Positions 1-47,779 of a stretch of DNA of 47,779 nt are shown in pieces. The notes beneath the pieces were generated by a model. That model worked only from the letters and a program-made list of their open reading frames with translations, did no database searches and was not told the DNA's origin. Source of the stretch: Sphingobacteriia bacterium (lineage in GTDB: Bacteria > Bacteroidota > Bacteroidia > B-17B0 > Aurantibacillaceae); NCBI GenBank assembly GCA_009927275.1, contig RFNG01000119.1:1-47779 (forward strand), given 5' to 3'. The position numbers and the translations under genes are program-made. Each line of letters opens with the position of its first letter. Position 1 is the stretch's first letter.

Positions 1-31
1 AAAAGCTAAAGGTAAAACCGAAAAAGTATAA
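1..31 (+). CDS. 3' end of an upstream gene, probably fusA (elongation factor G)
   Basis: An open frame enters from the left edge and ends in TAA at 29-31. The last nine residues are Lys-rich (KAKGKTEKV). Only this tail is visible, so identity rests on context: in Bacteroidota fusA usually precedes rpsJ. Another gene cannot be excluded. Confidence 0.4.
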   Translation, partial: KAKGKTEKV

Positions 32-54
32 CATAATAAAAATATACGTTCTTT

Positions 55-360
55 ATGAGTCAACGCATCCGCATCAAATTAAAATCTTACGATTACAACC
101 TTGTAGACAAATCGGCTGAAAAAATTGTAAAAACAGTTAAAGCTACCGGTGCAGTAGTTAACGGTCCAATACCCTTACCTACCAGCAAACGTATTTTTAC
201 TGTTTTAAAATCGCCGCATGTAAATAAAAAGGCACGTGATCAATATCAGCTTTGTGATTATAAGCGTTTATTAGATATTTATTCATCATCATCTAAAACC
301 GTTGATGCACTTATGAAATTAGAATTACCTAGTGGTGTGGAGGTAGAAATTAAAGTTTAG
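55..360 (+). CDS. rpsJ: 30S ribosomal protein S10
   Basis: S10 is a 30S head protein and, as NusE, part of transcription antitermination complexes. The 101-aa product has the family length and features: an [11 protein letters not shown] start, a GPIPLPT loop near residue 38 and [11 protein letters not shown] near residue 53. It is the first complete gene of the S10-spc-alpha operon, 23 nt after the preceding stop. There is no Shine-Dalgarno site; the leader is A/T-rich. A 41-nt A/T-rich gap separates it from rplC. Confidence 0.97.
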
Positions 361-401
361 ATTTAAATAACATTAAAATATAAATTAAATACAATAAAAA
401 C

Positions 402-1025
402 ATGTCAGGATTAATTGGTAAAAAAATAGGAATGACCAGCTTTTTCGATGCCACTGGAGCATATGTTCCATGCACAATAATTGAAGCGGGTCCTTGTGTT
501 GTTACGCAAGTAAAAACCAATGACAAAGAAGGTTATAATGCATTGCAATTAGCCTTTGATGAACGTAAAGAAAAGCATACGTCCAATGCCATGAAAGGTC
601 ATTTTGACCGTTCAAAAACCACACCAAAGCGTAAACTTGTAGAGTTTCGTCAGTTTGAGGCAGAACATAAACTAGGTGATGTATTAACGGTGTCCGTATT
701 TGCTGAAGGTGATTTTGTTAACGTTGTTGGCACCAGCAAAGGTCGCGGCTTTCAGGGTGTTGTAAAACGCCACGGATTTAGTGGTGTTGGACATGCCAAC
801 AAATCACATGGACAGCATGATCGTGAGCGCGCCCCTGGTTCATTAGGAGCTTCATCAGATCCTGCAAGGGTTATGAAGGGTATGCGTATGGCCGGACGCA
901 TGGGTGGAAATCGTAAAAAAATTCAAAATTTAACTATTGTAAAAATTATGCCAGAACAAAATGTGGTTCTGGTTAAAGGTTCGGTTCCCGGATCAAATGG
1001 TTCTTACGTAATCTTAGAAAAATAG
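402..1025 (+). CDS. rplC: 50S ribosomal protein L3
   Basis: L3 binds 23S rRNA near the peptidyl-transferase centre. The 207-aa product opens with [13 protein letters not shown], and the conserved loop [20 protein letters not shown] starts near residue 130. The glycine- and basic-rich part that follows ([12 protein letters not shown]) is typical. One nucleotide separates its stop from rplD, so coupled translation is likely. Confidence 0.97.
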
Positions 1026-1026
1026 T

Positions 1027-1656
1027 ATGCAACTCGACGTATATTCAATAAGTGGTAAAAAAACAAGTAAAAAGCTTGATTTACCTGAATCGATATTTAA
1101 TGCAGAACCAAACGACCATTGTGTTTACTTAGATGTAAAGCAACATCTTGCCAACCGTCGCCAGGGAACTCACAAATCTAAAGAGCGTGCCGAAATTGCA
1201 CGTACTACTAAAAAATTAAAGCGCCAAAAAGGTACTGGTGGTGCTCGCGCAGGTTCAATGAAATCGCCTCTATTTATTGGTGGCGGTCGTGTATTTGGTC
1301 CAAAACCTCGTGATTATTCATTTAAAATTAATAAGAAAGTTAAAACCTTGGCACGCGTTTCTGCTTTAAGTTACAAAGCAAAAGATAATGCCATAGTTTT
1401 AATTGAAGATTTTAATATGGAGCAGCCTAAAACCAAACAGTACCTCGACATTATGTCAAACTTGAAACTGGATGGTAAAAAAACACTTATGGTTTTAGGG
1501 TCTTTAAATGCTAATATTTACAAGTCTTCACGCAATATAAGCAGCGCAAAAGTTGTAAATGCCAGTGATTTAAGTACATACGATATTTTAAATGCCGAAA
1601 ATTTAATTTTGGCTGAAAGTTCAGTTAAAGTTATAGAAACCCTTTTAAGTAAATAA
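1027..1656 (+). CDS. rplD: 50S ribosomal protein L4
   Basis: L4 is an early 23S-binding protein whose extended loop lines the exit tunnel. The 209-aa product has the basic loop with [12 protein letters not shown] near residues 68-79 and [13 protein letters not shown] following, which identify L4. In E. coli L4 represses the S10 operon; whether that holds here cannot be seen. Two nt separate it from rplW. Confidence 0.96.
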
Positions 1657-1658
1657 GT

Positions 1659-1949
1659 ATGGATATTTTAATTAAACCAATAATTACTGAAAAACTAACT
1701 GCTCAGGCAGATGCCTTAAACCGCTATGGTTTTTTAGTTGATCGTCGTGCCAATAAACTTGAAATTAAAGCGGCGGTTGAGCAAATGTATAAGGTTAAGG
1801 TTGCATCTGTAAACACCCAACAATATGTCGGAAAGGTGAAATCTCGCAATACAACCCAAGGCCTTGCCATTGGTAGGGTTAACCGCACCAAACGTGCCTT
1901 TGTAACGCTAAAAGACGGAGATAAAATTGATTTTTACGCCAGTGTATAA
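1659..1949 (+). CDS. rplW: 50S ribosomal protein L23
   Basis: L23 sits at the tunnel exit and is a docking site for trigger factor and SRP in other bacteria. The 96-aa product shows [10 protein letters not shown] at residues 5-14 and the [14 protein letters not shown] segment near residues 40-53. Length and place between L4 and L2 fit. An 11-nt gap precedes rplB. Confidence 0.95.
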
Positions 1950-1960
1950 AACTATTTAAT

Positions 1961-2785
1961 ATGGGATTACGCAAATACAGACCACTAACACCAAGTTTAC
2001 GATACAAGCTTACTTCAGATTTTTCTGAAATTACAGCCAGTAAGCCTGAGAAAAGTTTAATTTCAAAACAAAAGTCATCTGGAGGGCGAAACAACTCCGG
2101 TAAAATGACCATGCGCTACATTGGCGGAGGTCATAAACGTGTACTACGTGACATAGATTTTAAACGTGATAAAGACGGTATACCCGCTACGGTTAAAACC
2201 ATTGAATACGATCCAAATCGCTCGGCACGAATTGCCCTTTTAAATTATAAAGATGGTGAAAAGCGATATATTATCGCACCTCAAGGATTAAAGGTGGGTC
2301 AAACCCTTGTTTCTGGAAAACAATCCCCACCCGAAATTGGTAATACCTTGTTTTTATCTGAAATTCCTTTAGGAACTGTAATTCACAATATTGAGCTTCG
2401 TCCGGGTCAGGGCGCTGTAATGGCCCGCAGTGCAGGATCCTATGCGCAACTTTCTGCACGTGAAGGTAAATATGCAGTACTTAAAATGCCTTCTGGTGAA
2501 GTACGTATGATTTTAATTACCTGCAAAGCAACAGTTGGCGCAGTTTCAAACCCAGATCATAATTTAGAAGTACACGGAAAAGCAGGCCGTAAACGTTGGC
2601 TTGGTGTGCGTCCGCGTACCCGTGCTGTAGCCATGAACCCCGTTGATCATCCTATGGGTGGTGGTGAAGGACGTGCTTCTGGAGGTCATCCAAGATCCAG
2701 AAAAGGAATTCCTGCTAAAGGCTTTAAAACCCGTTATAAGTCAAAATCATCAAATAAACATATAATTGAACGTAGAAAAAAATAA
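1961..2785 (+). CDS. rplB: 50S ribosomal protein L2
   Basis: L2 is a large peptidyl-transferase-centre protein needed for subunit association. The 274-aa product starts [14 protein letters not shown], carries [19 protein letters not shown] near residue 42, and ends with the conserved [20 protein letters not shown] block around residues 226-245, whose His is functionally important in the family. The following 52-nt gap to rpsS holds a small inverted repeat. Confidence 0.97.
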
Positions 2786-2805
2786 GTATAAAACATGTTT
2801 AATGG

Positions 2806-2820
2806 TTTGCAATAAGCAAA
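2806..2820 (+). other. Small inverted repeat in rplB-rpsS gap
   Basis: TTTGC and GCAAA are separated by AATAA, a 5-bp stem in a 52-nt intergenic stretch of an otherwise tight operon. There is no U tract, so it is not a terminator. It may be an RNA processing or stability element, or chance. Confidence 0.3.
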
Positions 2821-2837
2821 TTTCAAAACTCTAAACT

Positions 2838-3107
2838 ATGGCAAGATCACTAAAAAAAGGTCCGTTTATAGACCACAATCTTGAAGGCAAGGTTGAAAAA
2901 ATGAACCAGAGCGGCAAAAAATCCGCAATTAAAACATGGGCACGTCGCTCAACTATTCCACCAGAATTTGTAGGGCATACGTTTGCAGTACATAACGGAA
3001 GCAAGTTTATTCCAGTATATGTAACGGAAAACATGGTAGGGCACAAATTGGGAGAATTTGCCCCCACACGTATTTTTAAAGGTCATGCCGGTCATAATAA
3101 AAAATAA
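2838..3107 (+). CDS. rpsS: 30S ribosomal protein S19
   Basis: S19 lies in the 30S head, contacts S13 and helps tRNA binding. The 89-aa product has the signature start [12 protein letters not shown] and the central [21 protein letters not shown] block, ending in [18 protein letters not shown]. It has the expected length and is followed 5 nt later by rplV. Confidence 0.97.
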
Positions 3108-3112
3108 GGGAT

Positions 3113-3514
3113 ATGGGAAAGAGAAAACGAATTGTCGCTGATCAGCGTAAAGAGCAAAATAAAAGTACCTATTTTGCAAAACTTAATAATTGTCCAACAT
3201 CGCCACGTAAAATGCGTCAGGTTGCAGATTTGGTTCGCGGTATGGATGCGTTTCAGGCATTGAATATTCTAAAATTTAATACCCGTGAGGCATCTGGCCG
3301 ACTTGAAAAACTATTAAAATCTGCTATTGCCAATTATGAGCAAAAAACACAGGCGCGTGCAGACGAAGGTCAACTGTTTGTAAAAGAAATTAAAGTTGAC
3401 AGTGCACTTATGATGAAACGCCTTCGCACCGCTCCGCAGGGTAGAGGATACCGTATTCGCAAACGCTCAAATCATGTTACATTAGTTTTAGATACCAAAA
3501 CAGATAACGCATAA
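3113..3514 (+). CDS. rplV: 50S ribosomal protein L22
   Basis: L22 extends a beta-hairpin into the exit tunnel. The 133-aa product has an N-terminal extension ([17 protein letters not shown]) of the kind seen in Bacteroidota L22, then [17 protein letters not shown] near residue 27 and the hairpin with [18 protein letters not shown] near residue 103. It lies between S19 and S3. Confidence 0.96.
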
Positions 3515-3518
3515 CAAC

Positions 3519-4256
3519 ATGGGACAAAAATCAAATCCAATAGGACTTCGTTTAGGTGTAATAAAAGGCTGGGACTCTAACTGGTTCGGCGGTCGTCATT
3601 ATGCAGATAAATTATTAGAAGATAACCAAATTCGCAGTTATGTAAAAGCGCGTTTACCAAAAGGAAGTATCTCAAAAATTGTAATTGAACGCACATTAAA
3701 ACTAATTACAGTTACAATAAATACAGCTCGTCCTGGAATTATTATAGGAAAAGGTGGTAAGGAGGTAGATAAACTTAAAGAAGAATTAAAAGCACTTACT
3801 TCAAAGGAAGTACAGATTAATATTTTAGAAATTAAACGGCCCGAATTGGATGCACGTCTTGTTGCAGACAGTATTGCACGTCAAATTGAGGGACGTATCT
3901 CCTTTCGTCGTGCAGCTAAAATGAGTATGGCCAGTACCATGCGTCTTGGGGCCGAGGGAATAAAAATTAAAGTTTCCGGCCGTTTAGGAGGCGCGGAAAT
4001 GGCGCGTACCGAGGGCTACAAAGAGGGGCGTACTCCATTACATACGCTTCGCGCCGATATAGATTATGCGGTTGCCGAAGCGCATACCTCATACGGTCGT
4101 ATTGGCGTTAAAGTATGGATATGCCGGGGTGAAGTATTTGGAAAACGTGATTTAAGTCCAAATGCCGGATTATTAAAAGAACGTAGTTCTGGCGTTGAAC
4201 GTCGCGAAGAACGCGCTAAATCGCAAAAAAAACGTATACGTAAAGACGAACAATAA
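3519..4256 (+). CDS. rpsC: 30S ribosomal protein S3
   Basis: S3 is a 30S head protein at the mRNA entry site. The 245-aa product begins [13 protein letters not shown]; the KH RNA-binding domain has [19 protein letters not shown] near residues 72-90; the C-terminal domain carries [17 protein letters not shown]. The C-terminus is strongly basic with many Arg and Lys. Spacing is 4 nt to rplV and 10 nt to rplP. Confidence 0.97.
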
Positions 4257-4266
4257 TTTTTGAATT

Positions 4267-4689
4267 ATGCTACAACCAAAACGATCGAAATTCAGAAAAT
4301 CGCATAAAATGTGTATTAAAGGGGATGCCAAGCGGGGCTACGAACTTGCGTTTGGCTCTTTTGGAATTAAGGCTATGGATGAGTGTCGTATGACGGCTCG
4401 CCAGCTTGAGGCAGCGCGTGTTGCCATTACCCGCTTCATGAAACGTGAAGGGCAAGTATGGATTCGCGTATTTCCAGACCGTCCCGTAACTGCTAAACCT
4501 GCAGAGGTTCGTATGGGTAAGGGAAAAGGTGCCCCTGAATATTGGATGGCTCCTGTAAAACGTGGACGTATTATTTTTGAAGCGGAAGGTGTTCCTTTAG
4601 CAGTAGCTAAAGAAGCCTTACGTTTGGCAGCTCAAAAATTACCAATTGTAACAAAATTTGTCGTGCGTCGCGACTATGTTGAATCGTAA
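4267..4689 (+). CDS. rplP: 50S ribosomal protein L16
   Basis: L16 organises the tRNA acceptor-stem site of the 50S subunit. The 140-aa product starts [14 protein letters not shown] and includes [20 protein letters not shown] near residues 69-88, with the Arg that is hydroxylated in some bacteria in this stretch. A 48-nt gap with a strong inverted repeat follows, unusual for this operon. Confidence 0.96.
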
Positions 4690-4698
4690 ATACTAACC

Positions 4699-4721
4699 TT
4701 AATCAACCGTTACTTGATTAA
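4699..4721 (+). other. Perfect 8-bp inverted repeat between rplP and rpmC
   Basis: TTAATCAA (4699-4706) and TTGATTAA (4714-4721) flank the loop CCGTTAC. The hairpin is A/T-rich and lacks a T tract, so it is unlikely to terminate. It sits 16 nt before the rpmC start in a 48-nt gap. Possible roles are RNA processing, partial attenuation or protein binding; none is shown. Confidence 0.5.
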
Positions 4722-4737
4722 TTAGAAAAATAAAACA

Positions 4738-4935
4738 ATGGCAAAAGAAAACTACAGCGGATTATCAGAACAGGAATTGCGTGACCGGATTCATCAAGAG
4801 CAAGCGCTTTTGATAAAAATGAATCTCAATCATACGGTTTCTCCAATTGAAAATCCATCTAAAATCAGAACTACGCGTCGTCTTATTGCACAACTGCAAA
4901 CGGCACTTACGGCTGTAAAACAAAAAAACAAGTAA
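4738..4935 (+). CDS. rpmC: 50S ribosomal protein L29
   Basis: L29 lies next to L23 at the tunnel exit. The 65-aa product has the family pattern: GLSEQELRDRIHQEQ near the start, NPSKIRTTRRLIAQLQT near residue 40, and a short Lys-rich end. Its start follows the inverted repeat at 4699-4721. The stop is 6 nt before rpsQ. Confidence 0.94.
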   Translation: MAKENYSGLSEQELRDRIHQEQALLIKMNLNHTVSPIENPSKIRTTRRLIAQLQTALTAVKQKNK

Positions 4936-4941
4936 AGGATT

Positions 4942-5196
4942 ATGGAACGTAATTTAAGAAAAGAGAAAATCGGAGTTGTTAAAAGCAACAAAATGGACAA
5001 AAGTATTGTGGTTGCGGTAATGCGTAAAGTAAAGCATCCCAAATACGGAAAGTTTGTTAACAAAACCAGCACTTTTGTGGCACACGATGAAAAAAACGAG
5101 TGCAGTATAGGGGACACTGTAAAAATTGCGGAAACCCGTCCTCTTAGCAAAACAAAAAACTGGAGATTGGTTGAAATAGTAGAAAAAGTTAAATAA
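4942..5196 (+). CDS. rpsQ: 30S ribosomal protein S17
   Basis: S17 is a primary 16S-binding protein with an OB fold. The 84-aa product begins [24 protein letters not shown] and has [19 protein letters not shown] near residue 33 and [18 protein letters not shown] near residue 53, all typical. Eighteen nt separate it from rplN. Confidence 0.96.
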
Positions 5197-5214
5197 GCCC
5201 TAAAACACGGACCT

Positions 5215-5583
5215 ATGATACAAAATGAATCCCGCCTAAATGTTGCGGACAATAGTGGAGCCAAAGAAGTTTTGGTAATACGTTTACTGGGAGGAACACG
5301 CAAGCGTTATGCCCGAATAGGAGATAAGGTAGTAGTTACTGTTAAGCATGCATTACCCAGTGGAAATATTAAAAAAGGCACTGTAAGCAAAGCGGTAATT
5401 GTTAGAACAAAAAAAGAAATAAGCCGTGCCGATGGATCCTATATTCGGTTTGATGATAATGCCGTGGTATTATTAAATGCAACGGATGAAATGCGCGGCA
5501 CTCGTATTTTTGGTCCCGTTGCTCGTGAATTACGTGATAAACAGTTTATGAAAATTATTTCATTGGCACCCGAAGTGCTATAA
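5215..5583 (+). CDS. rplN: 50S ribosomal protein L14
   Basis: L14 forms an intersubunit bridge with 16S rRNA and is the binding site of the silencing factor RsfS in other bacteria. The 122-aa product is full length with [22 protein letters not shown] at the start and [13 protein letters not shown] near residue 95. It is the first gene of the spc part of the operon. Confidence 0.97.
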
Positions 5584-5587
5584 TTAC

Positions 5588-5911
5588 ATGCGTATGTCAA
5601 AAATTAAATTAAAAAAAGGAGATTTAGTACAAGTGATCAGCGGTGAATCACGCGGTCAAAAAGGTAAAATACTTTCGATTGATACCGCTAAATACCGCGC
5701 TATTGTTGAAGGTGTAAATATGGTTAGTAAAAGTGAAAAACCTAACGCTAAAAACACAAATGGCGGAATTGTTAAAAAAGAAGGTTCTATTCACCTTTCA
5801 AATCTGATGATTGTTATTGATAATAAAACAGCACGTATTGGTCGCGTTTTAGATGAAAAATCAAACCGCATGGAACGTGTTTTTAAAACCAAAAAGGAGG
5901 CAAGTAAATAA
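5588..5911 (+). CDS. rplX: 50S ribosomal protein L24
   Basis: L24 is an assembly initiator of the 50S subunit. The 107-aa product carries a KOW motif early ([19 protein letters not shown], from residue 10) and [16 protein letters not shown] near residue 59. Two starts are possible, ATG at 5588 and ATG at 5594; the second gives a shorter N-terminus. Its TAA overlaps the rplE ATG by one base (TAATG). Confidence 0.94.
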
Positions 5912-6471
5912 TGGCTGCAACATACCAACCCCGTCTTAAGCAAAAATACCGTACAGAGGTAATCCCTGCGCTGCAAAAAAAGTTTTCATACGGATCGTCT
6001 ATGCAAGTTCCTAAACTTCAAAAAATTTGCATAAACCAAGGTATTGGCGATGCGGTTTCGGATAAAAAATTAATTGAATCGGCCGTTAAGGAAATGACTA
6101 CCATTACAGGTCAAAAAGCAGTGCCAACGTATTCCACTAAGGATATTTCAAATTTTAAATTACGTAAAGGCGTTGCCATTGGCGTCCGTGTAACACTACG
6201 AGGTGATAAAATGTATGAGTTTTTAGATCGTTTAATTGCTTCGGCATTACCCCGAATTCGTGATTTTAAAGGTGTAAACAATAAGGGCTTTGATGGTCAT
6301 GGAAATTACACGCTGGGTGTATCAGAGCAAATTATATTTCCTGAAATTGATATTGATAAAGTAAGTAAAATTCAAGGCATGGATATAACATTTGTTACAA
6401 CAGCTCCAACAGATAACGAAGCTTTTGAATTACTCAGTGAATTTGGTATTCCATTTAAACAAAAAAATTAA
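5911..6471 (+). CDS. rplE: 50S ribosomal protein L5
   Basis: L5 binds 5S rRNA in the central protuberance and contacts P-site tRNA. The 186-aa product has [18 protein letters not shown] near residues 32-49, the conserved [18 protein letters not shown] near residue 92, and a [19 protein letters not shown] segment near residue 144. A purine-rich AAGGAGG lies upstream but belongs to rplX codons. Confidence 0.97.
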
Positions 6472-6479
6472 TAGTAGTT

Positions 6480-6749
6480 ATGGCAAAAGAATCAATGAAG
6501 GCCCGTGAAGTAAAGCGTAAGCGTCTGGTAGACCATTATGCTCAAAAACGGGAAGAATTAAAAAAAGCAGGTGACTATACGGCACTCCAAAAATTGCCTC
6601 GCAATTCTTCTAAAGTGCGTATGCGTAACCGTTGCAAACTAACCGGACGTCCACGTGGTTACATGCGTGATTTTGGAATTAGTCGTGTTACGTTTCGTGA
6701 AATGGTAGTTTTCGGCTTAATCCCGGGACTAACAAAATCCTGTTGGTAA
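6480..6749 (+). CDS. rpsN: 30S ribosomal protein S14, long zinc-free type
   Basis: S14 is a 30S head protein close to S3 and S10. The 89-aa product is the long form without the two CxxC zinc pairs; only two Cys are present. [17 protein letters not shown] and the C-terminal [20 protein letters not shown] are conserved. A 99-nt gap with promoter and hairpin separates it from rpsH. Confidence 0.96.
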
Positions 6750-6751
6750 AA

Positions 6752-6783
6752 TTTGGTTAATACGTAAATTATTCCTAAATTTG
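6752..6783 (+). promoter_or_regulatory. Internal promoter before rpsH
   Basis: TTTG (6752-6755), a 20-nt spacer and TAAATTTG (6776-6783) match the Bacteroidota -33/-7 consensus TTTG / TAnnTTTG fully. It lies in the 99-nt rpsN-rpsH gap, so rpsH and downstream genes may be transcribed separately from the genes before. The expected RNA start is near 6788-6790. Confidence 0.6.
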
Positions 6784-6810
6784 CCGCGCTCTTTATAAAC
6801 GTGAATATAA

Positions 6811-6830
6811 TTATCCGGCTTGCCGGATAA
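6811..6830 (+). promoter_or_regulatory. Perfect palindromic hairpin in the rpsH leader
   Basis: TTATCCGG and CCGGATAA flank the tetraloop CTTG, forming a perfect 20-nt inverted repeat 18 nt before the rpsH ATG. It would lie in the 5' leader made from the promoter at 6752-6783. No T tract follows, so it is not a simple terminator. It could be an autoregulatory protein site (S8 represses spc in E. coli, though at another position), an RNA stabiliser or a DNA operator. Confidence 0.55.
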
Positions 6831-6848
6831 CATATAAACTTAAAAACA

Positions 6849-7247
6849 ATGACAGACACAGTATCCGATTATTTGACTCGCCTTAGAAACGCAATCAAGG
6901 CGAATCATCGAGTGGTAGAGGTTCCAGCCTCCAACCTTAAAAAGCAAATCACCAAAATCCTTTTCGATAAAGGGTATATTTTAAATTATAAATTTGAAAA
7001 CACTGAAAATAAACAGGGTTTAATCAAAATTGCACTAAAATACCATCCCATTACAAAAGTACCCGCTATTCGTACACTTGACCGTGTTTCGAGTCCCGGG
7101 CTTCGCTCGTATGCAGGTGTTAGTGCCATGCCCCGTGTAATGAACGGATTGGGTATAGCCATTATTTCAACATCGCGTGGCGTAATGACTGATAAAGAAG
7201 CTCGCAAGATGAATGTGGGCGGAGAAGTTTTATGTTTTATTTCCTAA
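6849..7247 (+). CDS. rpsH: 30S ribosomal protein S8
   Basis: S8 is a primary binder of 16S helix 21 and the translational repressor of spc in E. coli. The 132-aa product starts MTDTVSDYLTRLRNAIKA, and the C-terminal SRGVMTDKEARKMNVGGEVLCFIS has the typical RNA-binding signature. Unlike its neighbours it has a roughly 60-nt leader with a hairpin and its own promoter. Confidence 0.97.
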   Translation: MTDTVSDYLTRLRNAIKANHRVVEVPASNLKKQITKILFDKGYILNYKFENTENKQGLIKIALKYHPITKVPAIRTLDRVSSPGLRSYAGVSAMPRVMNGLGIAIISTSRGVMTDKEARKMNVGGEVLCFIS

Positions 7248-7263
7248 TTACTACGAATCAATT

Positions 7264-7818
7264 ATGTCAAGGATAGGAAAATCACCGGTAAGCATCCCTA
7301 AAGGGGTTGAAATCCGTAAAGAGGGAAACCTTATTAAGGTAAAAGGCACAAAAGGCGAGTTAAGTCAACATATCGATTCAGATATTACGGTTGATATTCA
7401 ATCGGACAAGGTTGTTCTTAGTCGTCCTACAGATCATAAACGCCACCGTTCTCTGCATGGCTTGTACCGTGCATTGATTGCTAATATGGTTAAAGGCGTT
7501 AGTGAAGGGTATAAATCAGAGCAAGAACTAGTTGGGGTAGGATACCGTGCTGTAAACAAAGGTCAAATTTTGGAATTATCACTTGGGTATTCGCATAACG
7601 TTTCCTTTGAATTACCTAAAGAAATTAAAATTACAACCAGTAACGAAAAAGGTCAAAATCCTAAGGTTATCATGGAATGTGCTGACAAACAGCTTTTAGG
7701 TATGGTGGCTGCTAAAATTCGCAGTTTACGTAAGCCTGAACCTTACAAAGGAAAAGGTATTAAGTTTACCAATGAAGTTTTACGCCGCAAAGCCGGAAAA
7801 TCTGCAGCTAAAAAATAA
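7264..7818 (+). CDS. rplF: 50S ribosomal protein L6
   Basis: L6 lies near the factor-binding site. The product from the ATG at 7264 is 184 aa and starts MSRIGKSPVSIPKGV as expected; the frame is open upstream to 7213 but that part overlaps rpsH and is not L6-like. HRSLHGLYRALIANMVKGVSEG and the C-terminal RKPEPYKGKGIKF are conserved. Confidence 0.97.
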   Translation: MSRIGKSPVSIPKGVEIRKEGNLIKVKGTKGELSQHIDSDITVDIQSDKVVLSRPTDHKRHRSLHGLYRALIANMVKGVSEGYKSEQELVGVGYRAVNKGQILELSLGYSHNVSFELPKEIKITTSNEKGQNPKVIMECADKQLLGMVAAKIRSLRKPEPYKGKGIKFTNEVLRRKAGKSAAKK

Positions 7819-7836
7819 CCGATAGAATACGAAATT

Positions 7837-8193
7837 ATGGCTACATCCAAAGCATCGCGCAGAGATAAGATTAAACAGAAAATACGTAAGCGCATTACAG
7901 GTACCACAGCACGTCCGCGTATGTCCGTATACCGCAGCAATACTGGAATTTATGTTCAGGTTATTGATGACAGTACAGGAAAAACGCTTGTTTCTGTGGG
8001 CTCTAATGATCCTTCTGCAAAAAGCCTGAAGGTTTCAAAAACTGAAATTTCAAAATGGGTTGGGAAACACATTGCTGAAAAATCAAAGGCAGAAGGTATT
8101 ACCAATGTGGTATTTGACCGAAACGGGTACTTATACCATGGACGCGTAAAAGCCCTGGCGGAAGCTGCACGTGAAGCAGGATTAGAATTTTAA
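7837..8193 (+). CDS. rplR: 50S ribosomal protein L18
   Basis: L18 binds 5S rRNA with L5. The 118-aa product has a basic N-terminus ([24 protein letters not shown]) and ends with [23 protein letters not shown], the hallmark C-terminus. It lies between L6 and S5 as usual. Confidence 0.96.
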
Positions 8194-8207
8194 ACAAGCT
8201 ATTGAAC

Positions 8208-8729
8208 ATGACAACTAAAGATCAATTGAAACGTGTAAAGTCCAGTGATATCGAGCTTAAAGATAAACTGGTTGCCGTACAGCGCGTAACTAAAGTAACT
8301 AAAGGGGGGCGCCATTTTAGTTTTTCAGCCATTGTAGTGGTTGGAAATGAAAAAGGGGTTATTGGACATGGCCTTGGTAAAGCCAATGAGGTAAGCGATG
8401 CTATCAGTAAAGGTATTGAAGATGCTAAAAAAAGTTTAGTTAAAGTACCTGTTTTAAACGGTACTGTACCTCATTTTCAAGAAGGAAAATTTGGTGGTGC
8501 ACGTGTTATTTTAAAGCCTGCATCAAATGGTACCGGTGTAATTGCCGGTGGAGCTATGCGTGCAGTATTAGAAAGTGTTGGCGTAAAAGATGTATTGGCA
8601 AAATCAAAAGGCTCAAGTAATCCGCATAATGTGGTTAAGGCCACAATTGATGCGCTTATGAAAATGCGTGATCCTATTACGGTAGCACAACAACGCGGTA
8701 TTAAACTTGAAAATGTATTTAACGGATAA
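8208..8729 (+). CDS. rpsE: 30S ribosomal protein S5
   Basis: S5 is a 30S body protein important for decoding accuracy and mRNA unwinding. I start at the ATG at 8208 ([11 protein letters not shown], 173 aa) rather than the in-frame TTG at 8202. Conserved blocks are [20 protein letters not shown] near residue 29, [14 protein letters not shown], and [20 protein letters not shown] near residue 110. Confidence 0.96.
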
Positions 8730-8731
8730 GT

Positions 8732-8914
8732 ATGACTAAAGTTCGCATCACTCTGGTTAAAAGCCTTGCTAAACGTAGCCCACAACAGCGTGCTACAGTA
8801 AAAGCACTTGGTTTAGGTAAAACCAATAGCACAGTAGAAAAAGAATTAAGCCCTGCAGTAAACGGCATGATTGCAAAGGTTAAACACTTAATTAAAATGG
8901 ATTCATTATCATAA
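8732..8914 (+). CDS. rpmD: 50S ribosomal protein L30
   Basis: The 60-aa product has the usual bacterial L30 length, with [27 protein letters not shown] at residues 3-29 and a short helical end ([11 protein letters not shown]). Gaps of 2 nt on both sides place it firmly in the rpsE-rpmD-rplO unit. Confidence 0.94.
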
Positions 8915-8916
8915 TT

Positions 8917-9366
8917 ATGAAACTTCACGACTTACAACCTGCAAGCGGTTCAATACGTAATAATTTCCGAAGAGGCCGTGGCCAAGGTTCAGGCGGTGGT
9001 GGAACGGCAACACGTGGTCACAAAGGTGCGCAGTCCAGATCCGGATACTCCAGCAAACGGGGTTTTGAGGGTGGTCAAATGCCATTACAGCGCCGGTTGC
9101 CCAAGTTTGGTTTTAAAAACATTAACCGTATTGAATACAAAGGCATCAACCTTGATGTTATTCAAAAAATGAGTACAAAAGATCAATCGGGTGTATTAAA
9201 TCCTGATTTTTTTATTAAACATGGTTTGGCAAATAAAAATCAAAAGATTAAAATTTTAGGTCGCGGCACTTTAGAATCTGCGCTTACCATTCAGGCGCAT
9301 GCTTTTACAGCCACTGCTAAAACAGCAATTGAGTCTAAAGGCGGAAAAGCTGAGCAAATCGCATAA
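8917..9366 (+). CDS. rplO: 50S ribosomal protein L15
   Basis: L15 is a late-assembly 50S protein. The 149-aa product starts MKLHDLQPASGSI and has the Arg/Gly-rich RGRGQGSGGGGTATRGHKGAQSR stretch at residues 19-41, then FEGGQMPLQRRLPKFGF. The C-terminal half has the normal IKILGRGTL core. Two nt separate it from secY. Confidence 0.96.
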   Translation: MKLHDLQPASGSIRNNFRRGRGQGSGGGGTATRGHKGAQSRSGYSSKRGFEGGQMPLQRRLPKFGFKNINRIEYKGINLDVIQKMSTKDQSGVLNPDFFIKHGLANKNQKIKILGRGTLESALTIQAHAFTATAKTAIESKGGKAEQIA

Positions 9367-9368
9367 CT

Positions 9369-10699
9369 ATGAAACGGTTTATAGATACCATACGAAACAT
9401 TTGGACCATTGAAGAGTTGCGTAACCGCATTCTTCTCACAATATTAATGGTTTCCATTTACCGTCTGGGATCCTATGTGGTTCTTCCTGGCGTTAATATT
9501 GACGTTTTAAAAGCCTCTGCATCCAGTCAATCGGGTGGTATTGTGGGCTTAATCAATATGTTTTCGGGCGGTGCTTTTTTAAGAGCATCAATTTTTGGAC
9601 TTGGCATAATGCCCTATATCACGGCGTCCATTATTATTCAGCTTTTGGGAATGGCCGTACCATATTTTCAAAAACTGCAACGCGAAGGTGAAAGTGGACG
9701 TAAAAAAATTAACCAATATACACGGTTATTAACTATTGCGGTAACAGCCGTTCAGGCACCTGGATACATCGCATCTATAAAGTCTGGTGCCCCAAATGCA
9801 TTTTTTAGAATCCTCAACACTTTGGTGGATTCAATCTATTTTTATTTTAGTTGCAGGCACCATGTTTGTTATGTGGTTAGGTGAGCGTATCACAGATAAA
9901 GGCCTGGGCAATGGTATTTCATTGATAATTATGATTGGTATTATTTCCCGCTTACCTTTTGCGTTTTTATCAGAATTAAAATCCAGAATGTCGGGTAACG
10001 GTGGTTTAATTATTTTTTTAATTGAAATTGTTTTTCTGCTATTGGTAATAATAAGCTGTATTTTACTTGTACAAGGAACGCGAAAAATTCCGGTGCAGTT
10101 TGCTAAAAAAAATTGTAGGAAACAAGCAATACGGAGGTGTACGTCAGTACATCCCGCTAAAGGTAAATGCCGTGGGCGTAATGCCAATTATTTTTGCACA
10201 AGCTATTATGTTTATTCCGGCTGCAATTGCCGGTTTTTCTAACAGTTCAGGGGGTATTTTTACAGCCCGATACGGATTTTGGTACAATTTTATTTTTGCT
10301 GTACTTATTATCCTCTTCACATATTTCTATACTGCAATCATGGTAAATCCCAATCAATTGGCAGATGACATGAAACGCAATGGCGGCTTTATTCCGGGCA
10401 TTAAGCCTGGAAAGGCCACTGCAAAATTTATAGATGATATAATGAGTAAAATCACTTTTCCGGGTTCAGTATTTTTAGCACTTGTAGCCATAATGCCTGC
10501 ATTTGCGCAAAAAATTGGAGTCAACAGTGCTTTTGCAGATTTTTATGGCGGCACATCCCTGCTCATTTTGGTAGGTGTTGTACTTGATACATTACAGCAA
10601 ATAGAAACCTATTTATTAAACCGTCATTATGATGGATTAATGAAAACCGGACGTATAAAAGGACGTGGCACTAACGCCATGATGGTACAACAAGGCTAA
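9369..10699 (+). CDS. secY: Protein translocase subunit SecY, frame broken twice
   Basis: SecY is the pore of the Sec translocon in the inner membrane. Three overlapping frames together give a complete SecY of 442 aa once one base is removed at each of two places. The first break is at the T6 run 9801-9806: without one T the protein runs [13 protein letters not shown] and on to [17 protein letters not shown]. The second is at the A8 run 10105-10112: without one A it runs [19 protein letters not shown]. Hydrophobic helices and the FNNS-region equivalents continue to the normal end. Sequence is intact otherwise, so single-base sequencing or assembly errors are most likely; slippage at the runs is an alternative. 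Essential gene, between rplO and infA. Confidence 0.93.
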
Positions 10700-10701
10700 C
10701 A

Positions 10702-10920
10702 ATGGCAAAACAATCCAACATAGAAGTAGATGGCGTTATTATTGAAGCACTCAGTAATGCTATGTTTCGCGTTGAATTGGAAAACGGTCATATTGTTGTA
10801 GCCCATATATCTGGTAAAATGAGAATGAATTATATAAAAATATTACCCGGAGATAAGGTAAAGCTTGAAATGAGTCCCTATGATTTAACTAAAGCCCGAA
10901 TCTCTTTACGATATAAATAA
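10702..10920 (+). CDS. infA: Translation initiation factor IF-1
   Basis: IF-1 binds the A site of the 30S subunit during initiation. The 72-aa product is exactly family length: [22 protein letters not shown], then [27 protein letters not shown], an OB-fold protein. It follows secY by 2 nt and precedes rpmJ by 9 nt. Confidence 0.97.
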
Positions 10921-10929
10921 GTAATTGTC

Positions 10930-11046
10930 ATGAAAGTAAGAGCATCTATAAAGAAACGCAGCGCAGATTGTAAAATCGTACGCCGTAAAGGAAAACTTTA
11001 CGTGATTAACAAAAAGAATCCTAAATACAAACAACGACAGAAATAA
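10930..11046 (+). CDS. rpmJ: 50S ribosomal protein L36, zinc-free type
   Basis: This short gene encodes 38 aa, [21 protein letters not shown] and then [16 protein letters not shown]. Only one Cys is present instead of the CxxC...C/H zinc ligands, the form usual in Bacteroidota. It lies between infA and rpsM, its standard place, with 9-10 nt gaps. Confidence 0.95.
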
Positions 11047-11056
11047 GCAAAGTTAT

Positions 11057-11434
11057 ATGGCACGTATTGCAGGTATAGATTTACCAAAAAACAAAAGGGG
11101 AGTTATTGGACTTACCTATATTTTCGGAATCGGTAAAAGCCGGGCTTCAAAAATATTAAATGAGGCCGGTATCCACGAAGATAAAAAGGTTAACGAATGG
11201 ACGGATCAAGAGCAAAATGCTATTCGTACATTAATTAATACGCAATTTAAAGTTGAAGGTGCGTTGCGTTCAGAGATTCAATTAAATATAAAACGTTTAA
11301 CGGATATCAATAGCTTCAGGGGTATTCGTCACCGTTCATCATTGCCGGTTCGCGGTCAACGCACCAAAACCAATGCACGTACGCGTAAGGGCAAGCGTAA
11401 AACAATTGCTAACAAGAAAATGGCAACCAAATAA
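11057..11434 (+). CDS. rpsM: 30S ribosomal protein S13
   Basis: S13 is a 30S head protein contacting the P-site tRNA and bridging to the 50S. The 125-aa product has [15 protein letters not shown], a helix-hairpin region ending in [12 protein letters not shown], and a basic tail with [24 protein letters not shown]. It is the first gene of the alpha part. Confidence 0.97.
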
Positions 11435-11449
11435 TTTTTTTAAGAAACT

Positions 11450-11866
11450 ATGGCTAAACAGCAAACCAGCGCAACAGCAGCAGCAAGTAAAACCAATACC
11501 CGCAAACGTACCGTTAAGGTTGAGTCTGCTGGTCAGGCGCATATTAATGCTACATTTAATAATATCATTATTTCCATGACGAATGCCACAGGTCAGGTTA
11601 TATCATGGAGTAGTGCCGGTAAAATGGGTTTCCGGGGGTCTAAAAAAAATACACCTTACGCTGCCCAAATGGCAGCACAAGATTGCGCAAAAGTCGCATT
11701 TGATTACGGCTTGCGTAAAGTAAAAGTTTTTGTAAAGGGTCCTGGAGCTGGTCGAGAAAGCGCCATTCGTACTATTGCTTCGGCGGGTATTGAAGTTATG
11801 GAAATCCTTGATATTACACCCATGCCGCATAACGGATGCCGTCCACCTAAACGTAGAAGAGTATAA
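11450..11866 (+). CDS. rpsK: 30S ribosomal protein S11
   Basis: S11 lies on the 30S platform near the E site. The 138-aa product has an Ala/Thr/Lys-rich N-terminal extension of about 20 residues, then [15 protein letters not shown] near residue 31, [14 protein letters not shown] near residue 101 and the C-terminal [18 protein letters not shown], all diagnostic. An 84-nt gap with a hairpin follows. Confidence 0.97.
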
Positions 11867-11897
11867 TAAAAACGCCAGTCTGTTCATTCAGATTCGG

Positions 11898-11920
11898 AGT
11901 TGATTCAAAATGATTCAACT
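11898..11920 (+). promoter_or_regulatory. Hairpin in the rpsK-rpsD gap, possible rpsD leader element
   Basis: The 23-nt segment pairs as AGTTGA, a T-T mismatch, TCA, loop AAA, TGA, T, TCAACT: nine base pairs with one mismatch. It is 30 nt before rpsD. GATTC appears three times in 11891-11916. S4 controls its own operon in E. coli and B. subtilis, so a feedback site is plausible, but I do not recognise a known S4 leader. Confidence 0.45.
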
Positions 11921-11950
11921 TAAATAATAACAAAAAACCAATTATTTAAA

Positions 11951-12556
11951 ATGGCAAGATACACCGGTCCAAAAACCAAAATCGCAAGAAAATTCAGAGA
12001 ACCAATTTTTGGTCCTGATAAGTCCCTGGATAAAAAAAATTATCCTCCCGGACAACATGGTCAATCTAAAAAGCGTTCCAAACAATCGGAATATGCAATT
12101 CAGCTTCAGGAAAAACAAAAAGCTAAGTATACCTATGGTATCTTAGAACGTCAGTTTGCCCGTATTTTTGATATGGCTACCCGTTCACATGGTATTACCG
12201 GTGAGGTATTACTGCAGTTAATTGAAAGTCGTCTCGACAATGTGGTATATCGTATGGGTATTGCACCTACACGTCGTGCGGCGCGCCAGTTGGTATCGCA
12301 TGCACACATCAACGTAAATGGTAAAACCGTTAATATCCCCTCATTTATTTTAAAACCCGGGGATGTAGTTGCTGTACGTGAGCGCTCTCGTGCCATGGAA
12401 ATGATCACTTCAAACGTTCTAGCTGCTGTAAACAAATATCCGTGGATGGATTTTGATAAAGCCAGTATGAGCGGTACGTATATGAACCGTCCCGAACGTT
12501 CGCAGATACCTGAAAATATCCGTGAACAGCTCATCGTGGAATTGTATTCTAAATAA
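11951..12556 (+). CDS. rpsD: 30S ribosomal protein S4
   Basis: S4 nucleates assembly of the 30S body and controls the alpha operon in several bacteria. The 201-aa product starts [15 protein letters not shown], contains the S4 RNA-binding domain ([12 protein letters not shown], then [20 protein letters not shown] near residues 108-127) and ends in [12 protein letters not shown]. It has the long intergenic region with a hairpin upstream. Confidence 0.97.
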
Positions 12557-12588
12557 TCTTGGTATTAATTTTAAAAAAATAAACACAT

Positions 12589-13581
12589 ATGGCAATTTTA
12601 AACTTCGTAAAACCAGATAAAGTAGTAATGATTCACTCTTCAGACCGGAGTGGACAATTTGAGTTTCGTCCTTTGGAACCCGGATTCGGAACAACTATAG
12701 GAAACGCTCTACGTCGTATATTACTCTCTTCATTAGAAGGGTTTGCAATTACAAGTGTTCGTATTGAAGGCGTTGATCATGAGTTTTCAACCATAAAAGG
12801 GGTTGTTGAAGACGTAACGGAGATTGTTTTAAACCTAAAACAAGTGCGCTTCAAAAAACAACTTGATAACCATGAAGCAGAACGTGTTGTAATTAATTTT
12901 TCGGGTGCTGATAAATTTACCGCCGGTGATATTGGAAAATACATTAATGGTTTTCAAATTTTAAACCCTGAATTGGTAATTTTCAATTGCGAATCAAATG
13001 TTAAAATTAAAATTGAATTGCAGGTTGAAAAAGGTCGTGGCTACATTGCTGCTGAAGAAAATAAAACAAACAGTGCGCCTGCAGGAACCATTTTTACCGA
13101 CTCCATTTACACCCCTGTAAAAAATGTAAAATATACCGTTGAAAATTTCCGTGTAGAACAAAAAACAGATTACGAGCGACTTATTTTTGATATTCAAACC
13201 GACGGTTCCATTCATCCTAAAGACGCTTTAAAAGAAGCAGCCAAAATATTAATTTACCATTTCATGCTGTTTTCAGATGAAAAAATTACACTTGACTCTG
13301 AAGAAAAACGTAATGATGAAGAGTTTGATGAGTCAAGCCTGCACATGCGTCAGTTATTAAAAACTAAATTGGTAGACATGGATCTTTCGGTTCGGGCTTT
13401 AAACTGCTTAAAAGCAGCGGATGTTGAAACCTTAGGAGAACTTGTGTCATTCAATAAAAACGATCTTTTAAAGTTTAGAAACTTCGGTAAAAAATCACTT
13501 ACAGAGCTCGAAGATTTAGTACAGTCCAAAAATCTTCAGTTTGGCATGAATGTAGCAAAATATAAACTGGATAAGGATTAA
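12589..13581 (+). CDS. rpoA: DNA-directed RNA polymerase alpha subunit
   Basis: The alpha dimer is the scaffold of RNA polymerase. The 330-aa product has the N-terminal domain with [28 protein letters not shown] near residues 24-51 and the C-terminal domain, which contacts UP elements and activators, with [19 protein letters not shown] near residues 268-286 and [13 protein letters not shown]. Length is normal. It precedes rplQ by 11 nt. Confidence 0.98.
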
Positions 13582-13592
13582 TTTATAATATC

Positions 13593-14087
13593 ATGAGACA
13601 CGGAGATAAAGTAAATAATTTAGGTAGAACTGCTTCGCATCGAAAAGCATTGATGATGAACCTGGCCTGCGCATTAATTGAAAACAAGCGTATTTTTACA
13701 ACCCTGGCTAAAGCAAAAGCATTACGTACTTATGTTGAGCCTATCATTACACGCTCAAAATCCGATAGTACACACAGCCGTCGTATGGTATTTAGTTATT
13801 TAAAAAGTAAAGATGCCGTAAGTGCGTTATTTAAAGATATAGCTGGTAAAGTTGCCGAGCGTCAAGGCGGATATACCCGAATTATTAAAACCGGTAACCG
13901 TAAAGGCGATGCTGCTGAAATGGCCATGATTGAGCTTGTTGACTTTAATGAAATTTACCAGCCTAAAAAAGGTTCTGCAGCCACAAAAGCTAAAACCACA
14001 CGTCGCGGTCGTGCAAAGAAGTCTGTAAAACCGGTTGATTCAACACCAACGGCATCGGATGTAAACGAGGCACCAAAAGCCGACTAA
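13593..14087 (+). CDS. rplQ: 50S ribosomal protein L17
   Basis: L17 lies at the tunnel exit side of the 50S. The 164-aa product starts [24 protein letters not shown], then carries [24 protein letters not shown] near residue 90. Beyond about residue 125 it has a Lys/Ala-rich, then acidic, tail of about 40 residues, common in Bacteroidota L17. It is the last gene of the operon, followed by an intrinsic terminator. Confidence 0.96.
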
Positions 14088-14103
14088 ATGTTATATTTTT
14101 TTT

Positions 14104-14136
14104 AAAAAGGCCGTGCATTTTTGTACGGCTTTTTTA
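14104..14136 (+). terminator. Intrinsic terminator of the ribosomal operon
   Basis: AAAAAG-GCCGTGC, loop ATTTTT, GTACGGC and then a T6 run. The 7-bp G/C-rich core contains one G-T pair, and the flanking A and T runs pair further. It starts 16 nt after the rplQ stop. The loop carries the TTTG of a likely promoter for the next gene. Confidence 0.8.
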
Positions 14137-14150
14137 ATTATGTATTTTTA
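14120..14150 (+). promoter_or_regulatory. Likely promoter of the 14155 lipoprotein gene
   Basis: TTTG at 14120-14123, a 19-nt spacer and TATTTTTA at 14143-14150 fit the Bacteroidota -33/-7 pattern, with A instead of G at the last -7 position. The -33 box lies in the terminator loop. Only 4 nt separate the -7 element from the ATG at 14155, implying a leaderless mRNA. Confidence 0.4.
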
Positions 14151-14154
14151 TATT

Positions 14155-15015
14155 ATGAAACACATTATAGCCACTGCTCGTATAATATTTATTTATGCCT
14201 TGTGTTATGCATGCAGTCCTTCAACTTCAACGCAATCTGAATCGTTAAACGACACTACTGCTGTATCTACTGAAAATTCTCGAGAAACAGATGTTCAGGA
14301 TACAACTAAATTTAAGTTTGATTTTGCAATTGCAAACATTCCGTCTCCTGCTCAGGTATTGATGCAAATGCACTCAAAAAATACAATATCTAATGATCTG
14401 TTACTAAAGACAGACCTGGTTGAAAAGTTTAATAATGAATTTGTTAAATCCTTGGCCATGGGGGTTTATAACATTGATTTTGCCTATTCTATTCAAACCA
14501 ATCAATCGCAAAATGTTTTAAATTACATGAAAGCCATAGCAGCTATGAGTATGAATTTGGGATTAAAAAATGCTTTAGATCAAATTTTAGGTCAGCGTGT
14601 TGAGCAAAATCTAAGTCAAAAAGATAGTTTGTTTTCAATTTTAGATGATGTTTTTTATAAAAGCGATGCTTTTTTAAAAACAAATAAACGTATGAAAGTA
14701 GCCTCTTTAATTTTTACTGGTAGTTGGATTGAGACCTTGTATTTAAATGGAATTGGAGGTCAGCAGGCAAATGATGAAGCATCTAAACTTTATGCCAAAA
14801 CATTATTATGGCAGCAACGATTTCATTTAGAAAACTTAATTCGCCTATTAAATGACTTTAAATCAGATCCTCAGGTTGCAGCCCTATGTACAGACTTAAA
14901 TTCCATTTTAGTGCAAATTCAGGCCGAAAAGCAAGCTGAAAACATACAGGATAAGCGTTTTGCCGAATTAATACAAGCCATATCTAATGTAAGAGCAAAA
15001 TTATTTAAAGTGTAA
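14155..15015 (+). CDS. Lipoprotein of unknown function
   Basis: I do not recognise the family. From the ATG at 14155 the product is 286 aa; the frame is open to 14113, but that start lies in the terminator. Residues 1-19 form a signal sequence ending in LCYAC, a likely lipobox with Cys19 as lipid site. A Ser/Thr-rich linker of about 25 residues follows. The rest is mostly predicted helix, with a conserved-looking block MGVYNIDFAYSIQTNQSQNV near residue 102. It overlaps the convergent DUF2400 gene by 11 bp. Probably cell-envelope located. Confidence 0.8.
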   Translation: MKHIIATARIIFIYALCYACSPSTSTQSESLNDTTAVSTENSRETDVQDTTKFKFDFAIANIPSPAQVLMQMHSKNTISNDLLLKTDLVEKFNNEFVKSLAMGVYNIDFAYSIQTNQSQNVLNYMKAIAAMSMNLGLKNALDQILGQRVEQNLSQKDSLFSILDDVFYKSDAFLKTNKRMKVASLIFTGSWIETLYLNGIGGQQANDEASKLYAKTLLWQQRFHLENLIRLLNDFKSDPQVAALCTDLNSILVQIQAEKQAENIQDKRFAELIQAISNVRAKLFKV

Positions 15016-15766
15016 AGCCTGCACCTATACAAAACAAGGCAGTATCGTATTTAACGGGATCTTCAGGATTAAGGGTTTTTAAAAAGGCGGTAATTTGTTT
15101 TACATGTTTCCAATGCGCTTGTTTTGAATTGATAATTTTAAGTTTATAGGCGGCCCTGCAAACATGAACATCCAGTGGAATCATTAAATTGCTGCAGGAT
15201 ACACCGGTCCACAATCCTAGATCGGTACCTCCTGCAGATGAACGAACCATCCATTTTAAAAATAAACACAATCGTTTAGCGGCTGCATTTTTATCTATAT
15301 TACTAATGTGTTTTTCCAATCGCGGATGTTTGTTTTCATGTAAAAATTCAAGTCTAAAAGCGCGTATTTGGTTTTCAAAATCAAGCGTTGAATCCTTACA
15401 AAAGGCTTTTTCAATACTGCCATGGCGTAACAGTAATTTTTGCAACTGAATAAAAGTATGATGCGCATCATTTACATTAAATGTGCGGTAGTAAAAGTTT
15501 TTTAAATGCTTTTGGTCTTTAATTTTATAATTAAGTACAAATTCGTAAGGGCAATGCCCCATCATGCCCATCCATGTTTTTGCAGTTGCGATTATGTTTT
15601 GCCGCTGCCCCCAACATATTAAAGCTGTTAAAAATGCACTAATTTCAGCATCGGCCGTTGATTTACAGAGCATTGGAATTTGAACAGGATCAGAAGCTGC
15701 AAATGCGCGGTTGCCATATTTTGTATCGTATGCATCTAAAATGGACTTTAGTTTTTTAATTTTCAT
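15005..15766 (-). CDS. DUF2400 / TIGR02757 family protein
   Basis: A 253-aa protein of the DUF2400 (TIGR02757) family, whose function is not established as far as I know. Residues 43-67 (SAFLTALICWGQRQNIIATAK) carry the family's helical block. The C-terminal third has IPLDVHVCRAAYKL (residues 196-209) followed by NPEDPVKYDTALFCIGAG, which resembles the catalytic-Asp segment and following helix of HhH-GPD DNA glycosylases (VDTHIFRV in E. coli Nth). The Lys-bearing hairpin of Nth is not evident. The gene is divergent from radC with 30 bp between starts. A DNA-repair role is inference. Confidence 0.85.
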   Translation of the reverse strand: MKIKKLKSILDAYDTKYGNRAFAASDPVQIPMLCKSTADAEISAFLTALICWGQRQNIIATAKTWMGMMGHCPYEFVLNYKIKDQKHLKNFYYRTFNVNDAHHTFIQLQKLLLRHGSIEKAFCKDSTLDFENQIRAFRLEFLHENKHPRLEKHISNIDKNAAAKRLCLFLKWMVRSSAGGTDLGLWTGVSCSNLMIPLDVHVCRAAYKLKIINSKQAHWKHVKQITAFLKTLNPEDPVKYDTALFCIGAGFTL

Positions 15767-15796
15767 AAATAAATTGTATTTTAGGATATATAGCTT

Positions 15797-16480
15797 ATGC
15801 CGGGTCTTAAAATTAAAGAATGGAACACTGCAGATCAGCCCCGTGAAAAATTAATTCGCTTTGGAGCGGGGCATTTAACAGATGCAGAACTATTGGCCAT
15901 ATTAATCAGCTCAGGAAGAGCAGGTGAATCGGCATTGGATATAGCTAAAAAAATAGTATCAAGTAAGCACTACAACACCATTTCAACCTGGCATAGCGCT
16001 AACTTTAAAGCATTTAACGGTATTGGAAATGCGCGGGCTTTAACATTACTGGCTGCAATTGAATGGAGTCGCAGAATACATCGCAATCGAGTACCTAAAA
16101 CCCAAATTAAGTCAAGCTATGATGCCTATGAAGTGTTTCGGCAGGTGTTATCAAATCCGGTACAGGAAGAGGCCTGGATGCTCTGTTTAGACCGCTCAAA
16201 CAGTATTGTGGCACAACGTTTTATAAGCAGGGGAGGTGTTTCAGCAACCATATTGGATATTCGTTTAATTTGCCGTTTTGCGCTTGAAACGTCCTCATCC
16301 GGGGTAGTAATTGCGCACAATCATCCTTCAGGGCAATTACAGCCGAGTGCTTCAGATATACAGGTTACTCAAAAAATTTGTACGGCCTTAGGCTATATTG
16401 ATATTAAACTTTTAGACCATCTTATTTTAACAGAAGATAAGTACCTTAGCTTTGCCGATAAAGGCCTTATTACATTTTAA
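15797..16480 (+). CDS. radC: RadC family JAB-domain protein
   Basis: The 227-aa product has an N-terminal helix-hairpin-helix (FNGIGNARALTLLAAIE, residues 73-89) and a C-terminal JAB/MPN metal-binding domain with E125, HNHPSG (His174 and His176) and Asp187. RadC proteins were named for DNA repair but their activity is not settled. Length is normal. It opens a cluster with 2-nt gap to wecB. A TATTTTAG element at 15777-15784 may be its -7 box. Its divergent neighbour also looks DNA-related. Confidence 0.93.
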   Translation: MPGLKIKEWNTADQPREKLIRFGAGHLTDAELLAILISSGRAGESALDIAKKIVSSKHYNTISTWHSANFKAFNGIGNARALTLLAAIEWSRRIHRNRVPKTQIKSSYDAYEVFRQVLSNPVQEEAWMLCLDRSNSIVAQRFISRGGVSATILDIRLICRFALETSSSGVVIAHNHPSGQLQPSASDIQVTQKICTALGYIDIKLLDHLILTEDKYLSFADKGLITF

Positions 16481-16482
16481 GC

Positions 16483-17628
16483 ATGATAAAATTACTTACG
16501 GTTATTGGTGCCCGTCCCCAAATTATAAAAGCAGCAGCTTTAAGCCGTGCGGTTCGCAAACATGCGCATCAAGTAACAGAGGCATTGCTGCATACGGGTC
16601 AGCATTATGATGCCAATATGAGCCAGGTTTTTTTTGATGAATTGCAAATACCGGCACCTACATTTCAATTGCAAACCGGTGGTGGTAGCCACGGGGAGCA
16701 AACCGCTCAAATGATTCAGGGTATTGAACGGGTTTTAAACGAATATAACCCACATGCTGTTGTGGTATATGGAGATACAAATTCTACACTGGCAGCGGCC
16801 ATTGCAGCTTCCAAATTACATATTACCCTAATTCATATTGAGGCCGGATTACGTTCGTTTAATAAAACCATGCCCGAGGAAGTTAATCGTATTTTATGCG
16901 ATCATGTGAGTACATTTATGTATGTACCCACGCATCAGGGTATAGATAACTTGGCGCGTGAAGGCTTTAATATTGATTATACAGGCATGCCCAGTCCAGA
17001 CAAGCCGCGTATTCGGCACACGGGTGATGTGATGTATGATAATTCAATGTATTTTGCAAAGCTAGCGCAAGCGCAATCTACCATATTAGTGCGCTTACAG
17101 CTTAAGCAAAACGCTTTTGTTTTAGCAACACTGCATCGAAATCAAAATACAGATTCAGCAGAACGATTAAGTTCAATTTTTAAAATGCTTTTGCATTTAG
17201 TGGAACGTAATGGTCAGCACGTAGTTTTACCGCTTCATCCCCGAACCCGTAAAATGATGCCACAGCTTTTAGATGCCGATCTGCAACATAAAATTGAATC
17301 TACAACTTCACTTATTATAATAGATCCGGTTTCATATTTGGATATGATACAATTAGAGCAGCATTGTAATTTAATTTGTACCGATAGTGGGGGCGTTCAA
17401 AAAGAGGCCTATTTTTTTAAAAAACCTTGTATAATTTTCCGACCTCAAACCGAATGGGTTGAGCTTATTGAACTTAAAAAAGCATTTATCGTAGATGCAG
17501 ATTTTAAGCGCTTTTGTGAGGTCTGTGCAGAACTTTCAGAGGACTCAAATCAGCACTGGCCTCAATTATATGGAAACGGACAAGCTGCTGAATACATACT
17601 TCAAGATTTTTTATCTGTCGTAGCATGA
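16483..17628 (+). CDS. wecB: UDP-N-acetylglucosamine 2-epimerase (non-hydrolysing)
   Basis: Converts UDP-GlcNAc to UDP-ManNAc for surface polysaccharides. The 381-aa product shows TVIGARPQIIKAAALSRAV at the start, GQHYDANMSQVFFDEL, the conserved HIEAGLRSFNKTMPEEVNR near residue 120, HRNQNTD, and the uridine-binding DSGGVQKEA near residue 306. No other polysaccharide genes are nearby, so its product is probably used by loci elsewhere. Its TGA overlaps the apt ATG (ATGA). Confidence 0.94.
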   Translation: MIKLLTVIGARPQIIKAAALSRAVRKHAHQVTEALLHTGQHYDANMSQVFFDELQIPAPTFQLQTGGGSHGEQTAQMIQGIERVLNEYNPHAVVVYGDTNSTLAAAIAASKLHITLIHIEAGLRSFNKTMPEEVNRILCDHVSTFMYVPTHQGIDNLAREGFNIDYTGMPSPDKPRIRHTGDVMYDNSMYFAKLAQAQSTILVRLQLKQNAFVLATLHRNQNTDSAERLSSIFKMLLHLVERNGQHVVLPLHPRTRKMMPQLLDADLQHKIESTTSLIIIDPVSYLDMIQLEQHCNLICTDSGGVQKEAYFFKKPCIIFRPQTEWVELIELKKAFIVDADFKRFCEVCAELSEDSNQHWPQLYGNGQAAEYILQDFLSVVA

Positions 17629-18164
17629 ACAGCCATTTACCCATTGATGTTGCAATCCGTAATGCATTGGTAAGCTATCCCAATTTTCCAAAACCCGGCA
17701 TTGTTTTTAAAGATATAAGTCCGGTATTTTCAAATCCCGAATTGGTTAAACGTATGGTAAGCCAAATTATAAAAACCTGGAAGACACCTCCCGATGTGGT
17801 TTTAGGAATTGAAAGCAGAGGCTTTTTACTGGGTTCTGTAATGGCTTACGAATGGAACAGGCCATTTATAATGGCGCGTAAAAAAGGTAAACTACCGGGG
17901 CCTGTATGGCAGCAATCTTACAATCTAGAATATAATACATCCGTATTAGAACTACAGCAAAACGCACTTAAACAAAATCAAAATGTACTTATTACAGACG
18001 ATGTTTTGGCTACAGGCGGTACAGCCTCAGCGGCAGCCCAATTAGTACTAAAATCGGGTGCGCGTATAATGGGGTTTCAATTTTTGTTAACACTTGAAAA
18101 CCTTAAGGGTTCAGAATTGTTACGTACTTTTAAGGCTCCTTATTTTGAACTAACACGTCTCTAA
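17625..18164 (+). CDS. apt: Adenine phosphoribosyltransferase
   Basis: Salvages adenine with PRPP to AMP in the cytoplasm. The 179-aa product has FPKPGIVFKDISPVF at residues 21-35, GIESRGFLLG at 61-70 and the PRPP-binding loop VLITDDVLATGGTA at residues 121-134. It overlaps wecB by 4 bp and is followed by acyl-CoA dehydrogenase after 1 nt. Confidence 0.96.
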   Translation: MNSHLPIDVAIRNALVSYPNFPKPGIVFKDISPVFSNPELVKRMVSQIIKTWKTPPDVVLGIESRGFLLGSVMAYEWNRPFIMARKKGKLPGPVWQQSYNLEYNTSVLELQQNALKQNQNVLITDDVLATGGTASAAAQLVLKSGARIMGFQFLLTLENLKGSELLRTFKAPYFELTRL

Positions 18165-18165
18165 A

Positions 18166-19305
18166 ATGAACTTTATTAAAACCGAACAACAACTCATGAT
18201 TTCTGACATGGTTCAGAAATTTGCAAAAGAACATTTGTACCCGTACATAATGGAATGGGATGAGCAGCAGATTTTTCCTAAATCAACACTTCAGCAACTC
18301 GGCTCCCTGGGTTTAATGGGAATTTTAGTGCCAGAAATGTATGGAGGTTCGGGTTTACAGTATGCGGATTATGTAACGGCATTAACTGAAATTGGCTCTG
18401 TTTGCGGTTCTGTAGGATTATCTGTAGCTGCGCATAACAGTTTGTGTACAGGTCATATATTACAATTTGGAAACGACGCCCAAAAAAAAACCTATCTGCC
18501 TAAATTAGCCAGTGGCTCATGGATTGGTGCTTGGGGATTAACTGAAGCCAATACCGGAAGCGATGCCATGCGAATGCAATGCACTGCAGTTAAAGAGGGG
18601 GCATATTGGATAATAAATGGCACAAAAAACTGGATTACCCACGGCATCAGCGCAGAGGTAGCTGTAGTTTTGGTACGCACAGGTGATCTACTGGATAGTC
18701 ACGGCATAACGGCATTTATTATAGAGCGTGACACGCCAGGCTTTAAAGGAGGAAAAAAAGAAAATAAATTAGGAATGCGCTGCAGTGAAACGGCCGAATT
18801 GATTTTTGATAATTGTAAAGTACACGAATCACAAATTTTAGGAAACGTTGGAGAAGGCTTTGTACAGGCCATGAAAATTTTAGATGGTGGGCGAATCAGT
18901 ATTGCGGCTTTGAGTTTAGGAATTGCCAAAGGCGCCATGGATGCCAGTTTAAAATATGCTAAAGAGCGACAGCAATTTGGTAAACCTATATCTCATTTTC
19001 AGGCTATAGCGTTTAAATTGGCAGATATGGCAACTGAATTTGAGGCGGCGCAATTACTCACCTTTCAGGCTGCAGCTTTAAAAGATAAAGGTCAAAAAGT
19101 TACACGCGAAAGCGCATTTGCAAAATATTATGCCAGTGAAGTGGCAGTTAAAATAAGTACTGAGGCTGTTCAAATTTTTGGCGGTTACGGTTATACTAAA
19201 GATTTTCCGGTTGAAAAATTTTACCGTGACAGTAAGTTATGCACTATTGGTGAAGGCACCAGTGAAATACAAAAATTAGTAATTGCCCGAGAATTATTAA
19301 AATAA
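18166..19305 (+). CDS. Acyl-CoA dehydrogenase
   Basis: FAD enzyme oxidising acyl-CoA to enoyl-CoA. The 379-aa product has the three-part fold: helical N-terminal domain, beta domain with AWGLTEANTGSDA and NGTKNWITHG near residues 122-154, and C-terminal domain with RQQFGKPISHFQAI and IFGGYGYTKDFPVEKFYRD. The Glu in IGEGTSEIQ near the end is at the catalytic-base position of short-chain (butyryl-CoA type) enzymes. Chain-length preference is inferred only. It lies in a tight cluster, 1 nt after apt. Confidence 0.95.
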   Translation: MNFIKTEQQLMISDMVQKFAKEHLYPYIMEWDEQQIFPKSTLQQLGSLGLMGILVPEMYGGSGLQYADYVTALTEIGSVCGSVGLSVAAHNSLCTGHILQFGNDAQKKTYLPKLASGSWIGAWGLTEANTGSDAMRMQCTAVKEGAYWIINGTKNWITHGISAEVAVVLVRTGDLLDSHGITAFIIERDTPGFKGGKKENKLGMRCSETAELIFDNCKVHESQILGNVGEGFVQAMKILDGGRISIAALSLGIAKGAMDASLKYAKERQQFGKPISHFQAIAFKLADMATEFEAAQLLTFQAAALKDKGQKVTRESAFAKYYASEVAVKISTEAVQIFGGYGYTKDFPVEKFYRDSKLCTIGEGTSEIQKLVIARELLK

Positions 19306-19307
19306 TT

Positions 19308-19772
19308 ATGACGCAGTCGCGACAGGCACTTAGCGTTTATCCAAAAGAAGCCATTCAATTTTTAACCCGCCATATCATGCGCGATTCGGCTGGTTTTAAT
19401 TGGCTTATAGAACATGAATATACAGAGCTGATTGCGCTTTTTGATGCCGTTCGAGATGACCGCAGAGCCTTTGCGATGCTCATGGATAAAAAGTTTTTTA
19501 TTTTAGCGGCATTTGTAAATGCAATTTGGGACGATGAAAAAGCTTTAAAGTTTTTAATGGATATGAAAGCATTTGAGTGGGCTGCATGTGCAAATCGTAT
19601 AAACGGTGATGTATCGGCCGAAGCATTTTTAAAGCGTATTAATCGTGATGACTATATATTGTTAGCGCATGCCATTCAAAGCCGTATTCACGAAGATGGT
19701 GATCGAAATGTTAGCCCGATAGGGGTTTTTAAAAATATATTTAATTTTAAAAAAATGTTTGGTAAAGACTAA
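19308..19772 (+). CDS. Helical repeat protein of unknown function
   Basis: The 154-aa product has no motif I can name. It is built from about four imperfect 25-residue units between residues 29 and 128: FNWLIEHEYTELIALFDAV, FAMLMDKKFFILAAFVNAI, LKFLMDMKAFEWAACANRI, EAFLKRINRDDYILLAHAI. The first two units are followed by a polar DDRRA or DDEKA, the third by GDVSA. This suggests a small helical solenoid used for binding. No signal peptide or membrane segment is seen, so it is probably cytoplasmic. I recall similar repeat proteins in other Bacteroidota, unnamed. Confidence 0.8.
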   Translation: MTQSRQALSVYPKEAIQFLTRHIMRDSAGFNWLIEHEYTELIALFDAVRDDRRAFAMLMDKKFFILAAFVNAIWDDEKALKFLMDMKAFEWAACANRINGDVSAEAFLKRINRDDYILLAHAIQSRIHEDGDRNVSPIGVFKNIFNFKKMFGKD

Positions 19773-19773
19773 A

Positions 19774-20001
19774 ATGAGAGAATTAGAAGTCATTCCGCAT
19801 CCCACTATGCGCATTAGTATTTTGCAATTTAATTCCCGTTTTCAAGTGCGCTTTGAAGCCGGCCCTATGGAACAGATTTATAAATTTGATACAGCACTTT
19901 ATAAAGACCTAAATGCTGTTAAGTCGGCTTTAAATGATGCGTTTATTGATCATGTGCGGGGTGTGTTTAATTCAATGTACACGCTATATTCCATACCCTA
20001 A
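19774..20001 (+). CDS. Small protein of unknown function
   Basis: The 75-aa product begins MRELEVIPHPTMRISILQFN; I take the ATG at 19774, 1 nt after the preceding stop, rather than the GTG-type start at 19759, which overlaps it. It is mixed alpha/beta in appearance, with no Cys pair, signal peptide or membrane helix. It is last in the radC-to-here cluster and may work with the repeat protein before it. No function can be assigned. Confidence 0.7.
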   Translation: MRELEVIPHPTMRISILQFNSRFQVRFEAGPMEQIYKFDTALYKDLNAVKSALNDAFIDHVRGVFNSMYTLYSIP

Positions 20002-20117
20002 TTACACGACCATAGTTATTTGTTTAAAGCAACTTTATTTTTTGGAAGTAAACAAGGTTTACGTATTAAGGGGTAAACAGAGCAACTAAGTTTTAACTTA
20101 AACGAAAACCTGCAAAT

Positions 20118-21887
20118 TCAAGATTTAATTTTCAGATCTAATTCGTTAAGCTGTTCAGCGCTAATTATAGAGGGCGCTTCAATCATTAAATCACGTCCCG
20201 AATTATTTTTTGGAAATGCTATTACATCGCGTATACTTTCCGATCCGCTAAATAGTGCACAAAGCCGATCAAGGCCAAAAGCGATGCCTCCATGGGGAGG
20301 TGCTCCATAGGTAAATGCATGCATTAAAAATCCAAACTGTTGTTCGGCAACTTCAGCACTAAAACCAAGTGTTTCAAACATTTGTTTTTGAAGCGCTGCA
20401 TCATGTATGCGTATGCTGCCACCACCAATTTCCACACCATTTATAACCAAATCATAGGCGTTTGCGCGCACGTCACCAGGATTAGTTTTTAATAATGGAA
20501 TATCCTCGCTTTTAGGAGATGTAAAAGGATGGTGCTTGGCATGCCAGCGTCCACGATACGATTCCGGTAAATTGGGATCACCAGAATTCCATTCTAAAAG
20601 TGGAAAATCCGTAACCCATAAACATGAAAACGTAGAATTGCTTCGCAAACCCATTCGGGTGCCCATTTCTAAACGTAATTCACTTAGCGCTTTTTGGGTT
20701 TGCTCTTTTGGACCTGCCAATATTAAAATTAAATCACCGGCTTGCGCTTTCATAAATGTGGCAACATTTTGCCAGTCGGATGAATTATAAAACTTGTCTA
20801 CACTTGACTTAAAGCTAGCATCTTCCAGTATTCGGCAATACGCTAAACCCTGGGCGCCAATTTGAGGGCGCTTTACCCAATCGTTTAATTCATCAAGTTG
20901 TTTACGGGTAAAAGCTGCGGCACCAGAAACACAAATCGCTGAAACATACTCAGATGTGTCAAAAATAGAAAACCCTTTACCACACAAATACGGTTTAAGA
21001 TCGTGAATAAGCATATCAAATCGCATATCGGGCTTGTCGTTACCATACAAGGACATTGCTTTTGCATAATCCATTCGAATAAATGGCTCAAGTTGTATTT
21101 GCTTTATTGTAAAAAATAAATGCTGTACCAAACTTTCAAATGTTGTGATGATATCGTCCTGGGTTACAAAACTCATTTCACAGTCTATTTGAGTAAATTC
21201 AGGTTGACGGTCCGCTCTTAAATCTTCGTCTCGAAAACATTTTACAATTTGAAAGTATTTGTCAAATCCACTAACCATTAAAAGTTGTTTAAAGGTTTGT
21301 GGACTTTGAGGGAGTGCATAAAATTGTCCGCTGTGCATGCGGCTGGGAACTACAAAATCGCGTGCCCCCTCTGGAGTAGATTTTATTAAAACGGGTGTTT
21401 CAATTTCAAGAAATCCCAGTTGGTTCATAAAATTTCGTACTGCAATCGTTATGCGGTGTCGAAGTTCAATTTTTTGTCGTAATGGGTTTCGGCGTAAATC
21501 CAAATACCTGTATTGCATGCGTAATTCTTCTCCGCCATCGGTATCGTCTTCTATGGTAAACGGCGGGGTTTGTGCAGCATTAATAAGTTCAAAAGCTCGA
21601 ACTTGTAATTCAATTTGCCCGGTAACTAATTGCGTATTATGACGTTCACGTTCAATAACCAAGCCTTCGGCACAAATTACAGATTCGCGGGTTAATTCTG
21701 AAGCCGCCTTGCACAAACTGGAATTTAAGGCTTCATTAAACGCAAGCTGTGTAATGCCATAGCGATCCCGTAAATCTATAAACACCATACCGCCCAAGCG
21801 ACGTACGCGCTGAACCCAGCCGCAAAGTTTTACAGTATTTCCGATATGTTCAGTATTTAAGGCGCCGCAAGTATGTGTTCTGTACAT
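20118..21887 (-). CDS. aspS: Aspartate-tRNA ligase
   Basis: Class II synthetase charging tRNA-Asp. The 589-aa product is the bacterial type: N-terminal anticodon-binding OB domain ([23 protein letters not shown]), a motif 2 region with [19 protein letters not shown] near residue 217, an inserted bacterial (GAD-type) domain in the middle, and motif 3 near the end ([16 protein letters not shown]). An asnS gene in the same window suggests Asn-tRNA is made directly and that AspRS can be discriminating. A TAATTTTA element lies 4 nt before its ATG. Confidence 0.97.
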
Positions 21888-21891
21888 AGTG

Positions 21892-21899
21892 TAAAATTA
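21892..21899 (-). promoter_or_regulatory. Possible -7 element before aspS
   Basis: On the minus strand TAATTTTA ends 4 nt before the aspS ATG. It fits TAnnTTTG except for the last base. No clear -33 TTTG is seen. It lies in the 18-nt gap after the GSCFA gene, so aspS may have its own start inside the longer operon. Confidence 0.3.
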
Positions 21900-21905
21900 C
21901 ATGTT

Positions 21906-22853
21906 TTAATGGGCATTAGGCATCCAATGGGGAGCCATAGATTTAATTTTTTTTAAAAGGTTTTGTTGATGTTGCAGATCCGATGCACTTCGGTTTTCAG
22001 AAATATGATTTTGAAACTTTGTATAGTCCTCTAATACCTCAAAAAGAAGTTGTTGGTCTTTATTATAAAATGTTGTTATAAATTTTTTCCAAATGTAATC
22101 TATGGCCTGTGAATTTGGATGTGCAAGATCGGCTTTATAAAAACGATAGTCCCTCAGGTCTTCCTGAATCCATTCAAAAGATGGAAAATAGTAAATGTCA
22201 GGATGTTTTTGAATAAGCATGTGCAATGCCACATGTAAAACACTTTTACTTAAAACATTTTCGTGTATGCCATCTCGTAAGTGTTTTACGGGAGAAATGG
22301 TAAAAATAATTTTAAGATCTGGATTTATATTTTTTAATAAGGTTAGTATACTAGAGCTGCTTAATACCAAATCGTGTACATCCGATAACTCTTTCCAAAA
22401 ATCAGAGGCCGGTTGCTTATGACAATTAGCACATACAAAATCATGTTGCTTATGCTTGTATACCCAAGCGCTGCCCCACGTTATAAATAGTGCTTTAGAT
22501 TTAAGTAATACCTTAAATTGTTTAGCTTGTTGTTGACGTAAGGTATTTTGTAATGCCTGGGGATCTGAAGCAGAAATTTGACCGTGTGTAAAAAAACTGC
22601 AATAGCGGTTGGTATCTCGTTTTACGAAGGACGTAACAGGCACTTCAATTTGAGTTAAAACGGAACGTAAAATTTGATTAATGGCCAGGGGATGGTAAAT
22701 ATTACCAAACATATTTGAAAAAACAGGAAGGTTATATGCATTAAGCCGTTCGTATAAATGTTCGGAAAAGCATGACCCTTCAAATACAATGGTATCGTTA
22801 CATTGCAACTCAAACGGCGCGGGTTTTGCCTTTAAGTCAAGATGAAATTTCAT
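21906..22853 (-). CDS. GSCFA family protein
   Basis: The GSCFA family is related to SGNH/GDSL hydrolases; its substrate is unknown. The 315-aa product from ATG 22853 begins [16 protein letters not shown]; an in-frame TTG 21 nt upstream is less likely because the ATG overlaps the preceding stop as ATGA. The name-giving motif is [14 protein letters not shown] (Ser27 in GSCF, residues 26-29). A C-terminal [14 protein letters not shown] looks like the SGNH Asp-x-x-His block. No signal peptide is seen. It sits between the CCA enzyme and aspS. Confidence 0.88.
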
Positions 22854-24245
22854 ACGGGATGTTGTTTGTGCCAAGAGTCTAAAAAATCAAGCGCCTCTTG
22901 AACTTGATTTGGTATAATTCCGTCTAAAATAGCATCTTTCAAAGCATCTTTCATCAATCCAATGCGCTTACAGGGTTTTAAGTTATAGCGAAACATAATA
23001 TCTTCTCCGCTAACTGGTGCTTGCCAGTTTCGAATACGGTCACGGGCCTCAAGCTCTATTAACTTTTGCCTAACAAGCGCAAAATTGGTTAAATACCGTT
23101 TAACCTTAAGCGGATTTTTAGTGGTAATGTCAGACTCACAAAGCAGCATTAAATCGTCTATAGCATCACCCGCTTCAAATAAAAGCCTTCTAACTGCACT
23201 GTCGGTAACTTCACTTTTTGCTAAAACAATTGGTCTTAAATGCAACTGAACCAGTTTTTGAACGTATTGCATTTTTTCATTTAAGGGAAGTTTTAAACGT
23301 TTAAAAATTTGAGGTACCATTCGGGCACCTTTATCTTCATGTCCGTGAAACGTAAAGCCATGTCCGGGTTCAAATCGTTTTGTTTTTGGTTTGGCAATAT
23401 CGTGTAAGAGTGCAGCCCACAATAGCCATAACGAATTTGTTTTTTGAGATAAGTTATCAAGAACTTCAAGTGTATGGTAAAAATTATCCTTGTGTGATTT
23501 TCCATTTATGGTTTCGGTGCCTTTTAATGCATGTAATTCAGGAAAAATAATTTTTAGTAAAGTAGTTTCATCAAGTAGCGTAAAACCTCTGGAAGGAAAA
23601 GGGGGCGGTTATAATTTTATGCAACTCCTCATGTATGCGCTCCATGGAAATAATTTCTATACGTCCTGCCTGCTGTTCAATAGATTTTAGGGTTTCATCT
23701 TGTATGGTAAATTGAAGTTGCGTTGCAAATCTAATGGCGCGTAACATACGCAAAGGATCATCCGAAAACGTAATATTCGGATCGCAAGGCGTTTTTAAAA
23801 TACCTGCATTTAAATCATGTAATCCTGAAAATAAATCAATTAATTGTCCATATGTTGGTCCGTTAACAGATACGGCCAGTGCATTTACGGTAAAATCTCT
23901 ACGGCTTAAATCATCAAAAAGCGAACCGTTTTCTACTATTGGTTTTCGTGAATTACGTGTATAACTTTCTTTACGGGCTCCAACAAATTCAAGCTCATAA
24001 CCATTCCAAATAATTTGAGCCGTTCCAAAATTTTTAAAAACACATAATTTAGATTCGGGTACTTTTTGATGCACAGTTTCAGCTAACTGTATGCCCGACC
24101 CCAAGGTTACAAAATCTATATCCTTGCTTGTACGATGTAATAAAAAATCGCGAACATAACCACCCACTACATAGGTGTTTTGACGAAGTTGCTCTGCAGC
24201 CTCCTGTACTATTTTAAATACCGGTTCATTTAAAAACGGAAACAT
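22850..24245 (-). CDS. cca: tRNA nucleotidyltransferase (CCA-adding type, HD domain), frame broken once
   Basis: Class II polymerase-beta-type nucleotidyltransferase that adds or repairs tRNA 3' CCA. The N-terminal part has [21 protein letters not shown] (residues 27-47) with the catalytic Asp pair, [20 protein letters not shown] and the [12 protein letters not shown] block. The C-terminal part has an HD domain ([20 protein letters not shown]). One base must be removed at the C5/T4 stretch (plus-strand G5 run 23601-23605) to join them: [15 protein letters not shown] then follows. The joined protein is 464 aa, the usual length. Sequencing error is the simplest explanation. The stop overlaps the GSCFA start. 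Confidence 0.92.
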
Positions 24246-24248
24246 GTT

Positions 24249-25421
24249 TTAAATAGATTTTCTGCGATTTAATTCTTGTATAATTAATTTTAGTTCACGA
24301 CCGGTTTGCCCTTTTACACTGGTGTTTTCTTGTGCCCTGCGTATTAGATACGGCAGCACATCAGCTACCGGACCATAGGGCAAATACTTTGCCACATTAT
24401 AACCTAAATGTGCCAAATTAAAGCTGATATGATCAGACATTCCAAATAACTGAGAAAACCAAATATGTGGATGATTGGGCTGTAAACCTTTTTGCTGAAT
24501 GGCTTTTGCTAAAAGTAAACTGCTTTCTTCATTATGAGTTCCCGCACAGAACGCTATGTTATTAATGTGGTTTAAACAAAAATGCAATGCTGCATTATAA
24601 TCCGCATCCGTTTTGGCTTTGGTGTCTTGGATGGGATCAGGATAGCCCTTCGATGTGGCCCGTGCTCGTTCTTTTTCCATATAGGCACCCCGAACAAGTT
24701 TAGCGCCAATTTTAAATGATTTTTGGCATGCCTGCTGATAATGTGTTTGCAATACTTCTAAGCGGTCATGCCGGTACATTTGATATGTATTGTAAATCCA
24801 TACTTGATCACGGTTTAAACGTTCCATGTGTTCTAACGCAATTGTATCTATGGCATTCTGAATCCAGCTTTCTTCGGCGTCTATAAATAGTTTTTGTTGT
24901 TTTTCATATGCTAAATTACAAATCGCTGTTACACGATTACGAGCTCTTTCCCACGCCTGACGTGCCTCTGTATTAAGTTCGTCCGAATGGCTCACGGCTT
25001 CGAGCAACTCCATAGACGCCACACCTGTTACTTTAAATACACTAAACGGAATGGCATCATTTTCAGATGCGTTTTCAATACTCGCCATTATTTCAGCTGC
25101 AGTTGCGTTAAAAACGTCCTCTTCGGCTTTGCCCTCCACACTGTAATCTAATATAGAACCTATTCCAAATTCATTTAAATGATTTACGGTTTCTGCACAT
25201 GCCTTTATGTGTTCTCCACCAACAAATTGTTTAAAAATGGTTTTTTTAATTATCGATTTAAAACCAAGTTTAAGTGCCAGCGGGCTAATCCACGAACCTA
25301 ACTTTACCAGTTTAGGAAATGCTAATAATTTAAATAAAAGGTACGATTGCCGTAAATCAGAATCTGTTTTAGACGCAAACGCAATTTGAGTATTTTCAAA
25401 GTTGGGTAAATTAGTATCCAT
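24249..25421 (-). CDS. Proline dehydrogenase
   Basis: FAD enzyme oxidising proline to pyrroline-5-carboxylate, first step of proline catabolism. The 390-aa product has a TIM-barrel pattern: SILDYSVEGK near residue 91, the conserved KLVRGAYMEKERARATSKG, AGTHNEES, and the FAD/substrate-binding end with YLPYGPVADVLPYLIRRAQEN. It is the monofunctional type; a separate P5C dehydrogenase must be elsewhere. It overlaps the M16 gene by 11 bp, so the two are likely co-expressed. Confidence 0.94.
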   Translation of the reverse strand: MDTNLPNFENTQIAFASKTDSDLRQSYLLFKLLAFPKLVKLGSWISPLALKLGFKSIIKKTIFKQFVGGEHIKACAETVNHLNEFGIGSILDYSVEGKAEEDVFNATAAEIMASIENASENDAIPFSVFKVTGVASMELLEAVSHSDELNTEARQAWERARNRVTAICNLAYEKQQKLFIDAEESWIQNAIDTIALEHMERLNRDQVWIYNTYQMYRHDRLEVLQTHYQQACQKSFKIGAKLVRGAYMEKERARATSKGYPDPIQDTKAKTDADYNAALHFCLNHINNIAFCAGTHNEESSLLLAKAIQQKGLQPNHPHIWFSQLFGMSDHISFNLAHLGYNVAKYLPYGPVADVLPYLIRRAQENTSVKGQTGRELKLIIQELNRRKSI

Positions 25422-28353
25422 ACAGTGTTTTTAAATCCAAAAATTGAATATTACCGTAAGGTTTTAGCACAGCACTATTCAAATTTTCTTTTTTTCCAAT
25501 AATTAAAATGCTACGTTGAGGTTGTTTAATTTCTGTTTTATGAAACGAATGCAAGTCCTTAAATGTTAATGAAGGCACTGATTTATAAATAGTTTCTCTA
25601 ACATCAACAGTATGGTCTAACGCTTGAGCCTGAATTATTTTAAAAAAAACTTCACTGTTATTAATACGCTGCGTTTGAATCTCTTGCATTACTGAAGATT
25701 TAGCATTTTCAAAACTACTTTGTGAATAGGGTAGGCTGTCTAATAAGGCTACCATTCCTTTTAAGGCATCTTCAAGCTTGTCGGCTTGTGAACCGATATA
25801 GGCGACATTGATAAAATTTCGGTCTGATCGCGTAGGGCTCATATAACGAGCATAAGTTGAATAGGCTAGGGCTTTAGATTCACGTAATTCTTGAAAAACA
25901 ATACTGCTCATACCACCACCAAAATAGGCATTAAACAAATTTACCTGTGGTAATAAATGTATATTGTAAGGAGCTCCTTTACTTATAAAAAGCACTTCAG
26001 TTTGCGTCATGTCAAATTCTGCAGCAAAAACTCCAGATTTAATAGTTGATTGCGTCCAGGGTTTAAACGGTGGACATGGTTTTTTTGCTGTTTTTAGAGG
26101 GTAGCAAGCATGCATAACCCGGGCTAAAGAATCTAATTGTAAAGGGCCGTAAAACAACACTTGGGCTTCATATTTTAGTAAAGAAGCAATTAAAGCTTCA
26201 AGTTGTTGTGGTTGTATGTTTTTTAAAGCATCATTAGACAACTGATGTGTAAAGGGATTATCTGCGCCGTATAGCACATAATTCATTAATGCACGATTTA
26301 AGAGTATTCGCTTATCAAGTTTTGCATCGGCTCGGTTTTTTAAAATATCCTCAATAAGATTTTTTAATTTTTGGGGATTAATTTTGGGATGTTGCAGCAT
26401 TTCAATCAAAATTTCAAATGCAGGAATAAACCCGTCCTTTAATCCCGAAAGGTTGATCCAAGTTTGTTCGGCATCATTAAACACATTTATGGTACACCCT
26501 AAACGGTAAAGCTCTTCTTTTATAGCCTGAGGACTTTGTTTTGAAGTGCCTAAAAACGGAATGTACTGTATGGCAACAGGTAACATGGTGTTTTGTTGGC
26601 TTCCCATTTTTAATCGTATATAACATTCAAAAAGTTCATTATCATTATTTTTTTGATACATGTAAGATATGCCCGGAGCAAATGTTCCGGAGCTTACCGC
26701 TGTAGAAAAATTTATAAAACTGGGTTGGATTTCGGTTTCAGGCTTTTTGAGTTTAAGGTGTTTTACAAATTCGGATTCCGTATTACGGTTAACACCTACT
26801 GGAGTTATAGAAGGTTTTACAACACTTTTTACAGAGCTGTCGGTTCCGGTATGTTTATATACGCGTACCGCAAGCGAATCTTTTAAATATAAATTAGCAA
26901 AGCGCATAATATCCGACTTATTCAATTGTTCAAGGCGCTTGAGGTAGTTTACCTCATTTATCCATGGAACACCATTAATAAATGCATTTAAAACGCCATA
27001 TGCACGGCTGCTATTTTGTTCTAAGTTTTTTGTGTTTTTAAGTTTTAAATCGGTTATAACAGCTTTTATTAGCCAATCTGGAAAGTCACCCTGTTGCAGT
27101 TTTTGAATTTGCGCTTGAATTATTTGTTCAAGTGCTTCTAAACTCTGATTTGATTTTGGGCTTGCGCTAATTCCAAAAAAACTATGTTCATTTAAATTAA
27201 AATTAACAACATTACTTGATAAGGCCCTTTGCGCCTGATTAATATTAAGGTCCAGTAATCCTGCGGTGCCGTTATGTAATATCAAACTGCTTAATAAGGC
27301 ACAGTCGGCTTCCGGGGTTCCGGCAGCTGGATAGCGAAATCCTAAGAGGAGAGATTCCGGATTAGGACCATAAAGGTGTATCGGTTGAGCTATGGGTTTA
27401 AATACGGAAGTTGAAATCCGTTTCGGCAATGCTTTGGGTTTCATATACCCAAAAGCAGATTCTATTTCTCGAATAATTTCATCCGGATTAAAATCACCAC
27501 ATAAGATGAGTGCCATATTATTTGGCACATAATAGGTTGTGTAAAATTCACGTATGGCTTTTAAGGATGGATTTTTAAGATGCGCTATAGTTCCAATTGT
27601 GGTTTGAGTACCATACGTATGATCCGGAAATAAGCCATTAAACATGGCATCCCATACTTTATCATCATCATTATCAAGACTTCTGTTTTTTTCTTCATAA
27701 ACAGCTTCCAGTTCGGTATGAAAAAGTCTAAATACGGGGTCTTTAAAACGCTCTGCCTCTATGTGCAACCATGTTTTTATTTGGTTGCTGGGAATGTCAT
27801 TAACATAAACCGTTTGATCAAACCATGTAAATGCGTTTGTGCCTTCTGCGCCCAAATGACTCATTAATTTATCATATTCATTAGCAATGGCATAGGTTGA
27901 CGCTAACTGACTTACACTATCGATGTTATGGTAAAGCATGGCACGCTTAGTGCTGTCTTGCGTTGATTTGTAGATTTCAAAAAGATTTTCAATAACTTGA
28001 AGCTGAGCCGATTCTTTTTTATAGTCTAAACTACCGAATTGCGCTGTTCCTTTAAAAAGCATATGTTCTAGGTAATGCGCAAGACCTGTGTTATCCGGTG
28101 GATCGTTTTTACTACCGGCCCTAACTGCAATATAAGTTTGTATGCGAGGTGTTTTTTTGTTTACAGATAAAAAAATTTGTAATCCGTTGCTTAGTGTATA
28201 TTGCCTGAGGCCCATTGGATCGCCCTTGATGATTACTGCACGGGAGGCAATACTTGTATCGATGGCCGGCGGCATATGGCCCTTATATTTACCTGGCTTT
28301 TGTGCACTAAGCGTAAATAATAAAAGGCTTGAAAAAAGAAAAATTAATTTCAT
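25411..28353 (-). CDS. M16 family zinc metallopeptidase, two-domain
   Basis: Pitrilysin/insulinase-family peptidase. The 980-aa protein has a signal peptide (about residues 1-17, ending LSAQ), the inverted zinc motif HYLEH at residues 93-97 and a downstream Glu in AVYEEKNRSLDNDDD. The second half is a catalytically inactive-looking M16 domain (MTQTEVLFISKGAP, FNAYFGGGMSSIVFQELRESKALAYSTYARY), as usual in two-domain members. Periplasmic or envelope location is inferred from the leader. The gene is 2 nt after dnaX. Confidence 0.94.
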   Translation of the reverse strand: MKLIFLFSSLLLFTLSAQKPGKYKGHMPPAIDTSIASRAVIIKGDPMGLRQYTLSNGLQIFLSVNKKTPRIQTYIAVRAGSKNDPPDNTGLAHYLEHMLFKGTAQFGSLDYKKESAQLQVIENLFEIYKSTQDSTKRAMLYHNIDSVSQLASTYAIANEYDKLMSHLGAEGTNAFTWFDQTVYVNDIPSNQIKTWLHIEAERFKDPVFRLFHTELEAVYEEKNRSLDNDDDKVWDAMFNGLFPDHTYGTQTTIGTIAHLKNPSLKAIREFYTTYYVPNNMALILCGDFNPDEIIREIESAFGYMKPKALPKRISTSVFKPIAQPIHLYGPNPESLLLGFRYPAAGTPEADCALLSSLILHNGTAGLLDLNINQAQRALSSNVVNFNLNEHSFFGISASPKSNQSLEALEQIIQAQIQKLQQGDFPDWLIKAVITDLKLKNTKNLEQNSSRAYGVLNAFINGVPWINEVNYLKRLEQLNKSDIMRFANLYLKDSLAVRVYKHTGTDSSVKSVVKPSITPVGVNRNTESEFVKHLKLKKPETEIQPSFINFSTAVSSGTFAPGISYMYQKNNDNELFECYIRLKMGSQQNTMLPVAIQYIPFLGTSKQSPQAIKEELYRLGCTINVFNDAEQTWINLSGLKDGFIPAFEILIEMLQHPKINPQKLKNLIEDILKNRADAKLDKRILLNRALMNYVLYGADNPFTHQLSNDALKNIQPQQLEALIASLLKYEAQVLFYGPLQLDSLARVMHACYPLKTAKKPCPPFKPWTQSTIKSGVFAAEFDMTQTEVLFISKGAPYNIHLLPQVNLFNAYFGGGMSSIVFQELRESKALAYSTYARYMSPTRSDRNFINVAYIGSQADKLEDALKGMVALLDSLPYSQSSFENAKSSVMQEIQTQRINNSEVFFKIIQAQALDHTVDVRETIYKSVPSLTFKDLHSFHKTEIKQPQRSILIIGKKENLNSAVLKPYGNIQFLDLKTLYGY

Positions 28354-28355
28354 AG

Positions 28356-30152
28356 TTAATAATCAATATCCAAATCAAAATGTTGCTTTAAGTTTAAAAT
28401 AGCGGGATTTTTTTTACTCATTTCATTTAAAATATCGGTGGGTCTAAACGCTTTTGGGCTTTCAAGTTGTTTAGATATTTTAGCTAGAAGTTGCAAAGGT
28501 TTATGCTGTAAAGCAATACGCATTTGATCTAATAAGTCTTGTTTTATGGTATTAAATTGTTCAAGCTGAGTTTCATTCATTAAGGTAAGTGTGCATACTG
28601 AATGTTCACATGCTACTCCTGCATTTTTAAACATAATGGATTTTTGAAATTGACCTTTGGTTTGTAAAAGTTCAGCCTGTTTATTTAAAAATTGTTGTAT
28701 TCGATCAATAGTTAGTGGCAGATCTGCCAATTCTGTATCTTCAGCTTGTGTCTCTGAGGTTTTATGTGTTTTATGTTGCGCGGCATGAATACTAAATCCA
28801 GATTTAATTTTTAAATGATGAGTAGCCGGTTTTACGTTTTCCGAATGGTTTTTTAAAGCGGCTGAGCTTGTAGGTGTAGTAGTAACTGGCGCTTCAGTAA
28901 CGTAATTTTGCTTTATTTCAGAAATAACCTGTGTTTTATGTACAGTTGCATCAGGCTGTAAAATTTCTGTTTTAATTGGATTTTGAGGTGTATCTTCAGT
29001 TTTACCTGAATGTAAGTATTCGGTATTATCTGTTAAGGGCTTTTTTTTTTCGTCAGTTTCGGGTACCGTGAGGTAACTCATTTGAAGTAAAACCCACTCA
29101 ATGAGCAAACGTTGGTTTTTTGATGTTTTATATTGCCCATCAACTTTTTGAACCAACGTAATTAACTTTACAAGTAATACCTCACTAAATAAGTGCGACT
29201 GTTGTTTATATAAGTCTTTAAAAGCCGAACTGGTTTCAAGTAATTCGGCAGCAGCTGGAAATTTACACAGTAAAATATTTCTAAAATGCTGTCCTAATCC
29301 TATAATAAATTGGTGGGGATCAAATCCTTGATTTAAAATGGTATTTAAAATAATAAGACCGGTGTCGCGCGTGCCCTGTATTAAAGATTCGGAAAGCTTA
29401 AAATAAATACTGGCATCTAAAACATGTAAATGTTCTATAACAGCCTTATAATTTAAATGACCATCCGTGGAAGCAACCATTTGGTCAAAAATGGAACACG
29501 CATCGCGCAATCCGCCTTCTGCTTTTTCAGCAATAACGCTGAGGGCCTCCGCTTCAAATGTTACGTTTTCTGAATTGGCTAAAAATGCCAAATGGTTACT
29601 TATATCCTCCTGTTTTATACGGTTAAATGTATAAACCTGACAGCGTGATAATATAGTAGGAATAATTTTATGTTTTTCTGTTGTAGCTAAAATAAATTTG
29701 GCATGCGCAGGCGGTTCCTCCAAGGTTTTTAAAAAGGCATTAAAAGCTGCTGTACTGAGCATGTGCACCTCGTCAATTATATACACTTTAAAACTTCCCA
29801 TTTGAGGCGCAAAACGCACCTGATCAACCAGCTGCCGTATGTCGTCTACGGAGTTATTACTTGCGGCGTCTAATTCATAAATATTTAACGAACTAGCCTC
29901 GTTAAATGCAATGCATGAGGTACATTGGTTGCACGCTTCACCGTTTATATGCGATTCGCAATTTATTGTTTTAGCAAAAATTCTTGCACAGGTTGTTTTA
30001 CCAACGCCCCGAGGTCCACAAAATAAATAAGCCTGAGCAAGTTGCGTATGAATAATCGCATTTTTAAGGGTTCCCGTAATATGCGATTGACCAACTACGG
30101 TTTCAAATGTTTGTGGGCGGTATTTACGCGCAGAAACCAGAAATGAATCCAT
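28356..30152 (-). CDS. dnaX: DNA polymerase III subunit gamma/tau
   Basis: Clamp-loader ATPase of the replisome. The 598-aa product has an AAA+ domain: Walker A GPRGVGKTT (residues 46-54), zinc-binding Cys 65, 74, 77 and 80, Walker B with IIDEVHML, sensor 1 (ATTEKHKIIPTILSRCQVYTF), then domain III. A low-complexity Thr/His/Lys-rich linker (about residues 370-470) precedes a small C-terminal domain. No frameshift site for a short gamma form stands out. It is first in the six-gene operon down to aspS. Confidence 0.96.
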   Translation of the reverse strand: MDSFLVSARKYRPQTFETVVGQSHITGTLKNAIIHTQLAQAYLFCGPRGVGKTTCARIFAKTINCESHINGEACNQCTSCIAFNEASSLNIYELDAASNNSVDDIRQLVDQVRFAPQMGSFKVYIIDEVHMLSTAAFNAFLKTLEEPPAHAKFILATTEKHKIIPTILSRCQVYTFNRIKQEDISNHLAFLANSENVTFEAEALSVIAEKAEGGLRDACSIFDQMVASTDGHLNYKAVIEHLHVLDASIYFKLSESLIQGTRDTGLIILNTILNQGFDPHQFIIGLGQHFRNILLCKFPAAAELLETSSAFKDLYKQQSHLFSEVLLVKLITLVQKVDGQYKTSKNQRLLIEWVLLQMSYLTVPETDEKKKPLTDNTEYLHSGKTEDTPQNPIKTEILQPDATVHKTQVISEIKQNYVTEAPVTTTPTSSAALKNHSENVKPATHHLKIKSGFSIHAAQHKTHKTSETQAEDTELADLPLTIDRIQQFLNKQAELLQTKGQFQKSIMFKNAGVACEHSVCTLTLMNETQLEQFNTIKQDLLDQMRIALQHKPLQLLAKISKQLESPKAFRPTDILNEMSKKNPAILNLKQHFDLDIDY

Positions 30153-30156
30153 GTAA

Positions 30157-30185
30157 CTAAGTTACGGTATTTACGGCTGTATCAA
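30157..30185 (-). promoter_or_regulatory. Promoter of the dnaX operon
   Basis: On the minus strand TTG (30185-30183), an 18-nt spacer and TAACTTAG (30164-30157) resemble the -33/-7 pattern. The -7 box ends 4 nt before the dnaX ATG. A 12-nt palindrome with one central base, GTAACT-A-AGTTAC (30153-30165), overlaps the -7 box and could be an operator. Confidence 0.45.
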
Positions 30186-30226
30186 TAATTGGAATTCAAT
30201 AAAATATGGTAAATACCATGAAATTG

Positions 30227-30257
30227 TTGAAAATTTCAAGCACAAAACCTATCTTTC
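30227..30257 (+). promoter_or_regulatory. Promoter of the 30262 gene
   Basis: TTG at 30227-30229, a 20-nt spacer and TATCTTTC at 30250-30257 fit the -33/-7 pattern except for the last base. It is divergent from the dnaX promoter. The -7 box ends 4 nt before the TTG start at 30262. Confidence 0.4.
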
Positions 30258-30261
30258 GTAC

Positions 30262-30965
30262 TTGGCAGTGCGGTATTTTGTTTTATTAGTAATTACAGCT
30301 TGTGTATTGTGTTCTAATGCACAGCGATGGCAATACGGTTGTGTGGTTGAATCGGATGCTAAAAATCCCATACCATTTGCTTACATTATTTTAAAAAGTA
30401 ATGGAAATGGTACTGTTTCCGACATGCAAGGGCAATTTTCGTTATTTATAAAACAAATACCCGATACGCTTGAAATTCGTTATTTGGGCAAGGCAATTAA
30501 AACGCTTGTAATTCAAGATACCACACCGGCATATGTAAAAATAGTTTTGCAGTATAATGCTTATCAATTAGCACCGGTTGTAATATCGGCCATTGCATTT
30601 AAACCGTATGAACGCAAGTATATGGATAAAGTTATACAGCAGACACAACAAAAATTCGTAAATGCCATACAAAGTCCAATTACAGCCTATATATGCAATA
30701 CAGTAAGGAGGGCCGTCAACTACAAAAATTATCCAAACTATTTCAGCAGATTTATGAGCAAGAAATTATAGATACTAAATTAAATCCACGCATTTTAAAA
30801 TCTCTTACAGCCGATTCAAGCTTGGATCATGAACATTTTTTAAGGTATTGCAGAATTTTCAATGCCGATTACATTTTAAATCACACAGAATTAGAATTGT
30901 ATAACGATGTAATGAAGTGTTACAGGCAATGGATAGCTGAGCCTTTTCAGCGAATACGCGAGTAA
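30262..30965 (+). CDS. Secreted protein with carboxypeptidase-regulatory-like domain, frame broken
   Basis: The first frame (to 30771) gives a signal peptide ending CSNAQ, then VVESDAKNPIPFAYIILKSNGNG and SDMQGQFSLFIKQIPDTLEIRYLG, the beta-sandwich pattern of CarboxypepD_reg-like domains in Bacteroidota. Adding one base near 30688-30697 (TATATATGC) joins it to the second frame, which continues QYSKEGRQLQKLSKLFQQIYEQE to 30965, for a 232-234 aa protein. Start is TTG 30262 or GTG 30268; no ATG is in frame. Function unknown, probably envelope. Could also be a real pseudogene, since a non-essential gene may decay. Confidence 0.7.
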
Positions 30966-31048
30966 AATAGTACTGGTATGCTCTATTGTTTTCCTTTTTT
31001 GTGGGTTTTTATTTACTTAAAAAATGTATGAAAGGGTAACAGCCTTAT

Positions 31049-31792
31049 TTAGCTTACCGTATTCCAAATGCCCCAACTTTCTAGGGCCTGAAATTTTAAC
31101 ATGTCATAACCATTCAACACTTCTGCGCCTTGTTTTTGGGCATTTAATAAAAATAAGGTCGTTTCGGGATTGTAAATTAAATCCATTACAAAATGTGACG
31201 TACCTATTCCCTCATAAGGAATAGTGGGGCACTGTTCGTGTAAACGTCCCATGCCCAGAGGGCTTGTATTTATTATAAATTTAAAGTGTTCTATATGGGC
31301 TGTTTTTAATTCAGAATAATGTAAAATATTTTTTTGCGTAGGATTTCTACTAACCAAAGTAAAGGGCCAGTTTAAATTTTTTAAAGCATGTTGAATGGCT
31401 TTGGAAGCGCCGCCGGTTCCTAAAATTAGAGCAGGTTGGTGATGTGGACTTAAAAACGGACGAATGCTTTTTTGAAACCCTATATAATCGGTATTATAAC
31501 CTTTAAGTTGTTTGTTTTGAATATGTATACAGTTTACAGCACCTATTTGTTGAGCAACACGATCTGTTTCATTTAAAAACGCAATAACTTGTTCTTTAAA
31601 TGGATAGGTTACACTCAATCCAAGCAAATTCGGATAGGATTCAACTAAAGCACTAAGTTCAGAAACATCATCAATTTCAAAATTTATAAATGTTGCGTCT
31701 TTAATAGCATGCTTTGAAAAATAAGCGTCAAAAAACGATTTTGAAAACGAATGTTCTAAAGGCTTGCCAATTAAACCAAAATACCGCATCAT
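31049..31792 (-). CDS. aroE: Shikimate dehydrogenase
   Basis: NADP-dependent reduction of 3-dehydroshikimate in aromatic amino-acid synthesis. The 247-aa product has the shikimate-binding LEHSFSKSFF (Ser15, Ser17), SVTYPFKEQV with catalytic Lys66, NTDYIGF with the Asp, and the nucleotide-binding ILGTGGASKAIQHAL near residue 123. Its first codons overlap the tex stop by 4 bp, so translation is coupled. The DAHP synthase of the same pathway is at 39422. Confidence 0.95.
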   Translation of the reverse strand: MMRYFGLIGKPLEHSFSKSFFDAYFSKHAIKDATFINFEIDDVSELSALVESYPNLLGLSVTYPFKEQVIAFLNETDRVAQQIGAVNCIHIQNKQLKGYNTDYIGFQKSIRPFLSPHHQPALILGTGGASKAIQHALKNLNWPFTLVSRNPTQKNILHYSELKTAHIEHFKFIINTSPLGMGRLHEQCPTIPYEGIGTSHFVMDLIYNPETTLFLLNAQKQGAEVLNGYDMLKFQALESWGIWNTVS

Positions 31793-34026
31793 CGTGTTTT
31801 AAATTTATTTTTTAAAGCCTGTAATGCTGAATTCATATCTGTTACTACCGGCTCCGTAATTTTAGTTTTTTTCTGGGATTGCTGCTTTTCATGTATGCCT
31901 TTTAGGGTTAATGCGATACGCTTTCGGGACAAATCAATTTCCAATATTTTTACGGTTAACGTATCTCCTACTTTTACAACACGCATGGCATCTTCAACAT
32001 ACTGATCTGATAATTGTGAAACGTGAATTAAGCCGTCCTGATGAACACCTATATCTACAAATGCGCCAAAACGTGTAACATTACTTACCACTCCTGGTAA
32101 AACCATACCGGGTTTTAAATCTTCTGGCTGATGAACATGTTCGTCAAATGCAAAAACTTCAAAGGGTTTCCGTGGATCGCGTCCCGGTTTTTCAAGTTCT
32201 TTAAGTATATCTATAAGTGTAGGCATACCCACAGATTCGGATATGTAATGTTGCAGATTAATTTTTTTTCGTAAAGCTGCAGATTGCATAAGCTCAGAAA
32301 CTGTACATGCACTATCTTCAGCCATACGCGTTACAAGGGCATAGCGTTCAGGATGTACGCCGCTGCGATCTAATATTTGTTCACTGTGTTGTATGCGTAA
32401 AAATCCCGCACACTGTTCATAGGCTTTGTTTCCTAAACGTGGAATAGATTTTAACATGTCCCGGTTTTTAAAAGATCCATGAACATTACGATAACTAACA
32501 ATGTGTTGTGCAAGCTGTGGTCCTATTCCTGATACATAAGCAAGAAGTGACGCAGATGCTGTATTTAATTCAACGCCAACAGCATTTACACAGCTTTCAA
32601 CGACATCATCCAATGCTTTTTTTAATTTTTGTGCATCAACATCATGCTGGTATTGGCCAACGCCAATAGATTTGGGATCTATTTTTACCAATTCAGCAAG
32701 TGGATCGCAAAGGCGACGCCCAATGGAAACGGCTCCTCTTACGGTTAGGTCTTTATTTGGAAATTCATCACGTGCAATGTCAGATGCCGAGTAAACAGAA
32801 GCGCCTGCCTCGCTGACTACAATAACCGGAATGTGTTTTGGTAAGCCATCAATTTGTCGAATAAACTGCTCTGTTTCTCGTGAGGCTGTGCCGTTTCCAA
32901 TGGCTATAGCTTCAATATCAAATTTAGAGGCTAATGCCAAAACCGTATACCCAGCATCTGTTTTTTTAAAAAAAGGTTCATGCGGAAAAATTACGGTATC
33001 TTCAAGCAATTGCCCCTCATTTCCTAATACTACAAGTTTACAGCCCGATTTAAATCCCGGATCTAATGCTAATACACGTTTTCCTCCCATGGGAGGTGCT
33101 AGTAACAAAGCTTTTAAATTTTCTGCAAATACTTTAATAGCCTGCGTATCGGCCTGTTGTTTGCTTAAAATTCGTATTTCAGTTTCAATGGCCGGTTGAA
33201 GCAACCGCTTGTAACCATCTTTAAGGGCGGGCTTAATGGCTTCACGGCACATGCTATTTTTATTTAAAATCAGCGCTTCCAGTTTTTCTACTGCAGCATC
33301 ATGATCAATGTAAAAATCAAGTATTAAAACATTTTCGCTTTCACCCCTTCGCATAGCCAACATCCGATGACTGGGACAGGTATTTAAATTTTCGCTCCAT
33401 TCAAAATAATCTTGAAATTTTGATCCTTGAGCTTCCATACCCCGAATGACGGAACTTTTAATTCGGCCTGTACGTTGATACAAACTTCGGATAAGGTTAC
33501 GGTAATCGGCATGCTCTGCAATCCATTCTGCAATAATATCCTGTGCGCCTTTAAGTGCAGTATCAAAATCTAATGGGGTGTCATGGTTTGATTTAAAATG
33601 CAACCAGGCTGCTTGCAGGTTTACATGCTGTTCTAAAATTAAATCCGCAAAGGGCTGCAAGCCGATTTCGCGCGCGCGCATTGCACGTGTTTTTTTTTTG
33701 GGCTTGAAAGGGATGTATAAATCTTCTAAGCGGCTTAACTGATCCGCCTGTTCAATAGCTTGTAATAAATGAGGATCTGTTATGCCCATGTGTTGTAAAG
33801 ACGTACGTATGGATTCGCGACGTTTTTCGAGTTGTTCTATATATGAATATTGTTCCTGAATGTGCCGAATTTGAACCTCGTCCATACTACCGGTAGCTTC
33901 TTTTCTATAACGTGCAATAAATGGAACAGTTGCCCCGTCTTTTAACAAATCAATAACAGCCCTGATATGCGTGGCTGAATCACTACTAAGTTTTGATAAA
34001 CGCTCTATAATTAAATCTGAATCCAT
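31789..34026 (-). CDS. tex: Tex family protein (RNA-binding transcription accessory protein)
   Basis: The 745-aa product has the Tex order: N-terminal helical part (VPFIARYRKEATGSMDEVQIRHI near residue 35), a YqgF-like domain with VLALDPGFKSGCKLVVL near residue 316, helix-hairpin-helix repeats (YVSGIGPQLAQHIVSYR; MLKSIPRLGNKAYEQCAGFLRI), and a C-terminal S1 domain (GMVLPGVVSNVTRFGAFVDIG, then DGLIHVSQLS). Family members bind nucleic acid and affect transcription; the exact role here is unknown. It leads a two-gene unit with aroE. A weak TATATTCG lies 13 nt upstream. Confidence 0.96.
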   Translation of the reverse strand: MDSDLIIERLSKLSSDSATHIRAVIDLLKDGATVPFIARYRKEATGSMDEVQIRHIQEQYSYIEQLEKRRESIRTSLQHMGITDPHLLQAIEQADQLSRLEDLYIPFKPKKKTRAMRAREIGLQPFADLILEQHVNLQAAWLHFKSNHDTPLDFDTALKGAQDIIAEWIAEHADYRNLIRSLYQRTGRIKSSVIRGMEAQGSKFQDYFEWSENLNTCPSHRMLAMRRGESENVLILDFYIDHDAAVEKLEALILNKNSMCREAIKPALKDGYKRLLQPAIETEIRILSKQQADTQAIKVFAENLKALLLAPPMGGKRVLALDPGFKSGCKLVVLGNEGQLLEDTVIFPHEPFFKKTDAGYTVLALASKFDIEAIAIGNGTASRETEQFIRQIDGLPKHIPVIVVSEAGASVYSASDIARDEFPNKDLTVRGAVSIGRRLCDPLAELVKIDPKSIGVGQYQHDVDAQKLKKALDDVVESCVNAVGVELNTASASLLAYVSGIGPQLAQHIVSYRNVHGSFKNRDMLKSIPRLGNKAYEQCAGFLRIQHSEQILDRSGVHPERYALVTRMAEDSACTVSELMQSAALRKKINLQHYISESVGMPTLIDILKELEKPGRDPRKPFEVFAFDEHVHQPEDLKPGMVLPGVVSNVTRFGAFVDIGVHQDGLIHVSQLSDQYVEDAMRVVKVGDTLTVKILEIDLSRKRIALTLKGIHEKQQSQKKTKITEPVVTDMNSALQALKNKFKTR

Positions 34027-34107
34027 AAATAATCATTCACGAATATAAGTGCAGATTGAATTGTAAAATGTTTATTTTTAAACAATATTTCCTGCACAGT
34101 TTTGTTT

Positions 34108-34473
34108 ATGAATAAATTATACATTTTTGGTTTTATTTTAGTTTGTAATACGGCTTTTGCTCAAAAACATTATGGTAAAAGCGGCGTAGATGTTTTACGC
34201 ACCTATTCTCAAAATGTTTTAGGTAAAAATATCGGTTACTATGTTGAATTCACTAACGAAGCAAACCGTGAGGTAGATGCCATAGAATGGGAGGCTTATT
34301 TTTATAATAATTTTAAAGATTTAAAAGGTAAACGCAAAGGCAGCTGGAGTTCTGGAAATTTTATAAAACCTTTAAAACCTAAAGCCCTAACAAAAGATTT
34401 ACAAGCATCTTGGGTAGATGGCGCCGAAAAAGTTTACATTAAAATTACAAGGGTGCATTTTGTAGACCATTAA
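34108..34473 (+). CDS. Small exported protein of unknown function
   Basis: The 121-aa product starts MNKLYIFGFILVCNTAFAQK, a signal peptide cut after AFA. The ATG at 34108 is preferred to the TTG at 34102, which falls inside the -7-like CAGTTTTG (34097-34104). The mature part has VEFTNEANREVDAIEWEAYFYNNF, a pattern of beta strands, and several Trp residues; no Cys. No family recognised. It is a single gene between tex (divergent) and the convergent Spy-like gene. Confidence 0.75.
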   Translation: MNKLYIFGFILVCNTAFAQKHYGKSGVDVLRTYSQNVLGKNIGYYVEFTNEANREVDAIEWEAYFYNNFKDLKGKRKGSWSSGNFIKPLKPKALTKDLQASWVDGAEKVYIKITRVHFVDH

Positions 34474-34561
34474 TTTTCTTTAAAAAAAACTGTACCAAAG
34501 TTAATTTAAGAAAAAATTATGACCCGTTAAATCAGCCTTTTAAAATTGAAAAACCGGATAT

Positions 34562-34972
34562 TTAAAAATCTCTTTTTTTAGATTTTTTGCCTTTTTGCTT
34601 ACGCGCCATTTTTTCAAAATTAACTTGCTGTTCGGCGTTTAAAAACGATTTCACTGTGGTCTTAAACATTTGATTATTATTTTCTATTTCACGCCTAAGC
34701 CGTTTGCGTTCATCGGGTGTTGTAGATCCTTTAAGTTGTATTTGTATGTTTTGGTTTGCTTGAAAGTGCGCCAATGCAGCTTTTTCCCATTGGTTAGTTT
34801 GTGTTTCATTTAATTGTAACTCAATTTGTGCATGTGCAGCCTGTTTACGGGCGCGTGTTTCGGGACTTATAGTAACCGTAGAGGTATTATTGTCGGGTGC
34901 ATGTTTTTGAATTTGCGCAAAACCACATTGAAAACCCAGTATAAAAAAAGCAATTACAATTATTTGTTTCAT
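34562..34972 (-). CDS. Spy/CpxP-like periplasmic helical protein
   Basis: The 136-aa product has a signal peptide (MKQIIVIAFFILGFQCGFAQ) and a mature region that is almost all polar helix, with the layout of small Bacteroidota periplasmic proteins resembling Spy/CpxP (ELQLNETQTNQWEKA, DERKRLRREIENNNQMFKT, FLNAEQQVNFEKM). The C-terminus is strongly basic (RKQKGKKSKKRDF). Family assignment is by resemblance only; a chaperone role is inference. It has its own promoter-like element. Confidence 0.65.
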   Translation of the reverse strand: MKQIIVIAFFILGFQCGFAQIQKHAPDNNTSTVTISPETRARKQAAHAQIELQLNETQTNQWEKAALAHFQANQNIQIQLKGSTTPDERKRLRREIENNNQMFKTTVKSFLNAEQQVNFEKMARKQKGKKSKKRDF

Positions 34973-34976
34973 GTTA

Positions 34977-35005
34977 TAAATGTAAAATTAAAACACCTTC
35001 ACAAA
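34977..35005 (-). promoter_or_regulatory. Promoter of the Spy-like gene
   Basis: On the minus strand TTTG (35005-35002), a 17-nt spacer and TACATTTA (34984-34977) fit the -33/-7 pattern with one mismatch. The -7 element ends 4 nt before the ATG at 34972. Confidence 0.45.
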
Positions 35006-35056
35006 CGCATGAATCCGCCGGCATTAACACTATTTAGGTTAAACCGTTATAAATTT

Positions 35057-36478
35057 TTAAAACATACAGTTTTTCGGAGTTCTGGGAAAAGGTATAACAT
35101 CACGTATGTTTGCCATGCCTGTTACAAATTGCACCATTCGTTCAAAACCCAATCCAAAACCCGAGTGCGGGCATGAGCCAAATTTACGCGTATCTAAATA
35201 CCAGTATAATTCCGTTTCCGAAATTGAAAGCTCTTTCATACGTGTTGAAAGTTGCTCGTAACGTTCTTCACGTTGCGATCCTCCAACCATTTCACCAATT
35301 CCCGGAAATAAAATATCCATCGCTGCAACTGTTTTTCCGTCATCGTTTTGGCGCATATAAAACGATTTTATGGCTTTGGGATAATTGTAAAGTATTACAG
35401 GTTTTTTAAAATGCTGTTCAACTAAGTACCGTTCGTGTTCACTCTGTAAATCAATTCCCCATTCGTTAACCGGAAACTGAAATTTTTTCTTTTTATGGGC
35501 CGCAGCAAATTTTAATATCTCAATAGCTTCGGTATAACTTACGCGTTCAAAAGCCTGCGTGGTACAAAATTCTAGTTTTTGGGTTAAACGCATTTCCGAA
35601 CGCTCGTGTTGCGGCTTTTGTTTTTCTTCATCTAAAAGTCGTTGTTCAAGAAAGGCAAGTTCTTCGGGATGCTGTTCAAGAATGTAGCGAATCAGATAAA
35701 CCAATAGGGACTCAGCCAACTGCATGTTATCATGTAAATCATAAAATGCCATTTCGGGTTCAATCATCCAAAATTCAGCTAAATGCCGAGCCGTATTGCT
35801 ATTTTCAGCTCTAAAGGTTGGACCAAAAGTGTACACATTACCAAGTCCCATGGCCCCTAATTCGGCTTCGAGTTGACCCGAAACAGTTAAATTCACGGCA
35901 CGTCCAAAAAAATCGGTACTGAAATCGTTTTTTTCTAAAGAACCCGGTGCCTGCTGTGTTGTAACCCTAAACATTTCGCCTGCACCCTCAGCATCGCTGG
36001 CTGTAATAATAGGACTCTGAAAATAGTAAAAGCCCCGTTCGTTAAAAAATTTATGTATGGCAAATGCCAAACTATGCCGAATACGAAATACAGCACCAAA
36101 TGTATTTGTTCGGGGTCTTAAATGTGCAATGTCACGTAAAAATTCAAGACTGTGTTTTTTAGGCTGTAAGGGGTATAATTCCGGATCGGCAGTGCCTAAA
36201 ACTTCAAATGCGGATACGTGTAATTCAACCCGTTGTCCTTTTCCCATGGATGTAACCAATTTACCATGTGCTTGTAGAGCTGAACCAGTTGTTATACGTT
36301 TTAAAAGTCCGGCATCGTGCTGATCAAAATCAATAACAAGTTGTAAGTTCTGCTGGCAGGAGCCGTCATTTAATTCTATAAACCGGTTACTTCTAAATGC
36401 ACGTACCCAGCCTTGAACAGTGTAAACCGTTTCATCTCCAGGGTATTCTAACAAAGCTTTAATACGGGGCGTTATCAT
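35057..36478 (-). CDS. asnS: Asparagine-tRNA ligase
   Basis: Class II synthetase charging tRNA-Asn. The 473-aa product has an N-terminal OB domain (VQGWVRAFRSNRFIELNDGS), motif 2 in GPTFRAENSNTARHLAEFWM near residue 223, and the C-terminal motif 3 GFGLGFERMVQFVTGMANIRD. It is closer to AsnRS than AspRS because of NTARHLAEFWMIEPEMAF. It is the second gene after rnhA with a 22-nt gap; TACCTTTA at 36485-36492 (minus) may be a separate -7 box. Confidence 0.97.
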   Translation of the reverse strand: MITPRIKALLEYPGDETVYTVQGWVRAFRSNRFIELNDGSCQQNLQLVIDFDQHDAGLLKRITTGSALQAHGKLVTSMGKGQRVELHVSAFEVLGTADPELYPLQPKKHSLEFLRDIAHLRPRTNTFGAVFRIRHSLAFAIHKFFNERGFYYFQSPIITASDAEGAGEMFRVTTQQAPGSLEKNDFSTDFFGRAVNLTVSGQLEAELGAMGLGNVYTFGPTFRAENSNTARHLAEFWMIEPEMAFYDLHDNMQLAESLLVYLIRYILEQHPEELAFLEQRLLDEEKQKPQHERSEMRLTQKLEFCTTQAFERVSYTEAIEILKFAAAHKKKKFQFPVNEWGIDLQSEHERYLVEQHFKKPVILYNYPKAIKSFYMRQNDDGKTVAAMDILFPGIGEMVGGSQREERYEQLSTRMKELSISETELYWYLDTRKFGSCPHSGFGLGFERMVQFVTGMANIRDVIPFPRTPKNCMF

Positions 36479-36500
36479 AGGATATAAAGGTACTAAGAAT

Positions 36501-36974
36501 TCATTTTATGTTTTTATCTGCATAACCAATATCTTCTAACCAAGGACCCTGTTTTGCAGCATTTACGGCTAGTGCATCACAGCGGTTATTTTCAAGGTTA
36601 GCGGCATGACCTTTTACCCAAATAAAAGTATGTTTTTCAGGTTTGTATAAATTTAAAAGGATTTCCCATAAATCGGCATTGGCTTTACCTTTGTATGCCT
36701 TAGTTTTCCAGCTTAAAGCCCAGTTTTTATTAATGGCTTCTACAACATAACGACTATCCGAATAAATACAAACGTTTAATGCAGGATTTGTGATGGCCTG
36801 CAAAGCTGAAATAACAGCTCTTAATTCCATGCGGTTATTAGTTGTAAAGCGGTACCCACAGGAGAGTTCTTTGCGCATGTTTTTATATTTTAAAACAATT
36901 CCGGTACCCCCCGGCCCGGGATTTCCGCTAGCTGCACCATCCGTATACACTTCAATGGCATGCTCTATACTCAT
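36501..36974 (-). CDS. rnhA: Ribonuclease HI
   Basis: Degrades RNA in RNA-DNA hybrids (R-loops, Okazaki primers). The 157-aa product has all four catalytic acids: Asp12 (YTDGAA), Glu50 (NNRMELRA), Asp73 (YSDSRY) and Asp133 (NRCDALA), plus the basic-protrusion region around NWALSWKTKAYKG and FIWVKGHA. Length is normal. It is divergent from sucD with 64 bp between starts. Confidence 0.96.
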   Translation of the reverse strand: MSIEHAIEVYTDGAASGNPGPGGTGIVLKYKNMRKELSCGYRFTTNNRMELRAVISALQAITNPALNVCIYSDSRYVVEAINKNWALSWKTKAYKGKANADLWEILLNLYKPEKHTFIWVKGHAANLENNRCDALAVNAAKQGPWLEDIGYADKNIK

Positions 36975-36978
36975 ATTT

Positions 36979-36986
36979 CAAATCTA
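36979..36986 (-). promoter_or_regulatory. -7 element of rnhA
   Basis: On the minus strand TAGATTTG matches TAnnTTTG exactly and ends 4 nt before the rnhA ATG. A clear -33 box at 18-20 nt upstream is missing. Confidence 0.4.
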
Positions 36987-36997
36987 AGCAATTACCT

Positions 36998-37027
36998 TTT
37001 GCAGTTCGTCAATTCTCACTATCTTCG
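36998..37027 (+). promoter_or_regulatory. Promoter of sucD
   Basis: TTTG (36998-37001), an 18-nt spacer and TATCTTCG (37020-37027) fit the -33/-7 pattern with one mismatch. The ATG is 11 nt downstream of the -7 box, so the leader is only a few nt. It is divergent from, and close to, the rnhA element. Confidence 0.5.
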
Positions 37028-37038
37028 GGCAAAAAAAT

Positions 37039-38106
37039 ATGGCAGTATTGGTTAATAAATCATCAAAAATTATTGTACAAGGATTTACCGGTGGCGAGGG
37101 TACGTTTCACGCAACGCAAATGATAGCATACGGTTCAAATGTTGTAGGGGGTGTTACGCCCGGAAAAGGCGGTACGCTACACCTAAATAAACCGGTTTTT
37201 AATTCTGTAGCGGATGCTGTTAAACAAACCAAGGCAAACGTTTCCATTATTTTTGTTCCCGCCGCATTTGCTGCCGATGCCATTATGGAAGCGGCTGATG
37301 CCGGCATTGAAGTAATTGTTTGCATTACAGAGGGTATTCCCGTAAAAGACATGATAAAAGCCAAGCATTATTTAAAGGATAAATCTTGCCGTTTAATTGG
37401 ACCCAATTGCCCCGGCGTGATAACGGCTGGAGAATGTAAAGTGGGTATAATGCCCGGCTTTGTATTTAAAAAAGGCAAAATTGGCATTGTTTCTAAAAGT
37501 GGCACTTTAACGTATGAGGCAGCCGATCAAATTGCAAAAGCAGGCTTAGGCGTATCAACAGCTATTGGAATTGGCGGTGACCCAATAATTGGTACGCCCA
37601 CGCGGGATGCTGTAGAATTATTAATGAATGATCCCAAAACCGATGCGATTGTTATGATTGGTGAAATTGGAGGAAATTACGAAGCCGATGCTGCACGGTG
37701 GATAAAATCCAATGGAAACCGAAAACCTGTAGTTGGATTTATAGCCGGACAAACGGCTCCAAAAGGCCGCACCATGGGGCATGCTGGTGCCATTGTAGGG
37801 GGTGCTGAAGATACCGCTCAGGCTAAAATGCAAATCATGCGAAAATGTGGTATTGTAGTTTGTGAAAGTCCTGCCGAAATTGGCATGACAATGGCTAAAC
37901 TACTCTCTAAAAAAATCAATACAAAGCCAAGTAAGGCCAAAGCATCAAAATCCCAACCTAAATCAAAGACACGCTCCGCACAAACTAAAAATGTAAAACG
38001 CAAAGCGGTAAACAAAAATCGTGGATCACAAAAGTTAAAAACCAATTCTAAACCCAAGGCTAAGATTTTAAAATCCAAAACGCGTTCATTTAAAAACAAT
38101 CTTTAA
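37039..38106 (+). CDS. sucD: Succinate-CoA ligase alpha subunit with basic C-terminal tail
   Basis: Alpha subunit of the TCA-cycle enzyme making succinate and ATP/GTP from succinyl-CoA. The core (residues 1-290) is complete: [18 protein letters not shown] near residue 11, [18 protein letters not shown] near 119, and active-site His248 in [10 protein letters not shown]. Family members end near residue 290; here about 65 more residues follow, almost only Lys, Ser, Arg, Asn, Thr, Ala and Pro, with SKTRS twice. The frame after the stop continues in another phase as a Lys-rich stretch to TAA 38163-38165, so one base may be missing near 38098-38104. No sucC is nearby. Confidence 0.93.
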
Positions 38107-38167
38107 AATCTAAACCCGCATCGCGGAAATTATCCGGTAAAGCAAAATTGCGAAAAGCCAAATAATA

Positions 38168-39382
38168 GTGTTTTTTAAACGCCTATTTACAGTGTTTATA
38201 ATGCCTATTAACTATGTATGTTGCATCGTAGCAGTTGTTTTTAATGCGCTGCTTAGTGCACAAGAAACACTGCAAAATTTTCCTGGCAGTGCCTACCATT
38301 TTACCATTACACATCGCATTCCGTCTTTACCTGTGCAAGATCAAGGCCAAACAGGAACCTGCTGGAGTTTTGCCGGAATTTCTTTCGCCGAGTCAGAAAT
38401 CATGCGCATTAGCGGTGCGCCCGCACCTAAACTTAGCGAAATGTTTTTAGTGCGTGCGGTATATTTTCAAAAAACCGAACGTTACATTCGAATGCATGCG
38501 CGCGCCAATTTTGGTGAAGGGGGCGAACCGCATAATCTTTTAAATTCATGGAATAATAATGGCATTGTACCTCTGGGGGTTTATGATGGTAAAGACCATT
38601 CAGCTAACTCTCAACACTTAAACAATAATTATTGTCATAGCGGATTAGACACCCAATTTGTTCAATTCCTGCAACCGATTGCCCGTCATTCAGGTACAAT
38701 TTTAACACAGCATTACGCCAACGCAACTGAAGCATTATTGCAAAAGTATATGGGAGCGCCTCCCGAACGTTTTAATTATAATGGTAAGACATACAATGCT
38801 AAATCATTTGCTAAAACATTACCGTTTAAACCAGAGGATTATATTTGTTTCACTTCGTTTTCACACCATCCGTATTATACTTTATTTCCTCTTGAAATCC
38901 CCGATAATTGGGATCATCAGCAATATTATAATGTGCCTTTGGATGTATTTGAAACTATAATTATACGTGCTCTTGAAAAAGGTTTTAGCATAGCTTGGGC
39001 CGCCGACGTATCCGAACCTTATTTCAAGTTTGATAAAGCCTTAGCAATTGTTCCTGAAAATTGGGCTTCATTAAACTCCAATCAACAAACACAGTGTTTT
39101 TTAACACCTTGTAAAGAACAAACCATTTCGGCTGATATGCGGCAATATGCATTTGATTCATTTGAAACCCAGGATGATCATGCCATGCATATAATTGGTT
39201 TGGCTCATGATCAACGCAACAAGCCATTTGTACTGGTAAAAAACTCATGGGGTACTTCTTATAATCAGTGCTCGGGTTTATTTTTTGCCAGCTTAAATTA
39301 CCTTCGGTATAAAAGTATCAGTATCATGTTGCACAAGTCAGCGGTATCCGAGGATATTCGTGCTATTTTTGGCATAAAATAA
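38168..39382 (+). CDS. C1 peptidase, bleomycin hydrolase/aminopeptidase C-like
   Basis: Papain-fold cysteine peptidase of the C1B type. With the GTG at 38168 the product is 404 aa and has a signal sequence with basic start (MFFKRLFTVF) ending LSAQ near residue 32; ATG 38201 is the alternative. The catalytic Cys65 is in GQTGTCWSFA, the His in DDHAMHIIGLAHD, the Asn in VKNSWGTS near residue 360. SHHPYYTLFPLEIPDNWDHQQYYNVPLD is typical of the family. The leader suggests periplasm or outside, unlike cytosolic PepC. It follows the sucD tail closely. Confidence 0.9.
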   Translation: MFFKRLFTVFIMPINYVCCIVAVVFNALLSAQETLQNFPGSAYHFTITHRIPSLPVQDQGQTGTCWSFAGISFAESEIMRISGAPAPKLSEMFLVRAVYFQKTERYIRMHARANFGEGGEPHNLLNSWNNNGIVPLGVYDGKDHSANSQHLNNNYCHSGLDTQFVQFLQPIARHSGTILTQHYANATEALLQKYMGAPPERFNYNGKTYNAKSFAKTLPFKPEDYICFTSFSHHPYYTLFPLEIPDNWDHQQYYNVPLDVFETIIIRALEKGFSIAWAADVSEPYFKFDKALAIVPENWASLNSNQQTQCFLTPCKEQTISADMRQYAFDSFETQDDHAMHIIGLAHDQRNKPFVLVKNSWGTSYNQCSGLFFASLNYLRYKSISIMLHKSAVSEDIRAIFGIK

Positions 39383-39406
39383 CATCAGCTGTTTTTTAAT
39401 CTATAC

Positions 39407-39414
39407 TAACTTTA
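39407..39414 (+). promoter_or_regulatory. Possible -7 element before the DAHP synthase gene
   Basis: TAACTTTA fits TAnnTTTG except for the last base and ends 7 nt before the GTG start at 39422. A T-rich stretch lies at the -33 distance but no exact TTTG is present. Confidence 0.3.
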
Positions 39415-39421
39415 CGCAACC

Positions 39422-40504
39422 GTGAACGCTGCTTTAGAATTGTTTCGTATTCATAATAAGCCCATGCTTATTGCAGGTCCATGCGGTGCAGAGTCTATGC
39501 AACAGCTTCAAGAACTTATTGTACCGCTCAAAACCATACCTGCTTTTAAATTACTCAGAGCCGGTGTTTGGAAACCCCGTACCCGGCCAAACGGATTTCA
39601 AGGTCACGGTGAAATAGCATTAACGTGGTTAAAAGAATTAAAAGACCAGTATAAAGTACCCATTGCAGTAGAGGTGGCTTCGCCGATGCACGTTGAACAG
39701 GCACTAAAATTTAATATGGATGTACTTTGGATTGGTGCCCGTACCACCGTAAATCCATTTTACGTACAAGATATTGTAAATGCCCTGTCAGGTATTGATA
39801 TTCCTGTAATGATTAAAAATCCCGTTCATGCGGATGTTAAATTATGGATTGGTGCCCTTGAACGTTTTTTAAATTCTGGTAAAACTAATTTAGCCGCTAT
39901 ACACCGAGGGTTTTACAGTTATGCATCTTCTGGTTACAGAAATTCGCCCTTATGGTCTGTTGCCCTAGAATTTAAAACCTATTTTCCTGACATACCAATG
40001 TATGCCGATACCAGCCATATGGCTGGAAAACGACAATGGATTGCCGAATTATCCCAACAGGCCTTTAATTTAGGGTATCAGGGTTTAATGCTTGAAACGC
40101 ATCCACAGCCAGAATGTGCTTTAAGTGATGCAGACCAACAGCTTACACCCAACGATGTTATTGCCATGTGGAATCAATTGGAATTTCGCACGGCCGTTTC
40201 TACCGCATCAGATCATTTGCAAACGCTTAGAAAATGTATTGATGAACGTGACAAATTGATTATTGAGCAATTGGCACATCGCCTTAAATTTGTTGATGAA
40301 ATTGCAGATCTTAAAAAAGATTTGGGTTTAACTATTTTTCAATTGGAACGCTGGAAAGAACTTTTGCACACACGCTCTGTATGGGCTGCCGAATTGGGTT
40401 TGCGCCAAGAGTTTATTGAAAAATTATGCCAATTGATACATGATGAAAGCATTCAATTGCAACAACAACGTTGGAATTCCAACAACACTACTAATTCGTT
40501 CTAA
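39422..40504 (+). CDS. Bifunctional DAHP synthase / chorismate mutase
   Basis: Joins the first shikimate-pathway step (PEP plus erythrose-4-phosphate) and conversion of chorismate to prephenate. The 360-aa product starts at GTG. Residues 1-250 are a type I-beta DAHP synthase: MLIAGPCGAES, LLRAGVWKPRTRPNGFQG, WIGARTTVNPF, ADTSHMAGKR and METHP-like LETHPQPECALSDADQQL. Residues about 265-350 form an AroQ-type helical mutase domain (LRKCIDERDKLIIEQLAHRLKFVDEIADLKKD). This fusion is typical of Bacteroidota. It overlaps the convergent SpoU gene by 14 bp. Confidence 0.94.
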   Translation: MNAALELFRIHNKPMLIAGPCGAESMQQLQELIVPLKTIPAFKLLRAGVWKPRTRPNGFQGHGEIALTWLKELKDQYKVPIAVEVASPMHVEQALKFNMDVLWIGARTTVNPFYVQDIVNALSGIDIPVMIKNPVHADVKLWIGALERFLNSGKTNLAAIHRGFYSYASSGYRNSPLWSVALEFKTYFPDIPMYADTSHMAGKRQWIAELSQQAFNLGYQGLMLETHPQPECALSDADQQLTPNDVIAMWNQLEFRTAVSTASDHLQTLRKCIDERDKLIIEQLAHRLKFVDEIADLKKDLGLTIFQLERWKELLHTRSVWAAELGLRQEFIEKLCQLIHDESIQLQQQRWNSNNTTNSF

Positions 40505-41036
40505 GTAGCTCCCAGAGTACTATACCGGCACTCACTGCAATGTTTAACGAGTGCTTAGTGCCGTATTGTGGAATTTCTATAACCCCGTTACAGGTATCAA
40601 TAACGGATTGCTGAACGCCAAGAACTTCGTGTCCAAAAATTAAAGTCAGTCGTTTTGATGAACTGTAGTTAACGTGGGTTTTAAAATCCTGTAACATGAT
40701 ACTATGTAGTGTTTGTTCAACGGCAAAAACATCTGCATGTGTATTTCGGCACTGCATAACGGCATCCTCCGTGCGTTCACAATAGGACCATGAAACCGAA
40801 GCAGTGGCTCCAAGTGCTGTTTTTTCCATTTCACGATGTGGCGGCTTACCCGTAATGCCGCATAAATAAAGATGCTCTATACGAAAAGCATCAGCGGTAC
40901 GAAATACCGAACCCACATTCATTAAACTTCTTACGTTATCTAGAATTATTATTATGGGGTTTTTGCTGGCATTTATAAACGTTTCATTGTTTATACGATG
41001 TAGCTGATCTAAGGATTGTTTAGGCCATTTAGACAT
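40491..41036 (-). CDS. SpoU/TrmH family RNA 2'-O-methyltransferase
   Basis: SPOUT-fold methyltransferase. The 181-aa product is short, lacking an extra N-terminal domain, and has the three motifs: DNVRSLMNVGSVFRTADAF near residue 34, LIFGHEVLGV near residue 132, and IPQYGTKHSLNIAVSAGIVLWE at the end, which form the knot and SAM site. Substrate (tRNA or rRNA position) cannot be told. It is divergent from the MCE gene, 26 bp between starts, and convergent with the DAHP synthase gene. Confidence 0.92.
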   Translation of the reverse strand: MSKWPKQSLDQLHRINNETFINASKNPIIIILDNVRSLMNVGSVFRTADAFRIEHLYLCGITGKPPHREMEKTALGATASVSWSYCERTEDAVMQCRNTHADVFAVEQTLHSIMLQDFKTHVNYSSSKRLTLIFGHEVLGVQQSVIDTCNGVIEIPQYGTKHSLNIAVSAGIVLWELLRTN

Positions 41037-41046
41037 ATATAATACG

Positions 41047-41054
41047 TATCTTTG
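41047..41054 (+). promoter_or_regulatory. -7 element of the MCE operon
   Basis: TATCTTTG matches TAnnTTTG exactly, 8 nt before the ATG at 41063. No convincing -33 TTTG is visible (TTTA at 41028-41031). It would give a leader of about 2 nt. Confidence 0.45.
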
Positions 41055-41062
41055 TGTACGTC

Positions 41063-42058
41063 ATGAAAGTACGCAAAGAAATCTGGATTGGTTTGTTTGT
41101 GACCTGCACAATTGTTTTGTTTATTTGGGGGGTAACGTTTCTCAAAGGCAAAACACTTTTTGGCACTTCGCAATATGTGTGGGCCCAATACGACCGTATA
41201 GATAACCTGGTTGCTGCAAATCCTGTATTTTTAAATGGTTATAAAATTGGTCAAGTTGCCGAGGTTCATTTAAATCCGCAAACCTTAAAAGTTGATGTTA
41301 AAATCATAATTAAAGAACCTGTTAAAATTCCACAGGCTTCGGTTGCTCGAATTGTTAGCGCAGACCTTATGGGTACTAAAGCCATTGAATTAATATTTTC
41401 CAATTTAAAAGTATATGTGCAAAATGGCGACACGTTAAAATCCGCTATTGAAGAAAGTCTTAAAGAATCATTTAATCGGCAGCTTGCACCCATTCAGGCT
41501 AAAACCGAACGCTTCTTACTAAGTATAGATTCGGTTCTTGCAGGCCTTCAGGATGTTTTTGCAAAAAGTTCTAGGATTAAAATGAAATCATCATTAGAAT
41601 CCTTGCATAATACACTTTTAGAACTTGAAAAAATATCTGTGCGAACAAGTGCCATATTATCCGAGTCTAACAGTCATATTAATGCCACTACAACTAATAT
41701 TTTTCAATTTACAGAGCAGTTGAAACAACAAAAAGATAAACTAGGCCCTATTATGGAACATTTGAAAGCCACGTCCGACAGTTTATCTCATATACAATGG
41801 AACACTCTAGCAGGTAAAATTCAAAGTGATGCCAATCGTTTGGATGATTTGCTGCAGGCTGTTCAGCAAAAAAAAGGCACACTGGGTAAATTGGTTTATG
41901 AAGACAGTCTCTATACGGCATTAAACGCATTAACACAGAACTTAAACACCTTGGTGTCAGATCTTAAGGCGCATCCGGGTGATTACGTGCATGTATCAGT
42001 TTTTGGAAAGAAAGATCGCGCCACCTCAAAATCAAAAAAAACTAAATCTTTAAAATGA
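41063..42058 (+). CDS. MlaD/MCE family protein
   Basis: MCE proteins bind lipids and help move them between membranes. The 331-aa product from ATG 41063 (better than the GTG at 41054) has one N-terminal membrane helix (residues about 6-26, WIGLFVTCTIVLFIWGVTFL), then one MCE domain with NPVFLNGYKIGQVAEVHLN near residue 52 and SADLMGTKAIELIF near 100. The rest is long helix, likely coiled coil. No MlaE/MlaF partner genes are in the window. It starts a five-gene unit; its stop overlaps the next ATG by 4 bp. Confidence 0.92.
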   Translation: MKVRKEIWIGLFVTCTIVLFIWGVTFLKGKTLFGTSQYVWAQYDRIDNLVAANPVFLNGYKIGQVAEVHLNPQTLKVDVKIIIKEPVKIPQASVARIVSADLMGTKAIELIFSNLKVYVQNGDTLKSAIEESLKESFNRQLAPIQAKTERFLLSIDSVLAGLQDVFAKSSRIKMKSSLESLHNTLLELEKISVRTSAILSESNSHINATTTNIFQFTEQLKQQKDKLGPIMEHLKATSDSLSHIQWNTLAGKIQSDANRLDDLLQAVQQKKGTLGKLVYEDSLYTALNALTQNLNTLVSDLKAHPGDYVHVSVFGKKDRATSKSKKTKSLK

Positions 42059-43353
42059 TTGCATCACTCGTATTTATACTTTTATTTTCAAGTGCAGCAT
42101 TTATTTTTTACAAACGGGTTTCTCAAATTCGCAGTGCCATAAAATCTGGCAAGCCCTACCATCCTGCTTCAGATGCCGCCTCACGTTTTAAACACATGTT
42201 ACGTGTTGCATTAGGACAACAAAAATTATTTCAGCGTCCTTTAAGTGCACTGTTACATGTTTTGGTATATGCCGGATTTATTTTAATTAATATCGAAGTG
42301 CTTGAAATTTGTATTGATGGTTTATTTCAAACCCACAGAGTTTTTTCCATTTTAGGGCAGTTTTATAATTTTTTAATTGCATTTTTTGAAATTTTAGCCC
42401 TCTTGGTTTTTATTGCGGTTGTAGTGTTTTGGTGGCGCAGAAACGTATTAGCCTTACCGCGTTTTACAAGTGCTGAATTAAAAGGTTGGCCGCAACGTGA
42501 TGCCAATATAATTTTAATTACAGAAATGGTATTGATGACGCTTTTATTAGGCATGAATGCAACGGATCAGGTGCTTCAATTTCGAAATGTTGAGCATTAT
42601 ACGCAGGCAGGTAGTTTTCCTGTAAGTGGATGGCTAACTCCGGTGTTTGAAACGTGGTCAACGCCATCACTTATATTTACTGAGCGGCTTTGCTGGTGGT
42701 TGCATTTAGCTGGTATTTTGGCTTTTTTAAATTATTTACCCTATTCAAAACACTTGCATATTATTCTTGCATTTCCTGCAACATACTATGCTAACCGTCG
42801 CGCACGTGGCGCAATTGAACATTTAAGTATGGTTACCGACATGGTAGCACCACAATTTGATGCAAGCTATCAAACTGTAAACGATACGCAAATCAATCAA
42901 CGTTTTGGCGCCAAAGATGTTAGCGATTTAAACTGGAAAAATCTTTTAGATGCCTATACCTGTACTGAATGCGGTCGTTGTACCTCGGTATGTCCACAAA
43001 ATCAAACGGGCAAAGCCTTATCACCCCGAAAAATTTTAATGGATACACGAGACCGCATGGAGGATCTCTCAAAACATAATGCATTACACGGCCAAACCGA
43101 TGACGGTAAATCTTTACTTGATGATTATATAACCAGATCTGAGATTTTAGCTTGTAATACATGTTATGCGTGTGTTGAGGCTTGCCCGATAGATCTTGAT
43201 CCCTTGTCTGTCATTGTTGCATTGCGCCGGTATATGGTAATGGAAGAAAGTATGGCGCCTGCAGAGTGGAATGGAATGTTTTCAAACATTGAAAATAATG
43301 GTGCCCCATGGCAATTTTCACCATCTGACCGTGCACTGTGGACTAAAACATAA
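42055..43353 (+). CDS. Membrane-bound 4Fe-4S protein (HdrE/NarI plus HdrC-like)
   Basis: The 432-aa product has about five membrane helices in residues 1-245 (for example LVFILLFSSAAFIF, VLVYAGFILINIEV, LLVFIAVVVFWW, MVLMTLLLGM, ILAFLNYLPY) and a C-terminal domain with two 4Fe-4S motifs: Cys 303, 306, 309, 313 and Cys 367, 370, 373, 377. This layout matches membrane subunits that pass electrons between a membrane carrier and a soluble Fe-S partner. The partner is the next gene, 5 nt away. Donor and acceptor are unknown; His residues that might bind haem lie in the helices. Confidence 0.9.
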   Translation: MIASLVFILLFSSAAFIFYKRVSQIRSAIKSGKPYHPASDAASRFKHMLRVALGQQKLFQRPLSALLHVLVYAGFILINIEVLEICIDGLFQTHRVFSILGQFYNFLIAFFEILALLVFIAVVVFWWRRNVLALPRFTSAELKGWPQRDANIILITEMVLMTLLLGMNATDQVLQFRNVEHYTQAGSFPVSGWLTPVFETWSTPSLIFTERLCWWLHLAGILAFLNYLPYSKHLHIILAFPATYYANRRARGAIEHLSMVTDMVAPQFDASYQTVNDTQINQRFGAKDVSDLNWKNLLDAYTCTECGRCTSVCPQNQTGKALSPRKILMDTRDRMEDLSKHNALHGQTDDGKSLLDDYITRSEILACNTCYACVEACPIDLDPLSVIVALRRYMVMEESMAPAEWNGMFSNIENNGAPWQFSPSDRALWTKT

Positions 43354-43358
43354 ATAGT

Positions 43359-44150
43359 ATGAATTCTGAATTACATATTTTAAGCCTTGCAGATGCTATT
43401 GCTGAAGGTAAATCACCTGAGGTTGTGTTTTGGGTAGGATGTATGGGCAGTTTCGATGATCGAGCTAAACGTATTACACGTGCAGTAGCAAATATTTTAA
43501 ATGCGGCACAAGTATCTTTTGCCATTTTAGGAGCAGAGGAAACTTGTAGTGGCGATCCGGCTAAACGCTCCGGAAATGAGTATCTTTTTCAAATGCAGGC
43601 CTTTCAAAACATTTCCAAGCTTAATCAGTATAATGTTAAGACGCTGGTTACGGCATGCCCGCATTGTTTTAATACGCTTAAACATGAATATCCACAATTG
43701 GGTGGCCAATACCATGTTATGCATCATACGGAGTTTATTCAAAATTTACTAGATACAGGTAAAATTAAACTTAAAGACGGTGCATTTAAAGGAAAAAAAA
43801 TTGTTTACCACGACCCCTGTTATTTAGGTCGTGTAAATGGCATTTATGAGGCACCCCGAGATGTTATCGAGGCTTTAGATGCAGATTTGGCCGAACTTAA
43901 AAAAAGTCGTGCCAATGGCATGTGCTGTGGAGCTGGCGGCGCACAAATGTTTAAAGAAGCCGAATCGGGTACAAAGGAAGTTAATGTTGCCCGTACCGAA
44001 GATCTTTTGTCGTCGCAGCCTGATGTTATTGCTGTTGCCTGTCCGTTTTGTACTACCATGATTACAGATGGTGTTAAACATTTTAATAAAGAACACCAGG
44101 TTAATGTTTTAGACGTATCAGAACTTACATTAAAGTCTATGGATGCATGA
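43359..44150 (+). CDS. (Fe-S)-binding CCG-domain protein (HdrB/GlpC-like)
   Basis: The 263-aa product has the CCG cysteine pattern: Cys28, Cys63, CPHC at 100-103 in the first half, and HDPCYLG (Cys154), MCCGAGGA (Cys189-190), CPFC at 228-231 in the second. In heterodisulfide reductase B, GlpC and lactate-utilisation proteins this domain binds Fe-S clusters. Together with the preceding membrane protein it makes an HdrDE-like module. Its stop overlaps the lipoprotein ATG by 4 bp. Confidence 0.93.
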   Translation: MNSELHILSLADAIAEGKSPEVVFWVGCMGSFDDRAKRITRAVANILNAAQVSFAILGAEETCSGDPAKRSGNEYLFQMQAFQNISKLNQYNVKTLVTACPHCFNTLKHEYPQLGGQYHVMHHTEFIQNLLDTGKIKLKDGAFKGKKIVYHDPCYLGRVNGIYEAPRDVIEALDADLAELKKSRANGMCCGAGGAQMFKEAESGTKEVNVARTEDLLSSQPDVIAVACPFCTTMITDGVKHFNKEHQVNVLDVSELTLKSMDA

Positions 44151-45157
44151 AATGCAATGCCTTTTGCATAACACTTGTATGTATTTCCATCTGGTATTCA
44201 TGTATTCATACAAATAATGAAACCGATCATGAAACATCTGTATCGGGCTATGAATCAGAACTAAAACCATTAACGGAACAACTTTTAAATGATCCGCAAA
44301 GTGCCTCATTACATCACTCCCGGGCTGAGGTGCATCTAAAATACAAGCATTTTGAAGAAGCTGAGGTAGATGCTAAGCTTGCTTTACGTTACGATTCTAC
44401 GCAGGCGGCATATGCATTAACATTAATTGATGCGTTATTTTATCAAAATAAAACACGTCAGGTTAAAGACCTCTTAATAGCCGTGCAACACCGGTATAAC
44501 CATCCTGAAATTTATTTAAAACTTGCTGAATTATACCTACTTATTCGTGCATACCAAGATGCCATGAATGCTGTAAATGCCGCGCTTAAAATTGACGCAC
44601 ATTTAGCAAAAGCTTATTTTTTAAAAGCCAATATTTACAGAGAGTCGGGGGATACTACAAAAGCAATTTCAAGTTATGAAACTGCACTTGAGCAAAATGC
44701 CCAATTGTATGAGGCGCAGTACGATTTAGGTTTGCTCTATGCTGCCAAATTAAATCCTTTGGCCTTAACATATTTTGAACATGTATTGCAGGCACAACCC
44801 AACGACAGTAGCGTACGATATGCCTATGCTTATACATTACAAAATTTAAATCGTCCGGCAGAGGCATTACAGGCATACAATGCATTGATTAAGCAATTTC
44901 CAACGTATGCCGATGCCTATTATAATTTAGGGGCCATGTACTTTGCCATAGCAGCATGCAAAGATTTAAACAAAGCATTAGATTGTTTTAGTACAACAAT
45001 AAAATTACGTCCACAATTTTTACCAGCGTATTTGGCGCGCGCATATGTATATAAGGCTATGCAAAATAAAAAAGCAGCCGAACTTGATTTTAAATGGTGT
45101 TTAAATTTAGATCCCGCTAATACCGAGGCGGCACAGGGTTTAAACGAACTTAAATGA
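44147..45157 (+). CDS. TPR-repeat lipoprotein
   Basis: The 336-aa product has a signal sequence with a lipobox ending WYSC (Cys near residue 19), then about seven tetratricopeptide repeats from residue 45 to 330, e.g. AEVDAKLALRYDSTQAAY, AYQDAMNAVNAALKIDAHLAKAYFLKANIYRE and KAISSYETALEQNAQLYEAQYDLGLLY. TPRs bind proteins; membrane-anchored location is inferred. It is translated coupled with the genes on both sides by ATGA overlaps. Confidence 0.92.
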   Translation: MKCNAFCITLVCISIWYSCIHTNNETDHETSVSGYESELKPLTEQLLNDPQSASLHHSRAEVHLKYKHFEEAEVDAKLALRYDSTQAAYALTLIDALFYQNKTRQVKDLLIAVQHRYNHPEIYLKLAELYLLIRAYQDAMNAVNAALKIDAHLAKAYFLKANIYRESGDTTKAISSYETALEQNAQLYEAQYDLGLLYAAKLNPLALTYFEHVLQAQPNDSSVRYAYAYTLQNLNRPAEALQAYNALIKQFPTYADAYYNLGAMYFAIAACKDLNKALDCFSTTIKLRPQFLPAYLARAYVYKAMQNKKAAELDFKWCLNLDPANTEAAQGLNELK

Positions 45158-46953
45158 TGCATTTCAAGGCTATCTTTATATTTTTTTTATTTTTAAAATT
45201 AAACTTTTATGCACAACCTATATCCGAATTAGATTCTGTACAGCTATATACAACAGATTTAAATTATGGAAACCAAAAAATTAAAATTAAAAGAGATACC
45301 TTATTAAAACCGGGCATTGCCCATATTAATATATTTCCTCTTGGGCAGTATGCCAGGCCCCAAGCGCCTTTTTTATCAGAGGCTTATATACCCAAAGCAA
45401 CAGGTTATCAGTTTCAAAATTTTAAACGAAACTTTTCAAATTTTGCTGATTCTGCTCTTAGCATTTACAGACCTAAATCGCTTCAAGTAAATATTCAGGC
45501 TATTGCAGGTAGTGGCGATTTTCAAAATTTAATTGTAAACTGGATACAGCCCTTAACACCTGCACTTACATATCAAATTATGTTTGAACGTTTTTCAGGT
45601 ATCGGACTGTTTAAAAACCAAAAAACTACCAGTACGCAATTTTACATTAAAACTTTTTTTCATCCTTTAAATAAACCCTATGGCGCTTGGTTACAACTTG
45701 CAGGCACAGATGTTAAAAGCGTTGAAAATGGAGGTGTTGATACGGTCTATTGGAATGATAGTATTGTAAAGCCCAATACACTCATACTACCCGTTCGGCT
45801 GTCAGATGCTAATTCGCGTTACCGTTTACAGCAATCTCAAATGGGATTTTGGTATTTGCCCATACCCAATAAAAATATTAAAACCGGTTTAAAAGCGGAT
45901 TTAAAACGCAACATCATCCAGTATCAAGATGCTGCAATTTACACGGATGCCTTTTATAGCAATGCATTTAGAGATACATTAATTACAAACGATTCGGTAC
46001 ATCATGAAAGTATTCAGGTTATACCTTATTTTAATTTTGTTTCGCCTAATGGTCAAAACCGGTTTTACATTCATTATCATTTTGATTACGAACATGTATA
46101 TTTTAAGCCCGACCGTTATTTACTCAATCAGGGTCTTACGGCACGTTATGCATACTGTACACTGGATACGTCTTGGATTTCTGCACTTGCAGTAAATTAT
46201 ATATACAGTGGCTATAACCAGGGCAATTACCGTATAGATGTAAATGGCGATAAATATTATAAGGGCAAAACACTAAAAATGCATGCCAGTATACAACAAC
46301 GTAAGCCAGTAGATATGATGCTGCTATATAATAGCAATCATTTTAAATGGGACAATAGCAAGGTTTTTACAGATGAATTTTGGATGAATTTTGATTTTAA
46401 TTTTCATATAAAAGATAATTTTAGTATGAGTGGTAGGCACGCCCAGGTTAAAAATTTTACTTTTTTGGATTCGATTTGTCAGCCTTTTCAAAACACTAAT
46501 TTTATTATTTTACAAAGCCTTCAAGTTAACTTTAAACACCTTACGGGTACTCATTTGGGCGCATTCGGACATATTGGATATCAAATCACATCCTCAATAA
46601 AATATTTGCCATTACCACCTTTATACGCCGGTTTAACTTTGTTTGTGCAGGGCCAGGCGTTTAAACATAATTTACATTGGCAATTTGGTATACAGGCCCA
46701 ATATTATAAATCCTTTATTACACAGTCCTATATGCCTGCATTGCAAAGTTTTTATTTGCCAAATCGATTTGCAAGCACTTCTACACCTTGGATAGATTTA
46801 TATTTTAGTGCCCGTATTCGTCCGGTTAATTTTTTTATACGTGCAGAAAATATATTATACGGATTAACACCCTCAACATTTACAATTATAGAAGGGTATC
46901 CACTACCAGGGCGTTTATTTCGGATGGGCTTACAATGGCCATTTAACGATTAA
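45154..46953 (+). CDS. Putative porin-like outer-membrane barrel protein
   Basis: The 599-aa product has a signal peptide (MMHFKAIFIFFLFLKLNFYAQP) and then alternating amphipathic strands rich in Tyr, Phe and Asn, ending with an aromatic-terminated strand near FRMGLQWPFND. It resembles the Bacteroidota putative porin family (Porin_10-like), by composition and by segments such as LSIYRPKSLQVNIQAI and FRDTLITNDSVHHESI; assignment is tentative. It is the last gene of the MCE unit, with a 4-bp overlap to the TPR lipoprotein gene. Confidence 0.75.
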   Translation: MMHFKAIFIFFLFLKLNFYAQPISELDSVQLYTTDLNYGNQKIKIKRDTLLKPGIAHINIFPLGQYARPQAPFLSEAYIPKATGYQFQNFKRNFSNFADSALSIYRPKSLQVNIQAIAGSGDFQNLIVNWIQPLTPALTYQIMFERFSGIGLFKNQKTTSTQFYIKTFFHPLNKPYGAWLQLAGTDVKSVENGGVDTVYWNDSIVKPNTLILPVRLSDANSRYRLQQSQMGFWYLPIPNKNIKTGLKADLKRNIIQYQDAAIYTDAFYSNAFRDTLITNDSVHHESIQVIPYFNFVSPNGQNRFYIHYHFDYEHVYFKPDRYLLNQGLTARYAYCTLDTSWISALAVNYIYSGYNQGNYRIDVNGDKYYKGKTLKMHASIQQRKPVDMMLLYNSNHFKWDNSKVFTDEFWMNFDFNFHIKDNFSMSGRHAQVKNFTFLDSICQPFQNTNFIILQSLQVNFKHLTGTHLGAFGHIGYQITSSIKYLPLPPLYAGLTLFVQGQAFKHNLHWQFGIQAQYYKSFITQSYMPALQSFYLPNRFASTSTPWIDLYFSARIRPVNFFIRAENILYGLTPSTFTIIEGYPLPGRLFRMGLQWPFND

Positions 46954-46961
46954 TATTTTTT

Positions 46962-46995
46962 ATCAAGGTGTTTGCCGTAAGCAATAATACTTGAT
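46962..46995 (+). terminator. Weak hairpin after the porin-like gene
   Basis: ATCAAG (46962-46967) and CTTGAT (46990-46995) can pair, with an inner TTGC/GCAA stem. It starts 8 nt after the stop at 46953. No T tract follows, so terminator function is doubtful. The rest of 46954-47209 is A/T-rich without a recognisable gene. Confidence 0.25.
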
Positions 46996-47209
46996 TATAT
47001 TAAAATTATATAACACTGTAATATTTTAAATTTTAAAAAATTCATGTTTTGCAATTGTAGTTAATATTAATAATGATAATAAATGCATTCTTAAAACACC
47101 TATAAAACCAAAAATAATAACACTAGTGTAGTTATAATTGATGTATGTTTAATCAAATTAGCTTAAATAACATTATACCTGCAAATGGATTATTTTTTTA
47201 AAATAAACT

Positions 47210-47779
47210 TTAGCAACCCATGGGCATTTCAATAATTATCAATTTTTTTATTTGGATGTTAGTACCTTTGGATAATCCATTTATTTTAAAAAAATAACGG
47301 TTTATACCTATTGTAATTGGATAGTCATTAAGTGATTTTACATCCTGAATTACATTAACCCATTCTATACCGCAATGTTTTCTTACATGTGCTTTTAAAC
47401 TATCCATATTTACTGTTGGAAAGCCTGAAATTGCTTTTTCAGAATACGCCATACACATGTATTTTCCTGATTTATTTATTTGTAAGGGCGTCCAGTTTGC
47501 ATAAACGTGAGCCCATGATGTTAAATCGCAATGCGCTCCTTCGTTCATGATACTAATACTGGTTTCGCAACTTTGAGTAATGCTATAGTTTGTCAAATTA
47601 TCTGAAAGTAGGGTTATATATTCATTTTTAATGTCTGTTTCAAGCGACGCATTCAGTATAACAGTGTCTGTCTTTATAATACTTTTGGATTTTAAATAAT
47701 CAGAATTGTATTCCTGATTTAATGTAACTGTAAAGCTCCCAAAATTTAATGTGGTGTAATTAATGTGCTTATCAGATAT
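47210..47779 (-). CDS. Unknown protein, truncated at the window edge
   Basis: An open frame on the minus strand runs from the right edge (first full codon 47779-47777) to a stop at 47210-47212: 189 residues, 5' end missing. I do not recognise it. The visible part has no repeats or membrane helix, contains four Cys plus a C-terminal Cys, and includes TSWAHVYANWTPLQINKSG and FKINGLSKGTNIQIKK. The TTG that could start a shorter version at 47596 is internal to this frame. A/T-rich codons match its neighbours. Confidence 0.7.
   Translation of the reverse strand: MSDKHINYTTLNFGSFTVTLNQEYNSDYLKSKSIIKTDTVILNASLETDIKNEYITLLSDNLTNYSITQSCETSISIMNEGAHCDLTSWAHVYANWTPLQINKSGKYMCMAYSEKAISGFPTVNMDSLKAHVRKHCGIEWVNVIQDVKSLNDYPITIGINRYFFKINGLSKGTNIQIKKLIIIEMPMGC

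Follow-up and report, generated by a model that had tools for sequence, protein, structure and literature searches.

The window, by which we mean the whole stretch of 47,779 nucleotides that we analyzed, hosts a gene of the DUF2400 family that diverges from radC (Table 1). Its product matches both PF09674 (DUF2400; E 1.6e-67) and TIGR02757 (E 4.8e-58), and this supports the family assignment made in an earlier note on this DNA. The open reading frame contains the two segments, PLDVHVCRAAYKL and NPEDPVKYDTALFCIGAG, in which the note had seen by eye the catalytic region of a divergent HhH-GPD glycosylase. On the opposite strand, a 300-codon open reading frame (14113-15015, +) runs 11 bases into the 3' end of the DUF2400 gene. 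This frame, probably a lipoprotein gene by eye, has no family match above the cut-off.

Table 1. Features of the DUF2400 locus, with positions counted from the first base of the window
Feature	Position	Strand	Assignment or basis
DUF2400/TIGR02757 gene P0001, 253 aa, ATG start	15005..15766	-	Candidate bifunctional HhH-GPD DNA glycosylase/AP lyase
Putative helix-hairpin-helix, residues 148-174 (helix 148-153, hairpin 154-163, helix 164-174)	15245..15325	-	Model secondary structure
Lys164 codon, invariant, candidate Schiff-base nucleophile	15275..15277	-	Conservation and fragment structural alignment
PLDVH, residues 197-201, end of the 'GPD' loop; Pro197, Asp199 and His201 invariant (n = 154)	15164..15178	-	
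Asp199 codon, catalytic-type Asp	15170-15172	-	Conservation and profile alignment
D236-P237 and C-terminal helix 237-248, with conserved Y240 and D241	15023..15061	-	Alignment of 154 sequences and model
Gap between the divergent start codons of DUF2400 and radC, 30 bp	15767..15796		
radC, divergent neighbour	15797..16480	+	Pfam and TIGR profiles; functional link to DUF2400 not supported

The earlier note had also proposed that DUF2400 and radC share a divergent promoter region. The short gap between the two genes is indeed present in the window, but a functional link is not borne out elsewhere. Apart from the window's own locus, radC was found only at L056 and L059, that is at 2 of 153 other DUF2400 loci, although some copies could be missed because the flanks searched were 1.5 kb in L002-L031 and at most about 4-5 kb elsewhere. 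Of the 19 loci from near relatives, not counting that of the window (L195), five have the edge of radC approximately 1.3-1.4 kb away. Two genomes of the same genus (L250 and L251) host a pair composed of DUF2400 and a transporter gene (MFS by eye) that diverges from radC, with the transporter in between, and this transporter gene is missing at the DUF2400-radC locus of the window. Since the transporter separates the two genes in these two genomes, the adjacency of DUF2400 and radC looks incidental. The commonest neighbour of DUF2400 is an ABC transporter (50 of the 122 loci, out of 154, for which neighbours were counted), which says nothing on the function of the family.

To obtain a structural model, we relied on AlphaFold2 and on an alignment of 79 family members (A2). 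The model is confident (pLDDT 94.8, pTM 0.92) and nearly all helical, with one helix beginning at K164 and another (200-208) directly after D199. When the full model was compared with solved structures by VIA, the top match was endonuclease III (Z 13.2, rmsd 3.3, 187 residues aligned), and NTHL1 (12.2), MjOgg (11.9), MutY (11.7), TmOgg (11.4) and hOGG1 (10.2) also had high Z values. Among the best 50 VIA rows, 43 are HhH-GPD DNA glycosylases or their homologues and the other 7 are DUF2419. Foldseek returned no match at E <= 0.001 for the full model, and its ranks 1-25 are all HhH-GPD proteins (MUTYH, MutY, AGOG, OGG1 and TAG), the first unrelated structure being at rank 26. Two of these 25 ranks carry no title and belong to 1XG7, which is an AGOG according to PMC9638937. 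Helical models can attain VIA Z values of this size through the arrangement of their helices alone; we nevertheless accepted the HhH-GPD fold because the matches are so uniformly of one identity. The structure prediction and fold search suggested in the earlier note therefore agree with its reading of the protein as a divergent HhH-GPD enzyme. As in the rest of the superfamily, the predicted fold is all-helical with two domains and a helix-hairpin-helix, and a loop ends in an invariant catalytic-type Asp at the start of a helix. The fold matches of the full and fragment models point to residues 148-174 as the helix-hairpin-helix.

PF00730 (HhH-GPD) finds no match in the window protein up to E 10, and it matches 12 of the 79 DUF2400 members at E <= 10, with a best value of 0.012 and never significantly. 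No relative of solved structure was found by phmmer with the single window protein, and the profile search returned only a designed protein (E 1.6). Overall, we consider it highly likely that DUF2400 has the fold and the active-site layout of HhH-GPD enzymes.

The residues that could support catalysis were examined in 154 sequences, the window protein included, aligned by script; two smaller sets comprised 26 diverse members (A1) and the 79 members of A2. The latter were chosen from 104 available sequences: the 25 that were omitted by choice are mostly close Flavobacteriaceae and include the partial L154, and L141, L142 and L148 were trimmed to the domain. The other sets also covered most of the available material (A3, 25 of 30 loci; A4, 7 of 8; A6, 52 of 79), and A5, in which RadC and MutY were mixed, was set aside. 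Twelve positions are invariant in all 154 sequences, namely D26, P27, G53, D100, K164, R165, W172, R175, G184, P197, D199 and H201. Conservation at K164 is partly selected, since 103 of the 154 sequences were retrieved with either of two peptide patterns, and the Lys-Arg pair is part of one of them. K164, R165, P197, D199 and H201 are likewise present in 51 of 51 loci retrieved solely by the Pfam profile.

The earlier note had suggested Asp199 as the catalytic acid and had called for its conservation and for profile-profile comparison to be checked. Besides being invariant, D199 is aligned by hhalign onto the Asp of endonuclease III when A2 is compared with 25 endonuclease III sequences, with PLDVH paired to VDTH (probability 89%, E 2e-6). 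The score of 47.9 was not approached by any of 100 column-shuffled controls (maximum 24.7), and reversed profiles gave about 16. Asp199 as a catalytic-type acid is thus upheld by both approaches.

The note had further stated that the Lys of bifunctional enzymes is not seen, and this does not hold. K164 is the sole lysine conserved throughout the 154 sequences and is followed by D199 at a spacing of 35 residues in 114 sequences, 34 in 21, 33 in 18 and 32 in one. Since the output of the structural search gives just the first and last aligned residues, we folded a fragment whose first residue is K164 (pLDDT 93.5) and aligned it structurally. VIA aligned 66 chains, 15 of them with Z >= 2; all 15 are HhH-GPD enzymes and all alignments start at the first residue of the fragment. 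This residue falls on residue 129 of TmOgg and MjOgg (which we take to be the catalytic Lys of MjOgg), on 126 in the bacterial MutY rows, on 218 of human MUTYH and on 231 of a Deinococcus endonuclease III. It also falls on residue 140 of Pa-AGOG and 249 of human and mouse OGG1, and PMC9638937 gives K140 with D172 in AGOG and K249 with D268 in OGG1 as catalytic. The Z values of the fragment are low (2.1-5.9), and Foldseek reaches no better than E 1.7 for it and lists unrelated structures from rank 6 on. We nevertheless place K164 at the position of the catalytic Lys, where the HhH hairpin ends, because the register agrees across AGOG and OGG1. With Lys164 and Asp199 both invariant and both at catalytic positions, the arrangement in DUF2400 is that of a bifunctional glycosylase/AP lyase.

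To better characterize the family, we compared it with the known glycosylases of the same fold. The active site shows a correspondence with that of AGOG, the archaeal 8-oxoguanine DNA glycosylase (PF09171; PDB 1XQO/1XQP and 1XG7), which is likewise all-helical. In AGOG the catalytic Lys lies at the end of the hairpin, the Asp follows 32 residues later (K140/D172 and K142/D174) and a Pro precedes the Asp by two positions (P172 of Pab-AGOG), as described in PMC9638937. DUF2400 reproduces both traits, with its spacing of 32-35 and with P197. In contrast, PF09171 gives no hit to the window protein up to E 10, and AGOG is absent from the best 50 VIA rows of the full model, yet comes second in Foldseek. 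The C-terminal stretch of DUF2400 may contribute to a base pocket: in the fragment-model alignments, the aligned range reaches residues 231-232 of AGOG and 324-325 of OGG1, and thus the part that holds the base-pocket residues of these enzymes. A correspondence of D236 and Y240 with D208 and W212 of Pab-AGOG was considered and remained unconfirmed, as the aligned end of the fragment alignment suggests another offset. In AGOG, the Gln that reads N7-H is Q24 (PMC9638937), and 8-oxoguanine is sandwiched by Trp/Phe.

Endonuclease III and MutY (PF00730 with an Fe-S loop) are the best match in overall fold and share the Asp-x-His motif by profile. Unlike these enzymes, none of the 154 DUF2400 sequences has the C-X6-C-X2-C-X5-C loop, under either a strict or a relaxed pattern, and the insertion between Lys and Asp is longer in DUF2400. 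As for the OGG1/Ogg2 group, residue 249 of OGG1 aligns with Lys164 and the PIDTH of OGG1-type proteins (A4) resembles PLDVH. OGG_N (PF07934) did not match the window protein at E 10, and the profile comparison between DUF2400 and seven OGG1-type sequences was not significant (probability 4.5%).

One protein outside the 154 may connect DUF2400 to the Fe-S enzymes. The Archaeoglobus profundus pleomorphic provirus 1 encodes a protein (L253:2509-3768) that matches DUF2400 (E 6.2e-30) and keeps the Lys-Arg pair and the Asp, but has lost the Pro and the His of PLDVH. A C-X8-C-X2-C-X5-C motif starts 53 residues after its Asp, and the C-X6-C-X2-C-X5-C of endonuclease III starts 49-51 residues after the Asp in those 20 of the 25 sequences that have this pattern. 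Such a motif arises in 6 of 20000 shuffles of the protein. Although confined to one sequence, it is an independent sign of the kinship between DUF2400 and the endonuclease III/MutY group. Direct comparison of the single protein with endonuclease III was not significant, and in IMG/VR, phages and plasmids we found no relatives of it beyond DUF2400 proteins. Its C-terminal tail resembles by eye a PD-(D/E)XK nuclease.

Besides bacterial genomes, DUF2400 occurs in phages. The gene was detected in 15 of the 50,697 phage records searched. Eleven of them are named phages of Bacteroides, Parabacteroides, Phocaeicola or Alistipes, three carry only the title 'Bacteriophage sp.' and the last is the Archaeoglobus provirus. 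Two copies found with the window protein, gp24 of Parabacteroides phage PDS1 (a DUF2400 protein with E 2.1e-61) and that of Bacteroides phage C1_85S2P, were deposited as 'N-glycosylase/DNA lysase', so that a glycosylase label has already been applied to two phage copies by depositors. In both phages the gene lies between a 'condensin/DNA repair' gene (RecN in the PDS1 note) and NinB. More generally, phage copies are near RecN-like, NinB, RuvC, RecT and replication-initiation genes, and those of IMG/VR contigs are near RecT, replication-initiation genes, DNA methyltransferase or ribonucleotide reductase. Replication and repair settings recur on Bacteroides-group phages and large IMG/VR contigs (L134, L145, L136, L149, L254, L255 and L256). 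One contig of 423,825 bases has DUF2400 beside ribonucleotide reductase, and another of 153,375 bases has a terminase and a sigma-factor-like gene nearby. PDS1 gp24 has a C-terminal extension of about 130-140 residues, and DUF2400 proteins on phage contigs (L141, L142, L148 and L254:3941-5089) have extensions of about 130-180 residues. The tail of L141 has no Pfam match, and five DUF2400 proteins searched against PHROGs at E 0.1 returned no family.

We measured the co-occurrence of DUF2400 with known glycosylases in 296 genomes drawn from the phylum and in 14 control genomes. DUF2400 is present in 179 of the 296, Fpg in 53 and OGG_N in 78, with 70 of the OGG_N matches beginning near the start of the domain. 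The remaining 8 are partial and were left out of the 70; six of them are in DUF2400 genomes and start at position 38-39. No genome combines DUF2400 with a start-matched OGG_N gene: 179 have DUF2400 alone, 70 have such an OGG gene alone and 47 have neither. Start-matched OGG_N is therefore found in 0 of 179 genomes with DUF2400 and in 70 of 117 without it. The P-value at the genome level is inflated by relatedness, as the 70 genomes lie in four families; all 4 are among the 16 of 51 families that lack DUF2400 (p 0.007). The genome of the window, which is 99.3% complete, contains two PF00730 genes and neither Fpg nor OGG_N at E 0.001. Among its near relatives, own genome included, 37 of 41 have DUF2400 and 38 of 41 have no Fpg. 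Two of those without DUF2400 belong to the same genus, are at least 90% complete and contain a third PF00730 gene that is AlkA-like by eye; the other two without a match (G360 and G370) are 81% and 86% complete.

Forty of the 296 genomes have none of DUF2400, Fpg and start-matched OGG. PF00730 matches number at least three in 12 of these, two in 23 and one in 5, so that 28 have one or two. DUF2400 is found in two of the 14 controls, Bacteroides ihuae (no match to Fpg or OGG_N) and Deinobacterium chartae (Fpg present). Searches of the genomes for Q_salvage and AGOG were silent, in the controls as well, and are uninformative. The phyletic pattern suggests that DUF2400 is a glycosylase whose job overlaps with that of OGG1-type enzymes, with the chances of 8-oxoguanine as its substrate about evenly balanced.

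The computed fold, residue positions and conservation, read together with this pattern, lead us to propose for DUF2400 the role of an HhH-GPD DNA glycosylase that lacks an Fe-S cluster and has AP-lyase chemistry, with 8-oxoguanine as its likeliest substrate in the organism of the window. As a whole, we give this proposal an even chance. Its first part, DNA as the substrate and lyase chemistry, hence a bifunctional DNA glycosylase/lyase, is probable; 8-oxoguanine as the main substrate comes just short of even. The helix-hairpin-helix would grip the DNA backbone and the damaged nucleotide would flip into the pocket that separates the two helical domains. There, Asp199 would activate Lys164, which would attack C1' and displace the base, and the resulting Schiff base could resolve through beta-elimination. 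In the organism of the window, where Fpg and an OGG1-type gene were not found, DUF2400 would remove 8-oxoguanine beside MutY. We place 8-oxoguanine first because DUF2400 never meets a start-matched OGG1-type gene and because the window genome has no match to Fpg or OGG1.

HhH-GPD enzymes act on many lesions, and the same fold and mechanism may instead be directed at another lesion, such as oxidised pyrimidines, ring-opened purines or deaminated bases, or at a base modification found in phage DNA. Fpg occurs together with DUF2400 in 48 of the 53 Fpg-positive genomes, including all 11 with Fpg at E < 1e-20. This positive association rules out a simple replacement of Fpg by DUF2400 and implies that the job of DUF2400 may differ from that of Fpg. 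DNA methyltransferase genes near the phage copies of L145 and BI-TP1 also favor a different base. The mutual exclusion with start-matched OGG_N genes and the Lys-Asp spacing close to the 32 of AGOG argue in the opposite direction, and we regard another lesion as unlikely, though deserving serious attention.

A free nucleotide could also be the substrate, as for DUF2419 (Qng1), the queuosine-phosphate glycosylase of queuosine salvage; DUF2400 would then be a nucleotide or nucleoside N-glycosylase with the same fold and Lys/Asp pair. DUF2419 is the sole non-DNA enzyme among the best 50 VIA rows, and its 7 rows (Z 11.2-11.6) have the longest aligned length, up to 225 residues (Z 11.6 over 225). 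It shares with DUF2400 the long insertion between Lys and Asp, and PDB titles name the mutants K199C and D231N, which are 32 residues apart and presumably mark its catalytic pair. However, its rmsd of 4.4-5.0 exceeds that of the three best endonuclease III rows (3.2-3.3), Q_salvage (PF10343) does not match the window protein at E 10, and the phage copies of DUF2400 lie in replication and recombination modules. A substrate of this kind is improbable. Still less probable is the monofunctional glycosylase or non-catalytic lesion-binding protein suggested in the earlier note, which we rejected as first choice because the invariant K164 sits at the catalytic position, even though Mag2 of S. pombe (VIA rank 41) is titled a DNA glycosylase homolog that sculpts DNA at abasic sites.

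If DUF2400 does act on 8-oxoguanine, it may represent a lineage of 8-oxoguanine DNA glycosylases distinct from Fpg, OGG1, Ogg2 and AGOG. It would then possibly account for the removal of oxidised guanine in the many Bacteroidota for which this enzyme is missing, and the phages of gut Bacteroides would carry copies to protect or edit their own DNA. We hold this broader view tentatively, as somewhat less than an even chance. The family is widespread in the phylum, yet it is almost absent from the literature that we searched for DUF2400, TIGR02757 and PF09674, which returned only a mention of DUF2400, in work on Bifidobacterium by its title. For Porphyromonas gingivalis, PMC3747172 states that 8-oxoguanine may be repaired by a mechanism not yet described and that the species has no homologue of Fpg. 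DUF2400 is a candidate for this repair, and one record titled Porphyromonas sp. carries the gene (L119). PMC3747172 also reports that cell extracts of P. gingivalis yielded a 28-mer where Fpg yielded a 25-mer. A 28-mer is not what simple beta-elimination at the lesion would produce, and it counts against DUF2400 as the 8-oxoguanine enzyme there. With a named gene and a predicted Lys164/Asp199 active site, the question becomes an assay of one protein.

Elsewhere in the window, secY (9369-10699, +) is split into three overlapping frames (9369-9884, 9787-10242 and 10067-10699) that correspond to successive segments of the SecY profile. The gene is essential, and its two frameshifts are probably sequence errors of the draft genome. 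A tRNA nucleotidyltransferase-like gene (22850-24245, -) has its head part and its HD part in separate open reading frames, which suggests another frameshift.
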